Source of the DNA: an uncultured Acetobacteraceae bacterium
Lineage (GTDB): Bacteria > Pseudomonadota > Alphaproteobacteria > Acetobacterales > Acetobacteraceae
Direction: 5' to 3'
Length of the DNA stretch: 64,000 nucleotides
NCBI GenBank assembly: GCA_903907955.1
Contig: CAIVPZ010000082.1
Span: forward strand, 1 to 64,000
The position numbers were made by a program, and so were the translations under genes. Under the pieces are notes generated by a model. The model worked only from the letters and a program-made list of their open reading frames with translations. It made no database searches and was not told the origin of the DNA. Positions 1 through 64,000 of this stretch are shown here, in pieces (position 1 is the first letter of the stretch; each line of letters opens with the position of its first letter).

Positions 1-206
1 GGCTCATACTGGATTCCAGGGTGGTGGGAAGTCACGTAGAATCAATCTGTTAGCGTGGCAGGACGGGCAACGCGGTATGGGTTTTTCGGTGGGTTTGCGT
101 CCCTACGGCACGGGGATGGCCGCAAGGTGACCATCTGGCAGGCGCAAGCGTCTACAACCCACTGAAAACACGCTGATCTCCACCACCCCGGAATCCAGTA
201 TGAGCC
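1..206. repeat. 206-bp element with 27-bp inverted terminal arms (MITE-like or IS end)
   Basis: Positions 1-27 and 180-206 are inverted copies with one mismatch (26 of 27). A second, imperfect nested pair of arms lies at about 81-96 and 155-169, so the whole segment could fold into one long hairpin. The right arm is followed by a run of eight or more T at about 208-215, so the fold could also stop transcription rightward. No open frame of useful size lies inside. The left arm starts at the first base of the window, so the true left boundary is unknown. It may be a miniature inverted-repeat element or the end of an insertion sequence; I cannot name a family. Confidence 0.6.
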
Positions 207-742
207 ATTTTTTTTGACACTACGTTTTCGAAACGTTAGGTTGTGGCATCAAAAAATACGATTGTATCGGTGATTTCGCGCTGCCAGTGCGACGAACACT
301 GGAAACGTTGGCGCGCTGTCATCATTGCGCGAGGATGGCCTGCGCCGCTTAGTCGGAAAAACAGTCCCAGTGACAAAAAATTTAGCCTGATTGGATATGA
401 TTGTGATTGATCACATTTAATTGACGGATGTGGGATTCCCTGCGTGTCGGAATACTTTACAGCGCGGCGGACGCCACCGCAGCGCAAGCAGTAACCCACT
501 GCCGATGACCGCGGTTTGAGGTGCCGCCCTGGCGCCAGCGCCGGGCCACTTGTGGCGGACACGCAATCGAGGGTGCTTTCCGACGCAGGCTATCTGAGCC
601 CGGGCGGATATTCGGCGAAACGCAATGGTCGTTCGGGCGTGGCGCACCTGTGGCCGGAACGCGCCTCAGCCATTGCGACTACCTTGCATTCGCGTCTGCA
701 CCTGGTGAAAGATGCCCCCACGACAACAGAAAGGTCCCCCCC
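207..742. other. Gene-free stretch, AT-richer at 207-450
   Basis: No convincing coding region. The only sizeable frame (minus strand, 236-562) has no recognisable domain, lies partly in the AT-richer part and lacks a good ribosome site. The base composition of 207-450 differs visibly from the rest of the window, which fits inserted or relic DNA next to the inverted-repeat element. A short dyad (TGTGA-4-TCACA) lies at 402-415. Confidence 0.5.
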
Positions 743-967
743 ATGACTGGAGGCATGTACGTCACGCTCAGTTTCCTGATTACCTTTGGCCCGCCGATCG
801 CGCTGTGCCTGATGCCGATGCGCAGCTCCGGCGGCGATCCGGACCGGCGCAAGCGGCCGGAGCCTGCCCCGGTGGCGCCGGACGCGCCCGCGCCGGTCGA
901 AGCGGCCCGGCGCCCGCTGCCGGACTGCCTGATCCCGCAGCCGGTGCGGGACCTCGAGCCGGTGTGA
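743..967 (+). CDS. Small hypothetical membrane-anchored protein (74 aa)
   Basis: Not recognised. The ATG at 743 is chosen because the N-terminus from there forms a single hydrophobic segment (about residues 5-25), followed by a charged, Pro/Ala-rich tail to residue 74. This looks like a single-pass inner-membrane protein with a disordered cytoplasmic or periplasmic tail. The upstream site is only AAAGG. The gene ends just before a strong hairpin terminator shared with the convergent lactate permease gene, which supports it being transcribed. The longer upstream in-frame extension has no protein-like character. Confidence 0.5.
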   Translation: MTGGMYVTLSFLITFGPPIALCLMPMRSSGGDPDRRKRPEPAPVAPDAPAPVEAARRPLPDCLIPQPVRDLEPV

Positions 968-972
968 AGAGC

Positions 973-1001
973 GGCCGGTCAGGGAACCTCCCTGACCGGC
1001 C
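973..1001. terminator. Hairpin terminator between convergent genes
   Basis: A perfect 13-bp stem (973-985 with 989-1001) with a 3-nt loop lies between the ends of the small membrane protein gene and lldP. It probably serves both strands. There is no clear U-run on either side. Confidence 0.65.
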
Positions 1002-1012
1002 GGCCTGGCCAG

Positions 1013-2620
1013 TCAGCCCGGAATGACCCCCGGGATCAGGAACTGCTGCGCCGCCACCAGCAGTCCAAGCCCCATCGTCAGCACGATGCTGTGCACGAAG
1101 GTGCGTGCGAACACGACACCCTCCTGGCCTTTCAGATTGGTCACCGAAACCCCGGTGGCGATGTTCTGCGGCGAGATCATCTTGCCCATCACGCCGCCGG
1201 ACGAATTGGCCGCCGCGAACAGCACCGGATTGAGGTCAAGCTGCCGCGCCGCCACCACCTGCAGATTGCCGAACAGCGCATTGCCCGAGGTGTCGCTGCC
1301 CGACAGCATCACCGCGATCCAGCCCAGGAAGGGCGAGAGCAGCACGAACAGCAGCCCGGTCGAAGCCACTCCCTTGCCGAGCGTGTAGGCCAGACCGGAA
1401 TAGTTCATCAGATAGGCCAGGCCGATGATCAGCATCACCGTGATGATGGCGAGCCAGGCCTGCCGGATGGTCTGGCCGATGCAGCCGACGAACTTGCGCG
1501 GCGACAGGCCGACCAGCAGCGCGGTGAGCACCGCCGACAGCAGGATCGCGGTGCCGGTGCCCAGCGGCTGGAAGGTCCAGATCGCGTCATAGGGCTTGTC
1601 GTTGTACAGGGTGATCGCGATCGCCCTGTGCAGGCCCGGCCATTCGATCTTGTTCTGCCCGATCGTCGCCACCGCGAAGGAAGTCCACAGGATCACCGCG
1701 ACCGACACCACCAGCCAGGGAAGCCATCCCTGCCACGCCGGCACGGCATCGGTCGCCGCCGCACCGGCAGTCCGCGTCTCGGCGATGGCGAATTCGGCAT
1801 CCGGTGCCGGCTTCCACACCTGCAGGAACAGCAAGGTGGCGGCCAGTGAGCCGAGCGAGGACAGCACATCGGTCAGCGTGTAGTCGATGTAGTTCGACGC
1901 CACGAACTGCGAGAGGCCAAAACTGCTGCCGGCGACCAGCAGCACCGGCCACAGCGCCTTCACCGAGCGCCAGCCGCCGTACAACGCAATGACATAGAAC
2001 GGCAGGATCAGCGCGATCACCGGCAACTGCCGGCCGATCATCGCACCCAGCACCGTGGTCGGCAGGCCGGTCACCGCGCCCAGCACCGTCACCGGCACGC
2101 CGAGCGCGCCGAACGCCACCGGCGCGGTGTTGAAGATCAGCACGAACACCAGCGCCTCGAGCGGCGGATAGCCCACCAGGATCAGCAATGCGCTGGTGAT
2201 GGCGACCGGCGTGCCGAAGCCGGAAATCCCTTCCAGCAAGGCGCCGAAACAAAAGCCGATCACCACCAGAACCACCCGGCGGTCATTCGGCAGATGGGTG
2301 ATCACCCAGGTGCGGAAGGCATCGAACCGGCCCGACCGCACGGCGACATTGTAGAGCAGCAGCGCGTTCAGCACGATCCACATCACCGGCCACAGCGCGA
2401 ACACCGCGCCGTTCAGCACCGCGTCAACCGCCAGCCGGGCCGGCATCTGCCAGGCCGACACCGCGATGATCAGGCCGACGACCAGTCCGGCCAGGGCCGC
2501 CTGCCAGGCCGGCCGCCGCAGCAGTCCGAGCAGCACAAGCACCGTGACGATCGGCAACACCGCCACCAGCACGGACAGCCCCAGGCTGTTCCCGATCGGT
2601 GTCAGAAGCTGGTGGAACAT
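1013..2620 (-). CDS. lldP: L-lactate permease (LctP/LldP family)
   Basis: A 535-residue polytopic inner-membrane protein, the usual length of the lactate permease family (TC 2.A.14), which imports lactate (also glycolate) by proton symport. Hydrophobic segments run through the whole length. Family-typical stretches include the GISGFGTPVAI segment in the first half and the SGSDTSGNALFG and SSGGVMGKMISPQN segments in the second half. The start has an excellent ribosome site (AAGGAGGAAAC just upstream). It is transcribed alone and divergently from the enoyl-CoA hydratase-like gene. No lactate dehydrogenase gene lies beside it in this window. Confidence 0.93.
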   Translation of the reverse strand: MFHQLLTPIGNSLGLSVLVAVLPIVTVLVLLGLLRRPAWQAALAGLVVGLIIAVSAWQMPARLAVDAVLNGAVFALWPVMWIVLNALLLYNVAVRSGRFDAFRTWVITHLPNDRRVVLVVIGFCFGALLEGISGFGTPVAITSALLILVGYPPLEALVFVLIFNTAPVAFGALGVPVTVLGAVTGLPTTVLGAMIGRQLPVIALILPFYVIALYGGWRSVKALWPVLLVAGSSFGLSQFVASNYIDYTLTDVLSSLGSLAATLLFLQVWKPAPDAEFAIAETRTAGAAATDAVPAWQGWLPWLVVSVAVILWTSFAVATIGQNKIEWPGLHRAIAITLYNDKPYDAIWTFQPLGTGTAILLSAVLTALLVGLSPRKFVGCIGQTIRQAWLAIITVMLIIGLAYLMNYSGLAYTLGKGVASTGLLFVLLSPFLGWIAVMLSGSDTSGNALFGNLQVVAARQLDLNPVLFAAANSSGGVMGKMISPQNIATGVSVTNLKGQEGVVFARTFVHSIVLTMGLGLLVAAQQFLIPGVIPG

Positions 2621-2822
2621 GTTTCCTCCTTGTTTTCATTGAAACGAATGCGGTTTGCCGCCGCCAACAACACCACGCGCAACCGTCCGGGTCCATGGGG
2701 CACGGCGCGGCTTTGCTGCGATTGCAAGCGACGATGAGTCCGCCGGATCTCCCGGCGTGGCACGCCCGGTTGTGCTCTGGCACACTCCCCGGCACGGAAA
2801 CATGCGGTCGGAGAAGAACGCC

Positions 2823-3620
2823 ATGCACGCACCGGCACCACCCGACGATGCCATCCTGCTGCGCCGCGACGCCGGCGGGGTCGCCTGGCTCACCCTGAAT
2901 CGCCCGGCCGCGCGCAATGCGCTGTCGGTGGGGCTGATCGCGGCGCTCGACTCCACCCTGCAGGCGGCCGCCGCCGATGCGGCGGTCAAGGTGGTGGTGA
3001 TCGCCGGCAACGGGCCGGCCTTCTGCGCCGGCCACGATCTGCGGGAGATGCGCGCCAACCCGGACCGGGAGGCCACCGAGGCCCTGTTCGCCAGTTGTGC
3101 CGCGCTGATGACGCGGATCGTGCGGCTGCCCAAGCCGGTGATTGCGCGGGTGCACGGCATTGCCACCGCCGCGGGCTGCCAGCTGGTCGCCAGTTGCGAC
3201 CTGGCGGTGGCGGCCGGCACTGCCCGCTTTGCCACGCCGGGGGTGAATATCGGCCTGTTCTGCTCCACGCCGATGGTGGCGCTGACCCGCGCGGTCGGCC
3301 GCAAGGCGGCGATGGAGATGCTGCTGACCGGCGAGCTGATCGACGCCGCCCGGGCGCGCGAGATCGGCCTGATCAACCGCGTCGTGCCGGAGGTGGACCT
3401 GGATGACGCGGTGCAGGCGCTGGCCGCGCAGATCGCGGCGAAGAGCCCGCTGACCCTGGCGATCGGCAAGGAACTGTTCCACGCCCAGGCCGAACTTCCG
3501 CTCGATGACGCCTACCGCCTGGCCGCCGCGGCAATGACCCGCAACATGCTGGCGCGCGATGCGGCGGAGGGGATCGACGCGTTCCTGAGCAAGCGCCCCC
3601 CGGTGTGGACCGGCACCTGA
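2823..3620 (+). CDS. Enoyl-CoA hydratase/isomerase family protein, ECHDC3-like
   Basis: A 265-residue crotonase-fold protein. The ATG at 2823 follows GGAGAAG and gives the normal family length; the frame is open further upstream but that part is not protein-like. The oxyanion-hole region (FCAGHDL, residues 67-73) is present. The two catalytic glutamates of classical enoyl-CoA hydratase are replaced: residue 120 is Gln in AAGCQLVASCD and residue 140 is Gly in ATPGVNIGLFCST. That pattern matches the ECHDC3 subfamily, whose reaction is not settled. Its stop overlaps the start of the next gene, so the two are probably translationally coupled. Confidence 0.85.
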   Translation: MHAPAPPDDAILLRRDAGGVAWLTLNRPAARNALSVGLIAALDSTLQAAAADAAVKVVVIAGNGPAFCAGHDLREMRANPDREATEALFASCAALMTRIVRLPKPVIARVHGIATAAGCQLVASCDLAVAAGTARFATPGVNIGLFCSTPMVALTRAVGRKAAMEMLLTGELIDAARAREIGLINRVVPEVDLDDAVQALAAQIAAKSPLTLAIGKELFHAQAELPLDDAYRLAAAAMTRNMLARDAAEGIDAFLSKRPPVWTGT

Positions 3621-4420
3621 TGCGGCCGGTGTTCGACCGCACCGCCGAGGATGTCGGCAACATCGTCGGCTTCGGCCATGTCAGCCTGCGTGTGCCGGAC
3701 CTGCGCCTGGCGACGCTGTTCTATGTCGTGGGGCTGGGGCTGAGCAGCGACCCCTATCGGATGGCCGGCGCCGGCACAATGTGGGTGCATGCCGGCGATG
3801 GCCGGTTCCACCTGCCGACCGGGCCGGCGCAGGCGTTGCGCGGCATCGTCGGGCTGGTGGTGCCCGAGTTGGCGGCGCTGCGGGCGCGGCTGGATGCGGT
3901 CGCGCCGGCGCTGGCCGGCACGCGCTTCACGTGGCAGGATTCCGGCGATGCCATCGACCTCGTCTGCCCCTGGGGCACCCGGCTGCGTGCCCATGCGCCG
4001 CAGCCGCGCTTCGGCGCTGTCACGCTCGGCATGCCGTATGTCGAGCTGGATGCGCCGCCGGGAAGCGCGGAGGCGGTCGCGCGCTTCTACCGCGAGACGC
4101 TGCACGCCGTGGCCACTGCCGGCGAGGACGGGCGGGGCCGCTTTGCCCGCGTCACCGCCGGGCAGTCGGCGGTGATCATGTTCCGCGAGACCGGCATGTT
4201 CCGCGAGACGGGCGGCACGGCGGGCGGTACCGACGCAAACCACATCCAGATCACGCTGGCCGATTTCTCCGGGCCGCATCGCCGGCTGCTGGCGCGCGGG
4301 CTGGTGACCGAGGAAACCAGCCAGCACCAGTACCGGTTCCAGGACGTGGTCGATCCGGACAGCGGCGAGGTGCTGGTAACGATCGGGCATGCGGTAGGCA
4401 GCATGCGGCACCCGTTATAG
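3620..4420 (+). CDS. VOC-superfamily (glyoxalase/dioxygenase-like) protein
   Basis: A 266-residue protein with two betaalphabetabetabeta VOC modules. The first begins around residue 16 (FGHVSLRVPDL) and the second around residue 140 (MPYVELDAPPGS, then ANHIQITLADF). Start at 3620 shares one base with the stop of the ECHDC3-like gene (TGATG), implying coupling. VOC proteins include lyases, epimerases and extradiol dioxygenases; metal ligands could be the His at the start of module one and later His/Glu residues, but the substrate cannot be told. Pairing with an acyl-CoA enzyme suggests a small-molecule catabolic role (inference). Confidence 0.75.
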   Translation: MRPVFDRTAEDVGNIVGFGHVSLRVPDLRLATLFYVVGLGLSSDPYRMAGAGTMWVHAGDGRFHLPTGPAQALRGIVGLVVPELAALRARLDAVAPALAGTRFTWQDSGDAIDLVCPWGTRLRAHAPQPRFGAVTLGMPYVELDAPPGSAEAVARFYRETLHAVATAGEDGRGRFARVTAGQSAVIMFRETGMFRETGGTAGGTDANHIQITLADFSGPHRRLLARGLVTEETSQHQYRFQDVVDPDSGEVLVTIGHAVGSMRHPL

Positions 4421-4470
4421 GCACGGCGGCTACCCAACCGCCGCGACGGGCAATGGCTGCTTAAACAGGA

Positions 4471-4500
4471 CGACCGCACAGGGTGTGGCCTGTGCGGTCG
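4471..4500. terminator. Hairpin terminator between convergent genes
   Basis: A perfect 12-bp stem (4471-4482 with 4489-4500) with a 6-nt loop lies between the end of the VOC gene and the end of the TAXI-like gene. It probably acts in both directions. Confidence 0.6.
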
Positions 4501-4544
4501 CTCCGGCGTGAAAACCGTGCTGGTGTGCCCGGCTTCGCGCCGGC

Positions 4545-5513
4545 CTACAGATTTGCCTTCCCGGCCAGTTCGGACGCCTTGCTGACGGCGGCATCCCAGG
4601 CAGCACCGCCCTTGGACAGCATCGATTTCCACAGCTTGGCGAAAGCCGGCTCATGGGGGGTGAAATCGGCTTCGGTCACGGCCGCAAAGACCCGCTTGAG
4701 GTCGGCATTCTCGTTGGTGGTGCCGGTCGCGATCAGGATCGGGGTACACGCCGTGTTGATAATCGTCTTCGCCGTAACCTGCGCGTTCTCGCACAGGGTG
4801 AACGCGGGGCCGACGCCCGGGATCTCCAGCCCCCTCATGGAGGCGGACAGCACCGGCGCGATCTTCAGGCCCTTGTCCGCGATCAGCTTGAAGCGCGGAT
4901 TCTGCGGATTGGCGAATTGCACCATGATGGCGACATCAGCCTGTCCATCGGCGACTGCGTTGATCGCGGCATCCATGCTGTCCATGAACTTCGGCTCCGC
5001 CAGGCCGAGGCCGGTCGGGTCGAGTGCCATGAGCTGATGCAGGGTCTGGCCGGGGCCGCTCGCCTCGCTCGAGGTCACGATCCGAACCAGCTTGGCGTGG
5101 GCGGCAACCGCGCCCCAGCTTCCCTGGCTGCGGGTGAAGAGTTTGTCGCTCATCACCGCCAGCACGGTTTCGTTACCGATGCCACTGCCGCGGAGGATCT
5201 TGATCTTGCCCGCGTATTTCTCGTTCTTGATCAGCTCCGCGTAAACGTTGCCTTGCAGCAGCGCGTAGCTGAGCGGGTGCTGGACGAGCCAGTCCATGTT
5301 GTCGGGCGTGCCTTTCGACTCCCGCAGAGGCGCGTCGACCCAGGCCTTTTCCAGAATCTTGACGATTGGCGGACCGAAATGCAGGTAGTAATCGCCCGTC
5401 GGTCCGCCGGTCATCAGCACCTCCTGCTGGTCTGCCGCGGCAGGCGAACTGGTACCAAGCAGAGTGCTGAAGCTGGCAGCAGCAATCAATAGCAGGAAAT
5501 TGTGCAGTTTCAT
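4545..5513 (-). CDS. TAXI-like TRAP transporter solute-binding protein (orphan)
   Basis: A 322-residue exported protein. Residues 1-27 form a Sec signal peptide (hydrophobic core, AAA before the mature DQQE). The mature start MTGGPTGDYY resembles the glycine/threonine/tyrosine ligand-binding opening of TAXI-family TRAP binding proteins, and the size fits. The rest is a periplasmic-binding-protein-like fold with two lobes. No TRAP membrane subunits (DctM/TAXI 4TM-12TM) lie near, so partner and ligand are unknown. It could serve a transporter elsewhere or act as a sensor. Family assignment is from weak similarity. Confidence 0.6.
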   Translation of the reverse strand: MKLHNFLLLIAAASFSTLLGTSSPAAADQQEVLMTGGPTGDYYLHFGPPIVKILEKAWVDAPLRESKGTPDNMDWLVQHPLSYALLQGNVYAELIKNEKYAGKIKILRGSGIGNETVLAVMSDKLFTRSQGSWGAVAAHAKLVRIVTSSEASGPGQTLHQLMALDPTGLGLAEPKFMDSMDAAINAVADGQADVAIMVQFANPQNPRFKLIADKGLKIAPVLSASMRGLEIPGVGPAFTLCENAQVTAKTIINTACTPILIATGTTNENADLKRVFAAVTEADFTPHEPAFAKLWKSMLSKGGAAWDAAVSKASELAGKANL

Positions 5514-5737
5514 CTCGTCTTAACCCCTTTTCCTGTGACCCGGAATTGGCCGGATGGCTTTTCCCGAAGCGGCCGAAGGATCGCGTTTTCGGGGGCGATT
5601 TGCAACTCTTGTGTGCGGTGGGGACTGGGATCGGGATGCCGGCCGGCGGCCGGTTCCGGCCTGTTCCACGCGCCGCTTGGGGATGCCGCTGCGTTCCTGT
5701 ATTGAGGCTGGCAAGAACGAGGGAAAGGCACAACCGG

Positions 5738-6196
5738 ATGAGCTATGTCGACAAAGTTCTGCAACCCGGCGAGCGCGTGAAGGCGCATGCCACCATTCAT
5801 TGGGTGACCTATCTGAACGGCCTGATCGCCCTGGCCATCGCGGCGGTCATCTTTATTGCGGCGCGGCCGGCGCCGAAATTCGCACTCGCGGTGGATATCG
5901 CCGCCCTGATGCCGGCAGCGCTCGGCGTGATGCTGATCCTGCGGGCATGGTTTCACCAGTGGGGGACCGAGATCGCGGTCACCGATCATCGGGTGATCTA
6001 CAAGTCCGGGGTCATCAGCCGCCGTACCGTGGAGATGCACGTGGACCAGATCGAGTCGGTGGAGGTGAAACAATCCGTCGCCGGCCGCATCCTGGGCTAT
6101 GGCGACCTCGTGGTGCACGGCAGCGGCGAAGGCAGCGAAACGATCCGCCTCATTGCCGATCCGCTGGCGGTGCGCAGCGCCATCACCGCCCGCTGA
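5738..6196 (+). CDS. PH domain-containing membrane protein (bPH2/DUF304)
   Basis: A 152-residue protein with two membrane segments (about residues 22-42 and 52-72) followed by a bacterial pleckstrin-homology-like domain (about 76-145). The domain carries the typical ITDHRV-like turn (AVTDHRVIYKSGVISR) and the IESVEVKQS strand. Homologues (YdbS/YdbT-like, DUF304) are inner-membrane proteins of poorly defined role in envelope stress or lipid handling. The ATG at 5738 is chosen because the domain family begins with this short cytoplasmic lead; the longer frame upstream is not conserved-looking. It ends one base before the convergent metallophosphoesterase gene. Confidence 0.8.
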   Translation: MSYVDKVLQPGERVKAHATIHWVTYLNGLIALAIAAVIFIAARPAPKFALAVDIAALMPAALGVMLILRAWFHQWGTEIAVTDHRVIYKSGVISRRTVEMHVDQIESVEVKQSVAGRILGYGDLVVHGSGEGSETIRLIADPLAVRSAITAR

Positions 6197-7015
6197 TCAG
6201 CGCCCGTCCGGCGTGACGTCGCGCAGGTAGGCCGCCAGCCCGCGCGACGCATCCCATTGCCGGGCGTAGCCCAGCGATACTTCCTCGAACCGCGTGCCGC
6301 CGCGCCGGTCGGTGCGGCGGACATGCAGATGGCCGCTCACCGCCAGCACGGCGCCGAAGCGGACCGGCCAGTCCCCGGTGCGGACGCTGCCGCACCATGG
6401 GGAAAAGCGGGGAATGCGCGGGATGTGCACCAGGTCCTGCCGCAGCGGGTAGTGGCTGACCAGCACCGTGCCGGCCCCCGGCGGCACCTCGCGCGCGAGG
6501 CGTTGTTCGGCCGCCGCGCACAGTTCGGCGCACCATTCCTCGATGTGGCCGAACGGGGCAGGGCGGATCAGGCGTTCGTCGGCGCTGACGCAGCGCGTCT
6601 CGGCGGCCCAGCGCAGCACCGCCTCGCGGGCCACCGCGGGCGGACGGAAACTGTAGTCGAAGGTGGTGAACAGCGGCGCCACCACCGGTCCGCCGCCGGG
6701 CCAGCGCGGGTAGGGATCCTCCGGCGTGTCCACCCCGGCGCGCCGGGCCGCTGCCACCAGGGCGGCGTATTTCGCGGCACTGCTCGCCGCGCCGCCGTCG
6801 CGGCCGGTCAGCCAGAGTTCATGGTTGCCCGGCGCCCACAGCACACGGGCGAACCGCGCGGCAAGGAAGGCCATCGCCTCGGCGAACAGCGGCAGCGATT
6901 CGCACACGTCGCCGGCCACGATCAGCCAGTCCCCGGGCCGGGCGGGCAAAGCGCGCAGGGCGGTCCGGTTGCTGTCCACCGCCAGATGCAGGTCGCTGAT
7001 CGCCCACAGCTTCAT
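6197..7015 (-). CDS. Metallophosphoesterase, PptH-like
   Basis: A 272-residue calcineurin-type phosphoesterase. Metal-binding motifs are visible: D8-x-H10, GD36, GNHE (63-66), H188 in VSHYP and GHLH (228-231). The surroundings (LWAISDLH, DDW-like GDWLIVAGDV, APGNHELW, a TPEDPYPRW segment and FTTFDYSF) resemble the actinobacterial Rv2795c/PptH group, which removes phosphopantetheine from holo-acyl carrier proteins. The gene is divergent from an Sfp-type phosphopantetheinyl transferase whose start lies about 50 bp away, the same partnership as pptT-pptH in mycobacteria. The function is therefore inferred as phosphopantetheinyl hydrolase; the fold is certain, the substrate is not. Confidence 0.85.
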   Translation of the reverse strand: MKLWAISDLHLAVDSNRTALRALPARPGDWLIVAGDVCESLPLFAEAMAFLAARFARVLWAPGNHELWLTGRDGGAASSAAKYAALVAAARRAGVDTPEDPYPRWPGGGPVVAPLFTTFDYSFRPPAVAREAVLRWAAETRCVSADERLIRPAPFGHIEEWCAELCAAAEQRLAREVPPGAGTVLVSHYPLRQDLVHIPRIPRFSPWCGSVRTGDWPVRFGAVLAVSGHLHVRRTDRRGGTRFEEVSLGYARQWDASRGLAAYLRDVTPDGR

Positions 7016-7065
7016 GCTGCCGCCTGCTGTTCCTCGTAAAGCCGCATCCGCCTATCCTCGGCCCG

Positions 7066-7824
7066 ATGAGCGCCGCCGCCAACCCCGTGCCCGCCATCGC
7101 GGTGCGCGTCTGGACCATGACCACCGCCGGCCTGGACGAGGCGGCGGTCGCCCCGTGGGCGGGCCTGCTCGACGCCACCGAGCGCGCTCGCGCTGCCCGT
7201 TTTGTCTTTTCCCATAGCCGCATTGCCTTCATCGCCGCCCACGCGCTGGCCCGCGCCGCCCTGGCCGCCGCCGCCGGCGCGCCGCCTGCCGCCTTCGCGT
7301 TTGCCGCCGGCGCGCACGGCAAGCCGGAGGCGCTGCTGCAGGGGCGGTCCGCCGGGCTCGCCTTCAACCTCTCGCACACCAACGGGCTGGTCGGCGTTGC
7401 CGTCGCGGCGGTGCCCGGCCTGCCACTCGGTATTGATCTGGAGCCGGTGGACCGGCGGGCGCCGATGGAGGTGGCGCGCCGTTACTTCACCGATATCGAA
7501 ATCGCCTGGCTGGAAGGGCTGCCCGAGGCAAGGCGGGGCGAAGGGTTCTTCCGCCTGTGGACGCTGAAGGAGGCGTTCATCAAGGCGACCGGCAAGGGGC
7601 TGACGCAGGACCTGTCCAGCTTCTGGTTCCGTGTCGATCCGCCTGCCATCGCCTTCGCGCCCGAACTGGCCGGGCGGGCGGAGGACTGGAGCTTTGCCCA
7701 GCGCATCGTGCATCGCGGCTTTCTCGTCGCGATCGGCCTGTGCGGTCAGGGGGCCTGTATCGACGCTGCCTGGCGCGAACTGGACCCTGCCGGTTTCGAT
7801 CCGGCCGCCGGGCTGGGCTGGTAG
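7066..7824 (+). CDS. 4'-phosphopantetheinyl transferase, Sfp/PptT type
   Basis: A 252-residue protein of the Sfp class, which moves phosphopantetheine from CoA to a serine of carrier proteins of fatty-acid, polyketide or peptide synthases. The N-terminal half contains the HGKP motif (84-87) and NLSHT (101-105). The magnesium site is G-I-D124-L-E126, and the C-terminal helix motif is W165-T-L-K168-E169-A. These are complete, so it should be active. It is read divergently from the PptH-like hydrolase and shares its ~50-bp promoter region. No polyketide or peptide synthase gene lies in this window. Confidence 0.9.
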   Translation: MSAAANPVPAIAVRVWTMTTAGLDEAAVAPWAGLLDATERARAARFVFSHSRIAFIAAHALARAALAAAAGAPPAAFAFAAGAHGKPEALLQGRSAGLAFNLSHTNGLVGVAVAAVPGLPLGIDLEPVDRRAPMEVARRYFTDIEIAWLEGLPEARRGEGFFRLWTLKEAFIKATGKGLTQDLSSFWFRVDPPAIAFAPELAGRAEDWSFAQRIVHRGFLVAIGLCGQGACIDAAWRELDPAGFDPAAGLGW

Positions 7825-7945
7825 CCTGCGCTGGCTGGTGCTGCCACCACCTGGGCCTGACTGCTCCTGGTGCCGGCATTCCTGCCGGGGGCGACGACGC
7901 CGCTGATTGATGCGACGCCGGCGTACTCCAGGCGCTCGCCCGCAA

Positions 7946-8554
7946 TCAGGTGCGCGACGATGCGCGGTCCATCAGATCCTGCGGGACCCACACGCGCACG
8001 ACCTTCCACAGTCCCGCCCGGAAGGCCAGGCGGACATGCAACGGCACCTCGTCGGCGTCCTGGCAGGCGGTGCGCAGGCGCAGGTCGAACTGCGTTGGCG
8101 TGCTGAAGCCGGCGGCGACGACGGCAGGGAACAGGGTGGGGGAGGGCGCCTCGGCGCTGGGGGCGGGCGGCGGCGGGTCGAGTTGGCGGGTCACGTGCAG
8201 GAGGCCCTGCGGGGTAACCGCCTGATCGACCTCCGCACCGGCGATGCCGCTGATGAAGCTGGCGCCGAACGGCGGCAGCGTGTTGGTCGCCACCAGGGTT
8301 TCCTGCGGCATGCCGATCACGCCCTCGGCGATGTCGTCCTTCAGACCCTGCCGGACCGCGTCCCAGTCGACCAGGCGGTCGAGCGCCGCGAGGTCGCCGC
8401 TGTCGAGCGCCCGCGTGAGGCGCCACAGCGTGAAAAAAGGTCCGCCGACATAGCAGGTGCCAATCAGAACCAGCGCGGAGAGCACAACCAGCCAGGGCGG
8501 AAAGGCCCTTCTGCATCGTGCCTGCCGGCCTTGCTGCATCGCTGCTGCCGTCAT
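7946..8554 (-). CDS. DUF2939 family membrane-anchored protein
   Basis: A 202-residue protein of the DUF2939 family. One membrane anchor lies at about residues 18-40 and leads straight into the family's conserved start, FFTLWRLTRALDSGDLAALDRLVDW, here cut into its two halves FFTLWRLTRALDSGD and LAALDRLVDWDAVRQGLKDD. The remainder is a soluble, probably periplasmic domain. The ATG at 8554 is chosen over upstream in-frame Met codons because it follows GGGAG at a good distance. Function of the family is unknown. It stands alone between convergent and divergent neighbours. Confidence 0.7.
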   Translation of the reverse strand: MTAAAMQQGRQARCRRAFPPWLVVLSALVLIGTCYVGGPFFTLWRLTRALDSGDLAALDRLVDWDAVRQGLKDDIAEGVIGMPQETLVATNTLPPFGASFISGIAGAEVDQAVTPQGLLHVTRQLDPPPPAPSAEAPSPTLFPAVVAAGFSTPTQFDLRLRTACQDADEVPLHVRLAFRAGLWKVVRVWVPQDLMDRASSRT

Positions 8555-9007
8555 CGTGCTCTCCCGCATCCGGTGCACGCGCCGTTGACCCATGGCGAGA
8601 ATATTGCCAGATCCTGAAGGAAAGGAGAACTGTTTCGCAGCCTCATGCTGCACCGCAGAACAATCGGACAATGATCGCGACAACATCGTGGCCCGAAAAT
8701 GCGCCGCACCGGCCTAACATGGCACATGAAGAACATGCTTCAACAGCTTTCCACCGGCTGCGATATTGGCGGCTGGCGTTGCGATTTCGCGTTGCCCGGT
8801 CAACCGGACCGCCCGATATCATAAACGCGCGAGCGGTTGGCGCGGGTCCGGGGCTGCCGGGCAAGGTGGCTGAACAATCCGGTTGGACGATCATGCAAAC
8901 CCCCGCCCTCTGCCAGCGAGTCGTGCTGGCAGAAGGCACATCAACACCGGCACGGAGCCTCGTGGTCCCGCTCCCTGGCGACTGACCATGCGTTTCGCAG
9001 GTGCGGG
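8555..9007. other. Intergenic region without a supported gene
   Basis: Open frames here lack domains and ribosome sites. An 8-bp hairpin (8909-8916 with 8926-8933) about 75 bp beyond the end of hsp20 could be its terminator, but there is no U-run. The part near 8555-8690 must hold the promoter of the DUF2939 gene. I see nothing else. Confidence 0.5.
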
Positions 9008-9520
9008 TCAGCCGGGCGTCTTCACCTCGATGCGCTTTTCCTCAACCTTCGCGCCCGGCTTCTTCGGCAGTGTGATGGTCAGCACGCCTTTGGCGAATTC
9101 CGCGCCGATGCCTTCGCGGTTGACGCCGTCCGGCAGTGCGAAGCTGCGGGCGAAACTGCCGTAGCTGCGCTCGGAGACATGGAAGTTCTTGCCTTTCTCC
9201 TCGCGTTCCTGCTTTTTCTCGCCGCGTAGCGTCAGCACATCGTCGGTGAGAACCACTTCCACATCGGCTTCCGACAGACCGGGCAGTTCGGCGGTCAGCC
9301 GCCAGGCACCGTCATCCTCGATGATTTCCACCGCGGGCGCCCGCATGGTGATGGCGGGGGCGATGAAGCCGGGCGGTGTCGTGAACAGGCGTGGCAGGGA
9401 CGGGACGCCGAATGCGGTGAATCGGTCGAACAGCCGGTCCATTTCGGTGCGGAAGTTCTGCCATAGATCGGGCACCGCAGCGGGCTCGGCTTTCTTCACT
9501 TCTACGGGTGTCGATGCCAT
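9008..9520 (-). CDS. Small heat-shock protein Hsp20
   Basis: A 170-residue alpha-crystallin-type chaperone that holds unfolding proteins in the cytoplasm. A variable N-terminus (PDLWQNFRTEMDRLFDRF) precedes the alpha-crystallin domain at about 55-155, with the typical AVEIIEDDGAWRLTAELPG, DVEVVLTDDVLTLRGEKK and GSFARSFALPDGV strands and the GVLTITLPK motif. The ATG at 9520 is preferred over one 14 codons upstream because AAGGGGAGA lies at the right distance. An FNR/FixK-type box sits about 100 bp before the start, suggesting induction when oxygen is low rather than by heat alone. Confidence 0.92.
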   Translation of the reverse strand: MASTPVEVKKAEPAAVPDLWQNFRTEMDRLFDRFTAFGVPSLPRLFTTPPGFIAPAITMRAPAVEIIEDDGAWRLTAELPGLSEADVEVVLTDDVLTLRGEKKQEREEKGKNFHVSERSYGSFARSFALPDGVNREGIGAEFAKGVLTITLPKKPGAKVEEKRIEVKTPG

Positions 9521-9620
9521 TGGTGTTCTCCCCTTGCAATTGCCGGTCCGGGCAACCGCCACTTCAGGGCAACGCCCATTCCTGACATATTAATATTGCA
9601 ATGGATCGCACCTGTATGCA

Positions 9621-9634
9621 TTGACCTGGATCAA
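9621..9634 (-). promoter_or_regulatory. FNR/FixK-type box upstream of hsp20
   Basis: The sequence TTGATCCAGGTCAA (minus strand) differs by one base from the FNR/FixK/Dnr consensus TTGAT-N4-ATCAA. It is about 100 bp upstream of the hsp20 start and about 26 bp beyond the stop of the convergently placed upstream receptor gene, so hsp20 is the only reasonable target. Confidence 0.6.
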
Positions 9635-9659
9635 ACCCAAGCTTTACTTCGTCAGGGCG

Positions 9660-11315
9660 TCACGCGGCGCTTTTCCGGGCGAACCTTAACGCGGCATCGA
9701 CCACCGCCTGACCCTGAGCACGGTCGGCGAAGGCGAGGCTGACGCGGTTGACGGAACGGGAGACGATGCGCGCCTCGATGCCTGCCGGCATGCCCGGCAG
9801 TTTGAGTTTCACCCCCTCGATACCCGGTGGCAGCCGCGCGGCGTCCAGGCGCATGGCGGCGCCGCCGGGCGAGACATCCTGCAACTGGCCCGGAACGCTG
9901 CCCGAGGCGGTCTCCAGCGTGGCGTCGATGCGCACCTCGTGGCGTGGTTCCTCGCGACGTTCGGCCAGACGGATCTTGTTCATGAAGCCGATCTTTTCCT
10001 GCTCCAGCGTCTGCGCGGCCTGCAGCAGGCCGTCCGACGCATCGGCGACGCCGTGGGCGTTCTGCGCCGTGCGATCGGCCACGGCCTGCATCTCGCGCGC
10101 GCCATCGCTGACCCCGCCGGCGCCGGCGGCGGCGGCGGCAACCGAGCGGCTGATCTCCTGGGTGACCGCGCTCTGCTCCTCCACCGCGCCGGCGATCGCC
10201 GCGGTGGCCTCGCGCACGCGATCGACGGTGCGGGCGATTTCGCCCATGGCGGTGGCGATCTGCCCCACCACGCCCTGCACGGCGCTGACCTGGGTGCGGA
10301 TGTCGTCGGTGGCGCGGGCGGTCTGCGCCGACAGGCCCTTCACCTCGCCGGCCACCACGGCAAAGCCGCGCCCGGCCTCGCCGGCACGCGCCGCCTCGAT
10401 GGTGGCGTTCAGCGCCAGCAGGTTGGTCTGCCCGGCGATGTTGCTGATCAGGCTGACCACGTCGCCGATCCGCGCGGCGGCGGAATTCAGCGTATCGACG
10501 ATGGCAGTGGCGCGCCGCACCGTCTCCACCGCGCCGGTGGTGACGGCGGCGGCCTGCTGGGTCTGGCGGGTGATCTCGCCGATCGAGGCGGTGATCTCCT
10601 CGGCCGCCGAGGCGACCGTCTGCATTTCGGCCGAGGACCGCTCGGTGCCGCCGGCCACCAGTTCGGCCTGGCGGGTGGCGGTTTCGGCATTGTCCTGCAA
10701 TCCGCCGGCTTCCTGGCGCAGGGTGCCGGCGCGGGTGTTCACCTCGTCGGTGAAGCGCGATACCACGGCACCGAACTGGGCGGACAGATTGTCGAGCCGG
10801 TCGCGATACTCGCTCTCCAACTTGTTCATGTAGGCGCCGACCACCTGCTGAAGATCGAACAGCACCGCGCGATCGATGGCGCGGATCGCCGTCTCGGCCC
10901 GCGCGCGCGCCGCGGCGCCGCCGAAGCGGGTGCGGTACTCCGCCAGCACCGTCGCGTGCATTTCCTCCAGCACCACCAGATACGATCCGATGTAGTAGCG
11001 GGGCTGCAGCCCGATGCCCGCATGCGCCAGCGCCACCCGCTGCACGGACTGCACGTAGTCGCCATCGTAATTGGCCGAGAACAGGCGGCGCCAGTGCTCG
11101 CCCTGGCGGGCGCGTGCATGCGTGCGGCGCTCCGGGCTGGCGAACAGGCCCTTCAGGTCGGGCCACGAATCCATGTGGCCATACAGCACGTCCAGCATGC
11201 GGGCGCCGTGGGTCTCGATCAGCGGCAGCAACTGCCGCAGCGTGGCGCGCGTCGCCTCGTCGAGGCGGACGTAGGTCAGGTCGTCCGCAAGCTCTGCCTT
11301 CAGTTCCGTCTTCAT
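9660..11315 (-). CDS. Globin-coupled methyl-accepting chemotaxis protein with C-terminal PilZ domain
   Basis: A 551-residue soluble receptor with no membrane segment. Residues 1-165 are a globin-coupled sensor domain with the proximal heme histidine at H98 ([17 protein letters not shown]). Residues about 170-445 are an MCP signalling coiled coil with its hairpin tip at 288-322 ([18 protein letters not shown]). Residues 452-545 are a PilZ domain with R454-xxx-R458 and D480-x-S482-xx-G485, which should bind cyclic di-GMP. It would pass oxygen (HemAT-like) signals to CheA and respond to c-di-GMP. No che genes lie nearby. Confidence 0.9.
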
Positions 11316-11346
11316 CTGTCCGCGCCTGTGCTGGTCGGGCGCACAC

Positions 11347-11360
11347 CATGCCGCGGCATG
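11347..11360. promoter_or_regulatory. 14-bp perfect palindrome in divergent promoter region
   Basis: CATGCCGCGGCATG lies 32-45 bp before the receptor start and 153 bp before the dppA-like start. It has the form of a repressor operator, but no matching regulator is known and it could be chance in GC-rich DNA. Confidence 0.25.
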
Positions 11361-11512
11361 CGTTAAGAAGCGGTTTCATGTTGGCAGGGAGGGCGCCCGA
11401 TCCTGCGGGTCAGCCACCGCGCGGTTGTGAGCCGGCCGGCCTGCTTCTATTCATTCCACGGGCGCATGTGCTGCCCGGCATGTGCCGTTCGGACCCGGAG
11501 GAGAATGCTGCG

Positions 11513-13117
11513 ATGAGAACCGGATGGATCGTGGCCGCTGCCTGCGCGGCCGTGCTGGCGGGCGCGGCGGTGCCGCCGGCGCAGGCGAAGACGAAAACCC
11601 TCGTCTACTGCTCCGAGGGATCGCCCGAGAATTTCAACCCGATGATCAACACCACCAACACCACATTCAACGCCAATTCCCCGGTCTATGGCCGCCTCGC
11701 CGATTTCAATGACGGCACCACCGAAGTGGCGCCCGGCCTCGCCGGGAGCTGGGACGTCGCGGCCGATGGCCTGACCATCACTTTTCACCTTCGCCACGAC
11801 GTGAAGTGGCATTCCAACAGGTATTTCAAACCGACCCGGAATTTCAACGCCGATGATGTGCTGTTCAGCTTCGGGCGGCAGTGGAAGGACGACAATCCCT
11901 ACCACCATGTCTCGGGCGGCGGGTATGACTACTTCAACGACATGGGCCTGCCAGCCCTGCTCGAGAGCATCGATCGTATCGATGACGACACGGTGCGGTT
12001 CCGCCTGAAGCAGCCGCAGGCGCCGTTCCTGGCCGACATGGCAATGGATTTCGCCGCCATCCAGTCAAAGGAATACGCCGACACGCTGGCCCGGCTCGGC
12101 CGGCCCGAGCTGATCGACCAGGAGCCGATCGGCACCGGCCCGTTCGAGTTCGTCGCCTACCAGAAGGACAGCACCATCCGCTATCGCGCGTTCCGGGATT
12201 TCTGGGGCGAGAAGCCGAAGATCGATGCGCTGGTGTTTGCCATCGTCAAGGACCCGGCGGTGCGGCTGGCCAAGCTGCGCGCCAACGAATGCCAGATCGC
12301 GCCCTATCCGAATCCCGCCGACCTGCCCTCGATCCGTGCCGACCAGGACCTGCAGTTGCTGTCGCAGCCCGGGCTGAACATCGGCTACCTGGCGTTCAAC
12401 AATCTCCGGCCGCCGTTTACCGACCGGCGGGTGCGCCAGGCGATCACCTACGCCATCGACAGGGCGGCGATCCTGACCGCGATCTACCAGGGGGCGGGGC
12501 AGCCGGCGAAGAACCTGATTCCGCCGACGCTGTGGAGCTACAACGACAGCGTGCAGGACTGGCCGTACGACCCGGCGAAGGCGGTCGCCCTGCTGGCCGA
12601 GGCCGGCTACCCGAACGGCTTCGAAACCACGCTGTGGGCCATGCCGGTGCAGCGCCCGTACAACCCCGATGCCCGGCGCATGGCCGAAATGATGCAGGCC
12701 GATCTCGCCCGCATCGGCGTCAAGGCGAGCATCGTCAGTGCCGAATGGGGCGAATACCGCAAGCGCGTGCAGAACGCCGAGCACGGCATGGCGCTGCTGG
12801 GCTGGACCGGCGATAACGGCGACCCGGACAATTTCTTCGTGCCGCTGGCCGGCTGCGACGCCGCGCGGATCGGCGGCGGCAGCGCCTCGAAATGGTGCAA
12901 CCCGGCCTTCGAGACGCTGGTCAAGCAGGCCGTCGTGCTGACCAGCCAGGCCGAACGGGCGAAACTCTACGAGCAGGCGCAGTTGATCATGCACGCGGAG
13001 GCGCCGTTCGTCTTCATCGCCCATTCGGTGGTGTTCCTGCCGATGCGCAAGGAGGTCAGCGGCTTCAGGATGAGCCCGGTCGGCCGCCTGCGGTTCGACC
13101 GGCTTGAGCTGAAATAG
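11513..13117 (+). CDS. Peptide/nickel ABC transporter substrate-binding protein (DppA-like)
   Basis: A 534-residue family-5 extracellular solute-binding protein. Residues 1-25 are a signal peptide ending in AQA. The mature protein opens with TLVYCSEGSPENFNP, contains PIGTGPFEFVAY and FTDRRVRQAITYAIDR, all typical of DppA/OppA proteins, and has the family's usual length. The ATG at 11513 has a GGAGGAGA site. It is the first gene of a five-gene operon with two permeases and two ATPases (11513-16962), all overlapping by one to four bases. The likely substrate is di- or oligopeptides, but family-5 proteins also bind other ligands. Confidence 0.92.
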   Translation: MRTGWIVAAACAAVLAGAAVPPAQAKTKTLVYCSEGSPENFNPMINTTNTTFNANSPVYGRLADFNDGTTEVAPGLAGSWDVAADGLTITFHLRHDVKWHSNRYFKPTRNFNADDVLFSFGRQWKDDNPYHHVSGGGYDYFNDMGLPALLESIDRIDDDTVRFRLKQPQAPFLADMAMDFAAIQSKEYADTLARLGRPELIDQEPIGTGPFEFVAYQKDSTIRYRAFRDFWGEKPKIDALVFAIVKDPAVRLAKLRANECQIAPYPNPADLPSIRADQDLQLLSQPGLNIGYLAFNNLRPPFTDRRVRQAITYAIDRAAILTAIYQGAGQPAKNLIPPTLWSYNDSVQDWPYDPAKAVALLAEAGYPNGFETTLWAMPVQRPYNPDARRMAEMMQADLARIGVKASIVSAEWGEYRKRVQNAEHGMALLGWTGDNGDPDNFFVPLAGCDAARIGGGSASKWCNPAFETLVKQAVVLTSQAERAKLYEQAQLIMHAEAPFVFIAHSVVFLPMRKEVSGFRMSPVGRLRFDRLELK

Positions 13118-14121
13118 TGCTGCGCTTCCTGCTGCGGCGCCTCGGGCTGATCGTGCCGACCTTCGTCGGCGTCACCCTGCTCAGCTTCCTGCTGATCCAC
13201 CTGGTTCCGGGCGACCCGATCGAGGTGCGGGTCGGCGAGCACGGCATTGCGCCGGCGCGGCTGGCGGCGCTGCGCCACACCTTCGGTCTCGACCAGCCGC
13301 TGTGGAAGCAGTTTCTCGATTACGAGGCGGGAGTGGTCACCGGCGGGCTGGGCGTGTCGGTGGTGACGCGCCAGCCGGTGTGGGACGAGTTCGCCACGCT
13401 GTTTCCGGCGACCCTGGAGCTTTCCCTGTCGGCCATCACGCTGGCTTTGCTGGTCGGCCTGCCGCTTGGCATCGTCGCCGCGGTGAAGCGCGGTTCGGTG
13501 TTCGACACCGGGCTGATGGGGGTGTCGGTCACCGGGGCTTCCATGCCGATCTTCTGGTGGGGTCTGATGATGATCCTGGTGTTCTCGGTGACATTGGGAT
13601 GGACGCCGGTGTCCGGGCGCATCGGCGACATGTATGACGTGCCGCCCTGGACCGGGTTCATGCTGATCGATTCGTGGTTCAGCGACGACGAGGGCGCTTT
13701 TTCTTCCGCGGTCAGCCATCTGATCCTGCCGGCGATCGTGCTGGGCACGCAGCCGCTGGCGGTGGTGGCGCGGATGACGCGGTCGGCCATGCTGGAGGTG
13801 CTGGGCGAGGATTATATCCGCACCGCCCGCGCCAAGGGGCTGTCCGGCGGGCGGGTGGTGGTTGTGCATGGGCTGCGCAATGCACTGATCCCGGTGGTGA
13901 CGGTGGTTGGTTTGCAGGTCGGGGCGTTGCTGGGCGGGGCGATCCTGACCGAGACCATCTTTTCCTGGCCCGGGGTGGGGCACTGGCTGGTGGAGAGCAT
14001 CCAGCGCCGCGACTACCCGGTGCTGCAGGGCGGCACGTTGCTGGTGGCGAGTTTGGTTATCCTGGTCAATCTGGCGGTGGACATGCTGTACGGCGTGCTG
14101 AACCCGCGGATTTGCCGATGA
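13117..14121 (+). CDS. ABC transporter permease, DppB-like
   Basis: A 334-residue inner-membrane permease with about six transmembrane segments. The start MLRFLLRRLGLIVPTFVGV and the signature EDYIRTARAKGLSGGRVV (the EAA loop contacting the ATPases) are typical of DppB. The GTG start at 13117 shares one base with the stop of the binding-protein gene. It forms the transmembrane channel with the next gene product. Confidence 0.92.
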   Translation: MLRFLLRRLGLIVPTFVGVTLLSFLLIHLVPGDPIEVRVGEHGIAPARLAALRHTFGLDQPLWKQFLDYEAGVVTGGLGVSVVTRQPVWDEFATLFPATLELSLSAITLALLVGLPLGIVAAVKRGSVFDTGLMGVSVTGASMPIFWWGLMMILVFSVTLGWTPVSGRIGDMYDVPPWTGFMLIDSWFSDDEGAFSSAVSHLILPAIVLGTQPLAVVARMTRSAMLEVLGEDYIRTARAKGLSGGRVVVVHGLRNALIPVVTVVGLQVGALLGGAILTETIFSWPGVGHWLVESIQRRDYPVLQGGTLLVASLVILVNLAVDMLYGVLNPRICR

Positions 14122-15032
14122 CTTTGCGGAATGGGGTCAAGGGGTCCACCGACCCCTTGCGGGTCCAGGGCAGCGCCCTGGCCTTGCTTTCCTTCTGGTG
14201 TCGTTTTGCCGAAAACAAGGGTGCCGTTCTCGGCTTGGCGTTCCTGTGTGTTATTTTGTTTTTGGCTCTGGCTGCCGGCATTGTCGCCCCGCATTCCCCC
14301 ATCGAGCAGTATCGCAGCGCGTTTCTGACCCCGCCGGTCTGGCAGCAGGGCGGCAGCTGGAATTTTGTCCTCGGCACCGATGATGTCGGCCGCGATCTGC
14401 TTTCGCGTCTGATCCATGGCGCCCGCCTGTCGCTGCTCATCGGCCTGTCCGTCGTGGCCCTGTCGCTCTCCTGCGGCACCGTGCTCGGCCTCACCGCGGC
14501 GTTTGCCGGCGGGGTGGTGGACGGCCTCATCATGCGGCTGATGGATGTGCTGCTGGTGTTCCCCAGCCTGCTGCTGGCGATCGTCATCGTTGCCATTCTC
14601 GGCCCCGGCCTGTTCAACGCCATGCTGGCGGTCGCTATCGTCATGCTGCCCGGCTATACGCGGCTTTCCCGTGCGTCGGCGCTGGGGGAACTGGCCCGCG
14701 ACTACGTCACCGCCACCCGCTGTGCCGGCGCCGGCCACCTTTACCTGATGTTCAACACCGTGCTGCCGAACTGCCTGGCGCCGCTGATCGTGCAGGCATC
14801 GCTCGGCTTCTCCGGCGCCATTCTCGACGCCGCTTCGCTGGGTTTTCTTGGTCTGGGCGCCCAGCCGCCGACGCCGGAATGGGGCACCATGCTCGCCGGC
14901 GCGCTGCAGTACTACCAGCGCGCCTGGTGGGTGCTGACTTTCCCCGGCCTCGCCGTCCTGTTCACCGTGCTGGCCTTCAACCTGTTCGGCGACGGGCTGC
15001 GCGATGCCCTCGATCCGAAGCTGAGGCGCTGA
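14118..15032 (+). CDS. ABC transporter permease, DppC-like
   Basis: A 304-residue permease with the [18 protein letters not shown] motif near its start, six membrane segments, the EAA loop ([16 protein letters not shown]) and the C-terminal [14 protein letters not shown] ending typical of DppC. Its ATG overlaps the stop of the upstream permease (ATGA). The first twenty or so codons ([18 protein letters not shown]) are encoded by a copy of a dispersed hairpin repeat (14133-14182). The natural family N-terminus probably corresponds to the part from about residue 24, and the repeat seems to have been captured as coding sequence. Confidence 0.9.
14133..14182 (+). repeat. GGGGTCC-type hairpin repeat, copy 1 (inside dppC-like gene)
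   Basis: This ~50-bp segment matches, in inverted orientation, the segment at 17543-17594 with a handful of differences. Both contain GGGGTCCACCGACCCC and a GGGCAGCGCCC-like palindrome. Here it lies in frame within the 5' end of a coding region. Confidence 0.75.
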
Positions 15033-16000
15033 TGCCGCTGCTGGAAGTCCGCAACCTTTGCATCGCATTCGCCACCGCACGCGGTTGCTTCCGCGCCGTC
15101 GATGGGGTCGATATCACCCTGGAGGCCGGCGAGGTGCTGTGCATCGTCGGCGAATCCGGCTCCGGCAAGAGCGTTTCGATGCTCGCCGCCATGGGGCTGA
15201 TCGGCTGGCCCGGGCGGGTGAGCGCCGAGGCGATGCGGTTCGCCGGCACCGACCTGCTGTCCCTGTCGTCACGCCAGCGCCGCCAACTGGTCGGCAAGGA
15301 CATGGCGATGGTGTTCCAGGAGCCGATGTCCAGCCTGAACCCCTGCTATCCGGTGGGCTGGCAGATCGCCGAGGCACTGCGCACGCACCATGCCGTGCCG
15401 CGCGCCCGGGTGCGCGACCGCGTGGTGGAACTGCTCGAGCAGGTTGGCATTCCCGCCCCCGCCACCCGGCTGGGGGCGTTCCCGCACCAGTTGTCCGGCG
15501 GCATGAACCAGCGGGTGATGATCGCCATGGCGATCTCCTGCAGTCCCGCGCTGCTGATCGCCGACGAGCCCACCACGGCGCTGGACGTGACCATCCAGAA
15601 GCAGATTCTCGATCTGCTGGTGGCGTTGCAGCGTCAGCGCGGCATGGGGCTGGTGCTGATCACCCACGACATGGGCGTGGTGGCGGAAACGGCGCATCGC
15701 GTGCAGGTGATGTATGCCGGCCAGATGGTGGAGGAACAGCCCACCGCCGCCCTGTTCGCCGCGCCGCGCCATCCCTACACCGCTGCCCTGCTCGACGCGC
15801 TGCCGGAGCGCGCCATCGGCCGCGCGCGCCTGCCCACCATCCCCGGCGTGGTGCCCGGCATCGACGACCGCCCGCAGGGCTGCCTGTTCAACCCGCGCTG
15901 CCGGTACGCCGACGACCGCTGCCGCACCGAGCCACCGGCGCTGGCCGGTGCGCCCGGGTGGCGCGCCCGCTGCCATTATCCGCTGGCGGTCGGACCATGA
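15032..16000 (+). CDS. Peptide ABC transporter ATP-binding protein, DppD-like
   Basis: A 322-residue ATPase. Walker A GESGSGKS, the signature [15 protein letters not shown], Walker [13 protein letters not shown] and the switch His in LITHDMG are all present. A C-terminal oligopeptide-transporter extension has cysteines ([15 protein letters not shown]) that in this family can bind an iron-sulfur cluster. Start overlaps the previous stop (TGATG). Confidence 0.93.
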
Positions 16001-16962
16001 CCGTGCTCATGCAGGCCGAGGCGCTGCACCGCCACTACCCGGTCAGCGGCGGCCTGTTCGGCAAGCCGGGCCTGGTCCGCGCGATCGACGGCGTGTCCTT
16101 CGTCCTGCGGCAGGCCCAGACGCTCGCCATCGTCGGCGAATCCGGCTGCGGCAAGTCCACCCTGGCCCGCATGGCCACGCTGATGGAACCGCCCACCGGC
16201 GGCGAACTGCTGATCGACGGCACCCCCACCGCCACCGCCAGCGAAGCCGAGCGTCGCCGCCTGCGCCGCAACGTGCAGATGGTGTTCCAGAATCCCTACG
16301 GCTCACTGAATCCGCGCAAGACCGTGGGCGCCATCCTGGAGGAGCCGCTGGCGCTGAACCAGCGCGGCGACCGGTCCGCCCGCGAGCGCGCCGCGCGTGC
16401 CATGATGGAGCGGGTCGGGCTGCACCAGGACCATTACGACCGCACCCCGCACATGTTCTCCGGCGGCCAGCGGCAGCGCATCGCCATCGCCCGCGCGCTG
16501 ATGCTCAACCCGCGCATCGTGGTGGCCGACGAGCCGGTCTCGGCGCTGGACGTGTCCATTCAGGCGCAGGTGCTGAACCTGATGATGGATTTGCAGGACG
16601 CGTTCCGGCTGGCCTTCCTGTTCATCAGTCACGATCTCGGCGTGGTCCGCCACATTGCCCACGACGTGCTTGTGCTCTACTGCGGCCGGGCGGTCGAATA
16701 TGCCAGCAGGCAGGATCTGTTTGCGGCGCCGTGCCATCCCTACACGCGGGTTCTGCTGGCCGCCACCCCCAGCATCGATCCGCGCCACCGCAAGCAGGCC
16801 GTCGCTGTGAAGGGCGAACTGCCCTCGCCGCTGAACCCGCCGGCCGGCTGCGCCTTCGCCTCCCGCTGCCCACACGCAACTGTGCGCTGCACCGCCGAAC
16901 GTCCGGCCTGGCGCGGCATCGGTGGCCGTGGCGTCGCCTGCCACCATGCCGAGGCAATGTGA
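15997..16962 (+). CDS. Peptide ABC transporter ATP-binding protein, DppF-like
   Basis: A 321-residue ATPase, partner of the DppD-like subunit. It shows Walker [10 protein letters not shown], the [12 protein letters not shown] stretch of the DppF group, signature [15 protein letters not shown], Walker [13 protein letters not shown] and switch His in FISHDLG. The C-terminal extension has the [14 protein letters not shown] cysteine cluster. Its ATG overlaps the previous stop (ATGA). It ends the operon. Confidence 0.93.
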
Positions 16963-17006
16963 TATAGTTATCCGGACTGCCCGTTCATTGCGATCTGGAG
17001 ACACCC

Positions 17007-17537
17007 ATGCGTATCGATGCCATTCCCATCGGCACCACGCCCCCCGACGACGTCAACGTCATCGTCGAGGTGCCGATCGGCGGCGAACCGATCAAATACG
17101 AGATGCACAAGGGAGCCGGCACCCTGTTCGTTGACCGCTTCCTCTACACGCCGATGCGTTACCCGGGAAACTACGGCTTCGTGCCGCATACCCTGTCCGA
17201 CGACGGCGACCCGATCGACGTGCTGATCGCCAACACCACCCCGATCGTGCCGGGCGCGGTGATCAACGTGCGCCCGGTCGGTGTGCTGAAGATGGAGGAC
17301 AACGCCGGCGGCGACGAGAAGATCATCGCCGTGCCGTCATCCCATATCACCCAGCGCTACGTCCGGATCGTCAACTACAGCGACCTGCCGGAAATTTCCT
17401 TGCAACAGATCCAGCACTTCTTCGAACACTACAAGGACCTGGAACCTGGCAAGTGGGTAAAGATAAGTGGGTGGGGCGATGCTGAGGAGGCGAAGCAGCT
17501 GATCTCCGAGTCAATTGAGCGGTCGAAAGCGAAGTAG
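17007..17537 (+). CDS. ppa: Inorganic pyrophosphatase (family I, soluble)
   Basis: A 176-residue cytoplasmic enzyme that hydrolyses pyrophosphate and so pulls biosynthetic reactions forward. The active-site signature DDGDPIDVL and the metal/PPi-binding residues in [15 protein letters not shown] and [11 protein letters not shown] are intact, and length matches the hexameric bacterial enzymes. It has its own TATAGT-rich leader and a CTGGAGA ribosome site. A dispersed hairpin repeat follows the stop and probably acts as its terminator. Confidence 0.96.
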
Positions 17538-17542
17538 AGCAA

Positions 17543-17594
17543 GGCCCGGGTGCTGCCCTGGATCCGCCAGGGGTCGGTGGACCCCTGGACCCCG
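17543..17594 (-). repeat. GGGGTCC-type hairpin repeat, copy 2 (downstream of ppa)
   Basis: This is the inverted match of the copy at 14133-14182. It contains a perfect 9-bp stem (17567-17575 with 17580-17588) with a 4-nt loop, five codons or so after the ppa stop, so it may double as a terminator. Confidence 0.75.
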
Positions 17595-17620
17595 TTACCT
17601 AAGAATTCCCGCAGGGTCAC

Positions 17621-17836
17621 ATGTTGATCTTTCACTACGTATCGGCGGGCGTCCTCGCGCTTGGCGCGTTCATGACGGCGGTGGGGATCGCCTTCGCCGT
17701 CAGCTACAACGCCGCCACCAGCGAACCGCCGGACAGCCTGGAAGAGGAACAAAGCCGCAACCGCATGGGCAACGCGGCGCTCGCCCTGGTCATCATCGGC
17801 CTGGTGATGTGTGGGGTGGGCGTGCTGTTCATGTAG
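17621..17836 (+). CDS. Small two-transmembrane hypothetical protein (71 aa)
   Basis: Not recognised. Two hydrophobic helices (about residues 6-28 and 50-70) flank a short acidic loop (PPDSLEEEQSRNR). The ATG at 17621 follows CAGGGT at a workable distance. It overlaps the 3' end of the convergent SGNH hydrolase gene by 8 bp. Such small double-spanning proteins are common in alphaproteobacteria, usually without known role. Confidence 0.6.
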   Translation: MLIFHYVSAGVLALGAFMTAVGIAFAVSYNAATSEPPDSLEEEQSRNRMGNAALALVIIGLVMCGVGVLFM

Positions 17837-18614
17837 CGAACGGCGGCCGCGCCCGATCGCCGAGCAGGCCCGCCAGAGCCGGTTCGATCGCTGCCGCCAT
17901 GCGCGCCTGGGCGGCGGCGGTCGGATGCAGCGGCGCCTGGGCGGGCGTCAGCAGGGGGTCGTAGAACAGCGTGCGGTCCACCCGTCCGCCGGGCGCGAAC
18001 AGCGGTGCCAGGTCCATGAAGGCGACATCGCCGCCGGCGGTGTGGGCAGCGAGCGCGCGGTTGATCTCCAGCGTGGCCGCGCTCGCCCAGGCCGAACGCT
18101 CGCTGGGCAGCACGCCGAGCAGCAGCACCCGGGTTCGCGGCAGACGCCGTTTCGTCTCGTCCACCACCGCGAGGATTCCCGCCACATCGTCCGCCGCCGG
18201 CCAGTGCAGCCGGCCCAGATTGTTGGCGCCGATCAGGATCACGGCCGCCCGTGGCGCCATGCCATCGACCTCGCCGTTGCGCAGGCGCCAGAGCAGGTGG
18301 CTGGTGGCGTCGCCGACAAAGCCCAGGTTCAACGGGTTGCGGTCGCCGTAATAGTGCTGCCATGCCGGCTGGAAATCCTGCCAGTCCGGCGGGCCGGCGC
18401 GCTCCCAGTTCTGCGTGATGGAATCGCCCAGGAACACCAGATCGACCCGCCGCCGGCGGATTTCCGCCAGCTTTTCCGCATGGCGCTGGCGCCACCAGGG
18501 CGCGTCGAGCCGCGAGATCGGGGTCGTCGCCAGCGGCGCCTGCGCCGCGGCGGATGCCAGCAGCAAGGTTGGCAACAGCCCGGCCGCCGAAACCAGGGTC
18601 CGCCTGCTGATCAC
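17829..18614 (-). CDS. SGNH/GDSL-family hydrolase, exported
   Basis: A 261-residue lipase/esterase-like protein. A signal peptide occupies residues 1-24 (RR near the start, then a hydrophobic run to SAAA). Block I is FLGDSIT with nucleophile S65, block III is IGANN (128-132), and the C-terminal His of the triad is in LHPTAAAQ. The GANN form resembles platelet-activating-factor acetylhydrolase-like SGNH proteins, which deacylate lipids or sugars. Its start overlaps the stop of the PLP enzyme gene by four bases (ATGA), making it third in a coupled set 20319-17829. Confidence 0.82.
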   Translation of the reverse strand: MISRRTLVSAAGLLPTLLLASAAAQAPLATTPISRLDAPWWRQRHAEKLAEIRRRRVDLVFLGDSITQNWERAGPPDWQDFQPAWQHYYGDRNPLNLGFVGDATSHLLWRLRNGEVDGMAPRAAVILIGANNLGRLHWPAADDVAGILAVVDETKRRLPRTRVLLLGVLPSERSAWASAATLEINRALAAHTAGGDVAFMDLAPLFAPGGRVDRTLFYDPLLTPAQAPLHPTAAAQARMAAAIEPALAGLLGDRARPPFAT

Positions 18615-19762
18615 GCTGTTCCCCCCCGCAATGCCTGGTCGAGGTCATCATATAGGTCGCCCGGGTCCTCGATGCCCACCGACAGGCGCAGCAGATCGGG
18701 CGGGCAGGGGGAGTCGGGACCCTCGATCGAGGCGCGGTGCTCGATCAGGCTTTCCACCCCGCCCAGCGAGGTGGCGCGCTTCCACAACGCCACCCGGGCC
18801 GCGGTGGCCACCGCCGCCGCCGCGCCGCCGTGCAGGCGGATGCTCAGCATGCCACCAAACCCGCCCTGCATCTGCCGCCGGGCGATGTCGTGCCCCGGAT
18901 GGCCGGGAAGCCCCGGATACAGCACGCCGGCAACCCGCTCATGCCCGGCGAGCCGGGTTGCCAGTTCCATCGCACCGGCGCACGCCGCCTGCAGGCGCAG
19001 CGGCAGCGTGCGCATGCCGCGCAGCAGCAGGTAGGCCTCCAGCGGCCCGAGAATCTGCCCGAGCATCGACCGGTTGCGGCGGATGCGCGCCCAGAATTCA
19101 TCCGGCCGGCTGGTCGCCAGCGCGCCGGCGATCACGTCGGAATGGCCGTTCAGGTATTTGGTGGCGGCGTGCATGACGATGTCGGCGCCGAGCGCCAGCG
19201 GCCGGGTCAGCAGCGGGGTCGCGCAGGTGGAATCCACCGCCAGGCGCGCGCCGGCGGCGTGCGCGATCCCGGCCGCCGCGGCGATGTCGGTGAGCGTCCA
19301 CAGCGGGTTGCCCGGCGTCTCCAGCCAGACCAGCCTGGTCTCCCCCGGCCGCACCGCCGCGCGGAGTGCCTCGAGGTCGGACATATCGACCGTCTCGACC
19401 CGCAGCCCCCAATGGCTGGCGTCCGTCAGCAGCCAGTTGCGCAGCGCCCAGTACATCACCCGCGGTGCCACCACATGCGCGCCCGGCGCCAGCGCGAGGA
19501 ACACCGCGGTGGCCGCCGACATGCCGGAGCCCAGCAGCATGGCGGCCCCGGCGCCTTCCAGCGCCGCAATCACCGCCTCGGCCTGACGCACGGTTTCGTT
19601 GTCGGCGCGGCCGTAGATGTTGCCGCTGCGGTACTGGTTGTCGGCATCGCGCAGGAAGGTGGTGCTGACATGGATGGGCGGCACCACGGCGCGGGTCGCC
19701 GCGTCGATGTGGCCGAGCGCCTGTGCGGCGAGGGTGCGGGGGGACCAGCCGGCGCCGGTCAT
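18611..19762 (-). CDS. PLP-dependent Cys/Met-metabolism enzyme (trans-sulfuration family)
   Basis: A 383-residue fold-type I enzyme related to cystathionine gamma-synthase and beta/gamma-lyases. The PLP Schiff-base lysine is K202 in HAATKYLNGHSD; ETPGNPLW (148-155) and DSTCATPL (177-184) are family motifs. The substrate within the family cannot be fixed from sequence. The ATG at 19762 overlaps the stop of the upstream membrane-protein gene (ATGA) and marks the start of the conserved domain; the frame is open far beyond it but out of the protein family. It is the middle gene of a coupled three-gene set. Confidence 0.88.
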   Translation of the reverse strand: MTGAGWSPRTLAAQALGHIDAATRAVVPPIHVSTTFLRDADNQYRSGNIYGRADNETVRQAEAVIAALEGAGAAMLLGSGMSAATAVFLALAPGAHVVAPRVMYWALRNWLLTDASHWGLRVETVDMSDLEALRAAVRPGETRLVWLETPGNPLWTLTDIAAAAGIAHAAGARLAVDSTCATPLLTRPLALGADIVMHAATKYLNGHSDVIAGALATSRPDEFWARIRRNRSMLGQILGPLEAYLLLRGMRTLPLRLQAACAGAMELATRLAGHERVAGVLYPGLPGHPGHDIARRQMQGGFGGMLSIRLHGGAAAAVATAARVALWKRATSLGGVESLIEHRASIEGPDSPCPPDLLRLSVGIEDPGDLYDDLDQALRGGTA

Positions 19763-20319
19763 GGCCGCTGCCGGCCAGGGCCGGATTCGGCGGTATCCTG
19801 CAGTTTCCCATCGACGAAGAACAGCCGCACCAGCCGGTCCCTGCCGAGCGCATCGGCCAGTTGGCGGATGGCGAAATACGGCAGCAGGGCGAGGAACATG
19901 ATCAGGGTCGCGGAAAGGATCTCGAACAGCCGTGTGCCGACCACGGCGGATATCGATTCGGCGACGGTCTCGCCGCGCAGCGCGCCGCCGATGGATTCTT
20001 CGATTGCCGACAGCAGCAACAGGAACGCCAGGAAGACGAACGACCGGTAAATCGTCGGGTAGAGCAGCGGCCGGCGGCTGAACCGTTCGCCCAGGTGAAT
20101 GTCGTGCCCGATCAGCATGAACTTGCCCAGGATGAACGCCTTGACGGCGGCGAAACCCCAAGGCGCGTAACTGATGCCGACATCCCGCAGCACCGCGGTC
20201 TTGTGCAGTGTCAGCGCGCCGAAGCAGACGAAGAGGTAGGCGAAGATGATGGCGTACTGCCGGAACGTATGGCCGGCGCGGTCCGCGATGCTTGGTTTCA
20301 GACGCACGTCGCTGTTCAT
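19759..20319 (-). CDS. Integral membrane protein of unknown function
   Basis: A 186-residue protein, not recognised. Four hydrophobic segments are visible, about residues 22-42, 52-70, 92-112 and 132-155, with a charged C-terminal tail. The ATG at 20319 is the first plausible start, before the hydrophilic lead MNSDVRLKPS. Its stop overlaps the PLP enzyme start (ATGA), so all three genes to 17829 are probably one transcript. It faces the ThDP enzyme gene across a 149-bp divergent promoter region. Confidence 0.65.
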   Translation of the reverse strand: MNSDVRLKPSIADRAGHTFRQYAIIFAYLFVCFGALTLHKTAVLRDVGISYAPWGFAAVKAFILGKFMLIGHDIHLGERFSRRPLLYPTIYRSFVFLAFLLLLSAIEESIGGALRGETVAESISAVVGTRLFEILSATLIMFLALLPYFAIRQLADALGRDRLVRLFFVDGKLQDTAESGPGRQRP

Positions 20320-20468
20320 CGGCTGGTTCCCCCGCAGTGACACATTATCGCATGGTGCCCGGCGTGAAGATATCGTGCGCACCAGTGCATGCCGGCCGCG
20401 CGCCCGGGTCGACGCCAGGCCCCGCGCGGCTCTATCCTGAGGCGGCGAGGCGGCGAGGAGCGGCGACC

Positions 20469-22256
20469 ATGGAACTGGGCAAGGCGCGCGGAACACGGCT
20501 GGCGCCCCGCACCGGCGGACGGGTGCTGGCGGACGCCCTGGTGGCGCAGGGCATCGCCCACGCCTTCGCCGTGCCGGGCGAAAGTTACCTCGACGTGCTC
20601 GACGGCCTCTATGCGGTGCGGGAGAAGCTGCACCTGACCACCTGCCGCTTCGAGGCGGGCGCGGTGCATATGGCGGAAGCCTGCGGCAAGCTCACCGGCC
20701 GGCCGGCCGCCGCCTTCGTCACCCGAGGTCCGGGCGCCTGCCATGCCGCCATCGGGGTGCATGTGGCGTTTCAGGATTCCACGCCGCTGCTGCTGTTCGT
20801 CGGCCAGATTCCGTTCGCCGAGACCGACCGCGACAGTTTCCAGGAAGTCGATTACCGCCGCATGTTCCAGCCGCTGGCCAAATGGGTCACGCAGATCGAC
20901 GATGCGGCGCGCATCCCCGAACTGGTGGCGCATGCGGTCGATGTCGCCACCACCGGCCGCCCCGGCCCGGTGGTGATCGCGCTGTCGGAGGAGATGCAGA
21001 AACGCAGCGTCGAGGTGGCCGATATCGGCCGCGCCCCGGTAACCCGCCCGTATCCCGACCCGGACTCGCTGGCACGCATGACCGCCCTGCTGGCGCGCGC
21101 CCGCAAGCCGCTGGCCATCCTGGGCGGCAGTTGCTGGAGCGCGCAGGGGCGCGCCGATATCCGAACCTTTCTCACCGCGCATGACCTGCCGGTGGTGGTG
21201 GGCTTCCGCCGGCAGGCGCTGTACGACGGCACGCTCGACACCTATGTGGGCGATCTCGGCGTCGGGGCGGACCCCGCGCTGGTGGCGCAGGCCCGCGAGG
21301 CCGATCTGGTGCTGGCCATCGGCACCCGGCTGGGCGAGGCGGTGACGCAGGGCTACACGCTGTTCGACCGGGAAGGCCGCACGCCGATCGTGCACGTCCA
21401 TCCCGATCCGGCCGAACTCGGCCGGGTGTTCCGCCCGGCGCTCGGCATCGTCTCCGACCTCGACGCCTTTGCCGCCGCCGCGGCGCGGCTGCCGGCGCTG
21501 AAGCCGGCCTGGAGCGGGTGGCGGCGCGAGCTGCGCGCGGTGCGGCTGGCCGGGCGGGAGGTGCCGGATTACGAGGGGCCGTTGAACCTCGGCCAGGTGC
21601 TGCGCGACCTGGAGGGACTGCTGGAGGCGGACGCGATCCTCACCTGCGATGCCGGCAATTTTGCCGGCTGGCCGACGCGCTTCATGCATTTCTCCGACCG
21701 CCAGCGCTTCATCGGGCCGACCAACGGCTCCATGGGCTACGGGGTGCCGGCGGCGATCGGCGCCAAGATCGCCCACCCGCACCGCCAGGTGGTGGCCTTC
21801 GTCGGCGATGGCGGCTTCCTGATGACCGGGCAGGAACTGGCCACCGCGTTCCACCACGGTGTCGCCCCCATCGTGCTGGTGGGCAACAACCAGATGTACG
21901 GCACCATCCGCATGCATCAGGAGCGTGCCTATCCGGGCCGCGTTTCCGGCACCGCCTTGACCAACCCGGATTTCGTGAAGTTCATCGAGGCGTTCGGCGG
22001 CCATGGCGAACTGGTGGCGGCGACCGCCGAGTTCGCTCCGGCATTCCGGCGCGCGGTGGAGAGCGGCAGGCCGGCGGTGATCGAGCTGCGCCTGAACCCC
22101 GAGCAGGTCTCCAGCCGCGAAACCATCGCGCAGTTGCGCGGCGGGGCGGCCGGAAAGCCGGTGGCGAAGGCCAAGCCGAAGCGTGCCGCTGCGGCGGTGA
22201 CCCGCCCTGCCGGCGGTACCCGGGCGCCGGCGAAGAAACCGCCGCCGAAGCGGTGA
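20469..22256 (+). CDS. Thiamine diphosphate-dependent enzyme, acetolactate synthase large-subunit-like
   Basis: A 595-residue ThDP enzyme with the usual three domains: Pyr domain with catalytic E62 (CRFEAGAVHMAE), central domain, and PP domain with the GDGGFLMTGQEL...GNN ThDP-magnesium motif. The family covers acetolactate synthase, benzoylformate and oxalyl-CoA decarboxylase-like enzymes; no regulatory ilvN-type gene is near, so a catabolic decarboxylase or carboligase is as likely as acetolactate synthase. The last 35 or so residues are an unusual Lys/Ala/Pro-rich tail (KPVAKAKPKRAAAAV onward). The ATG at 20469 follows GAGGAG. It lies 33 bp before the dehydrogenase gene. Confidence 0.85.
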   Translation: MELGKARGTRLAPRTGGRVLADALVAQGIAHAFAVPGESYLDVLDGLYAVREKLHLTTCRFEAGAVHMAEACGKLTGRPAAAFVTRGPGACHAAIGVHVAFQDSTPLLLFVGQIPFAETDRDSFQEVDYRRMFQPLAKWVTQIDDAARIPELVAHAVDVATTGRPGPVVIALSEEMQKRSVEVADIGRAPVTRPYPDPDSLARMTALLARARKPLAILGGSCWSAQGRADIRTFLTAHDLPVVVGFRRQALYDGTLDTYVGDLGVGADPALVAQAREADLVLAIGTRLGEAVTQGYTLFDREGRTPIVHVHPDPAELGRVFRPALGIVSDLDAFAAAAARLPALKPAWSGWRRELRAVRLAGREVPDYEGPLNLGQVLRDLEGLLEADAILTCDAGNFAGWPTRFMHFSDRQRFIGPTNGSMGYGVPAAIGAKIAHPHRQVVAFVGDGGFLMTGQELATAFHHGVAPIVLVGNNQMYGTIRMHQERAYPGRVSGTALTNPDFVKFIEAFGGHGELVAATAEFAPAFRRAVESGRPAVIELRLNPEQVSSRETIAQLRGGAAGKPVAKAKPKRAAAAVTRPAGGTRAPAKKPPPKR

Positions 22257-22289
22257 GCGTGCCGGCGATGCCGCCATGAGCAGCAGCAC

Positions 22290-23561
22290 ATGACCGCCGG
22301 CAGCGGCATCTACACCGGCCCGGTGTTCGACATGGCGCGTGAGCAGTTCCACACCGTCGCCGACACCATGGGCATTCCGCCGGGCGAGCGCGACCGGTTG
22401 CTCTACCCCAAACGTGCCATCGCGGTATCGGTCCCGGTGCACATGGACGACGGCAGCGAGGCGGTGTTCCAGGGCTATCGGGTGCAGCACCACCTCTCGC
22501 TCGGCCCCACCAAGGGCGGCACGCGGTATTCGCCCAAACTCGACCTGGGCGAGGTGGCGGCGCTGGCGGTGTGGATGAGCTGGAAATGCGCCCTTTGCGG
22601 CCTGCCCTATGGCGGCGCCAAGGGCGGCGTGACCTGCGATCCCTACCGGCTCAGCCGGCGCGAGCTGGAAGCGGTGTCGCGCCGCTACATGCAGGAAATG
22701 ATCCCGTTCGTCGGCCCGCATACCGATGTCATGGCGCCCGACCTGGGTACCAACGAGCAGGTGATGGCCTGGTTCATGGACACCTATTCCATGTACCAGG
22801 GCAAGACGGTCACCGAGATCGTCACCGGCAAGCCGGTTGCCGCCGGCGGCACCGAGGGGCGGCGCGAGGCGACCGGGCGGGGGATCGCGCATCTGGTGGG
22901 GCGCGCCATGGAGCGGCTGCGGATGCCCCCGGCCGGCGCCACCGCCATCGTGCAGGGGTTTGGCAATGTCGGTTCGGTGACGGCCGTGGCGCTGGCCGGG
23001 CGCGGCCTGCGGATCGTCGGCGTGTCGGACCACACCGCCTGCTACCATGACCCGAAGGGGCTGGATGTGCCGGCGCTGCTGCGCCACGTGGCTGCGCACG
23101 GTGTGCTGGCGGGATGGTCGGGGCAGGCGGCGTGCGACCCCGCCGCGCTGCTGACGCTGCCCTGCGACGTGCTGGTGCCGGCGGCGGTGGAGCGGGTGAT
23201 CACCGGCAGCAATGCCGGCGCGCTGCAATGCCGCATCCTGGCCGAGGGCGCCAACGGCCCGACCACGCCGGACGCCGATCGCGTGCTGCGCGCCCGCCGC
23301 GACGAGGTATTCGTGATCCCCGATATCCTGTGCAATGCCGGCGGCGTGGTGGTGAGCTATTTCGAGTGGGTGCAGGACCTCCAGCAGTTCTTCTGGGACG
23401 AGGCCGAGGTGCTGAGCCGGCTGCACCAGGTGCTGGACCGGGCCTTCAACCGGGTGATGGCGCGGGCCGACCAGGACCACCTGCCGCACCGCGACGCGGC
23501 GACGGCGATCGGCGTGCAGCGGGTGCGCGACGCCAGCAAGGTGCGCGGCCTGTTCCCCTGA
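22290..23561 (+). CDS. gdhA: Glutamate dehydrogenase (Glu/Leu/Phe/Val family)
   Basis: A 423-residue amino-acid dehydrogenase that interconverts glutamate and 2-oxoglutarate plus ammonia. The substrate domain has GPTKGGTRY and LPYGGAKGG with catalytic K111, and GPHTDVMAPD. The NAD(P) domain has VQGFGNVGS. The C-terminus (NAGGVVVSYFEWVQD) is typical of the ~420-residue hexameric GDH rather than leucine dehydrogenase (~350 aa). It probably shares a transcript with the ThDP enzyme. Confidence 0.92.
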   Translation: MTAGSGIYTGPVFDMAREQFHTVADTMGIPPGERDRLLYPKRAIAVSVPVHMDDGSEAVFQGYRVQHHLSLGPTKGGTRYSPKLDLGEVAALAVWMSWKCALCGLPYGGAKGGVTCDPYRLSRRELEAVSRRYMQEMIPFVGPHTDVMAPDLGTNEQVMAWFMDTYSMYQGKTVTEIVTGKPVAAGGTEGRREATGRGIAHLVGRAMERLRMPPAGATAIVQGFGNVGSVTAVALAGRGLRIVGVSDHTACYHDPKGLDVPALLRHVAAHGVLAGWSGQAACDPAALLTLPCDVLVPAAVERVITGSNAGALQCRILAEGANGPTTPDADRVLRARRDEVFVIPDILCNAGGVVVSYFEWVQDLQQFFWDEAEVLSRLHQVLDRAFNRVMARADQDHLPHRDAATAIGVQRVRDASKVRGLFP

Positions 23562-23652
23562 CCGGCCCCTGATCGGCAGAGGGGGGGCGGGCTTTGCGCG
23601 GTGGCGGCGAACCGGCTAGGGTCGCCGCCTGATTGAAATCGGACAAAAAACG

Positions 23653-23970
23653 ATGAAGGGCTTTCTTCTGCTCATTGCCGCCATTGTTGGCGTGGGCTTC
23701 GCCTATCCGCTGGTCGGTGAGGGTACCACCAGCTCCTGCGACGCGGTCGAAAAAGTGACGGTGCGGGTGGTGGCGGTGCACGACAAGGATCATCCCAGCA
23801 GCCTGGTGCTGGGTTCCCTGCTGCAGGGCATTTCGCGCGGCCAGTTCGCCGCCGTCGCGGCGAAGGACCGCTACCCGAGCCTGCCGCCCGCCGTGGCCTG
23901 CACCGTGCTGTACTGGCACGCCGTGCTGAACACCGAGGATTTCGTCGACGACGTGGTCAAGCGGCACTGA
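23653..23970 (+). CDS. Small exported or membrane-anchored hypothetical protein (105 aa)
   Basis: Not recognised. The N-terminus (KGFLLLIAAIVGVGFAYPL) is a signal peptide or anchor, followed by a soluble part with two cysteines (SSCDAVEKV and AVACTVLYW) that may form a disulfide in the periplasm. It stands alone between glutamate dehydrogenase and a convergent hydrolase gene. Confidence 0.6.
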   Translation: MKGFLLLIAAIVGVGFAYPLVGEGTTSSCDAVEKVTVRVVAVHDKDHPSSLVLGSLLQGISRGQFAAVAAKDRYPSLPPAVACTVLYWHAVLNTEDFVDDVVKRH

Positions 23971-24016
23971 CCGACCTGCGCTGACCATTCTGCGCTGAGC
24001 GGCGGCGGAGCCTGCA

Positions 24017-25162
24017 TCACAATGCGGGTTCCGCCATGGCGTAGACCGCCCGCTCCACCGCCCCGAACAGCGCCAGCGCCGGCGCGTCGGCGAAGGGCAG
24101 CACCTGGGTCAGCAGGCAGCCGGCCAGCCCGCGGGCCGGATCGATCCAGTAATAGCAATTGCCCAGGCCGGCCCAGGCCATGCTGTTGGCGCTGCGCCCG
24201 TGCGGTCCCTGTTCGGTGTTGAGCAGGAAACCGAGCCCCCATTTCTGCGCCATGCCGGGAAACAGGTTGGCGTCGTTGGACAGTTTCGGCGCCGCCGAGA
24301 CCAGCGTGTGCACCAGCAGATCGCCGATCTGGTTGCGACCCATTTCGGCCACCGTCTCGGCGCGCAGCAGGCGCGTGCCGTCGAATATGCCGCCATTCAG
24401 CAGCATGCGCAGGAATCGCCCGTAGTCGCGCGCCGTGCCGCACAGGCCGCCGCCGCCGCCGGTGAAGCCCTGGCCCTCGCCGACCGGCCAGTCGATCGGC
24501 CGGAGGATGCCGTCGCCGCCGCGGCGGTGCATGCGCGCCAGCCGCGCCCGTTGCCCAGGGGTCAGCAGGAACGCGGTGTCGTGCATGCCGAGCGGACCGA
24601 GCACCTGATCGCGCAGACAGGCATCGAGTGTCTGTCCGCTGGCCGCTTCCACCGCCAGGCCGAGGATGTCGGTGTTGATGCCGTAGGTCCAGCGCGTGCC
24701 GGGGTCGAACAGCAGCGGCGTGCGCGTCACCTCCTCGAAACTGGCGGGAATGCGCGGCAGGCCGGTACGGTTGAGGTCCGGGTTCCAGAAATAGTAGCCG
24801 TAGCCTGCGGTGTGGGTGAGCAGGTGGCGCAGTGTCATGACCGTGCGCGCCGGCCGCAGCACCGGGGCGCCGCCGGCGTCGAACCCGTCCAGCACCAGCG
24901 GCGCGGCGAGCGCCGGCACGACGGCGGCGACCGGCGCGTCAAGCTGCAGCCGGCCTTGTTCCACCAGTTGCATGGCGGCGACGGACACGATCGCCTTGGT
25001 CATCGAGGCGATCCAGACGATGGTATCGGTGGTCATCGGCGCATCGCCCGAAAGGTCGCGGACCCCGGCGGCGGTTTCAAACAGCGTGCCATCGCGATTC
25101 ACCGCCAGTGCGACGGCACCGGGCACCGGGGCGTCGCGCAGCAAGGCAGTGATGTGGTCCAT
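24017..25162 (-). CDS. Beta-lactamase-fold serine hydrolase (class C/EstB-like)
   Basis: A 381-residue protein of the beta-lactamase-related family. The nucleophile motif is S53-M-T-K56, the tyrosine motif is YGIN in RWTYGINTD, and a HTAGYGY loop follows the LRHLLTH stretch. There is no signal peptide, so it is probably a cytoplasmic esterase or transesterase rather than an antibiotic-inactivating enzyme. EstB-like esterases and statin-synthesis acyltransferases share this layout. It lies 22 bp downstream of the 2H phosphodiesterase gene on the same strand and may be co-transcribed. Confidence 0.85.
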   Translation of the reverse strand: MDHITALLRDAPVPGAVALAVNRDGTLFETAAGVRDLSGDAPMTTDTIVWIASMTKAIVSVAAMQLVEQGRLQLDAPVAAVVPALAAPLVLDGFDAGGAPVLRPARTVMTLRHLLTHTAGYGYYFWNPDLNRTGLPRIPASFEEVTRTPLLFDPGTRWTYGINTDILGLAVEAASGQTLDACLRDQVLGPLGMHDTAFLLTPGQRARLARMHRRGGDGILRPIDWPVGEGQGFTGGGGGLCGTARDYGRFLRMLLNGGIFDGTRLLRAETVAEMGRNQIGDLLVHTLVSAAPKLSNDANLFPGMAQKWGLGFLLNTEQGPHGRSANSMAWAGLGNCYYWIDPARGLAGCLLTQVLPFADAPALALFGAVERAVYAMAEPAL

Positions 25163-25184
25163 GCTGCTCCGCTTGGCCTGTTTT

Positions 25185-25865
25185 CTATGTCGCCAACGGG
25201 ATTCGCTGAGCCAGCAGGAAGGGCGCTTTGCTGCCGCGCTGCACGAACAGGCAGATCTCCGTCACCCGCCGCCGTTCGCGCAGTGCCGGCGCGAACCAGG
25301 CCTCCGCCGCCGGGCACAAGGTTGCCTGTTCCTCCGGCGACAGCCGGCGGCTGAGCGTCATGTGGAACGCCCAGGTGGCGAAGACATAGGGATACCCCCA
25401 GCGCAGCAGGTTGGCTTCCTGGGCCGGCGACAATGCGGCGCGCCGGCGTTTACCCAGTTCGGCGGCGTTTGGCGGCGCACGCAGGTGGTGGGCACCGGCG
25501 ACTGCGGCATCGGCGAGGGCCTGCAACGCGGGACACGGTACGGTCTCTCGCAGGGCCAGGAAGCCGTGCAGGTTGGCCACCTCGAGCGGCGGCAGGTCGA
25601 AGGCGGGGATGCCGGCGGCGATGGCGCGGGTGGCCTGCACCACTTCGTCCCAGGTGATATCGTGGCGCACGGTCACCGGCGGTTTGAGCGTGGCGTGAAA
25701 GCCATAGAGGCGCGCTTCCTCGGTAAGCGCCGCAATACCGGGGATTGCCGGCTGCGGGGGCGCGGCGCCGGTTTCCGGGTCGCGGCCAAGCCAGCCGGCG
25801 CCGCGCGCCCAGAGCGGATCGTCGGCGGTGGGCGCGTAGTAGAGCGCCACGCGCACGCCGCGCAT
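25185..25865 (-). CDS. 2H phosphodiesterase-like protein of phosphonate operons (DUF1045)
   Basis: A 226-residue protein with the two H-x-T motifs of 2H phosphodiesterases, H57-A-T-L and H168-M-T-L. It belongs to the family annotated as putative phosphonate metabolism protein, normally found in C-P lyase operons and thought to act on cyclic or phosphodiester ribose intermediates. The ATG at 25865 shares a base with the phnM stop, so translation is coupled to phnM, as in intact phn operons. Here the rest of the operon is gone. Confidence 0.85.
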   Translation of the reverse strand: MRGVRVALYYAPTADDPLWARGAGWLGRDPETGAAPPQPAIPGIAALTEEARLYGFHATLKPPVTVRHDITWDEVVQATRAIAAGIPAFDLPPLEVANLHGFLALRETVPCPALQALADAAVAGAHHLRAPPNAAELGKRRRAALSPAQEANLLRWGYPYVFATWAFHMTLSRRLSPEEQATLCPAAEAWFAPALRERRRVTEICLFVQRGSKAPFLLAQRIPLAT

Positions 25866-26995
25866 CAGGCCACCCGCTCGCCGCCGCGCCAGACCTGGCG
25901 CACCACCGGCAGGTCCGCATGCGCGTGCACGCGCACCAGGTCGGCGCGCAGCCCCGGCGCGAGGCGGCCGCGGTCGAACAGGCCGCAGATGCGTGCCGGC
26001 CGGTCGGTGACCAGCGCCACGGCCCCGGGCAGGGTGATGCCGGTGAGGCCGCCGGTCAGGAAGGCGGCCTCCACCAGGCTGGCCGGCACGTAGTCGCTGG
26101 CGAGGGCATCCACCAGGCCGGCATGCAGCAGGTCGGTCGCCGCGACGTTGCCGGAATGGCTGCCGCCGCGCACGATGTTCGGGGCGCCGGCAACCACTTC
26201 CATGCCGCGCACCTGCGCCGCGCGGGCGGCGTCGATATGCACCGGGAACTCGCTGATGCGGATGCCGTCGCGGAAGTTCTCCTCGATTTCCGCTTCCGTG
26301 CGGTCGTCGTGGCTGGCCAGCCGCACATCGTGCCCGGCCAGCCGGGCGAGCAGGGCGCGGCGGTTGGGGGTGCGGAATTTCGCCCGCTGCGCCTGCAATT
26401 CGTCGATGCGGCGTTCGATGAAGTCGTCGGTGACGGCCGCGGCGCGGCGCAGGGCGCGGTAGCGGTCGAGGTCGGCGTACTGGCCGACACCGGGGCTGTG
26501 GTCCATCAGGCTGACCATGCGCAGGCGCGGATTGTCGATCGCCGGCTCGACCAGCGCCAGCAAGTCGGCGGCCGGAAGTTCGCAGCGCAGATGCAGGAAA
26601 TGCTCGCTCTTGAGCAGTCCGGTGGCGGCCAGCGCGTCGAGGTCGGCGACGCCGTCGCGATAGGTCTGCTGCCGGCCGGGATCGAAGCCGAGATCGCCCA
26701 CGCACAGCGCGTCCAGCACCGTGGTGACGCCGGCGCCGGCGCATTGCGCGTCGTGCGCCACCAGGGCCGAGCGCGAGGGCCAGCGGGCGGCGTGGCGCGG
26801 CTGCACCTGGCGCTCGAGGTTGTCGGTGTGCACATCGACGATGCCGGGGATAAGAAAATCGCCCCCGCAATCGATCGCGCCGGGCAGCAAGCTGCGCCCC
26901 TCGGCGACCGCCTCGATCAGCGCGCCGCGCAGCGCGAGGCTGCCGAGGATCACCTGGTCGGGCAGCACGATGCGGGCGTTGGTCAGAACGGTCAT
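25865..26995 (-). CDS. phnM: PhnM, ribose 1-methylphosphonate 5-triphosphate diphosphatase
   Basis: A 376-residue amidohydrolase-superfamily enzyme. The metal site DVHTDNLE (54-61) and the family stretches SLMDHSPG, ASHDDRTEAE and GAPNIVRGGSHSGN are intact. PhnM removes pyrophosphate from the triphosphorylated C-P lyase intermediate. Full length suggests it still makes protein. Its ATG overlaps (ATGA) the stop of a phnL remnant, preserving the ancestral phnL-phnM junction, but no phnGHIJK genes are present in the window. Confidence 0.92.
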   Translation of the reverse strand: MTVLTNARIVLPDQVILGSLALRGALIEAVAEGRSLLPGAIDCGGDFLIPGIVDVHTDNLERQVQPRHAARWPSRSALVAHDAQCAGAGVTTVLDALCVGDLGFDPGRQQTYRDGVADLDALAATGLLKSEHFLHLRCELPAADLLALVEPAIDNPRLRMVSLMDHSPGVGQYADLDRYRALRRAAAVTDDFIERRIDELQAQRAKFRTPNRRALLARLAGHDVRLASHDDRTEAEIEENFRDGIRISEFPVHIDAARAAQVRGMEVVAGAPNIVRGGSHSGNVAATDLLHAGLVDALASDYVPASLVEAAFLTGGLTGITLPGAVALVTDRPARICGLFDRGRLAPGLRADLVRVHAHADLPVVRQVWRGGERVA

Positions 26996-27150
26996 GCGGC
27001 ATCCTGCAACGGCGTCACCGGGTAGGTGCGGTCAGCGACCGCTCCGCGCCGGATGGTGTCGTGGAAGATGCCTGCGATGGCAACCGTTTCCGCCAGTGCC
27101 CGCTGGATCATGCCGATGACAATGCCGCGGTTGGTGGTGCGTCGATGATG
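26992..27150 (-). pseudogene. phnL: phnL 3' remnant
   Basis: The 47 codons before the stop at 26992 read TNRGIVIGMIQRALAE, then TVAIAGIFHDTIRRGAVADR, then TYPVTPLQDAA. This matches the C-terminal end of PhnL (the ABC-type C-P lyase accessory protein), with its conserved IFHD and VADR. A two-base shift further upstream would restore a PhnL-like LDA-TNR junction. Beyond about 27150 the similarity stops. About four-fifths of the gene is missing, so it cannot function. It overlaps the phnM start by four bases exactly as an intact phnL would. Confidence 0.7.
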
Positions 27151-27214
27151 GGCATGGGCCTCGCTTGCATTTTCCGGGGAGTGGCCCTGAAGTGCGGCCG
27201 TGGAGGGTAACCGG

Positions 27215-27736
27215 ATGAGCAATTTGCGTGGTTCGCGGCGTGCGGACCGGTCTGAAGACAACACGCGCCGCGATCGTCGCCGGCGCCGCGGAGTCGTTTG
27301 CACGCTGGCCCTGGCGATCGCGTTCGCCGCCACGAGCGTTGCGGCGCAGTCGCCCGGCGCGGGCGACAACGGTTACGGCGCGGGCAACAGCCACCGGCAG
27401 CGGCGGTCTGAGGTATCGACCGAACAGGCGAAAAAGCCGGCGCCGCCGGCCGAGGTGAAGATGGCCCTGGAACCCTGGCCGCGGCTCGATCCCGGCGCGG
27501 TGTTCTGCCGCACCGCGGAGGATCTGCGCCAACATCTCGCCGCCGTCAGCGCGCGCCTGGACGGCAGCAGCACCCGCTATGCGGAGGCGCCGGGGTGCCG
27601 GGTGATCCGCACGCGGACGGCGGTGGCGGTGCTGTCGCGCGAAGGTCCGGCGCACACCCAGGTGCAGATTTCCGCCGCGCCGCCCGAAACCGGCTGGACC
27701 GATGCGTTCCTGCCGGAGAAGCGGACCGGCCATTGA
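27215..27736 (+). CDS. Exported hypothetical protein (173 aa)
   Basis: Not recognised. A long basic lead (RRDRRRRRG) precedes a hydrophobic signal segment ending in SVAAQS at about residue 47, so the mature part of about 125 residues should be periplasmic. It has two cysteines (VFCRTAED and APGCRVIR). The ATG at 27215 follows GGAGGG at a good distance; a GTG five codons upstream is an alternative. Convergent with the TMEM43-like gene. Confidence 0.6.
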   Translation: MSNLRGSRRADRSEDNTRRDRRRRRGVVCTLALAIAFAATSVAAQSPGAGDNGYGAGNSHRQRRSEVSTEQAKKPAPPAEVKMALEPWPRLDPGAVFCRTAEDLRQHLAAVSARLDGSSTRYAEAPGCRVIRTRTAVAVLSREGPAHTQVQISAAPPETGWTDAFLPEKRTGH

Positions 27737-27754
27737 GGCTGCCCGCCCCGCGCG

Positions 27755-28990
27755 TTACCCCGGCCGCGGCAGCGCGGGCGGGCGGCGGCGCAGCCGGATG
27801 CAGCCCCAGACGATCGCCAGACCCGCCACCAGCAGGCCCAGCGAGAGCAGCGGCTGGAACACGATGCGCGCCACCGCGATGGTGGCGAGCGTGATCAGCG
27901 CGGCGAACCCGGACATCACCAGGGTGGCGGTGACGTCCACCACCGTCTCCAGCACCGGAATCACGCTGACCAGCACCGCCAGCGGGCGGACCAGCAGCAC
28001 CAGCCCGACCAGGCACAGCGCGAACCCGCCGAGCCGCAACGCCCAGGCCAGCAGGCGGGCCTGCGATCGCTCGGCGCTGAACATGGCGTCCGCGCCGGCG
28101 ACCCCCGGCTTGGCAAGCGCGACGGTCTGGCCGTTCGGTGCCATGAAGATGGCGAGGCGGTCGCCCTGCTGGCCGGCAATCACGCTGGCGGTGCCGGGCG
28201 GCACGGCGATGAAGGTCACGCGCACATCGCCGATGACCGGTGCCAGCGGGTCCCGGCCGCGATAGGGGCCGGCCTCGCCGCGTTTCCAGCCGGGCGGCAG
28301 CGCCGCGCCCTCCGGCAGCGAAACCGGGGCCGACGGCGCCAGTTCGTCCAGCACCGATGCGTCCAGCCGGTAGGCGCCGAGCCGCACATCGGCGGCGTCG
28401 CTGATCAGGCCCGCGATCGGCAATTGCGGGTTCACATGGCCGGCGCGGGCATGGAACGTGCCGGAATCGATCGCCTGGTCGGACCATTTCCTCTGGTAGT
28501 CGTAGGTGGTCGTGGTCGTGCTGCCGCCGCCGAGCGATTTCTCGGTGGAACTGCTGCTGTGCTCGTCCCACTGGAACATCTCGACATGGCGTTCCAGCCG
28601 CACCGCGTCGGCCGAGACCACGCCGAACACCGGGTCGCGGGCCGGTGCCGCCGCCAGCAGCGCCCCGGTCAGGTGCACCAGCCGCCCCTCCAGCGCCGGG
28701 TCGATGCGGGCGGGCGGCGCCTCCACGACCAGCCGCGCCGCCATATCGAGGGTGCGCAGCGTCGTCACCTCGTTGCCTTCGTTCCAGTACAGCAGCATGA
28801 CCGCGGCAATTACCAGCGCGATGCCGATCAGTGAGCCGATCACGCTGTCGCGCAGGCGGCCCAGCCAGCTGGTGGAGGTCACGGTGGTGACCTGGTCGGG
28901 GGCCGCGATGTCGGCGCCGCCGGAACCGTCCGGCGTCCAGTCGCTGGCCGTGCTGCCGGAGCTGTCCGGCGTCGAATCGGTGTCGGACAT
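27755..28990 (-). CDS. TMEM43 family membrane protein
   Basis: A 411-residue protein of the TMEM43/LUMA family (DUF1625). A disordered N-terminus (1-40) leads to a first membrane helix (about 50-68) and the conserved LYWNEG motif, then a large extracytoplasmic domain, and three C-terminal membrane helices (about 315-395) before a basic tail. The bacterial role is unknown; eukaryotic relatives sit in the ER or inner nuclear membrane. A copy of the 105-bp two-hairpin repeat lies directly upstream of its start. Confidence 0.85.
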   Translation of the reverse strand: MSDTDSTPDSSGSTASDWTPDGSGGADIAAPDQVTTVTSTSWLGRLRDSVIGSLIGIALVIAAVMLLYWNEGNEVTTLRTLDMAARLVVEAPPARIDPALEGRLVHLTGALLAAAPARDPVFGVVSADAVRLERHVEMFQWDEHSSSSTEKSLGGGSTTTTTYDYQRKWSDQAIDSGTFHARAGHVNPQLPIAGLISDAADVRLGAYRLDASVLDELAPSAPVSLPEGAALPPGWKRGEAGPYRGRDPLAPVIGDVRVTFIAVPPGTASVIAGQQGDRLAIFMAPNGQTVALAKPGVAGADAMFSAERSQARLLAWALRLGGFALCLVGLVLLVRPLAVLVSVIPVLETVVDVTATLVMSGFAALITLATIAVARIVFQPLLSLGLLVAGLAIVWGCIRLRRRPPALPRPG

Positions 28991-29012
28991 CGCGGCATCC
29001 TCCTGGTCCGAT

Positions 29013-29116
29013 TAGAGCAACATCGGCCAGACCGGCGACAGCCGGCCGACAAAGTTGCTCGCCAAGATAAAGAGCTAGAGCGCGCTGACCGTTTACGGTC
29101 AGCCTGAAAGCACTCC
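29013..29116 (+). repeat. 105-bp two-hairpin repeat, copy A
   Basis: The element starts TAGAGCAACATCGGCC and contains two nested hairpins: GAGCAAC...GTTGCTC enclosing ATCGGCC...GGCCGA(T/C), then CTAGAGCGC with an inner GCTGACCG-TTTA-CGGTCAGC stem. In this copy the closing GCGCTCTAG has decayed. Copies B (30095) and C (43282) have the same orientation. Confidence 0.85.
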
Positions 29117-29170
29117 AGCGGGACCATTCGGTAGGCGATTCTGCAACGACTGGCAAGCGCGGTGGCCCGG

Positions 29171-29989
29171 TCAGCCGGTTGGCGGCCCGTCGAAGCAATG
29201 CTCCGCCGCGGGAAATCGCCGGGCGCGGACATCTTCCGCATAGGCCGCGGCGGCGCGCGACACCTCCGCGCCGAGATCGGCGTAGCGCTTGACGAAGCGC
29301 GGCGTGAAGGCGGTGAACAGACCCAGCATGTCGTCGCTGACCAGCACCTGACCGTCGCATTCCGGCGCGGCGCCGATGCCGATGGTGGGGATCGGCAGGG
29401 CGCGGGTGATCGCGGTGGCGAGCGGGCGGGTGGTGCCTTCGATCACCAGCGCGAAGGCCCCCGCTGCGGCGACCGCGTGCGCATCCGCGGTCACGCCGGC
29501 CGCCTCGGCGGCGTCGCGGCCCTGCACCCGGTAGCCGGAGGCATGCACCGCCTGCGGCATCAGGCCGATATGGCCGCAGACCGGCACGCCGCGCGCGGTG
29601 AGGAAGCGGATCGTCTCGGCCATCTCGACGCCGCCTTCCAGCTTGACCGCGGCGCAGCCGGTTTCGGCCAGGATGCGCGCCGCGTTGCGGAACGCCTGCG
29701 GGGGCGATTCCTGGTAGCTGCCGAAGGGCATGTCGATCACCACGCAGGCGCGCCGGCTGCCGCGCACCACGGCGGCGCCATGCGCGATCATCATCTCCAG
29801 CGTCACCGGGACGGTGGTGTCCAGGCCGTACAGCACCATGCCGAGCGAATCGCCGACCAGCAGCAGGTCGGCATGCGGGTCCAGCAGGCGCGCCACCGGC
29901 GCGGTGTAGGCGGTGAGGCAGACATACGGGCCACCGCCCTTGCGGAAATGGCGCACGGTCAGGCGACGTTCGCTGCCGGGAACGCTCAT
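29171..29989 (-). CDS. panB: 3-methyl-2-oxobutanoate hydroxymethyltransferase
   Basis: A 272-residue TIM-barrel enzyme making ketopantoate from 2-oxoisovalerate and methylene-tetrahydrofolate, first committed step of pantothenate and CoA synthesis. The family motifs [36 protein letters not shown] and the catalytic Glu stretch LVIEGT are all intact. panC is not beside it. CoA supply links it by theme only to the phosphopantetheine genes at 6-8 kb. Confidence 0.95.
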
Positions 29990-30094
29990 GCGGTTGAGTC
30001 CTCGCGATCAGGCGGGTGAGGGGAAGGCGCACAGCAGAATATTGCCGGTGCGCCGGTCTGATTCAGGCGGCGTTGCCGGTCATTTTTTTTTTGC

Positions 30095-30201
30095 CTAGAG
30101 CAGCATCGGCCAGACCGGCGACCGCCGGCCGATAAAGTTGCTCGCCAAAACAAGGAGCTAGAGCGCGCTGACCGTTTACGGTCAGCCTGAAAGCGCTCTA
30201 G
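30095..30201 (+). repeat. 105-bp two-hairpin repeat, copy B
   Basis: A full copy from CTAGAGCAGC to GCGCTCTAG, with both hairpins intact and closing arms CTAGAGCGC/GCGCTCTAG complementary. It lies in the 286-bp space between panB and mazG, preceded by a run of T. Confidence 0.88.
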
Positions 30202-30275
30202 GGGACGGCGGCGGGGCGCGCAAGCAGAGGCAAGGCTGCCCAGAGGCGTGCCGGCAGGGGGTTGCGCGGCCGGCG

Positions 30276-31094
30276 CTACCCGCCGTCTCCGCGCTCCTGC
30301 CGCTTCACCGCCTGCCACAGCGCCTCCATCTCCGCCAGCGTCGCATCCCCCGCGGTCCGCCCTTCCGCCGCCAGCGCCGCCTCCACCCCGCCGAACCGGC
30401 GGGCGAATTTCTGGTTGGCCTCGCGCAGGCAGCGTTCGGCATCCAGCCCCAGCTTGCGCGCCAGGTTGGCCAGCACGAACAGCATATCCCCCAGCTCGTC
30501 GGCCAGCCGGGCCGGGTCGGCGGCGGCGAGTTCGGCGCGCAGCTCCGCCACCTCCTCGTCCAGCTTGTCCAGCACCGCCGGCGCATCCGGCCAGTCGAAC
30601 CCGACGCGGGCGGCGCGCCGGGTCAGCTTCTCCGCCCGCGTCAGCGCCGGCAGGCCGAGCGGTATGCCGGCCAGCGTGCCGGTCTCGGCGCGCGCCGTCC
30701 GCTCGGCATGCTTCTGCTCGTCCCAGGCAGCAACCTGCATGCCGGCGGTCCGCGCCGCCGCTTCGCCGAACACGTGCGGATGCCGCCGCACCATCTTGTC
30801 GGCAATGTGCCGCGCCACCTCGGCGAAGCCGAACCGGCCTTCCTCCTCCGCCAGCCTGGCGTGATAGACCACCTGGAACAGCAGATCGCCCAGCTCATCC
30901 GGCAGCGAAGCGAAGTCGCGCCGCAGGATGGCATCGGCCACCTCGTAGGCTTCCTCGATCGTGTAGGGGGCGATCGAAGCGAAATCCTGCGCGACGTCCC
31001 ACTGGCAACCGCGCACCGGGTCGCGCAGGGCCGCCATGATGTCGAGCAGACGGCGCAGCTCGGCGGCGGCTTGATCTGGCTCCGGGGCTTGCAT
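30276..31094 (-). CDS. mazG: Nucleoside triphosphate pyrophosphohydrolase MazG
   Basis: A 272-residue protein with two MazG all-alpha domains. The first has EEAYEV and ELGDLLFQVVYHA (metal-binding ExxE...ExxD helices), the second KLDEEVAELRAEL and ELGDMLFVLANLA. It hydrolyses non-canonical or excess NTPs to NMP and pyrophosphate. Length and layout match the housekeeping MazG of proteobacteria. Confidence 0.95.
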   Translation of the reverse strand: MQAPEPDQAAAELRRLLDIMAALRDPVRGCQWDVAQDFASIAPYTIEEAYEVADAILRRDFASLPDELGDLLFQVVYHARLAEEEGRFGFAEVARHIADKMVRRHPHVFGEAAARTAGMQVAAWDEQKHAERTARAETGTLAGIPLGLPALTRAEKLTRRAARVGFDWPDAPAVLDKLDEEVAELRAELAAADPARLADELGDMLFVLANLARKLGLDAERCLREANQKFARRFGGVEAALAAEGRTAGDATLAEMEALWQAVKRQERGDGG

Positions 31095-31243
31095 TAACTG
31101 TTTCCTGTCGTCGAAAGTTCAAACCACGCGCCGTGAATCATCTTGCCCCCCGGAGGCTGTGCTGAGTGACGGGGCTGGTCATTGGCGCGACGCACCGGTA
31201 GCCTGACCGCAAGCCCAGGCGCAACGGGCAGAGAGGAGACTTC

Positions 31244-32956
31244 ATGGCCCCCGCTCGATTCCGTTCCGCCGTGCTGTCGGCTGTCCTCGCGCTGGCGCCG
31301 CTGGCCGCGGTCGCGCAACCCGACTTCGCCCCTGCCGCCGGCACCGAAGGCCGCAACTGGCTGCCGGAGCCGCCCACCGCCGTCAACCCGAAACCACGCT
31401 TCACCGTCACCCTCCAGGATGGCGTCCACGTCGTTACCCGCGACGGCACGATTCTGGAGGGTCGGCTGATCCTCCCGGTGCTGGGCGGCGACGCCCCGCC
31501 CACCCCCTGCGTGCTGATGGCCGACGGCTATGGTCGCACCAGCCGGACCGGCGCCGGCATGGAAGTGCCGCTGTTCGACATCGCCGCCCGCGGCTACGCG
31601 GTGCTGCACCTGTCGCTGCGCGGCTCCGGCCTGTCGGAGGGCAGCAACGACCTCTACAGCCACTACGGCGAGGACGGCTATGACGCCGTCGAGTGGATGG
31701 CGAAGCAGCCCTGGTGCAACGGCCGGGTCGGCATGGTCGGCGCCTCGCTGCTCGGCATCAGCCAGTGGCTGACCGCCCGGGAGGGACCGCCGAGCCTGCA
31801 GGCGATCGTGCCGGAGGTGGCCTGCGGTGACTGCTACGGCCAGCTTTGGTATCCCGGCGGCATGCTGCCCGGGCCGGGGCGGCAGGCGCGCCGCCTCGTG
31901 CCGGGTGCCGCGGGCGAATACGCCGCCGCCCTCCTTCACCGCGACGACGATGCCTGGTGGCGCGCCCGCTCCACCCTGGCCGGGGACATGGCCGGGATCG
32001 CCGGCCGCGGCGTGGCGGCGTTCATCGCCGGCGGTCTGGACGACTACATGTCGCCGGCCAGCATCCGCGCCTACGAGCAGTTCGACGCGCCGGGCGCGCG
32101 CAAGCGCCTGTTCCTCGGCCCCTACGGCCATGGCTGGCACACCGCGTTCATCCAGGAATTGCAGGTGCAGTGGCTCGACCACTGGCTGAAAGGCGTCGCC
32201 AACGGCGCCGAGACCGCGCCGCGGGTGATCCTCTACGTCAAGGGCGCCAACCGCTGGCGCGCCGAGCAGGACTGGCCGCTGGCGGACGCCCACCCCACCC
32301 CGCTGCATCTGTCCGCGCGGCACAGCGCCACCATTGCCAGCCGCAACGACGGGTCGCTGACCGCGCAGCGCCCGCCGGCCGGCCCGCCGGCGGTCCTGCC
32401 CTATTCGCCGGAGCAGGGTCCGTTCCTGCCGGCGATGCTGGGCAGCCGTGGCCGGGTTGCCATCGACCAGGCGCCCGACGAGGCGCAGGCGCTGACCTGG
32501 ACCAGCATGCGGCTGACGGTGGCGACGGAAGTGACCGGTTATCCGAAGCTGACCCTCTGGGTCGCTTCTTCGGCGCCGGATGGTGATGTGGTGGCGGAGA
32601 TCACCGACGTGGCGCCGGATGGCAGCTCGCGCCAGGTGGTGCAGGGCTACCTGAACCTGCCGCGCGCCGCCGACCCCGCCGCGCCGCAGCCGCTGGTGCC
32701 CGGCCAGGCGCAGCGCTTCGTGCTGGAGACCTATCCGGTCGCCTATGTGTTCCAGCCCGGCCACCGCATCCGGATCTCGCTCGCCGGCGGGGCGAAACCG
32801 GCGCCGGACCAGGCGTTCCCGCAGGGACCGGGCAAGAACCCGGCGCCGTTCGACCTAACGATTCTGCAGGATCGCGAACATCCGGCGATGCTCGAGCTGC
32901 CGGTGGTGGGAACGGGCTGGGAGGCACTGTCGCATCCGGTGGTGGCGGCGCGGTAA
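31244..32956 (+). CDS. CocE/NonD-family X-Pro dipeptidyl-peptidase-like hydrolase, exported
   Basis: A 570-residue alpha/beta hydrolase. A signal peptide covers residues 1-25 (ending AVAQ). The nucleophile is S168 in MVGASLLG, after the RGSGLSEG motif of the family, and the C-terminal jelly-roll domain (from about 380) carries the LTWTSM...VTG..KL strands. Members cleave cocaine, glutaryl-7-ACA or X-Pro dipeptides; the native substrate here is unknown. The ATG at 31244 has GAGAGGAG upstream. Confidence 0.88.
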   Translation: MAPARFRSAVLSAVLALAPLAAVAQPDFAPAAGTEGRNWLPEPPTAVNPKPRFTVTLQDGVHVVTRDGTILEGRLILPVLGGDAPPTPCVLMADGYGRTSRTGAGMEVPLFDIAARGYAVLHLSLRGSGLSEGSNDLYSHYGEDGYDAVEWMAKQPWCNGRVGMVGASLLGISQWLTAREGPPSLQAIVPEVACGDCYGQLWYPGGMLPGPGRQARRLVPGAAGEYAAALLHRDDDAWWRARSTLAGDMAGIAGRGVAAFIAGGLDDYMSPASIRAYEQFDAPGARKRLFLGPYGHGWHTAFIQELQVQWLDHWLKGVANGAETAPRVILYVKGANRWRAEQDWPLADAHPTPLHLSARHSATIASRNDGSLTAQRPPAGPPAVLPYSPEQGPFLPAMLGSRGRVAIDQAPDEAQALTWTSMRLTVATEVTGYPKLTLWVASSAPDGDVVAEITDVAPDGSSRQVVQGYLNLPRAADPAAPQPLVPGQAQRFVLETYPVAYVFQPGHRIRISLAGGAKPAPDQAFPQGPGKNPAPFDLTILQDREHPAMLELPVVGTGWEALSHPVVAAR

Positions 32957-33072
32957 CGTAAGCGGGTTCCTTCAGGAACGAGGTCGAGGGGACGACCTGC
33001 ACGCTGGCGGGTCTTTGACATTGGCCAGCCGGTCGGGCTACTCGGTGATATGATTCCATTCCGAAGCAACCC

Positions 33073-34275
33073 GTGCCGGATTCCGCGCGCGTTCTGATCG
33101 CCGGTGCCGGGCCGGTCGGCCTGGCCGCCGCCCTGCGCCTGGCCCAGCTCGGCGTGCCAGTCGCGGTGCTGGAAAGGCGCATGCAGCTTGCCCGGGTGGA
33201 TCGCGCCTCCGCCTGGCTGCCGCCCACGCTGGAGGTGTTCGAGCAGCTCGGCATCCTGGAGGGCGCGCTGCGCACCGGGCTGCAGGTGCGCCGGATCGCC
33301 TATCTGCGCGCCGGCACGGAAACGCCACTCGCCAGCTTCGCGTTCGGCCTGCTTGCCGGCGAGACACGCTTTTCCTTTCGCCTGCATCTCGACCAGGGGT
33401 CGGTGGCCGCTGCCCTGGCCGCGCGCCTCACCGCCTATCCGCATGTCCGGCTGGGCTTCGACGCCGAGGTGGTGCGGGTCGATCAGGACGCCACCGGGGT
33501 TTCGGTGCGCGTGCAGTCGGCGCTCGGCGAGCGGGTGGAGCGTGGTGCCTGCCTGCTGGCGGCCGATGGGGTGGACAGCGCCGTGCGGGCCTGCCTGGGC
33601 ATCGAACTGGGCAACGTGGCGGTGGCCGGGCGGCTGCTGGAGGTTACCACCGCGGCCGATCTGACCGCGCTGGTGCCGGGGGCGGACGCCGCCGCCTGGA
33701 TTTTCGCGCCGGACGGCTGGTGCGGCCTGCTGCGCATGCCCGATCTCTGGCAGATCGCCGTTCCGTTGCGCGCTGACGAGGGCGACGCGGCGGCACTGGA
33801 CGGCGCCGCGCTGCAGGCCCGGCTGGCGCGCTTCCTGCCGCTCGGCGCCGCCGCGCTGCCGCTGGTTACCCGCCGGCTGCGCCCGGTGCGCCGGCAGGTT
33901 GCCGGCACCTACGCGGCCGGGCGGGTGCTGCTGGCGGGCGATGCGGCCCATCTGGTGCAGACCCGCAGCGGGCTGAACATGAATTGCGGCCTGCACGACG
34001 CCATGGTGGCCGCCGAGGCGCTGGCCGCGGCATTCCACCGTCCGGCGGCGGCAGCGGCGGCGTTCGAGCGCTATGCGAACGAGCGCCGTCTGGTGGCGAC
34101 CGCCCAGTTGCTGCCCTATGCCGACCGCGCTGCCCCTGGCGACGCGGCCTGGGCGGCTGCCCTGACGGACATTGCGGCCGACCCGGCGCTGGCGCGCGCC
34201 TGGCTGCGTTCGGCCTGCATGCTGGACGTGCCGGGGTTTCGCGCCCCGGCCAGGGGGGGCGGCCTGCCCGCGTGA
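33073..34275 (+). CDS. FAD-dependent monooxygenase (PHBH/UbiH-like class A)
   Basis: A 400-residue flavoprotein. The GAGPVGLAAALRLA dinucleotide motif (about 10-23), the ADGVDSAVR (DG) motif and the VLLAGDAAHLVQT (GD) motif define class A flavin monooxygenases. It should hydroxylate an aromatic or similar substrate with NAD(P)H. The GTG at 33073 is the only sensible start; the ribosome site is weak. Confidence 0.85.
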   Translation: MPDSARVLIAGAGPVGLAAALRLAQLGVPVAVLERRMQLARVDRASAWLPPTLEVFEQLGILEGALRTGLQVRRIAYLRAGTETPLASFAFGLLAGETRFSFRLHLDQGSVAAALAARLTAYPHVRLGFDAEVVRVDQDATGVSVRVQSALGERVERGACLLAADGVDSAVRACLGIELGNVAVAGRLLEVTTAADLTALVPGADAAAWIFAPDGWCGLLRMPDLWQIAVPLRADEGDAAALDGAALQARLARFLPLGAAALPLVTRRLRPVRRQVAGTYAAGRVLLAGDAAHLVQTRSGLNMNCGLHDAMVAAEALAAAFHRPAAAAAAFERYANERRLVATAQLLPYADRAAPGDAAWAAALTDIAADPALARAWLRSACMLDVPGFRAPARGGGLPA

Positions 34276-34434
34276 TCAGCGCGAACGATCACGCCGGAAC
34301 GGCCCGCGCGCCGTCACGAACGCGTGAGCCCTGTTCCTGATTGCCACCATTCCAACGCCGCCGTGACATGGATCAATTCACCATGGCATGGGCCGGGACA
34401 GCATCGCCGCGGCGTGAACGGAGGCGGGTCCCTG

Positions 34435-36729
34435 GTGCGAAGCCTGCGGGTACGGCTGCTGCTGATCGTCTCGGTAGCTCTGGCGCCAGCCCTGGCGTTC
34501 GAGGCATGGCTCGAACACGACGCCGACCGCATCCGTCAGCGGATGGTGGAGGATGAGGCGCTGCGGCTGGCGCGGCTGGTGGCCAACCAGCAACAGCGCA
34601 TCGCCGAGGGTGCCGAACAGGCGCTGTCCGTCATCGCCAGCGCGCCGGCGGTGCGCAACCGAAATGCCGAAGAGTGCCATCAGTTGCTGGCCGGTCTGCT
34701 GGCGCAGGCGCCGCGCTACAACAGCGCCGCGGTGCTCGGGCTGGATGGCCAGGTGATCTGCGCCGGCGCGCCGTTGGAGCCCGGCATCAGCGCTGCCGAC
34801 CGGGCGTTCTTCCGGCTTGCCCTGCAGACCGGCGGGTTCGTCATCGGCGACTACACGATCGGCCGCATTTCCGGCCAGCCCACCCTGCACATGGCGCAGC
34901 CCTTCCGGGACGCGACGGGACAGGTGGCCGGGGTGGTCAATGTCGCCCTCGACCTCATCTGGCTGGGCAAGCAGCTCGAAAACCTCGGCCTGCCGCCGGA
35001 GGCGGTGGTCTCGGTCCGTGACCGCAACGGCATCATCGTCGCCCGCTACCCGGACGGGCAGCGCTATGTCGGCCAGCCGCTGACCGGTGCCGCGCGCGAG
35101 ACGCTGGCGGGCGACCGCATCGGCGTCATCGCCAAAGTGGGGCAGGACGGGCGCCCCCGCATCGTTGCCTACACGCCGCTCGGCGTGCCGCCTTTGGGCC
35201 TGCGCGTCGCCGTCGGGCTGGATCGCGACGTGGCGTTCGCCGCGTTGACGGATGCCAAGCGGTTCAGCCTGTTGCTGATCGTGCTGGGCGCCGTTCTGGG
35301 GCTGCTGGCCACCGGGCTGCTGGGCCGCAGGCTGATCGGCCGCCCGGTCGAGCGGCTGCTGGCCGCATCCCGGCAGTGGACCGCCGGAACCCTCGCCGTC
35401 CGCACCGGCCTGCGCCACGACCGCAGCGAGTTCGGCCGGCTGGCGGCCGGTTTCGATGCAATGGCCGAGGCGCTGCAGGCGCGCGAGGCCGAATTGCGGG
35501 CAACCGGGACGGAACTGCGGCGCCTGACCGACGAGCTGGAAAGCCGGGTGCAGGCCGAAGTGGTGGCGCGCGAAGCGGCGCAACTGCGCGCCGCGATGGC
35601 CGAGCGGCTGCAGGCGCTCGGCCAACTCGCCGCCGGCATCGCACATGATTTCAACAATGTCCTGCAATCCGTGGCCGTGGCGGGCGGGCTGATCGAGCGC
35701 CGGCCCGGCGATATCGACCTGGTGCGAAGCTGGGTGCGCGTCGCCACCGAGGCGAGCGCCCGCGGCGCCGCCATCGCCCGGCGCCTGCTCGCGTTCGGCC
35801 GCCGCGGTGACCTCAGCCCCGAGCCGATCGATGCCGCCGGCCTGCTGGACGAAATGCGCGAGATGTTCGAACATACGCTTGGCCCGGAGATCGAGGTGGT
35901 GCTGCGGGTTCCAGCCGGACTGCCGAAGCTGCTGGCCGATCGCGGTCAGCTTGAGACGGTGCTGGTCAACCTCGCCGCCAATGCGCGTGACGCCATGCCG
36001 GGTGGCGGCCGGCTGATGCTTTCGGCCGTCGCCGACTGCCTCAAGGCTGGTTCCCCTGGGGCCGGCCCCCAGGTGGCTGGCGCGTATGTGCGGATCACCG
36101 TGGCCGATACCGGCATCGGGATGGACCCGGTGACGCTCGTGCGGGCCACCGAGCCGTTCTTCACCACCAAGGGGCCGGGTCATGGCACCGGGCTTGGTCT
36201 GTCCCTGGCCCGTGGCTTCGCCGAACAGAGCGGTGGGGCGCTCGATTTGTCCAGCCGTCAGGGCGAGGGAACCACGGTGACGCTGTGGCTGCCGCAGGCA
36301 TGTCCGCAGGTAGCCGAACCGCCGGCGCCGGCGGCGCCACCGGACGCGCCTCGCGGCCGGCTGCGCGTGCTGCTGGTGGATGACGAGCCGTTGCTGCGCG
36401 AGGTGCTGTCCGAATACCTCGACGAGCTGGGGCTTGCCGTCCGCACCGTGGATGGCGGCGACGCGGCGTTGGCGCTGCTGGATGCGGGGGAGGCGGTGGA
36501 TGTGCTGGTGACCGACCTGTCGATGCCGGGGATGGACGGGCTGGCGCTGATCCGCGCCGCGCAGGAGCGCCGGCCCGCTCTGCCGGCGATCCTGCTGACC
36601 GGCTATGCCGGCGAGTCGGTGCTGCCGGCGGCTGAGCCGGGCTATTCGCTGATGCGCAAGCCGGTCAGCGGGGCCGACCTGGTTGACCGCATCATCGCCC
36701 TGACCGGCACCCGCAACACCGCACTCTGA
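34435..36729 (+). CDS. Hybrid sensor histidine kinase with C-terminal receiver domain
   Basis: A 764-residue membrane kinase. TM1 (about 7-23), a Cache-like extracytoplasmic sensor (24-275), TM2 (277-297), HAMP (298-350), coiled coil, HisKA with phospho-acceptor H404 in GIAHDFNN, HATPase (about 505-625: N-box LVNLAANARDAM, G-boxes DTGIGM and GHGTGLGLSLA) and a receiver with D694 (VTDLSMPGMDG). The receiver is attached directly, so phosphate may be stored or relayed to an unlinked response regulator. The GTG at 34435 is chosen because it follows GGAGG and begins right at TM1. Confidence 0.88.
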   Translation: MRSLRVRLLLIVSVALAPALAFEAWLEHDADRIRQRMVEDEALRLARLVANQQQRIAEGAEQALSVIASAPAVRNRNAEECHQLLAGLLAQAPRYNSAAVLGLDGQVICAGAPLEPGISAADRAFFRLALQTGGFVIGDYTIGRISGQPTLHMAQPFRDATGQVAGVVNVALDLIWLGKQLENLGLPPEAVVSVRDRNGIIVARYPDGQRYVGQPLTGAARETLAGDRIGVIAKVGQDGRPRIVAYTPLGVPPLGLRVAVGLDRDVAFAALTDAKRFSLLLIVLGAVLGLLATGLLGRRLIGRPVERLLAASRQWTAGTLAVRTGLRHDRSEFGRLAAGFDAMAEALQAREAELRATGTELRRLTDELESRVQAEVVAREAAQLRAAMAERLQALGQLAAGIAHDFNNVLQSVAVAGGLIERRPGDIDLVRSWVRVATEASARGAAIARRLLAFGRRGDLSPEPIDAAGLLDEMREMFEHTLGPEIEVVLRVPAGLPKLLADRGQLETVLVNLAANARDAMPGGGRLMLSAVADCLKAGSPGAGPQVAGAYVRITVADTGIGMDPVTLVRATEPFFTTKGPGHGTGLGLSLARGFAEQSGGALDLSSRQGEGTTVTLWLPQACPQVAEPPAPAAPPDAPRGRLRVLLVDDEPLLREVLSEYLDELGLAVRTVDGGDAALALLDAGEAVDVLVTDLSMPGMDGLALIRAAQERRPALPAILLTGYAGESVLPAAEPGYSLMRKPVSGADLVDRIIALTGTRNTAL

Positions 36730-36751
36730 AGCGGGGCTGCCGTCGCTTGTG

Positions 36752-37642
36752 CTACGCCAGCGCCGCGAGCCGCGCCGTGATGGCGCTGCGGGTCTGGGCA
36801 CCGGCGACACCGTCCACCACCAGCCCTGCCGACGTCTGGAACTGGCGAACCGCTGCCTCCGTCACCGGGCCGTAACTGCCGTCGACCGCCAATGGCGGGG
36901 TGGCGCCGAGCCGGTTCAGCGCGGTCTGCAGCCAGGACGTTGTTTCGTCCGGTGTCCCTGCCTCCCAGGCCGGCGCGCCGGTGCCGTCGCCGGCCAGCAT
37001 CGCCGTCAGCGCCAGCCAGGCCTGCCGCTCGTCCAGCCCGTTCAGCCCGCCGTTGATCACCCGGGTGATTGTAATGATGTCGTTCCTGTCCGCCGCCGCG
37101 TTCAGGCTTCCTTCGGCCCACTCGAAGATTGCCGGCTTCAGCGCATGGTCGGCCGAGACGATGAGTTCGGGATTACCCTCGAAATCCACTCCGGCGAGGA
37201 TGCCGCGGCGCCTGTAGGCCTCGCGGCCGGTTGTCTGCAGCAACCCGCCGCCGCGATAGCGGTAGCCATCGCCTGGCTGCGTGTTGCCGAGTTCGCGCGC
37301 CTTGGACGGGTTACCCAGCCCATAGACCCGCTCGGCGAGTCCCGGTGGGTTGCAGAGCAGGCCGGCGACCTCGTCCCGGCGCACGGCGGCGCTGTGGTTG
37401 CCCACGCCGAAGATCTGGAGCATCCGGTCGGCGGTGCGATAAAACATGTCCTCGAACAGCACCGTGCCGCCGCCGGTCTCGTGCAGGATCTGGGCAAGGA
37501 AATGCGCCATCCGGCGCGGTGTGGTGATGCCGTTCCGGGTCAGCAGGGCATCCCCGCCGGTCAGTGCCGCGATATAGGACGGGTTCGGCTGCGAGTTGCG
37601 ACGGCGCGCGGCGGTAACAAAAATTCCGGCGGCGTTACCCAT
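36752..37642 (-). CDS. GH19-type endolysin/chitinase-like protein with C-terminal peptidoglycan-binding domain
   Basis: A 296-residue two-domain protein. Residues 20-210 match the glycoside hydrolase family 19 lysozyme group (FLAQILHETGGG with likely catalytic E55, and YRGGGLLQTTGREAY). Residues about 230-294 are a PG_binding_1 repeat (LQTALNRLGATPPLAVDGSYG). There is no signal peptide, as in phage and gene-transfer-agent endolysins that need a holin. No phage genes surround it, so it may be a domesticated prophage lysin. Confidence 0.8.
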   Translation of the reverse strand: MGNAAGIFVTAARRRNSQPNPSYIAALTGGDALLTRNGITTPRRMAHFLAQILHETGGGTVLFEDMFYRTADRMLQIFGVGNHSAAVRRDEVAGLLCNPPGLAERVYGLGNPSKARELGNTQPGDGYRYRGGGLLQTTGREAYRRRGILAGVDFEGNPELIVSADHALKPAIFEWAEGSLNAAADRNDIITITRVINGGLNGLDERQAWLALTAMLAGDGTGAPAWEAGTPDETTSWLQTALNRLGATPPLAVDGSYGPVTEAAVRQFQTSAGLVVDGVAGAQTRSAITARLAALA

Positions 37643-37715
37643 GCCTCTGGCTCCTGCGCCCGCATCATCCGCAGAAATCTTAGCAGGCAGGCAACGCAGC
37701 CGGAAGAATTATTGC

Positions 37716-38453
37716 TCAGACGTGCTGTCCGCCGTTGATATGCAACTCGCTGCCGGTGACGTAGCTTGCATTCGGCCCGCACAGGAATCGGATGGCGTCC
37801 GCCACCTCCTCGGGCCGGCCCAGCCGGCGCATTGGCACCTCGCGTTCGGCGAAGGCGGCGGTGCCGGGGGAGAGGATGGCGGTGTCGATCTCGCCCGGGC
37901 TGATGGCGTTCACCCGCACGCCATGCGGGGCGAACTCGGCCGCCATCTCCCGCGTCAGCGTCAGCAGCGCCGCCTTGGAGCAGGCATAGGCGGCGCCGGC
38001 ATAGGGATGCACGCGCGATCCGGCGATGGAGGTGACGTTGACGATGGCGCCCTGTGCTTGCGTCAGCACGTCGATCAGGCCGCGCGCCAGCAGGCCGACG
38101 GCGAAGATGTTCACGCTGAACACCGCGTTCCAGACGTCGCGCTCGGAGTCCAGCACGCCAAGCCGCGACCCGTTCGGGCCTTTGGGCGAGATGCCGGCGT
38201 TGTTGACCAGCGCATCCAGCCGCCCGTCAGGCAGGCGGGCACGGATCTCGTCGATGCCGGCGGCCAGCGAGGCGGGGTCGCCGATGTCGCATTGCACATG
38301 GTCCTGCGGGCCGCCCGCCCAGGGACAGCGCGGGGAGAATGCCTGGCGTGAAATGGTGATGACGCGCCAGCCGTCCTCGGAAAAGGCGCGGGCGGTGGCG
38401 TGGCCGATGCCGCGGCTGGCGCCGGTCAGCACAAGGGTCTGCGTGGTTGACAT
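37716..38453 (-). CDS. SDR-family oxidoreductase
   Basis: A 245-residue short-chain dehydrogenase. TGASRGIG (10-17) binds NAD(P); NNAG, the catalytic Ser in VTSIAGS and YACSK (Y-xxx-K) are in place; the C-terminus GSELHINGGQH is classical. It probably reduces or oxidises a ketone/alcohol; substrate unknown. It is divergent from yjbQ with a 96-bp gap. Confidence 0.9.
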   Translation of the reverse strand: MSTTQTLVLTGASRGIGHATARAFSEDGWRVITISRQAFSPRCPWAGGPQDHVQCDIGDPASLAAGIDEIRARLPDGRLDALVNNAGISPKGPNGSRLGVLDSERDVWNAVFSVNIFAVGLLARGLIDVLTQAQGAIVNVTSIAGSRVHPYAGAAYACSKAALLTLTREMAAEFAPHGVRVNAISPGEIDTAILSPGTAAFAEREVPMRRLGRPEEVADAIRFLCGPNASYVTGSELHINGGQHV

Positions 38454-38549
38454 GGTAACCTATCTTCCTACCGCGCATAGCGGCGGTGCAAGCGTCAACT
38501 GGGGTCGCCGGCGCGAACGGCAAGGTTTGTTCCGGGGGGAAAGGGCGGA

Positions 38550-38969
38550 ATGAAACAGTCGCAGGAGACTTTGGTTGTCGGCACCGGCGGGCGCGGCCTG
38601 GTGGAGATCACCGCGCCGGTGCGCCGCTTCGCCGCCGCCGGAGGCGTCGCCACCGGCCTGCTGACGTTGTGGTGCCGACACACCTCCGCCTCGCTGCTGG
38701 TGCAGGAGAACGCCGACCCGGAGGTGCGCGCCGATCTGGAAGCGTTCTTTGCGCGCCTCGCCCCCGAGGTTCCGGGTCGCTACCTGCACGAGTCCGAGGG
38801 GCCGGACGACATGCCCGCGCATATCCGGGCCGCGCTGACCCAGACCCAGCTCTCGGTTCCGGTCACGCAGGGGCGGCTGGTGCTGGGCACCTGGCAGGGC
38901 ATCTATTTGTGGGAACATCGCCGCTCGGCGCATCGGCGCGAGGTGGCGCTGCATCTGATCGGGGCCTGA
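38550..38969 (+). CDS. YjbQ/UPF0047 family protein
   Basis: A 139-residue protein of the UPF0047 family, annotated as secondary thiamine-phosphate synthase because some members complement thiE mutants; the physiological role is unsettled. Family motifs are CRHTSASLLVQENADP, HESEGPDDMPAH and LGTWQGIYLWEHR, with conserved His residues that bind a metal. The start follows GGGGGAAAGGG. Confidence 0.9.
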   Translation: MKQSQETLVVGTGGRGLVEITAPVRRFAAAGGVATGLLTLWCRHTSASLLVQENADPEVRADLEAFFARLAPEVPGRYLHESEGPDDMPAHIRAALTQTQLSVPVTQGRLVLGTWQGIYLWEHRRSAHRREVALHLIGA

Positions 38970-39092
38970 TTCAAGGCCGCCCTCGGGCGGTTGGACTGTG
39001 CGCGCAGCAGGTCGCGGCAACGCCGGTTGCGATTGGCGCTGAACCCAACGCACCCGCCCATACCGGTTGCGGGGCCACCACGCTGCTGCCGG

Positions 39093-39602
39093 CTACCCGT
39101 TGGGCTCCTTCCGCTCCGGCGCGAAGACGACATCGGAGCGATCGCGCAGGGTTGCGATGATGCGGTCGAACGTCGCCCGGTCGGACCGGGACAGATCGGC
39201 GGTCAGCCGCGCCGCGTAGTCGCGCGCCAGCGGCACGATCTCGGCATAGATCCGCCGGCCGTTGTCGGTGAGCGAGAGAAACACCTCCCGCTTGTCGGCC
39301 CGGTTGGGCAGGCGCGACAGCATGCCGTGGCGATCCAGGTCGGTCACTGCGCGCGACACCATGGTCTTGTGCATGTGGGTTTGCTCGCCGATCTCCTTCG
39401 AGGTCAACGTGCCATGCTGGCCGAGCATGGCGATGACCCGCCATTCCGGAATGCTGACGCCGAACCGCTCGGAATAGAGCCGCGCGAAGCCATGGCTGAC
39501 GATGGTGGCGAGCACGGCCAGCCGGTAGGGCAGGAAGTCCTCCAGCACCAGCACGTCATCGGGCGGCGGCGCCGCGGGTCTTGGTCGGGTGGAAGCTGCC
39601 AT
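39093..39602 (-). CDS. MarR-family transcriptional regulator
   Basis: A 169-residue winged-helix regulator. The DNA-binding helix-turn-helix is TSKEIGEQTHMHKTMVSRAV, with the wing NRADKREVFLSLTDNGR. The ATG at 39602 is preferred to two upstream Met codons because GGGGA lies before it. It is divergent from an aromatic hydroxylase-like gene 195 bp away and so probably represses it until a phenolic ligand binds (inference from the usual MarR arrangement). Confidence 0.88.
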   Translation of the reverse strand: MAASTRPRPAAPPPDDVLVLEDFLPYRLAVLATIVSHGFARLYSERFGVSIPEWRVIAMLGQHGTLTSKEIGEQTHMHKTMVSRAVTDLDRHGMLSRLPNRADKREVFLSLTDNGRRIYAEIVPLARDYAARLTADLSRSDRATFDRIIATLRDRSDVVFAPERKEPNG

Positions 39603-39739
39603 TGTCGTGTATCCCCGCATTGCGCACAGCTTGGCGCGGCGCGCATTGAGGCCGGGAATCATACCCTTGTCGGGGCGCACCGCAATGGCGGTTAAGCCGC
39701 TGTTGACCGGTCCCGTGTTGACTGGCTGCGGGTCGGCCG

Positions 39740-39749
39740 GGAACGTTCC
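39740..39749. promoter_or_regulatory. Candidate MarR operator palindrome
   Basis: GGAACGTTCC lies in the divergent region between the MarR gene and the hydroxylase gene, 49 bp before the latter. It is short and may be chance. Confidence 0.25.
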
Positions 39750-39797
39750 GGCGATCAACGCGGATACAGAACTTACCCCGAACCGTCAGGATCGCGC

Positions 39798-41504
39798 GTG
39801 GCTGGTCCGCACACTCGTCCAACCTTCGCCTATCGCCGCTCGACTGACCAGATGGCCGGTGACCAGATGGCCGGCGAGCAGGACGACGGGCACGCGGCGC
39901 GGCCGCTGCGCCGTCCGGTGGTCGTGGTGGGGGGCGGGCCGACCGGGCTGAGCCTGGCCATCGACCTCGCGTTGCACGGTGTGCCGGTGGTGCTGCTGGA
40001 CGACGACGACACCGTCAGCCCCGGCTCGCGGGCGGTGTGCTATGCCAAGCGGACGCTGGAAGTCTGGGACCGGCTGGGCGTCGGCGAGGCGGTGGTGGCG
40101 CAGGGCGTGGGCTGGCAGCGCGGCCGGGTCCACCACGGCGACCGGCTGGTCAGCGAGTTCGACCTGCGGCCGGAGCCTGGCCACCAGATGCCGGCCTTCA
40201 CCAACCTTCAGCAATACCTGCTGGAGGAAACCCTGATTGCCCGTGCGCAGGCGCTGGCCGGGGTCGATCTGCGCTGGCGCCACCGGCTGATCGGCATGAT
40301 GGCGGAAGCGGACCACGTGGCCCTGCGGGTGGACACGCCGGACGGTCCGTACGACATGGAATGCGCCTGGCTGGTCGCCGCCGACGGGGCACGCTCGCTG
40401 GTGCGCCGCCTGCTCGCCCTGGAGTTCATCGGCCAGACTGTCCGCGACCGCTTCCTGATCTGCGATGTCGCGACCGAGGCCGATTTCCCGAAGCTGCGGC
40501 AGTTCTGGTTCGACCCGCCGTTCCATCGGGAACGGTCGGTGCTGATGCACCGTCAGCCCGGCAACATGTGGCGCATCGATCTGCAGCTCGGCTGGTACGC
40601 CGACACGGCGGCGGAAACGTCGCCCGCGCGGGTAGCCATGCGGCTGCGGCGCATCCTGGGTGAGGGCGTCGCCTTCTCGGTTGAGTCGGCCGAAATCTAT
40701 ACTTTCCAGTGCCGCCGGCTGGAGCGGTTCCTGCACGGGCGGGTGCTGTTTGCCGGCGATGCCGCGCACCAGGTCTCGCCGTTCGGCGCGCGCGGCGCCA
40801 ATTCCGGCGTGCAGGACGCCGACAACCTGGCCTGGAAGCTGCGGCTGGTGCTGGCGGGGCTGGCGCCGGTGGCGTTGCTGGAAAGCTACAACTGCGAGCG
40901 GCTGGCGGCGGCCGACGAAAACCTGCGCGAAGCCGCGCGGGCCGCGGGGTTCATCGCCCCGCGCACGCCGATGGCGCGTGCCCTGCGCGACGCCGCCCTG
41001 CACCTGGCCGGCCGGTTCTCCTTCGCACGCACATTGATCAACAGCGGCCGGCTCTCCGCGCCGACGGTCTACGTCGAGTCGCCGCTGAACACGCCGGACG
41101 CGACGGCGGACGGGTTCGCCGGCGGCGTGCCGCCGGGGGCGCCCTGCGTGGACGCGCCTCTGGGGCAGCAGGGCGAGGCGGACTGGCTGTTGCGCCATCT
41201 GGGGTTCCGCTTCACCGCGCTGGTGTTCGCCGGCGACCCGCCGTCGCCCGGGCAGATGGCGCAGCTGGCGGGGTTGCCGGTGCCGGTGCACACGGTGATC
41301 ATCCGCGCGGCGGGATCACCGGACGAGGCGGACGGCGGGTTCACCGACACCGAAGGGCGGGCCTGCGACCGCTATGACGCGCGGCCCGGCACCACCTACC
41401 TGGTCCGGCCGGACCAGCATGTGGCGGCACGCTGGCGCCGTTTCGATCCGGCGGCGATCACCGTGGCGCTGGCGCGCGCCATTGCCCTGCCGGCGGCCGC
41501 ATGA
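39798..41504 (+). CDS. FAD-dependent aromatic hydroxylase (MhpA/phenol hydroxylase-like)
   Basis: A 568-residue class A flavin monooxygenase. After an Arg/Asp-rich lead, VVVGGGPTGLSLA binds FAD (about 40-52), VAADGARS is the DG motif and VLFAGDAAHQVSPFGARG the GD motif. The C-terminal thioredoxin-like domain (from about 400, ending TYLVRPDQHVAARW) is typical of 3-(3-hydroxyphenyl)propionate and phenol hydroxylases. It is followed by a coupled DUF2783 gene and faces a MarR regulator. The GTG at 39798 could be replaced by the ATG at 39852, nearer the FAD motif. Confidence 0.87.
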   Translation: MAGPHTRPTFAYRRSTDQMAGDQMAGEQDDGHAARPLRRPVVVVGGGPTGLSLAIDLALHGVPVVLLDDDDTVSPGSRAVCYAKRTLEVWDRLGVGEAVVAQGVGWQRGRVHHGDRLVSEFDLRPEPGHQMPAFTNLQQYLLEETLIARAQALAGVDLRWRHRLIGMMAEADHVALRVDTPDGPYDMECAWLVAADGARSLVRRLLALEFIGQTVRDRFLICDVATEADFPKLRQFWFDPPFHRERSVLMHRQPGNMWRIDLQLGWYADTAAETSPARVAMRLRRILGEGVAFSVESAEIYTFQCRRLERFLHGRVLFAGDAAHQVSPFGARGANSGVQDADNLAWKLRLVLAGLAPVALLESYNCERLAAADENLREAARAAGFIAPRTPMARALRDAALHLAGRFSFARTLINSGRLSAPTVYVESPLNTPDATADGFAGGVPPGAPCVDAPLGQQGEADWLLRHLGFRFTALVFAGDPPSPGQMAQLAGLPVPVHTVIIRAAGSPDEADGGFTDTEGRACDRYDARPGTTYLVRPDQHVAARWRRFDPAAITVALARAIALPAAA

Positions 41505-41731
41505 CGCTCGATACCTCGCCGCGGTTGGCCGACCCGGACGGCATCTTCACCGCGCTGGCGCGGGCCTACCGCCAGCTTGACGAATCCCAGGCCCGCACCT
41601 TCGACGCGCGGCTGATCCTGCTGCTGGCCAACCATGTCGGCGACGAGGCGGTGTTGCGCGAGGCCATCGCGATTGCGGGTGAAGGGCTGGTGCCGCGCGA
41701 TCAGATCGGCGATCTGGACGCAGTGCCGTAG
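41501..41731 (+). CDS. DUF2783 domain protein
   Basis: A 76-residue acidic protein of the DUF2783 family, which is almost always found directly after FAD-dependent hydroxylases of this kind. Its ATG overlaps the hydroxylase stop (ATGA). It has no enzyme motif and is probably an accessory or stabilising partner of the hydroxylase (inference). Confidence 0.8.
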   Translation: MTLDTSPRLADPDGIFTALARAYRQLDESQARTFDARLILLLANHVGDEAVLREAIAIAGEGLVPRDQIGDLDAVP

Positions 41732-41893
41732 TGCCAACGGGCGGCCAGCTTCCGCCAGCGGATCGTCCGTGGAGCCAGGGGCGAACTGCGACCAGGCCGG
41801 GAGCGGCCAGCCATGCCTGCATCTTCATCGGGCCTTCATCCGCGCCGTGCATGCTGGGCTGGGCATCGAGACTCCTCGGTAGGGGACTGGGTC

Positions 41894-43285
41894 ATGGTCG
41901 AACAGGAATTGCTGGCGGAGGGGTGCGCGGCCTACGCCGCCGGGCAACTCGTGGCGGCCGAGGCAGCCTTCCGATCCCTGCCGGATGACGTCGATGCGCT
42001 GAGCAACCTGGGGGCGGTGCTGAACGCAACGCAGCGCCACGCCGAGGCCGAGGCGGCCTGCCGCGCGGCCCTCGCGCTGCAACCGCAATGCTGGGCTGCC
42101 TGGAGCAATTTCGGCACCGCGCTGCACAGCCAGCAGCGCTACGACGATGCCATCGCCGCTTATGCCACGGCGGTGCGGCAGAACCGGGGAGCGATCAACG
42201 CCTGGACCAATCTGGGCGTGGCGCTGGCCGAGCAGGGGCGGGTGGTGCAGTCGCTGGCAATGCACGCGGCGGCGGTGTCGCTGGCGCCGGAGGATGCCGA
42301 GGTGCGCGCCAACCATGCGCTGGCGCTGCTGGCCGCCGGCGACCTTGCGCGCGGCTTTGCCGAGCACGAATGGCGCTGGCAGGTGCCGTCCATGCTGCCG
42401 CATGGCGTGCCGGGGCCGTGCTGGCAGGGCGAGGACCCGGCCGGGCGCACCATCCTGGTGCACGACGAGGGCGGCTTCGGCGACACACTGCAATTCGTGC
42501 GCTATGTGCCGCTGCTGGCTGCGCGCGGGGCGCGGGTGCTGCTGCGCGTGCAGCCGCCGCTGGTGCGTCTGCTGCGGCGCATGCCCGGGCCGGTCGCCGT
42601 GCTGGGGCGCGGCGAGGCGGTACCGGAATACCATATGCAGTGCCCGATGCTCTCGCTGCCGCATGGTTTCGGCACCGCGCTGCAAACCGTGCCGGCGCAG
42701 GTGCCCTATCTGCCGGTCGATGCGGCGAAGGCAGCCATGTGGCGCGCGCGGCTGGCAGGGGAGGGGCTCCGCGTCGGCCTGGTCTGGGGCGGGGCGTCGC
42801 GGCCGGGCATGGCGGTGGCGCACGCCATGGATTCACGCCGGTCGCTGCCGGTGGCGGCGCTGGCAACGCTGGCGGGCATTACGGGTGTGCGGTTCGTGTC
42901 GCTGCAGAAGGACCAGGACCCGCCGCCAGGGCTGGACATGGCGAACCCGATGCCGGACTGCGCGGATTTCGACGACACCGCTGCGGTGGTGGCCGGCCTC
43001 GACCTGGTGATTGCGGTGGACACGTCGATGGCCCATTTGGCCGGTGCGCTGGGCCGGCCGGTCTGGCTGCTATCGCGCTACGACATGTGCTGGCGTTGGT
43101 TGCACGGGCGGCGCGACAGCCCATGGTACCCCGGACTGCGACTGTACCGCCAGCCGGCGCCGGGGGAATGGGGGCCGGTGTTGCGCGAAGTGGCTGATGA
43201 TCTGCGGGCAGCAGCGCAACAGAGCGGCCAGTTGGACCTGCTCTCGGCGCATCGCGATTTCCGGGAACCATGCGGGTTGCTCTAG
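41894..43285 (+). CDS. TPR-repeat protein with glycosyltransferase-like C-terminal domain
   Basis: A 463-residue protein. Residues 1-150 hold four tetratricopeptide repeats (for example NLGAVLNATQRHAEAEAACR and AWSNFGTALHSQQRYDDAI). The C-terminal half (180-440) resembles the O-GlcNAc-transferase/GT9-like domain often fused to TPRs in alphaproteobacteria (HDEGGFGDTLQFVRYVP, VGLVWGGAS, IAVDTSMAHLAGALGRPVWLL). The ATG at 41894 follows TAGGGGAC. The stop codon TAG belongs to copy C of the 105-bp repeat, so the original C-terminus may have been longer or different. Confidence 0.85.
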   Translation: MVEQELLAEGCAAYAAGQLVAAEAAFRSLPDDVDALSNLGAVLNATQRHAEAEAACRAALALQPQCWAAWSNFGTALHSQQRYDDAIAAYATAVRQNRGAINAWTNLGVALAEQGRVVQSLAMHAAAVSLAPEDAEVRANHALALLAAGDLARGFAEHEWRWQVPSMLPHGVPGPCWQGEDPAGRTILVHDEGGFGDTLQFVRYVPLLAARGARVLLRVQPPLVRLLRRMPGPVAVLGRGEAVPEYHMQCPMLSLPHGFGTALQTVPAQVPYLPVDAAKAAMWRARLAGEGLRVGLVWGGASRPGMAVAHAMDSRRSLPVAALATLAGITGVRFVSLQKDQDPPPGLDMANPMPDCADFDDTAAVVAGLDLVIAVDTSMAHLAGALGRPVWLLSRYDMCWRWLHGRRDSPWYPGLRLYRQPAPGEWGPVLREVADDLRAAAQQSGQLDLLSAHRDFREPCGLL

Positions 43286-43388
43286 AGCAACATCGGCCAG
43301 ACCGGCGACAGCCGGCCGATAAAGTTGCTCGCCAAAACAAAGAGCTAGAGCGCGCTGACCGTTTACGGTCAGCCTGAAAGCGCTCTAG
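43282..43388 (+). repeat. 105-bp two-hairpin repeat, copy C
   Basis: A full copy from CTAGAGCAAC to GCGCTCTAG, nearly identical to copies A and B. Its first TAG is the stop codon of the TPR/glycosyltransferase gene and its hairpins probably end that transcript. Confidence 0.88.
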
Positions 43389-43439
43389 AATGGTCCGCTC
43401 GCGCCACGCCGGAGCGGCGCCGTCACGCGGAGGGTATCG

Positions 43440-43763
43440 ATGCAACAGGCTCGTTTGGTCGTTTTCGTCCTGGCGCTGAGCCTGCCCGGCTGGGCACCCA
43501 ACGTCAGTGCCCAGGAGCAGACCCAATATCCCGCCGCCGCCCCGCAAGGCGCCCCCCCGATGTTCTCGCCCCCCGTCTCGGCCCCCGCCTTCGAGCCGGC
43601 CCCGGTGCCGTCGCATCCGCACGTGCCGACCGACCCGGCGATTGCGGGTCAGCCCGCCGCGGGCAACGGGCCACTGGCCCCCGGCAGCACGCGGCTGCGG
43701 CTCAACGGCAGCCTCACCACGTATTTCGGCGCCGTTTCCGACAGCGGCCGGACCGGGCGGTAA
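43440..43763 (+). CDS. Exported Pro/Ala-rich hypothetical protein (107 aa)
   Basis: Not recognised. A signal peptide (1-24, ending VSAQ) is followed by a proline-rich disordered region and a short C-terminal segment (STRLRLNGSLTTYFGAV) resembling the first strand of a beta-barrel or an anchoring strand. It ends 6 bp before the convergent hemB gene. Probably periplasmic. Confidence 0.6.
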   Translation: MQQARLVVFVLALSLPGWAPNVSAQEQTQYPAAAPQGAPPMFSPPVSAPAFEPAPVPSHPHVPTDPAIAGQPAAGNGPLAPGSTRLRLNGSLTTYFGAVSDSGRTGR

Positions 43764-43769
43764 GGGGCC

Positions 43770-44774
43770 TCACCCCCGCAGCAGCTTCGCCGCCTGCGGG
43801 GCGAAATAGGTCAGCACCCCGGCCGCGCCGGCGCGCTTGAAGGCAAGCAGGCTCTCCATCATCGCCCGGTCGTGGTCGAGCCAGCCGTTGCGCGCCGCGC
43901 CCTCGATCATCGCGTATTCGCCCGACACCTGGTAGACGAAGGTCGGCACGCCGAACCGGTCGTGCACCCGGCGCACGATGTCCAGATACGGCATGCCGGG
44001 CTTGACCATCACCATGTCGGCCCCTTCCTCGATGTCGAGCGCCACTTCGCGCAGCGCTTCCTCCGAGTTGGCGGGGTCCATCTGGTAGGTTTTCTTGTCG
44101 CCCGTCAGTGACGAGCCGGAGCCGACCGCCTCGCGGAACGGGCCGTAGAAGGCCGAGGCGTATTTCGCCGCGTAGCTGATGATCCGCGTGTTGATGAAGC
44201 CGGCGGCGTCCAGCCCGGCGCGGATGGCGCCGACGCGCCCGTCCATCATGTCCGACGGCGCGATGATGTCGATGCCGGCATGCGCCTGGTTCACCGATTG
44301 CTGCGTCAGGATGGCGACCGTCTCGTCGTTGGCCACGTAGCTGTCGCGGATCACGCCGTCATGGCCATGGTCGGTATAGGGGTCGAGCGCCACGTCGCCG
44401 AGCAGCGCCATGTCCGGGAACTCGCGCTTCAGCAGGCGGGCCGAGCGGCACATCAGGTTGTCGGGATTGCCGGATTCGGTGCCTTCGGCGTTCTTTTTCC
44501 CGGCCGGGGTCGCCGGGAACAGGGCGAGCGCCGGGATGCCCAGCCGCGCCGCCGGCGCGACATGGGCGGCCAGGCGGTCGAGAGTGACCCGCTGCACGCC
44601 GGGCATCGAGCCGACATCGGTGACGTTGCCCTCGCCTTCGATGACGAAGATCGGCCAGATCAGGTCATCGACCGACAGCCGGTATTCCGCGACCATGCGT
44701 CGGGTCGCGCTGTCGAAGCGGTTGCGGCGCATGCGGGTGGTGGGAAAGCGGCCCAGGTGCGTGGCGTCGTTCAT
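43770..44774 (-). CDS. hemB: Porphobilinogen synthase (delta-aminolevulinic acid dehydratase)
   Basis: A 334-residue enzyme joining two aminolevulinates into porphobilinogen for heme and, where present, chlorophyll synthesis. The two active-site lysines are in YAAKYASAFYG and MVKPGMPYLD. The zinc-binding cysteine cluster of the E. coli-type enzyme is replaced by aspartates (DVALDPYTDHGHDG), the form found in magnesium/potassium-dependent alphaproteobacterial enzymes. The ATG at 44774 follows GGAGGG; the TTG four codons upstream would overlap that site. Confidence 0.95.
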   Translation of the reverse strand: MNDATHLGRFPTTRMRRNRFDSATRRMVAEYRLSVDDLIWPIFVIEGEGNVTDVGSMPGVQRVTLDRLAAHVAPAARLGIPALALFPATPAGKKNAEGTESGNPDNLMCRSARLLKREFPDMALLGDVALDPYTDHGHDGVIRDSYVANDETVAILTQQSVNQAHAGIDIIAPSDMMDGRVGAIRAGLDAAGFINTRIISYAAKYASAFYGPFREAVGSGSSLTGDKKTYQMDPANSEEALREVALDIEEGADMVMVKPGMPYLDIVRRVHDRFGVPTFVYQVSGEYAMIEGAARNGWLDHDRAMMESLLAFKRAGAAGVLTYFAPQAAKLLRG

Positions 44775-45371
44775 TTCGCCCTCCAATCTGCGGGCGCAGG
44801 GTATGCTACGTCGGCCCTGGGGTGGAAAGCCGGGGGGCGGCGGATTACGGTTTCCTCATGCGCCTGCCAGCTTTGCGTGGCGCGCGCGGTGCGGCGGGGC
44901 AGCCGGCACCCCCGACTGTTCCAGATCGGCCGCTGACAGGAATATTACTTCCGCATCCTTCGCCCTGGGAAGGGAGTTGGACGATGCTTCGGGTCCCGTC
45001 ACTTGCGTTGCCGCTGCTCGCCCTGGCGGCCTGTACGACGCCTTGATCAAGGCCACCGCGCAAGCGCCTGATGCTGAAATTCCTGCTGCCAGGGCCCCAA
45101 CCAGACCCTGACATGCCCCGTGTCCCTGGCGGAGGACGCCACGGAATCCCTCGGATTTTACTTCTATCTTCTCAACGTGTCCGCATCCAACGAGAACAGG
45201 AAAACCGGGAAGAATACGATTACCATCTCGTATCGCCCGGGTTGTCTTCGGCGGCGCTGAACACAATCTGAGGCCGCTGTTGCGAAAAGGGTTGGATCGG
45301 CAACAGGCGGCGCCTGGCGGCGGGGCCGCGGGGCTTGCCGTCCGGCGGATACCGCCGATCTCAGGTCAATC
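44775..45371. other. Intergenic region between hemB and selO
   Basis: Apart from the frameshifted lipoprotein relic at 44984-45260 I see no gene. The hemB promoter must lie at the left end and the selO promoter at the right end. Confidence 0.45.
44984..45260 (+). pseudogene. Frameshifted lipoprotein gene (possible)
   Basis: A very good ribosome site (GGGAAGGGAG) precedes an ATG opening a lipoprotein signal with lipobox ALAAC, which stops after 20 codons. Protein-like sequence continues in the other frames: LYDALIKATAQAPDAE just after, and QGPNQTLTCPVSLAED and NTITISYRPGC up to the stop at 45260. Two frameshifts would join them. It reads as a decayed small outer-membrane lipoprotein of unknown role; it could instead be a real 20-residue lipopeptide followed by noncoding DNA. 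Confidence 0.35.
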
Positions 45372-46895
45372 ATGCCCGCATCACCGACAACCGACACGCC
45401 ATCGCCCCGCCAGGCCGGGGCCGTCCGCATCGCCTTCGACAACAGCTACGCCCGGCTGCCCGAGCGCCTGTATGCGCGGCTTGATCCGACGCCGGTGGCC
45501 GCCCCCTTGCTGGTGCGGGTGAATGCCGCCCTGGCCGAGGCGCTCGGCCTCGATCCGGCGGCACTGGCCAGTCCCGAGGGGGTGGCGGTGCTGGCCGGCA
45601 ACCGCGTGCCCGAAGGCGCCGAGCCGATCGCGCTGGCTTATGCCGGGCACCAGTTCGGCCAGTTCGTGCCGCAACTCGGCGACGGGCGCGCCATCCTGCT
45701 CGGCGAGGTGGTGGGGCGGGACGGCGCGCGGCGCGACATCCAGCTCAAAGGCGCCGGGCGCACGCCGTTCTCGCGCGGCGGTGACGGCCGGGCGGCGCTC
45801 GGCCCGGTGCTGCGCGAATACATCGTCAGCGAGGCCATGGCCGCGCTGGGCGTGCCGACCACGCGGGCGCTGGCGGCGGTCGCCACCGGCCAGCCGGTGC
45901 TGCGCGAAACCGCACTGCCGGGTGCGGTGCTCACCCGCGTCGCCGCGAGCCACCTGCGGGTCGGCACGTTCCAGTATTTCGCCGCGCGGGGGGATATCGA
46001 GGCGGTGCGCCTGCTGGCCGACCACGCGATCGCCCGCCACTATCCCGCCGCCGCCGCGGCGGAGCATCCGTATCGCGCCTTGCTGGAGGGGGTGGTGACG
46101 CGCCAGGCGGAACTGATGGCGCGCTGGCTGCTGATCGGCTTCATCCATGGGGTGATGAACACCGACAACACCTCGATCGCCGGCGAGACGATCGACTATG
46201 GCCCCTGCGCCTTCATGGACGCATACGACCCGGCCACCGTGTTCAGTGCCATCGACCAGGGCGGGCGCTACGCCTATGGCAGCCAGCCGCGCATCGCCCA
46301 CTGGAATCTCGTCCGCTTCGCCGAAACGCTGCTGCCGTTGCTGGCGGAAACCGAGGAACCGGCGGTGGAGGAGGCGAAGGCGGTGCTCGCCGGCTTCGCG
46401 CCCCAATTCGACGCCGCCTATTGCGCCGGCCTGCAGCGCAAGCTCGGCTTGCTGACCGGGCAGGCGGGCGATGGGGCGCTGGGGCAGGACCTGCTGACCC
46501 GCATGGCGGAGAACGGTGCCGATTTCACCCTGACCTTCCGGGGCCTGTGCGACGCGGCGGCGGGGCCGGCAGGGGATGCTGCCGTGCGGGCGCTGTTTGC
46601 CGATCCCGCTTCCTATGACTCCTGGGCGGAACGCTGGCGCCGGCGCCTGCTGGACGAACAAACCGACCCGCCGGCACGTTGCGCCGCCATGCGGGCAGCA
46701 AACCCGGCGTTCATTCCGCGCAACCATATTGTCCAGGCGGCGCTGGCGGCGGCGGTTGAGCGGCAGGATTTTGCCCCGTTCGAAGAAGTGCTCGACGTGC
46801 TCTCCCGCCCCTATGAGGACCAGCCGGACCGCGCGCGCTACGCCGCGCCGCCCGCGCCGGAGGAACGTGTGCTGCAGACGTTCTGCGGCACGTAG
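45372..46895 (+). CDS. selO: Protein adenylyltransferase SelO (YdiU/UPF0061)
   Basis: A 507-residue pseudokinase-fold enzyme that transfers AMP to Ser/Thr/Tyr of target proteins, tied to oxidative stress. Hallmarks present: [62 protein letters not shown] and [10 protein letters not shown] (metal Asp). It ends in TFCGT, a cysteine at the place where eukaryotic SelO has selenocysteine. It stands alone with its own promoter. Confidence 0.95.
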
Positions 46896-47140
46896 AGCGG
46901 GTTTTCTGCGCGAGCGGTTGCGGCCGGCGCTCTGATCAGCACATCTTTGCTGCAACGCAATATACTACTAAAGTCGTAGAAGCGGCGGTCGAACGTTGCT
47001 TGCACTGTGTCCTGGCGGACACAATAACTGCTTTTCGGCTTCCCCGCCCGGGCATTTCCGGAATCCGGGCTTGAGCAAATTTCATTGGCATGCAATGTGA
47101 AATTTACAACGTGCCAGTTAAATCCGGGAGGAATCAAAAC

Positions 47141-48115
47141 GTGAAGAATATCTTAAGTGCCATCGGCATCGCTGGCACATTATTATTGGGCGGGCAGGCG
47201 TCGGCGTCTGAGTTGTGGGCACCGCAGCTCCCTGGCGCTGACATCGGGCTCGCCGGCGGCGCTGCGCCGCCGCCCGGGGTCTATGCCATCTGGATGAATT
47301 ACTGGGCCGAGTACAAGGGATACGGCCAGGCCGGAGGTCCTACCGGCGGTTCCCATAGTAATGCCGGCGCCAATCTCTCGGCGCTGGTCGAGGTCCCGAT
47401 CCTTCTTTGGGTGCCCGGCGTGAAAATCCTTGGTGGCGATTTCTGGACCGCCATTGCCCAGCCTTTCGACTACACATCGTACGGGCCGACAAACAGTGCC
47501 AGCACTGGCAGCGGCAACTGGGGCACTTACAACACCATCCTGTTTCCGGCCTTCGTAAGCTGGACGTTTGGTGATTTGCACGTGGCGACCGGCCTGCGCG
47601 TTCATGTGGCCAACGCCTCCACCACCATGTCGCAGGTCGCCAACGGAGAATGGATCGGCAGGAAGAGCGGGCTTCCCTCCGGCAACGGCTACTGGACGAT
47701 CCAGCCGGACGTCGCCATAAGCTGGCTGCATGATGGCTGGAATCTCAGCGCCTGGTGGCATTTCCCGGTCCCGGTCAGTTCGACAACAGCTACCGACTAC
47801 AACTACAGGTCCGGCGCCCAGTTGGAAGCCGACTACACGGTGGCCAAGACATTCGGCAAATGGACTGTCGGTATTGGCGCGTACCAGCTCAACCAGTTCA
47901 ACTCCGACACCTGCTCCGGCGTGGCCTGCCCGAACTACTTCGGCACCCACCCCAGCACCAACAACCACAAGATCGCAACCAGGTTCGGCATGGGGCCGAT
48001 CGTCGGCTATCAGTTCGGCGGAATAAACGTCGATTTGACTGTTGCCCAATCGATTTACACACGCAATGACGTCGGCGGCCTGTTCGCCAACCTGCGCTTC
48101 ATCGTTCCGTTCTGA
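47141..48115 (+). CDS. Outer-membrane transporter-like protein (phenol MetA-pathway/SphA family)
   Basis: A 324-residue predicted beta-barrel. Residues 1-22 are a signal peptide (ending ASA). The mature part has alternating strands rich in Gly, Tyr and Trp, starts with PGVYAIWMNYWAEY and ends with a terminal aromatic (LRFIVPF), as outer-membrane proteins do. It resembles the family linked to aromatic-compound uptake (Phenol_MetA_deg). The GTG at 47141 follows GGGAGGA; the region upstream is AT-rich compared with its neighbours. Confidence 0.78.
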   Translation: MKNILSAIGIAGTLLLGGQASASELWAPQLPGADIGLAGGAAPPPGVYAIWMNYWAEYKGYGQAGGPTGGSHSNAGANLSALVEVPILLWVPGVKILGGDFWTAIAQPFDYTSYGPTNSASTGSGNWGTYNTILFPAFVSWTFGDLHVATGLRVHVANASTTMSQVANGEWIGRKSGLPSGNGYWTIQPDVAISWLHDGWNLSAWWHFPVPVSSTTATDYNYRSGAQLEADYTVAKTFGKWTVGIGAYQLNQFNSDTCSGVACPNYFGTHPSTNNHKIATRFGMGPIVGYQFGGINVDLTVAQSIYTRNDVGGLFANLRFIVPF

Positions 48116-48142
48116 TACGCCACGGCGGTATGGTTGTTCGGT

Positions 48143-48172
48143 CCGCATGGCTGGCGAAAGCCGGCCATGCGG
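48143..48172. terminator. Hairpin terminator between convergent genes
   Basis: A 13-bp stem (48143-48155 with 48160-48172, one G-T wobble) capped by a GAAA loop lies between the porin-like gene and gpt. Confidence 0.65.
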
Positions 48173-48191
48173 GCTGACCGTTTCGGCCGGC

Positions 48192-48689
48192 TTACCCCGC
48201 CGGCCTCTCCCGCTGGGCAAACGGCACCGCGAATTGCGGCTCGGTGTCCCAGGGGAACAGGATCCAGGTATCCTGGCTGACCTCCGTAATGAAGCTGTCC
48301 ACCATCACCTTGCCGGCGGGCTTGGCGTAGACGGTGGCAAAATGCGCCGCCGGCAGCAGACCCCGCACCACCTTCGCCGTCGTGCCGGTGTCCACCAGAT
48401 CGTCGATCAGCAGCCAGCCGGCGCCGTCGCCCGCCGCTGCCGGTGTCTTCACCACCTCGGGCACGCCGGGTTCGGTCCACGCCGCCTCGCCGCGGCCGTA
48501 GGTCACGATCGAGACCGTCTCGACCACCCGCAACTCCAGTTCGCGCGCCACGATGGCCGCCGGGATCAGGCCGCCGCGGGTGATCGCCACGACGCCATGG
48601 AACGGCCCGCGCCCGATCAGCCGCCAGGCCAGCGCGCGGGCATCGCGATGCAACTGCTCCCAGGTCACCGTGTAGGTATGGCGCGGCAT
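48192..48689 (-). CDS. gpt: Xanthine-guanine phosphoribosyltransferase
   Basis: A 165-residue purine-salvage enzyme that adds phosphoribose to xanthine and guanine. The PRPP-binding motif [17 protein letters not shown] and the C-terminal [11 protein letters not shown] base-binding stretch match bacterial Gpt. Its ATG shares one base with the csaA stop (TGATG), so the two are coupled. Confidence 0.93.
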
Positions 48690-49021
48690 CAGAACATCCG
48701 GCCCCCATCCGGCACCTTGAAGTCGGGCTTGAGCAGCACGACCGTGCCGTCCTCGTCCGGCACGCCGAGCGTCAGCACCTCACTCTCGAAGTCGGCGATC
48801 CGGCGCGGCGGGAAGTTGGTCACCGCCAGCACCTGGCGGCCGATCAGCTTGCCGGGCTTGTAGTGCACGGTGACCTGCGCCGCAGACCGCTTCACCCCGA
48901 GCGGCGCACCGAAGTCGATCCACAGCGCGATCGACGGCTTGCGCGCCGCGGGAAGGGGTTGCGCGTCCACCACCGTGCCCACGCGGATCTCCAGCCTGTC
49001 GAAATCCTCGATCGTCGCCAC
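48689..49021 (-). CDS. csaA: tRNA-binding-domain protein CsaA
   Basis: A 110-residue OB-fold protein of the CsaA group (related to the Trbp111/MetRS C-terminal domain), reported as a secretion-linked chaperone that also binds t[16 protein letters not shown] starts the fold, and [20 protein letters not shown] and [15 protein letters not shown] are characteristic. The GTG at 49021 follows GGGAGG; the open frame continues far upstream into non-family sequence that includes a group II intron relic. Confidence 0.9.
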
Positions 49022-49480
49022 GTCGCCTCCCGGTCGGAGTTGCGGCCCCATGATCCCAGCCGTACGCGCGGTTGCCAATGGTAAAGCCTCGTGGCAGCGG
49101 GCCGGCGGTAGATCGCGGCAGGAACGCCCAACACCGGGCGTCTCCGGCACAGAACCGTGCGGGCGGCATTCCGCATCCGGCTCCCACCTTGGGTGTTTGA
49201 CGGCGAGGCGTTGCCCGGGCCAGGGATGAAGGATGCGCGGCCGTGGCAGGTGGTCGTCTGCCAGGCGTTTCATCCGCAGATCCACCACGCAGTCCGAACA
49301 CTGAAACGCGGCCGGTCGCCCCCCTGCCCGGCGCCACATCGCCGAGCGGAATGTGAAGGTTGCATGGCTCGGCCGATTGGCGCGAAAGGCTACGCGGAGT
49401 AGGAGGACCACTTTCCGGGTCGCGGATGCCTGTTGGTCCGGGCGGCACGGTCGTCGGCGCACGCAAAATGAGGACGAACA
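49022..49480. other. Divergent intergenic region csaA-paaK
   Basis: Apart from the intron relic the segment has no gene. It must contain the promoters of csaA-gpt and of the paaK/ior/kor cluster; a GAGGACGA site serves paaK. Confidence 0.45.
49152..49273 (-). other. Group II intron 3' relic (maturase C-terminus and domain V)
   Basis: On the minus strand, 49152-49183 reads as a 32-nt domain V hairpin: base GAGCCG/CGGTTC, upper stem GCGG/CCGC and a small loop. Immediately upstream (49273-49187) the translation LPRPRILHPWPGQRLAV matches the C-terminal tail of group II intron reverse transcriptase/maturases, which usually read PxRILHPYPxxR just before domain V. Nothing of the RT core or the 5' intron domains is left. 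It is therefore a dead 3' fragment next to csaA. Confidence 0.55.
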
Positions 49481-50803
49481 ATGCAGCTCCTGACCCAGCG
49501 CAACGCCCTGCTCGACCCGATCGAGGTCGCCAGCCGCGACGAGATCGCCGCCCTGCAGCTCGCGCGCCTGAAGTCGACGCTGCGCCTCGCCTACGACAAG
49601 ATCGCGCACTACCGGCAGGCCTTCGAGGCGCTGGCGGTGCATCCGGACGACCTGCACAGCCTGGATGACCTGCGGAAATTCCCCTTCACCTGCAAGGATG
49701 ACCTGCGCGCCAACTATCCGTTCGGCATGTTCGCGGTGCCGCGCGAGCAGGTGGTGCGCATCCATGCCTCCTCCGGCACCACCGGCAAGCCGACCGTGGT
49801 TGGCTATACCAAGGCCGACATCGAGATGTGGGCCGAGGTGATGGCGCGCTCGATCCGCGGCGCCGGCGGTCGGCCAGGCGATATCGTCCATGTCGCCTAC
49901 GGCTATGGCCTGTTCACCGGCGGTCTGGGCGCGCATTACGGCGCCGAGCGGCTCGGCTGCACGGTGGTGCCGATGTCGGGCGGCCAGACCGCCCGCCAGG
50001 TGCAGCTGATCAACGATTTCCGCCCCGACATCATCATGGTCACGCCGTCCTACATGCTGGCGATCGGCGACGAATTCGTCCGCGAGGGGCTCGATCCGAG
50101 GCAGAGTTCGCTCCGCATCGGACTGCATGGTGCCGAGCCGTGGACCGCGGCGATGCGCCACGAGATCGAGCAGCGGTTCGACATGAACGCGCTCGACATC
50201 TACGGCCTGTCGGAGATCATCGGCCCGGGCGTCGCCTGCGAGTGCATCGAGAGCAAGGACGGGCTGCACCTCTGGGAGGACCACTTCTATCCCGAGATCG
50301 TCGATCCGGCGACCGGCGAGCCGGTGGCGGACGGCGAGCCGGGCGAGCTGGTGCTGACCTCGCTGACCAAGGAGGCGATGCCGGTCATCCGCTACCGTAC
50401 CCGCGACCTCACCCGTCTGCTGCCCGGCACCGCGCGGACCATGCGGCGGATGGAAAAAGTCTCCGGCCGCACCGACGACATGCTGATCATCCGCGGCGTG
50501 AACGTGTTCCCGACCCAGATCGAGGAACTGATCCTGAAGGAGCGGATGCTGTCGCCGCATTACGTGCTGGAGGTTTACCGGCGCGAGCACCTGGACACGC
50601 TGGACGTGGTTGTCGAGGCCCGGCCGGAGCCGGAGCCGGAGGCGCATGATGCGCATGCAAGGCAGGCTTGTGCGGCCAGGCTGGCTCATGCGGTCAAGGC
50701 GTATGTCGGCGTCAGCGTGCGGGTGCGGGTAGCCGAGGTCGGCGAGATCGAGCGCTCGGTCGGCAAAGCGAAGCGGATCATCGACATGCGCCCGAAGGAG
50801 TGA
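49481..50803 (+). CDS. paaK: Phenylacetate-CoA ligase
   Basis: A 440-residue AMP-forming ligase turning phenylacetate (or a related aryl acetate) into its CoA thioester. The P-loop SSGTTGKPTVVGYT, the YGLSEIIGPGVA and YRTRDLT motifs and the KVSGRTDDMLIIRGVN hinge are intact. It opens a same-strand cluster with indolepyruvate and 2-oxoacid ferredoxin oxidoreductases, matching arylacetyl-CoA chemistry of aromatic amino-acid breakdown. No paaABCDE epoxidase genes are in view, so the onward pathway is not determined. Confidence 0.93.
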   Translation: MQLLTQRNALLDPIEVASRDEIAALQLARLKSTLRLAYDKIAHYRQAFEALAVHPDDLHSLDDLRKFPFTCKDDLRANYPFGMFAVPREQVVRIHASSGTTGKPTVVGYTKADIEMWAEVMARSIRGAGGRPGDIVHVAYGYGLFTGGLGAHYGAERLGCTVVPMSGGQTARQVQLINDFRPDIIMVTPSYMLAIGDEFVREGLDPRQSSLRIGLHGAEPWTAAMRHEIEQRFDMNALDIYGLSEIIGPGVACECIESKDGLHLWEDHFYPEIVDPATGEPVADGEPGELVLTSLTKEAMPVIRYRTRDLTRLLPGTARTMRRMEKVSGRTDDMLIIRGVNVFPTQIEELILKERMLSPHYVLEVYRREHLDTLDVVVEARPEPEPEAHDAHARQACAARLAHAVKAYVGVSVRVRVAEVGEIERSVGKAKRIIDMRPKE

Positions 50804-50806
50804 ACC

Positions 50807-50882
50807 GGGTCCAGGGGCCAGTGGCCCCTGGTGGGGTGCAGGGGCAAAGCCCTTGCCGGGGTCCGGGGCCGCGCCCCGGCAA
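50807..50882 (+). repeat. GGGGTCC-type hairpin repeat, copy 3 (between paaK and iorA)
   Basis: Three consecutive palindromes (CCAGGGGCC-AGT-GGCCCCTGG, a GGGCAAAGCCC unit and CCGGGGC-CGC-GCCCCGG) follow the paaK stop. It is the inverted match of the segment at 53719-53796 on the other side of iorAB. Confidence 0.8.
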
Positions 50883-50968
50883 CCGATGGAAGCTCGCCAT
50901 ACCGTGCACACCTGATATAAGTCCGCTCTGTTACAGGACACGCCATTCGTGATCGGGAACGCAGCGTC

Positions 50969-52801
50969 TTGACCGTCATCTCGAAGTCAAAGAACCGTGC
51001 CGCGGCCATCGGCGAGGCCGCCGCAGCCGGCGCGCGACCGCTGACCGGCAATGAGGCCATCGCCCGCGGCGCGTGGGAAGCCGGGGTGCGCGTGGCGTCC
51101 GGCTATCCGGGCACGCCGAGCACCGAAATCCTGGAGACGCTCGCCCGTTATCCGGTCGATGACCTGCAGGCGCAGTGGTCAACGAATGAGAAGGTGGCGC
51201 TGGATGTCGCCATCGGCGCCTCGTTCGCCGGCGTGCGCGCGATGGCCTCGATGAAGCATGTCGGCCTCAACGTCGCCGCCGATGCGCTGATGTCGCTGAC
51301 CTATATCGGCGTCAACGGCGGCCTGGTCATCGTGGTGTGCGACGATCCGGGCATCCACAGCTCGCAGAACGAGCAGGACACCCGGCTGTTCTGCCGGCTG
51401 GCCATGGTGCCGTGCCTGGAGCCATCGGATGCGCAGGAGGCGCTGGAGTTCACCCGCGCCGCCTTCGCGTTGAGCGAGCAGTTCGATACCCCGGTGGTCA
51501 TCCGCAGCACCACCCGGCTGTCGCACACCCGCAGCGTGGTGGCGCTCGGGTCGCGCGTGGTGCCGCCGTCGCGCGGCTTCCGCGAGGACACCAAGAAGAA
51601 CGTGATGATCCCGGCGCATGCGCGCGCGCGGCATCCGCGGCTGATCGAGCGCGAGCAGAACCTGGCCGCTTTCTTCGAACAAAACCCGCTGAACCGCTGG
51701 GAAAAGGGCGACGCGGCGATCGGCGTGATCACCGCCGGCACCCCCTATGCCTACGTGAAGGAGATCCTGCCGGGGGCGAGCGTGCTGAAGCTCGCACTTT
51801 CGTATCCGCTGCCGATGGAGCTGATCCGCGATTTCGCCCTCTCGGTCGGGCGCGTCTTCGTCGTCGAGGAACTTGAGCCGGCGATCGAGACGGAGATCCG
51901 CGCCGCCGGCATCGCCGCCGCCGGCAAGGCATACTTCCCGCGCACCGGCGAGTTCTCGCCCGAGGTGGTGCGCGCGGCGTTCGAGCGCGCCGGCGTGCTG
52001 GAGCCGCAGCCGAAACCCGCGCCCTGGCCGGTGCAGTCGACGCCGCGCCCGCCGGTGCTCTGCCCCGGCTGTCCGCATACCATGAGCTATATGGCCATCC
52101 GGGCGCTGAATGCCCGCGTGGCCGGCGATATCGGCTGCTACACGCTGGCCACCATCGAGCCGCTGCGTTCGATCGACACCTGTGTGTCGATGGGGTCGAG
52201 CATCGCCAACGCGGTGGGCATGTCCAAGGCCGGCACCGAGGACAAGCCGATCATCGCCACAATTGGCGATTCCACCTTCCTGCATGCCGGCATCCCACCG
52301 CTGATCGACGCCGTCTACAACAACGCCAACATCACCGTGATCATCCTCGACAACCACATCACGGCGATGACGGGCGGTCAGGACCATGCCGGGACCGGCC
52401 GCACGCTGCGCGGCGAAGGCACCACGCGAATCGATTTCGAGCAGATGGTGCGGGCCTGCGGGGTGAAATGGGTGCGCCGCGTCGATTCCTACGATGTCGG
52501 CCAGATGCACCAGAGTTTCCGCGAGGCGGTTGCGTTCAAGGGCGTGTCGGTGGTGATTTCCGACCGGCCCTGCGTGCTCGACCCGGTGCGCATCAGGGGG
52601 CCGGTCTTCGCGGTGGCGCTCGACGCCTGCACCGCCTGCCAGTCCTGCATGAACCTGGGCTGCCCCGCGCTGGGCTGGGACGATACGACGGTCGAGGGCC
52701 GCCACAAGGTGAAGATCAACGCCGAACTCTGCATCGGCTGCACCCTGTGCGCGCAAAGCTGCCCATCGGACTGCATCCGCCCGGTTTCGCCGGCCGCATA
52801 A
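50969..52801 (+). CDS. iorA: Indolepyruvate ferredoxin oxidoreductase alpha subunit
   Basis: A 610-residue subunit that decarboxylates arylpyruvates to arylacetyl-CoA and reduces ferredoxin; oxygen-sensitive. The N-terminal half is the pyrimidine-binding and domain II part (GYPGTPSTEIL, STNEKVALDVA), the second half holds the ThDP site (CPGCPHTMSYMA, IGDSTFLHAGI, DNHITAMTGGQDH). Two 4Fe-4S motifs close it, CTACQSCMNLGCP and CIGCTLCAQSCP. The TTG at 50969 is the only start that fits; the ribosome site is poor. It pairs with the next gene. Confidence 0.92.
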   Translation: MTVISKSKNRAAAIGEAAAAGARPLTGNEAIARGAWEAGVRVASGYPGTPSTEILETLARYPVDDLQAQWSTNEKVALDVAIGASFAGVRAMASMKHVGLNVAADALMSLTYIGVNGGLVIVVCDDPGIHSSQNEQDTRLFCRLAMVPCLEPSDAQEALEFTRAAFALSEQFDTPVVIRSTTRLSHTRSVVALGSRVVPPSRGFREDTKKNVMIPAHARARHPRLIEREQNLAAFFEQNPLNRWEKGDAAIGVITAGTPYAYVKEILPGASVLKLALSYPLPMELIRDFALSVGRVFVVEELEPAIETEIRAAGIAAAGKAYFPRTGEFSPEVVRAAFERAGVLEPQPKPAPWPVQSTPRPPVLCPGCPHTMSYMAIRALNARVAGDIGCYTLATIEPLRSIDTCVSMGSSIANAVGMSKAGTEDKPIIATIGDSTFLHAGIPPLIDAVYNNANITVIILDNHITAMTGGQDHAGTGRTLRGEGTTRIDFEQMVRACGVKWVRRVDSYDVGQMHQSFREAVAFKGVSVVISDRPCVLDPVRIRGPVFAVALDACTACQSCMNLGCPALGWDDTTVEGRHKVKINAELCIGCTLCAQSCPSDCIRPVSPAA

Positions 52802-52820
52802 CTTGGAGTTTCCAGCCGCG

Positions 52821-53705
52821 ATGGCCGATACGGAGACGTCGCCGCCGACCAATGTCCTGATCGTGGGCGTTGGCGGTCAGGGCGTGATCATGGTCTCGAA
52901 AGTGCTGGCGGCGCTGTGCCAGCTGCACGGTCTGCAGGTCAAGCAGAGCGAAGTGCACGGCATGGCCAAGCGCGGCGGCAGTGTGTTCAGCCATGTCCGC
53001 TTCGGCGCGCAGGTGTGGTCGCCGATCATCCCGCACGGCGAGACCGACATCCTGGTGGCACTGGAATGGTCGGAGGGGTTGCGCTGGCTGGATGCGATGC
53101 GGCGCGACAGCGGCACCTTCATTGCCGACACCCAGCAGATCGTGCCGCCGATTGCCTTCCGCGACCGCCGGCCGGGCGCCAGGTCCGGCTATGCGCCGCA
53201 ATCGCCGGCTGCGGTGCTGGAGATGGTCGGGACCGGGTTTGCGCTGGATGCGACCCGCGTTGCCGCCGGTCTCGGCAACACCCGCATCGCCAACACGGTG
53301 CTGTTGGGCGCGCTGTCCACCGCGCTGCCGTTTCCGGTGGAGGGCTGGATCTCGGTGCTGCGGGATTTCGTGCCGCCGCACACCGTTGCGGTGAACCTGA
53401 AGGCATTCCAGGCCGGACGCGACTGGGTGGAAAGCGGCAGCCGACCGGCCGAGGAAGCCGCCCGTCCGGCAGGGGCGCGGGTCGCGGTGGCGGCGCGCGG
53501 CCACCGGCTGGAGATCACCGAGGCCTGGTGCAAAGGCTGCGACATCTGCGTGAAGATGTGCCCGGAGCGCTGCCTGCGGCTGGACGAGCGGGGCCTCGCC
53601 GAACTGGCCAATCCGGCCGCCTGCACGGGGTGCCGGGTTTGCGAGTGGCTTTGCCCGGATTTTGCGGTGCGCGTGCTGGATGGGCTGGGGCAGCCGGTCG
53701 CATGA
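52821..53705 (+). CDS. iorB: Indolepyruvate ferredoxin oxidoreductase beta subunit fused to a 2[4Fe-4S] ferredoxin
   Basis: A 294-residue fusion. Residues 10-200 are the gamma-type/IorB domain (LIVGVGGQGVIMVSKVLA, SEVHGMAKRGGSVFSHVR). Residues 230-285 add a ferredoxin domain with CKGCDICVKMCP and CTGCRVCEWLCP, not part of standard IorB (~200 aa). The KorABC genes downstream have no separate ferredoxin-like delta subunit, so this domain may also serve them (inference). The ATG at 52821 is chosen over a TTG six codons earlier. Confidence 0.9.
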   Translation: MADTETSPPTNVLIVGVGGQGVIMVSKVLAALCQLHGLQVKQSEVHGMAKRGGSVFSHVRFGAQVWSPIIPHGETDILVALEWSEGLRWLDAMRRDSGTFIADTQQIVPPIAFRDRRPGARSGYAPQSPAAVLEMVGTGFALDATRVAAGLGNTRIANTVLLGALSTALPFPVEGWISVLRDFVPPHTVAVNLKAFQAGRDWVESGSRPAEEAARPAGARVAVAARGHRLEITEAWCKGCDICVKMCPERCLRLDERGLAELANPAACTGCRVCEWLCPDFAVRVLDGLGQPVA

Positions 53706-53718
53706 TAAAGATTCCCGC

Positions 53719-53796
53719 CTGCCGGGGCGCTGCCCCGGACCCTGCCAGGGGCTTTGCCCCTGGCCCCCACCAAGGGGCATTGCCCCTTGGAACCCC
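53719..53796 (-). repeat. GGGGTCC-type hairpin repeat, copy 4 (between iorB and korA)
   Basis: Inverted match of copy 3. It fills the space between iorB and korA, ending 7 bp before the first possible korA start, so its hairpins should influence transcription or translation across this junction. Confidence 0.8.
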
Positions 53797-53802
53797 TGTA
53801 TC

Positions 53803-54954
53803 ATGCACATGAGCACGCGCCAGAACCTCCAGGGCAACCATGCCTGCGCCCTCGCGGCGATCGCCGCCGGGTGCCGCTTCTACGGCGGCTATCCGATCAC
53901 GCCGTCCTCCGAAATCGCCGAGCGCATGTCGCTGGAACTGCCGCGCGTCGGCGGCGTGTTCATCCAGATGGAGGACGAAATCGCCTCGATGGGGGCGGTG
54001 ATCGGCGCCTCGATGGGCGGCGTCAAGGCAATGACCGCCACCAGCGGCCCGGGCTTCTCGCTCAAGCAGGAGAACCTGGGCTACGCGGCGATGACCGAGA
54101 TTCCCTGCGTCATCGTCAACGTCATGCGCGGCGGACCCAGCACCGGCCTGCCGACCCGCCCGGCGCAGGGCGACATCATGCAGACGCGCTGGGGCACCCA
54201 TGGCGACCACCCGATCATCGTGCTGACGCCGTCTTCGGTGCGTGAGATCTACGCGCAGACCATCCGGGCGTTCAACCTCTCGGAGGTTCTGCGCACGCCG
54301 GTGATCCTGCTGTACGACGAAACCATCGGGCATCTGGTCGAAACCGTGGACCTTCCCGATCCGGCCACGATCGAACGGGCGGACCGCAAATGGGCGACCG
54401 GCCCGCGCGAAGGGTTCCGGCCCTATGCCGACCCCGGCGACGGCATCCCCGCCATGGCGCGTCCGGGCGACGGCTACCGCAGCCACACCACCGGCCTGAC
54501 CCATGCCGAGCACGGCTTCCCGACCCAGAACCCGGCCGATGTCGATCGGGTGATGCACCGGCTGCTGGGCAAGTTCGACCAGCATCGCGACCTCATCGAC
54601 AGCTTCGAGGCGCTGCATACCGACGACGCGGAGGTGCTGGTGGTGGCGATCGGCATCGCCGCCCGGGCGGCCGGCCGCGCCGTTCGGCAGGCGCGTGCGG
54701 CGGGTATGCGCGCCGGGCTGTTCCGGCCGGTTACCCTGTGGCCGTTTCCGGAGGATTCGTTCCGCGAACACGCGGCGCGGGCCTCGACCGTGCTGGTCGT
54801 CGAAATGAATGCCGGGCAACTCAGCCTGGAGATCGAGCGGCTGTGCGCGCAGCCCGGCAAGGTGGCGCGGCTCACCCGCTTCACCGGCGAGCCGATCGGC
54901 CCGGCCGAAATCCTGGCCACCATTCAGGAGCGCGCCCGCCATGGACACGCTTAG
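53803..54954 (+). CDS. korA: 2-oxoacid:ferredoxin oxidoreductase alpha subunit
   Basis: A 383-residue alpha subunit (fused pyrimidine-binding and domain II form). Family motifs: GCRFYGGYPITPSSEIAE, MEDEIASMGAVIGASMGG, TSGPGFSLKQENLGYA and GLPTRPAQGD. The best-known substrate is 2-oxoglutarate (KorA), but branched or aromatic 2-oxoacids are possible beside paaK/ior. Two ATGs (53803, 53809) are possible; neither has a clear ribosome site because the hairpin repeat lies just upstream. It overlaps korB by 14 bp. Confidence 0.9.
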   Translation: MHMSTRQNLQGNHACALAAIAAGCRFYGGYPITPSSEIAERMSLELPRVGGVFIQMEDEIASMGAVIGASMGGVKAMTATSGPGFSLKQENLGYAAMTEIPCVIVNVMRGGPSTGLPTRPAQGDIMQTRWGTHGDHPIIVLTPSSVREIYAQTIRAFNLSEVLRTPVILLYDETIGHLVETVDLPDPATIERADRKWATGPREGFRPYADPGDGIPAMARPGDGYRSHTTGLTHAEHGFPTQNPADVDRVMHRLLGKFDQHRDLIDSFEALHTDDAEVLVVAIGIAARAAGRAVRQARAAGMRAGLFRPVTLWPFPEDSFREHAARASTVLVVEMNAGQLSLEIERLCAQPGKVARLTRFTGEPIGPAEILATIQERARHGHA

Positions 54955-55774
54955 CCTCGATACCTTCGACATCCGCGCCTACCTGCGCGAGGACCTGCTG
55001 CCGCACTTCATGTGCCCCGGCTGCGGCCACGGCATTGCGCTGCGGGCGCTGCTGTGGGCGGTGCATGAGCGGGGCATTCCGAAGGACAGGCTTGCCGTGG
55101 TGTGCGGCATCGGCTGTTCCGGGCGGGTCGGCGCCTACATCGACGCCAACACCTATCACACCACGCACGGCCGGCCGCTTGCTTTCGCCACCGGCCTGGC
55201 GCTGGCGCGTCCCGACCTGGAGGTGGTGGTGATCACCGGCGACGGCGATTGCCTGGCGATCGGCGGCAACCATCTCATCCATGCCTGCCGGCGCAACCTG
55301 AACATGACCTGCCTGATGCTGAACAACGAGATTTACGGCATGACCGGCGGGCAGGTGTCGCCGACCACGGGCGGCGGGCGACTGACCAGCACGACGCCGT
55401 ACGGCAACGCCGAGCCCACCTTCGATGCCTGCGCCCTGGCCATCGCCGCCGGGGCCGGGTTCGTCGGCCGCGGCATGACGCTGCAGCTGCCGGCGCTGAA
55501 GACGCTGATCGGCGAGGGGCTGGCCCACCCGGGCTTCTCCTTCATCGAGGCGATTTCCGACTGCACCGAGATTTTCGGCCGCAAGAACGACCTTGGCTCG
55601 GCACCCGAGATCATCCTGCGTCAAAAGAGCGGGATGCGGCCCGACACCTATGGCAACATCGTCGATCGTCCCTTCCAGGCCAAGGCGATGCGCATCGGCG
55701 TGCTGGGCCGCAACGACCGGCCGGAATATGGCGCCGCCTACCGCGCCGCCGTGGCCGCGAGGATCGCGCCGTGA
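54941..55774 (+). CDS. korB: 2-oxoacid:ferredoxin oxidoreductase beta subunit
   Basis: A 277-residue ThDP-binding subunit. FMCPGCGHGIALRAL holds cluster/ThDP cysteines, GIGCSGR and GDGDCLAIGGNHLIHA...NNEIYGMTGGQ form the ThDP-magnesium site. Length and motifs match KorB of proteobacteria and archaea. It forms the catalytic pair with korA and ends overlapping or abutting korC. Confidence 0.92.
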   Translation: MDTLSLDTFDIRAYLREDLLPHFMCPGCGHGIALRALLWAVHERGIPKDRLAVVCGIGCSGRVGAYIDANTYHTTHGRPLAFATGLALARPDLEVVVITGDGDCLAIGGNHLIHACRRNLNMTCLMLNNEIYGMTGGQVSPTTGGGRLTSTTPYGNAEPTFDACALAIAAGAGFVGRGMTLQLPALKTLIGEGLAHPGFSFIEAISDCTEIFGRKNDLGSAPEIILRQKSGMRPDTYGNIVDRPFQAKAMRIGVLGRNDRPEYGAAYRAAVAARIAP

Positions 55775-55785
55775 GGACGAGCGTC

Positions 55786-56364
55786 ATGGACAACCGGTCG
55801 GGCAACGCCGTGCAACTGCGCTTCGGTGGCAGCGGCGGGCAGGGGTTGCAGCTATCGGCCAAAATCCTGGCGGCGACGCTGTTGCGGGCGGGGCGAACGA
55901 TCGCGTTGTCGCAGAGCTATGAACCCACCTCGCGCGGCGGCGTCAGCCGGTCCGACATCGTCGTTGGCGAGGGCGCGGAGCCGGTCGATTTTCCGCTTGC
56001 CACCGAACTCGATTATCTTGTGCTGCTCGACGAGGTGGCGTCGCGGTCCTCGCTGCCGCTGGTCCGCGGTGGCGGTGTGGTGCTGGCGGATGCCGACCGG
56101 GTTGAGCCTGGCGGGGGCGAGCGGCTTGTGCTGCGGCGGCTGCCGTTCACGGCGCTGGCGCGGTCACTCGGCAACGAGCGGGTTGCCAATGTGGTGGCGC
56201 TCGGTGCGCTGATCGCGGTCGCTGAGCTGTGTTCGCTGGCGACAGTGGAAGCCGTTGTGCGCGAGGAGACGCCGCGCAAGTTCCTCGACATCAATCTTGA
56301 GGCGCTGGCGGCCGGGCACCGCCTGGTCATGGCGCCGGCAGCCGAGGCGGCGGTAGGCTGCTGA
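55786..56364 (+). CDS. korC: 2-oxoacid:ferredoxin oxidoreductase gamma subunit
   Basis: A 192-residue gamma domain (RFGGSGGQGLQLSAKILA, SYEPTSRGGVSRSDIVV). It binds CoA-side elements in this enzyme family. The ATG at 55786 follows GAGGA; a GTG at 55771 overlapping the korB stop is an alternative. It ends the paaK-ior-kor cluster. With its own gamma subunit here, the KOR enzyme is alpha-beta-gamma without a delta ferredoxin subunit. Confidence 0.9.
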   Translation: MDNRSGNAVQLRFGGSGGQGLQLSAKILAATLLRAGRTIALSQSYEPTSRGGVSRSDIVVGEGAEPVDFPLATELDYLVLLDEVASRSSLPLVRGGGVVLADADRVEPGGGERLVLRRLPFTALARSLGNERVANVVALGALIAVAELCSLATVEAVVREETPRKFLDINLEALAAGHRLVMAPAAEAAVGC

Positions 56365-56698
56365 TCCGATCGGTGCTCTGCCCGCGGGTTCCTATACCTG
56401 CGGGAGTCCGGTAACTGCGGAACGCGTTGCCAGCAGCCGGCCCAGTAACGTCGCGTCGGGTTTCCTGCGGCCGCGCGCCATGATCCTGGGTCCAGCCGGC
56501 GGTGATCAGCGCCACCGTCAGCTTCACAATCAGCAGGGCGTCCGCCGCCGTCTCCACCGCATGCGTCGTCGGCAGGCACCAGTGGATGCGGTCCTGTGCA
56601 TCCGCCGGCGGATTGCCGGGCCGCTGCGCCACCACTTCGTCGAACCGCATCACGGCCGTGGACGAACCGGATCGGGGCAACGCCCCGATCGCACTGTG
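56365..56698 (-). pseudogene. IS4-type transposase fragment (possible) in otherwise empty interval
   Basis: On the minus strand about 56400-56650 the translation MRFDEVVAQRPGNPP, then DRIHWCLPTTHAVETAADAL resembles the part of IS4/Tn5-type transposases that precedes the YREK region, then runs into unrelated sequence, as after an internal deletion. No inverted repeats or rest of an IS were found. The remainder of this 334-bp interval holds nothing I can name. Confidence 0.35.
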
Positions 56699-57202
56699 TC
56701 ATCGCGGATTCGCGTCCTCGGCGGCTTCGGCCGCGAGCGCCGTGTCGATCAGCTCCAGCACGCGCATCCGGTCGCCGCTGGCGAGTGCTTCGCGGGCCGC
56801 GGCGATGTTCGCCACCACCGGCTGCCGGCTCGGCTGGCCGGCGCGCGAGGGACGCACCGAGCGGTCCAGCGCCCGGCTCTCGGCCCGTTCCAGCGCCTCC
56901 TGCGCCTCGCCGCCACGCCCGGCGGCCAGCGCCCGGCGGGCGGCCTGCAGGAACACCGAGGCCGGTGCATTCTCGTCCACCTCCGGCGTCGGCAGGCGGT
57001 AGCCATACGGCTGGGTCGAGGGCGCCAGGTTGCTCGGCTGGTCGGTGAACGGCAGCGACTGGCCGGTGCCGATCTCGTTGCCGGGCCGCACATACTGCCC
57101 GTCCCGCGGGGACTGGTCGGGATACTGGGCACCGGCCGGAGCGGCCAGCGCCGCCAGCAGGGCAACGCAGCAGATACCCGCGCAAACGTGTGAGAGCCTC
57201 AT
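56699..57202 (-). CDS. Exported hypothetical protein (167 aa)
   Basis: Not recognised. A signal peptide covers residues 1-25 (ending AGAQ). The mature part begins with a Pro/Gln-rich segment ([20 protein letters not shown]) and continues as an Ala/Arg-rich helical region (about 85-160) that looks like TPR-like or coiled helices ([37 protein letters not shown]). Likely periplasmic. The ATG at 57202 follows AGGGGCC. Confidence 0.65.
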
Positions 57203-57261
57203 GGGGCCGGCCCCTGTGCAATTGATCGGAAAAGCAACCATACCCCGTGCCGCGGCAGCGG

Positions 57262-57660
57262 TCACGTCTCCAGGCGGAACGCGTCGGCGATGCGTCGCAC
57301 CGCGCCGGCGGCATCCACCAGCAGCACGTCGAAGCGCACCCCGTTGCGGCCCCAGTCCGGGTGGTCCGCCAGCAGGATGGCGGCGGCGGCGAGCAGGCGG
57401 GCACGCTGGCGCGGCGACACCGACGCCGCGGCGAGTGCCAGCGTCGGCCGGCTCTTCACCTCCAGCACGGCGAGCAGCCCGTCCTTCTCGGCAATCGCGT
57501 CGATCTCGCCCGCCCCGGTGCGCAGGCGGCGGCCGAGCACGGTCCAGCCGTCGCGCTCCAGCGCCGCACAGGCGGCGGTCTCGGCGTCGATGCCCCGAAG
57601 CTGGGCGATGCGCCCACGGCGGGCACGGCGGGCGGTTGTTGCGGAGTCCGGCAATGTCAT
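57262..57660 (-). CDS. YraN/UPF0102 family nuclease-fold protein
   Basis: A 132-residue protein of the UPF0102 family with a predicted endonuclease-like fold: [17 protein letters not shown], then [21 protein letters not shown] (D...E-x-K core) and the C-terminal VRFDVLLVD strand. Its cellular role is unknown. In many proteobacteria it sits near rsmI and lpoA; here it is upstream of an exported protein gene and divergent from gamma-glutamyltransferase. Confidence 0.88.
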
Positions 57661-57742
57661 GCGGGGGAGGCTTCCAGGATGCGTGCGCCGATGCAACATA
57701 TGCGCAGCAGGGGAAGCCCCTGATCCGGGAAAGATGTGGGCG

Positions 57743-59455
57743 ATGCGACTGCGCCAGGTTTTCTTTGTCGTCTGCCTCGGCCTGCTGGTCGGCTGCGCCT
57801 GGCCGGCCGGGGCCGAACCGGTGCGCGCACACAGCCACATGATCGTCGCCGCCCATCCGCTGGCGGTGGCGGCCGGGCTCGGCGCATTGCGGGACGGCGG
57901 CTCGGCGGTGGATGCCGCCATCGCGGCCCAGCTCGTGCTGACGCTGGTGGAGCCGCAATCCTCCGGCCTCGGCGGCGGGGCACTGATGCTGACCTACGAT
58001 GCCGCCGCCAACCGGGTGAGCGCCTGGGACGGGCGCGAGACGGCACCGGCCGCCGCCGGGCCGGACCTGTTCCTGGCCGCCGACGGACACGCGCTGGGGT
58101 TTTACGAGGCCGGCGTGGGCGGGCGGGCAGTCGGCGTGCCCGGGGCACTGCGCATGCTGGAGGCAGCCCACCGCGCGCACGGGCGGCTGCCCTGGGAGCG
58201 GCTGTTCGCCGACGCCATCCGGCTGGCGGAGCAGGGCTTTCCGGTCTCGCCGCGGCTGTCCGCGGCGATTGCCGCCGATGAGCCGCGGCTGACCACGCGG
58301 GCGGGGACGCGGGCGTTCTTCCTGCGCTGGGACAACACGCCGCTGCCGGTGGGCGGCACGCTGACCAACCATCCGCTCGCCGAGACGCTGCGGGCGCTCG
58401 CCGCCGGCGGTGCCGACGCACTGCATCGCGGCGCGCTGGCGGCGGCGATCGCGACCGCGGTGCGCACCGATGTCAATCCCGGCCTGCTGACCGCCGACGA
58501 CCTGGCCGCCTATGCGCCGAAGCGACGCGAGCCGGTGTGCGTGCCGTATCGCCTCTGGGTGGTCTGCGGCTTTGGACCGCCTTCCTCCGGCGGACCAGCC
58601 GTGCTGCAGATTCTGGGCCTGCTGGCGCATTTTGACCTGCCCGGGCTGGCCCATCCGGCGGGCGTGCCGGGGGGGGATGCGGCGCAGCTGATCGTCGAGG
58701 CGGGGCGGCTGGCCTTCGCCGACCGGGCGATGTACCTGGCCGATGCGGATTTCGTCAGCGTGCCGCTGCGCGGGCTGCTGGCGCCGGACTACCTGACCGC
58801 GCGGGCGCAACTGATCGACCTCGACCACGCCATGGCCGGCGTGCGGGCGGGCAACCCGGACTGGCAGGACCCGAACCTGGCCCCGGCCGCGCCGCAGCCC
58901 GAGCACGGCACCAGCCATATCTCGGTGGTGGATGATCAGGGCAATGCGGTGGCATTGACCACCACGGTGCAGGACGCGTTCGGCGCGCGGCTGCTGGTGT
59001 GCGGGTTCCTGCTCAACAACCAGCTGACCGATTTTTCCTTCCTGCCATCGGCCGGCGGGCGGGCGGTGGCGAACCGGGTCGAGCCGGGCAAGCGGCCACG
59101 CAGTTCCATGGCGCCCACGCTGGTGTTCGACCGCGCCGGGCGGTTGCGCTTCGTGCTGGGGTCGGTGGGCGGGCCGCGCATCATCGGCGACGTGGCGCAG
59201 GCACTGGTCGAGCTGCTAGACTGGCACATCGACCCGGAGGCGGCAACTGCCGCGCCGCATGTTTCGACGTTCGGCGACACCGCCGACCTGGAAGCGGGCA
59301 CGGCCGCCGCCGCGCTGGCGCCGGTGCTGGAAGCGCGCGGGCAGAAGGTGCGCAGCTACAGCGAGATCAGCGGGCTGGGGATCATCGCGGTGACGCCGGA
59401 CGGGCTGGTGGGGGCCGCGGACCCGCGGCGGGAGGGAGTGGCCGCGGGGGACTGA
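57743..59455 (+). CDS. ggt: Gamma-glutamyltransferase
   Basis: A 570-residue N-terminal-nucleophile enzyme that removes or transfers the gamma-glutamyl group of glutathione. The precursor should self-cleave before T390 ([11 protein letters not shown]), giving large and small subunits. GLGGGALML and the C-terminal GSVGGPRI loop are present. The N-terminal segment ([12 protein letters not shown]) carries a lipobox LVGC, so it may be a lipoprotein anchored in the envelope. Start at 57743; an ATG three codons earlier is possible. Downstream is a transposase relic, then a Liv transporter. Confidence 0.93.
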
Positions 59456-59460
59456 TCCGC

Positions 59461-59598
59461 CGTCGGGGCATGATGGTTCAGGACGTTGAACGTCTCGTTC
59501 TCGATCTTCCATCGGGCGAGGCCGCAGGCGGCCAACTCGGTAGCCGTGTCGCGGCTGACCGGCAGGTCGGTGATGAAGCTGCTGCGGTTGCCAAGAGG
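59461..59598 (-). pseudogene. DDE transposase C-terminal fragment
   Basis: The minus-strand translation SSFITDLPVSRDTATELAAC and GLARWKIENETFNVLN matches the conserved C-terminal region of an IS transposase (RWKIENETFNVLK is diagnostic), but it stops at NVLN and has no N-terminal two thirds. No terminal repeats are visible. It fills the gap between ggt and the livK-like gene, a likely scar of an old insertion. Confidence 0.6.
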
Positions 59599-59696
59599 CG
59601 TAAACGCGACACAGCCGCATTGAGAACCGCCGGCTCGCTTGCCACGGCGCCAACGCCTATCCATTCTCCGCCAACGCTGTGCACGGATTCGCGCCC

Positions 59697-60920
59697 ATGA
59701 TCACCCGTCGTTTCGCGATTCAGGCGACTGCCGGCCTCGTTGCCACCGGTCCCGCGTTCGCCGCCGACAGGGTGGTGAAGGTGGGTCTCGACCTGTCGTT
59801 CACCGGCGCCGATGCCACCGATGCCACCCGCACCGCCAATGGCGGCATCCTCGCCTTCGAGGAGGCGAACAGCGGCCACGAGGTGCCCGGCATCATCTTC
59901 CAGCTCCAGAAATACGACGACGGCAGCGCCACCGCCGGCCAGTACGATCCCGCCCAGGCCGCCACCAATGCCCGCAGGATGGTCTCCGACCGCGCCATCG
60001 TCGCCGCGCTCGGTCCGCAGATGTCCGGCGCCGGCAAGGCGATGGCGCCGATCCTGAGCGCCGGCAACCTCGCCATCGTCACGCCAGTGGCCACCAACCC
60101 CGATATCACCGACCCAAAATTCGCCGCGCTTTACCGCCCGGCCGGCCGCGCGATCTTTTTCCGCACCGTCGCCACCGACGCGTATCAGGGGCCGAACATG
60201 GCCAACTACCTGGCGCAGGCCCTGAAGGTGAATTCGGTCTATGTGCTCGATGATTCGGGCGCCTACGGCGTCGGCCTGGCCGATGCGTTCCAGAAACAGG
60301 CCGGCAGGATCGGCGTCAGGCTGCTCGGCCGCGACCGGCTCGACCCGAAGGCGGCCGATTACGCCGCCGTGCTCACCAAGATCAGGAGCCTCGATCCGCA
60401 GGCGCTGTATTACGGCGGCGTTGCCCAGGCGGCGGTGAAACTGGCCAAGCAGGCGTACGAAATCATCCCCAACGTCATCAAGGCCGGCGGCGACGGCGTG
60501 CAAAGCGCCGACCTGCTGGCCGGCGCCGGGTTTCCCGCGGTGGAGGGCTGGTACGCCACCATCGCCGCCGCGCATGTCACCGGCGATCCGAAGCTGGCGG
60601 CGTTCAGCCAGCGCTACCTCGAACGCTTCAGGTTGCAGCCGGATGATTACGCAGTCACCTGCTATGTCGGTGCCCGGGTGATCATCCAGGCGGTGAAGGA
60701 CCTGCTGGCGCAGCACCGGGAGATCACCCGCGACGCCATGCGCGACGCCATTCAGGGGGTGCAGTTGCCGGACTCGCTGCTCGGCCCGATCGCGTTCGAT
60801 GCGAATGGCGACCTCAGGAACCAGGTCATCAGCGTGTTCCAGATCCGCAAGGACCCGACCAGGCCGCTCGACAGCCCGAACGACCAGTATCACTACGTCG
60901 GCGTTGCCCCCGCGGCCTGA
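59697..60920 (+). CDS. livK: Branched-chain amino acid ABC transporter substrate-binding protein
   Basis: A 407-residue periplasmic binding protein. A signal peptide (1-24, with ITRRFAIQATAG; an RR pair at its start) precedes the receptor-ligand-binding fold: VKVGLDLSFTGADA, ALGPQMSGAGKAMAP and VLDDSGAYGVGLADAF are typical. The ATG at 59697 is chosen over one six codons upstream. It leads a livK-livH-livMG-livF operon. The true ligand may be an amino acid, aromatic acid or other small acid. Confidence 0.9.
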   Translation: MITRRFAIQATAGLVATGPAFAADRVVKVGLDLSFTGADATDATRTANGGILAFEEANSGHEVPGIIFQLQKYDDGSATAGQYDPAQAATNARRMVSDRAIVAALGPQMSGAGKAMAPILSAGNLAIVTPVATNPDITDPKFAALYRPAGRAIFFRTVATDAYQGPNMANYLAQALKVNSVYVLDDSGAYGVGLADAFQKQAGRIGVRLLGRDRLDPKAADYAAVLTKIRSLDPQALYYGGVAQAAVKLAKQAYEIIPNVIKAGGDGVQSADLLAGAGFPAVEGWYATIAAAHVTGDPKLAAFSQRYLERFRLQPDDYAVTCYVGARVIIQAVKDLLAQHREITRDAMRDAIQGVQLPDSLLGPIAFDANGDLRNQVISVFQIRKDPTRPLDSPNDQYHYVGVAPAA

Positions 60921-60927
60921 CGGAGAC

Positions 60928-61857
60928 ATGACGACCTTCGATCTTTTTCTTCAGCAGGTCATCAACGGCCTGAGCCTCGGCGCGATGTACGCGCTGCTGG
61001 CGCTCGGCTTCACACTGGTCTACGGCATCCTGGAGCTGATCAACTTCTCCCATTTCAACGTGTTCATGGTCGGCTCGTTCATCGCCCTGTGGACGTTGCA
61101 GCAGTTCGGCCTGTCCGGGCAGGAAACCATCCTGGTGGGGTTGCCGCTCGCCGGTGTGCTGCTGGCGGCCTTCGCGGTGACCATGCTGGCGACCGGCGCG
61201 ATCGGCGTGGGGATCGAGCGCTTTCTGCTGCGCCCGTTGCGCAACGTGAAGGGGCCGGCGGCGATGATCACCACCATCGGCGTGTCCTACATCCTGTTCA
61301 ACCTCATCCTGCTGACGGTCGGCGCGGATTCGAAGAATTTCCCCAACCCGCTGCCGCCGCTCGCGTTTGCCGTCGGCGGCGCGGTGCTGCGGTTGCGCGA
61401 AGTGCTGATCTGGATCGTCGCCACGCTGCTGATGCTGGCGCTGACCTTCTTCGTGCAGCGCACGAAGCTGGGAAAGGCGATGCGGGCGACCGCGCAGGAC
61501 CCGGAAGCCGCGCGCATGATGGGGGTGGAGGTCGATCGCGTCATCATGACGGCGTTCTTCCTCGGCTCGGCGCTGGCCGGGGCGAGCGGGCTGATCTTCG
61601 GCCTGTACTACAACTTCACCAGCTACCTGATCGGCTTCAATGCCGGCCTGCGGGGTTTCACCGCCGCCGTGCTGGGCGGCATCGGCAATGTGCCGGGGGC
61701 GATGCTGGGCGGCGTCATCATCGGCCTGGTGGAGGCGATCGGCGGGCAGTTGATCGGCACCGCCTGGGCGGATGTGATCATTTTCGCCATTCTCGTGCTG
61801 GTGCTGGTGTTCCGCCCGGCGGGCCTGCTCGGGCGGCTGGCGCCCGACCGGTCGTGA
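60928..61857 (+). CDS. livH: Branched-chain amino acid ABC transporter permease, LivH type
   Basis: A 309-residue polytopic permease. NGLSLGAMYALLALGFTLVYGILELINFSH begins the LivH family and is seen here in parts (NGLSLGAMYALLALGFTLV, then YGILELINFSHFN); MRATAQDPEAARMMGVEVDR is the ATPase-contact loop. Seven or eight membrane segments. The CGGAGA site is 4 bp before the ATG at 60928. It forms the channel with the LivM part of the next product. Confidence 0.93.
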   Translation: MTTFDLFLQQVINGLSLGAMYALLALGFTLVYGILELINFSHFNVFMVGSFIALWTLQQFGLSGQETILVGLPLAGVLLAAFAVTMLATGAIGVGIERFLLRPLRNVKGPAAMITTIGVSYILFNLILLTVGADSKNFPNPLPPLAFAVGGAVLRLREVLIWIVATLLMLALTFFVQRTKLGKAMRATAQDPEAARMMGVEVDRVIMTAFFLGSALAGASGLIFGLYYNFTSYLIGFNAGLRGFTAAVLGGIGNVPGAMLGGVIIGLVEAIGGQLIGTAWADVIIFAILVLVLVFRPAGLLGRLAPDRS

Positions 61858-61867
61858 GGCAAGGCGC

Positions 61868-63862
61868 ATGATCCGCCTTCGCCGCTGCTTCGCCGGCATT
61901 CCCGCGGCGCGCCGGCGCCAGCTTGGCCTGCTGGCGCTGACGGTGTTCATCCTGGTGTTCCCGTTGGTGCATGACAACGACGCCGACATCGACAGCATGG
62001 CCAATGCGGCGGCCTATGCGACGCTGGCGCTCGGCCTCAACATCGTGGTCGGTTTCGCCGGGCTGCTGGACCTCGGCTATGCCGCGTTCTTCGCCATCGG
62101 TGCGTATTTCTACGGCGTATTCACCAGCTTCCAGGTGATGCCGCTGTGGAGCGACGGCTGGGCGCCGCTGGCGATGCTCGGGCTGGTGGAGAAGATCAAC
62201 CAGGGCGGCCCCGATCTGGTGCATTTCACCCTGTCGTTCTGGCTCGCTTTGCCGGCGGCGGCGTTGCTGGCGGCCGGTTTCGGTGTGCTGTTCGGCGCGC
62301 CGACGCTGCGGCTGCGCGGCGACTACCTGGCCATCGTCACGCTTGGCTTCGGCGAGATCGTGCCGATCGTGGCACGCAATGCGGAGTCGGTCACCAACGG
62401 GGCGGCCGGGCTGAACGGCGTGCAGGCGCCGCGGCTGTTCGGCTGGAACTTCGGGGTGGATGCGACGCCGTATTATTACGCCGGCATGGTGCTGGTGGCT
62501 TTGCTGATCTTCGTTTCCATCCGCCTGCGCGATTCCCGCATCGGCCGCGCCTGGATGGCGATCCGCGAGGATGAGGTCGCCGCCAGCGCCATGGGCATCG
62601 ATCTGGTGCGGCTGAAGCTGCTGGCCTTCGCCACCGGGGCCGCCTTCGCCGGCGCGACCGGCGTGTTCTATGTGGCGAAGCTGCAGACGGCGACGCCGGA
62701 GATGTTCGGCTTCCCGGTTTCCACCATGGTCCTGGTGATGGTGGTGCTGGGCGGCATGGGCAGCGTCTGGGGCGTGGTGCTGGGGGCGGCGGTGCTGCAA
62801 CTGTTGCAGTCCTGGTTCCTGCCGGACCTCACCGAATGGTGCCATGCGCTCGGCGCGCTGGTCGGCAATGCCTGGCTGCAACGGGTGGATTTCGTCGAAT
62901 CGGTGGAGCTTATCTTCGGTGTCATCCTGGTGGCGATGATGCTGTTCCGCCGCGAGGGGCTGATCCCGGCCACCCGCCCGGCGCCGGCGCTCAGCTTCGC
63001 GGCGCAGCATGTGGCCGGCGTGCAGCGCGGCGGCTTCGTCGGGCTGGAGCGGATCGGGCAGTGGCCGAAGGGCGGCGGCAATGCGCTGGAAATCAGCGGC
63101 CTGACCGTGCGGTTCGGTGGCCTGACCGCGCTCAGCAACGTCACCCTCACCGTGCCGGCCGGCGGGGTGGTGGCGGTGATCGGCCCGAACGGTTCGGGGA
63201 AATCGACGCTGTTCAATGCCATCACCGGGCTGGTGCCGGCGCAGGCGGGCGGCATCCGTTTCGAGGGGAAGGACATCCTCGGCCTGAAGCCGCATGATAT
63301 CCTGCGGCGCGGGGTGGCGCGCACCTTCCAGAACATCCGCCTGTTTCCCAACCTCACCGTGCTGGAGAATGTGCTGATCGGCCAGCATGCCCGGCTGGCC
63401 ACCGGGCCGGTCGGCGCGGTGCTGCGCCTGCCGCGCACGCGCGCCGAGGAAGCAACGGCGGTGCAACGGGCGATCGACATCATCGCCCTGTTCGGCAACC
63501 GGCTGGCGCCGCGCGCCGGCCAGACCGTTTCCGGGCTGTCCTATGCCAACCGCCGCCGGGTGGAGGTGGCGCGCGCGCTGGCCACCCGGCCGCGCCTGCT
63601 GCTGCTGGATGAGCCGACGGCCGGCATGAATCCGGCGGAGACGCTGGAACTCGCCGAACAGATCAGGAGCCTGCACCGGCTCGGCCTGACCATCCTGCTG
63701 ATCGAGCACAAGCTGGACGTGGTGACGCGGCTGGCCGACACGGTGGTGGTGCTGGACCATGGCGGGAAGATCGCCGAGGGTCCGCCGGACGAGGTGCGGC
63801 GCAACGAGCAGGTGCTGCGCGCCTATCTCGGCCGGGCAGGGCGGGCGGCGGCCGATGCATGA
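61868..63862 (+). CDS. Fused LivM permease - LivG ATP-binding protein
   Basis: A 664-residue fusion. Residues 1-375 are LivM (NIVVGFAGLLDLGYAAFFAI, MAIREDEVAASAMGIDL). A linker of about 30 residues follows, then LivG (about 408-655): Walker A GPNGSGKST (439-447), Q-loop VARTFQNIRLF, the signature-equivalent SGLSYANRRRVEVARAL, Walker B LLLLDEPTAGMNP and switch LIEHKLD. Permease and ATPase are joined in one chain, so the complex needs fewer gene products. It overlaps the livF start by 8 bp. Confidence 0.93.
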   Translation: MIRLRRCFAGIPAARRRQLGLLALTVFILVFPLVHDNDADIDSMANAAAYATLALGLNIVVGFAGLLDLGYAAFFAIGAYFYGVFTSFQVMPLWSDGWAPLAMLGLVEKINQGGPDLVHFTLSFWLALPAAALLAAGFGVLFGAPTLRLRGDYLAIVTLGFGEIVPIVARNAESVTNGAAGLNGVQAPRLFGWNFGVDATPYYYAGMVLVALLIFVSIRLRDSRIGRAWMAIREDEVAASAMGIDLVRLKLLAFATGAAFAGATGVFYVAKLQTATPEMFGFPVSTMVLVMVVLGGMGSVWGVVLGAAVLQLLQSWFLPDLTEWCHALGALVGNAWLQRVDFVESVELIFGVILVAMMLFRREGLIPATRPAPALSFAAQHVAGVQRGGFVGLERIGQWPKGGGNALEISGLTVRFGGLTALSNVTLTVPAGGVVAVIGPNGSGKSTLFNAITGLVPAQAGGIRFEGKDILGLKPHDILRRGVARTFQNIRLFPNLTVLENVLIGQHARLATGPVGAVLRLPRTRAEEATAVQRAIDIIALFGNRLAPRAGQTVSGLSYANRRRVEVARALATRPRLLLLDEPTAGMNPAETLELAEQIRSLHRLGLTILLIEHKLDVVTRLADTVVVLDHGGKIAEGPPDEVRRNEQVLRAYLGRAGRAAADA

Positions 63863-64000
63863 CGGCGGTGACACGATCCTCCGCTTCGAGGACGTCAACA
63901 CGTATTACGGCGACCTGCACGTCCTCAAGAACGTTTCCTACACGATCGGCCGCGGTGAGATCGTCAGCCTGCTCGGCGGCAATGCCTGTGGCAAGTCCAC
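63855..64000 (+). CDS. livF: Branched-chain amino acid ABC transporter ATP-binding protein LivF, partial
   Basis: Only the first 48 codons are in the window. MHDGGDTILRFEDVNTYYGD and LHVLKNVSYTIGRGEIVSLL are the typical LivF start. Walker A reads GGNACGKST instead of the usual GxNGxGKST; the Lys and Ser/Thr are kept, so ATP binding is expected. The gene continues beyond the right edge. Confidence 0.9.
   Translation, partial: MHDGGDTILRFEDVNTYYGDLHVLKNVSYTIGRGEIVSLLGGNACGKS

Follow-up and report, generated by a model that had tools for sequence, protein, structure and literature searches.

A PptH-family metallophosphoesterase gene divergent from an Sfp-type phosphopantetheinyl transferase gene in an Acetobacteraceae genome: a likely writer/eraser pair for carrier proteins

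Within the window, by which we mean the whole 64,000-nucleotide stretch of DNA analyzed here (contig C82 of a draft genome of 4.64 Mb in 176 contigs, whose nearest named relatives are Acetobacteraceae), the gene of a PptH-family metallophosphoesterase (MPE) lies head to head with that of an Sfp-type 4'-phosphopantetheinyl transferase (PPTase). We consider it highly probable that the two products form a writer/eraser pair acting on carrier proteins, one attaching and the other removing their 4'-phosphopantetheine (Ppt) arm. Family membership, catalytic residues, purifying selection, retention of the pair by every MPE-bearing species of the genus, and recurrence of PPTase neighbors beside this MPE family in several lineages are observed; the reaction, substrates and purpose we infer. 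As writer, the PPTase would transfer Ppt from CoA to the conserved serine of apo-carriers, namely, the fatty-acid synthesis carrier AcpP and that of one type I polyketide synthase, the sole carriers found in this genome, while the MPE, a predicted binuclear metal hydrolase, would act as eraser by cleaving the Ser-Ppt phosphodiester to return the carrier to its apo form. The likeliest purpose would be fine adjustment, or resetting, of carriers on which a promiscuous Sfp/PptT-type PPTase has acted.

Table 1. Coordinates of the divergent locus in the window
Feature	Position	Strand	Details
PptH-family metallophosphoesterase (MPE), predicted 4'-phosphopantetheinyl hydrolase of carrier proteins	6197..7015	-	272 aa; PF00149 8.4e-13
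Sfp/HetI-type 4'-phosphopantetheinyl transferase (PPTase)	7066..7824	+	252 aa; PF01648 5e-18, PF22624 3.5e-6
Divergent intergenic region (ATG to ATG)	7016..7065	.	50 bp; 65, 65, 59 and 18 bp (the last across an assembly break) in four related species
TATCCT, -10-like hexamer, candidate leaderless promoter	7053..7058	+	five-species sequence comparison

The MPE scored over the Pfam cut-off for Metallophos (PF00149), and its best sequence match among all PDB chains, as determined with phmmer, was 6unc (E 1.5e-62, residues 3-270), deposited as 'Phosphopantetheinyl Hydrolase (PptH) from Mycobacterium tuberculosis', PptH being Rv2795c. A profile built from 26 family members retrieved the same structure at 1e-125, with all other matches no better than 0.003. 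The AlphaFold2 model of the window MPE (pLDDT 92.8) matched 6unc with a TM score of about 0.9 (Foldseek E 1.9e-28) and 42% identity running end to end, compared with TM scores of 0.35-0.48 and Foldseek E values of 1e-6 or worse for Rv0805, LpxH and GpdQ. When a tree was built with 15 further MPEs, drawn from the window genome, a mycobacterium-like one and a Myxococcus, the PptH-family clade that includes the window protein stood far from all of these, the very long outgroup branches leaving the rooting inside the family unsure. Of the eight PF00149 proteins encoded by the window genome, a single one belongs to the PptH family.

The presumptive active site is preserved as well. Residues D7, H9, D35, N63, H64, H187, C207, H228 and H230 (window numbering) are invariant in both 26 and 41 family members; C207 aligns with C225 of PptH, and H228/H230 align with its H246/H248. 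In PptH, the H246N and C225R substitutions inactivate or are predicted to inactivate the enzyme (PMC8557913). The window protein thus shares with PptH its fold, metal ligands and active-site cysteine, is closer to it than to any other MPE, and differs in lacking a C-terminal extension of about 40 aa. On these sequence and structural grounds we assign it to the PptH family as a PptH-type hydrolase (PTPH), with the activity of that class, Mn/Fe-dependent removal of Ppt from holo-carriers, as its predicted function. The original prediction, which described an MPE of the PptH group carrying the motifs LWAISDLH, GDWLIVAGDV and PGNHELW head to head with an intact PPTase, was borne out on each point: both open reading frames, all three motifs, and Pfam matches above cut-off were found, and sequence, tree and predicted fold support the family assignment.

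One might argue that the protein is an ordinary calcineurin-like phosphoesterase (LpxH, Rv0805 or GpdQ) with merely generic resemblance to PptH, given that PF00149 metal motifs are common to those families and that TIGR03729 gave a weak match (4.7e-6). We find this hardly credible, since sequence, profile, tree and fold all point to PptH; no clustering with LpxH or other MPEs was seen in the tree, and LpxH and cyclic-nucleotide phosphodiesterases were rejected as identities by fold and family profile.

Turning to the putative writer, the PPTase matched ACPS (PF01648) over the Pfam cut-off and NCBIfam HetI at 1.7e-27, yet below the HetI cut-off, and matched Sfp (1qr0) at 3.4e-12. It has the pseudo-dimeric halves (PF22624 plus PF01648) and the D-x-E and WxxKEA motifs of an Sfp-type (group II) enzyme, and retains the Mg-binding and catalytic motifs of Sfp (GIDLEP; WTLKEAFIKATGKGL), with GIDLEP and WTLKEAFIK aligned with 1qr0. 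The N-terminal domain of PptT-type enzymes, 4PPT_N (PF17837), was not found in it by Pfam, in contrast with the PptT-like partners at three other loci (L087, L100 and L150). Thus, the window PPTase is of the Sfp/HetI type, marked by PF22624, whereas the mycobacterial partner is of the PptT type, marked by PF17837.

The window PPTase is the sole PF01648 match genome-wide, and no second PPTase was detected; likewise, each of six other genomes of the genus has a single match. Carrier domains detected in the window genome are those of AcpP, whose gene adjoins a ketosynthase gene, and of one type I polyketide synthase. A precedent is PcpS of Pseudomonas aeruginosa, a sole PPTase of the Sfp type that acts on the fatty-acid ACP as well as in secondary metabolism (PMC8433221); the likeness lies in both being Sfp-type enzymes and, as far as detected, the sole PPTase of a proteobacterium. 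By analogy with PcpS, the window PPTase, as the only one detected, should serve the fatty-acid ACP, so that the pair probably controls how much of AcpP, and of one polyketide synthase, is in the apo or the holo form. As for the eraser, PptH removes Ppt from carriers of E. coli, Klebsiella and Pseudomonas in vitro (PMC8557913), which by analogy would make AcpP a reasonable substrate of the window MPE. On a separate note, locus L165, on contig C172 of the window genome, holds a type I polyketide synthase fragment that has enoylreductase and carrier domains; directly after it comes a gene that, judged by eye, is alpha-oxoamine-synthase-like, possibly making up a small biosynthetic cluster.

Both genes are under purifying selection. 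Between five species of the genus, dN was 0.09-0.23 against a dS of 0.44-0.71 for the MPE, and 0.10-0.30 against 0.52-1.01 for the PPTase. An apparently broken MPE gene in one of these genomes (G001) was a false alarm, the in-frame 'TAA' being its own stop codon, slightly earlier. All five MPE-bearing species retain the divergent pair, which answers the question of whether related genomes keep it, with intergenic gaps as listed in Table 1; the pair and 18-bp gap of G002 rest on an assembly break, because the genes lie on two contigs with overlapping ends. The MPE is missing from 2 of the 7 genomes of the genus and is thus dispensable.

Could this divergent neighborhood be incidental, reflecting two unrelated housekeeping genes that were never separated? 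The layout is limited to the window's genus, and G027, a genome of the same family, has both genes on different contigs, unlinked. In addition, a scan of the 50-bp intergenic region found no divergent sigma-70 consensus promoter pair, that is, no shared promoter motif. However, the pair has stayed together while its neighbors differ, since of the window's neighborhood G003 keeps the pair alone and G004 the pair plus a PH-domain gene, and MPEs of this family adjoin PPTases in other lineages and layouts far above chance (see below). We therefore regard incidental linkage as very improbable. With respect to expression, each of the five species has a -10-like hexamer (TATCCT, TAATCT or TATTCT) 7 nt upstream of the PPTase start codon, a sequence feature that suggests a leaderless PPTase transcript. 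Co-regulation of both genes by a single promoter region, as proposed in the original prediction, may hold, though the scan above gave it no promoter pair.

The unlinked arrangement in G027 comes with an observation of its own. There, the PPTase gene (L160, contig C73) lies within a few kb of an ABC-transporter operon similar to that at 10754-16959 of the window, which is 3-9 kb from the window PPTase and shows 31-48% identity to its G027 counterpart. This shared context hints that it was the MPE that moved next to the PPTase in the window's genus.

PptH has been called 'unique to mycobacteria' in a 2021 study that contrasted it with AcpH in Gram-negatives (PMC8557913), and none of the open-access texts searched describes it elsewhere; subscription papers, including those on its discovery (2019/2020) might mention it. 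Contrary to that description, the family is present in several phyla. Members were detected in 54 of 198 sampled actinomycete genomes, in 6/398 Pseudomonadota and 12/385 Alphaproteobacteria (both counting the window genome; 5/397 Pseudomonadota besides it), and also in Myxococcota and Acidobacteriota. Six actinomycetes (G092, G184, G190, G238, G277 and G292) carry two copies, and in those whose coordinates were checked, such as G092 and G238, one copy adjoins a PPTase and the other does not, suggesting duplicated erasers. A further record, 'Comamonas sp. KCTC 72670' (L031), is probably mislabeled or contaminated: its MPE falls within Myxococcus in the tree, the flanking genes match Myxococcus, and the genome measures 9 Mb.

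Linkage to a PPTase likewise recurs outside the genus. Among 30 actinomycete loci, which were the best PptH matches and not a random set, 23 had a PptT-type PPTase adjoining PptH on the same strand, in the order MPE then PPTase, and this held for both mycobacterium-like and Streptomyces-like genomes. The window locus resembles this PptT/PptH pair of mycobacteria, Streptomyces and other actinomycetes in that writer and eraser, the former a group II enzyme, are neighbors; it differs in that the genes are divergent rather than co-directional and that the MPE occupies a separate branch of the tree. Random samples of Pseudomonadota and Alphaproteobacteria gave 14 other genomes with the MPE, and in 7 of them a PPTase, confirmed by Pfam in each case, directly adjoins it. 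The pair is convergent in four of these (G551, G783, G875 and G751) and co-directional in G629 (PPTase first) and G990 (MPE first). The remaining case, the alphaproteobacterium G656 (locus L150), has an actinomycete-type PptH with a co-directional PptT-type PPTase downstream, likely a horizontally transferred actinomycete operon. Assuming at most three PPTases per about 4000 genes, the chance of such adjacency in 7/14 genomes is 6e-17, or 2e-14 with the sister genomes G783 and G875 merged.

All linked PPTases examined were long group II enzymes, none AcpS-like. In a tree of 77 family members, the arrangement labels require 13 changes: divergent pairs group in a single clade (97/90), the convergent layout has two origins, and co-directional pairs that do not belong to the actinomycete clade sit on two distinct branches. 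The pairing may thus have been gained repeatedly, or an old linkage may have been rearranged and lost. A pairing specific to the genus had been suggested by a narrow profile of the window PPTase, a view overturned by a wider profile applied to randomly sampled genomes. Of the original prediction, then, the part that extended the pairing beyond mycobacteria held, including for other alphaproteobacteria, but the divergent layout proved not to be general: in the genomes seen only this genus has it, and other lineages show a co-directional pair, a convergent one or none.

MPE and PPTase were not seen side by side in any of 27 genomes (beta-, gamma-, other alpha-, myxo- and acidobacterial), a few of whose contigs end near the MPE. 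The unlinked copies of beta-, gamma-, myxo- and acidobacteria, and that of G027, imply that the MPE can play its role without a neighboring PPTase. The neighbors of unlinked MPEs were unrelated and offered no rival theme in Nisaea, Myxococcus, Acidobacteriota, betaproteobacteria, Streptomyces and Micromonospora; they included an MFS transporter, FGGY and PfkB kinases, M50 and M4 peptidases, XdhC, SpoIIE, a transpeptidase and SHMT.

This wide and often unlinked occurrence across phyla could also be read as a sign that the MPE, though of the PptH family, acts on some other Ppt- or CoA-related phosphodiester, examples being dephospho-CoA, free acyl-phosphopantetheine or CoA breakdown, with carriers affected only indirectly. 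The window MPE is, after all, only 42% identical to PptH, and PptH itself is slow on bis-pNPP (PMC8557913), so the best substrate may differ. Nevertheless, the active-site residues and many others are unchanged between the window protein and PptH of M. tuberculosis, PptH is active on several holo-carriers (PMC8557913), and the recurrent neighbor is a PPTase, not a CoA enzyme. We accordingly judge a different substrate improbable and favor carrier proteins as the target of the predicted eraser.

AcpH, the HD-type ACP hydrolase of E. coli, also removes Ppt from holo-ACP (PMC8557913). The predicted reaction of the window MPE is the same, but fold and family (PF04336 for AcpH) are unrelated. AcpH was not detected in the window genome nor in any of 76 genomes tested (38 MPE-bearing and 38 MPE-lacking), with E. 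coli as a positive control. An anti-correlation between the PptH-type MPE and AcpH was therefore dismissed, AcpH being missing with and without the MPE alike; its absence from both genome sets means that mutual replacement of the two hydrolases cannot be shown.

Why would a cell retain an enzyme that reverses an essential modification of its carrier proteins? The present locus bears on this question; the 2021 study found PptH to have no role in CoA salvage or mouse infection (PMC8557913). We tentatively suggest, as a possibility of rather low probability, that PptH-family enzymes widely serve promiscuous group II PPTases as quality-control partners. A PPTase serving the whole carrier proteome would at times load wrong arms (acyl-, oxidized or damaged Ppt), which the hydrolase would strip to reset the carrier. 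Such a role would explain the repeated adjacency to Sfp/PptT-type PPTases in several layouts, with none seen beside AcpS, and the lack of a clear phenotype under normal growth. The pairing also bears on drug action, as PptH activity sensitizes M. tuberculosis to partial PptT inhibition (PMC8557913). The presence of the family in several phyla, repeatedly beside a PPTase, opens the writer/eraser cycle to study in harmless bacteria, and, since in this genus the partner is the only PPTase detected per genome, the effect on the fatty-acid ACP should be directly measurable.

Lastly, a single protein encoded on the minus strand at 9660-11315 of the window combines a protoglobin domain, a methyl-accepting signaling domain and a C-terminal PilZ domain, which makes it a globin-coupled sensor whose tail may bind cyclic di-GMP.
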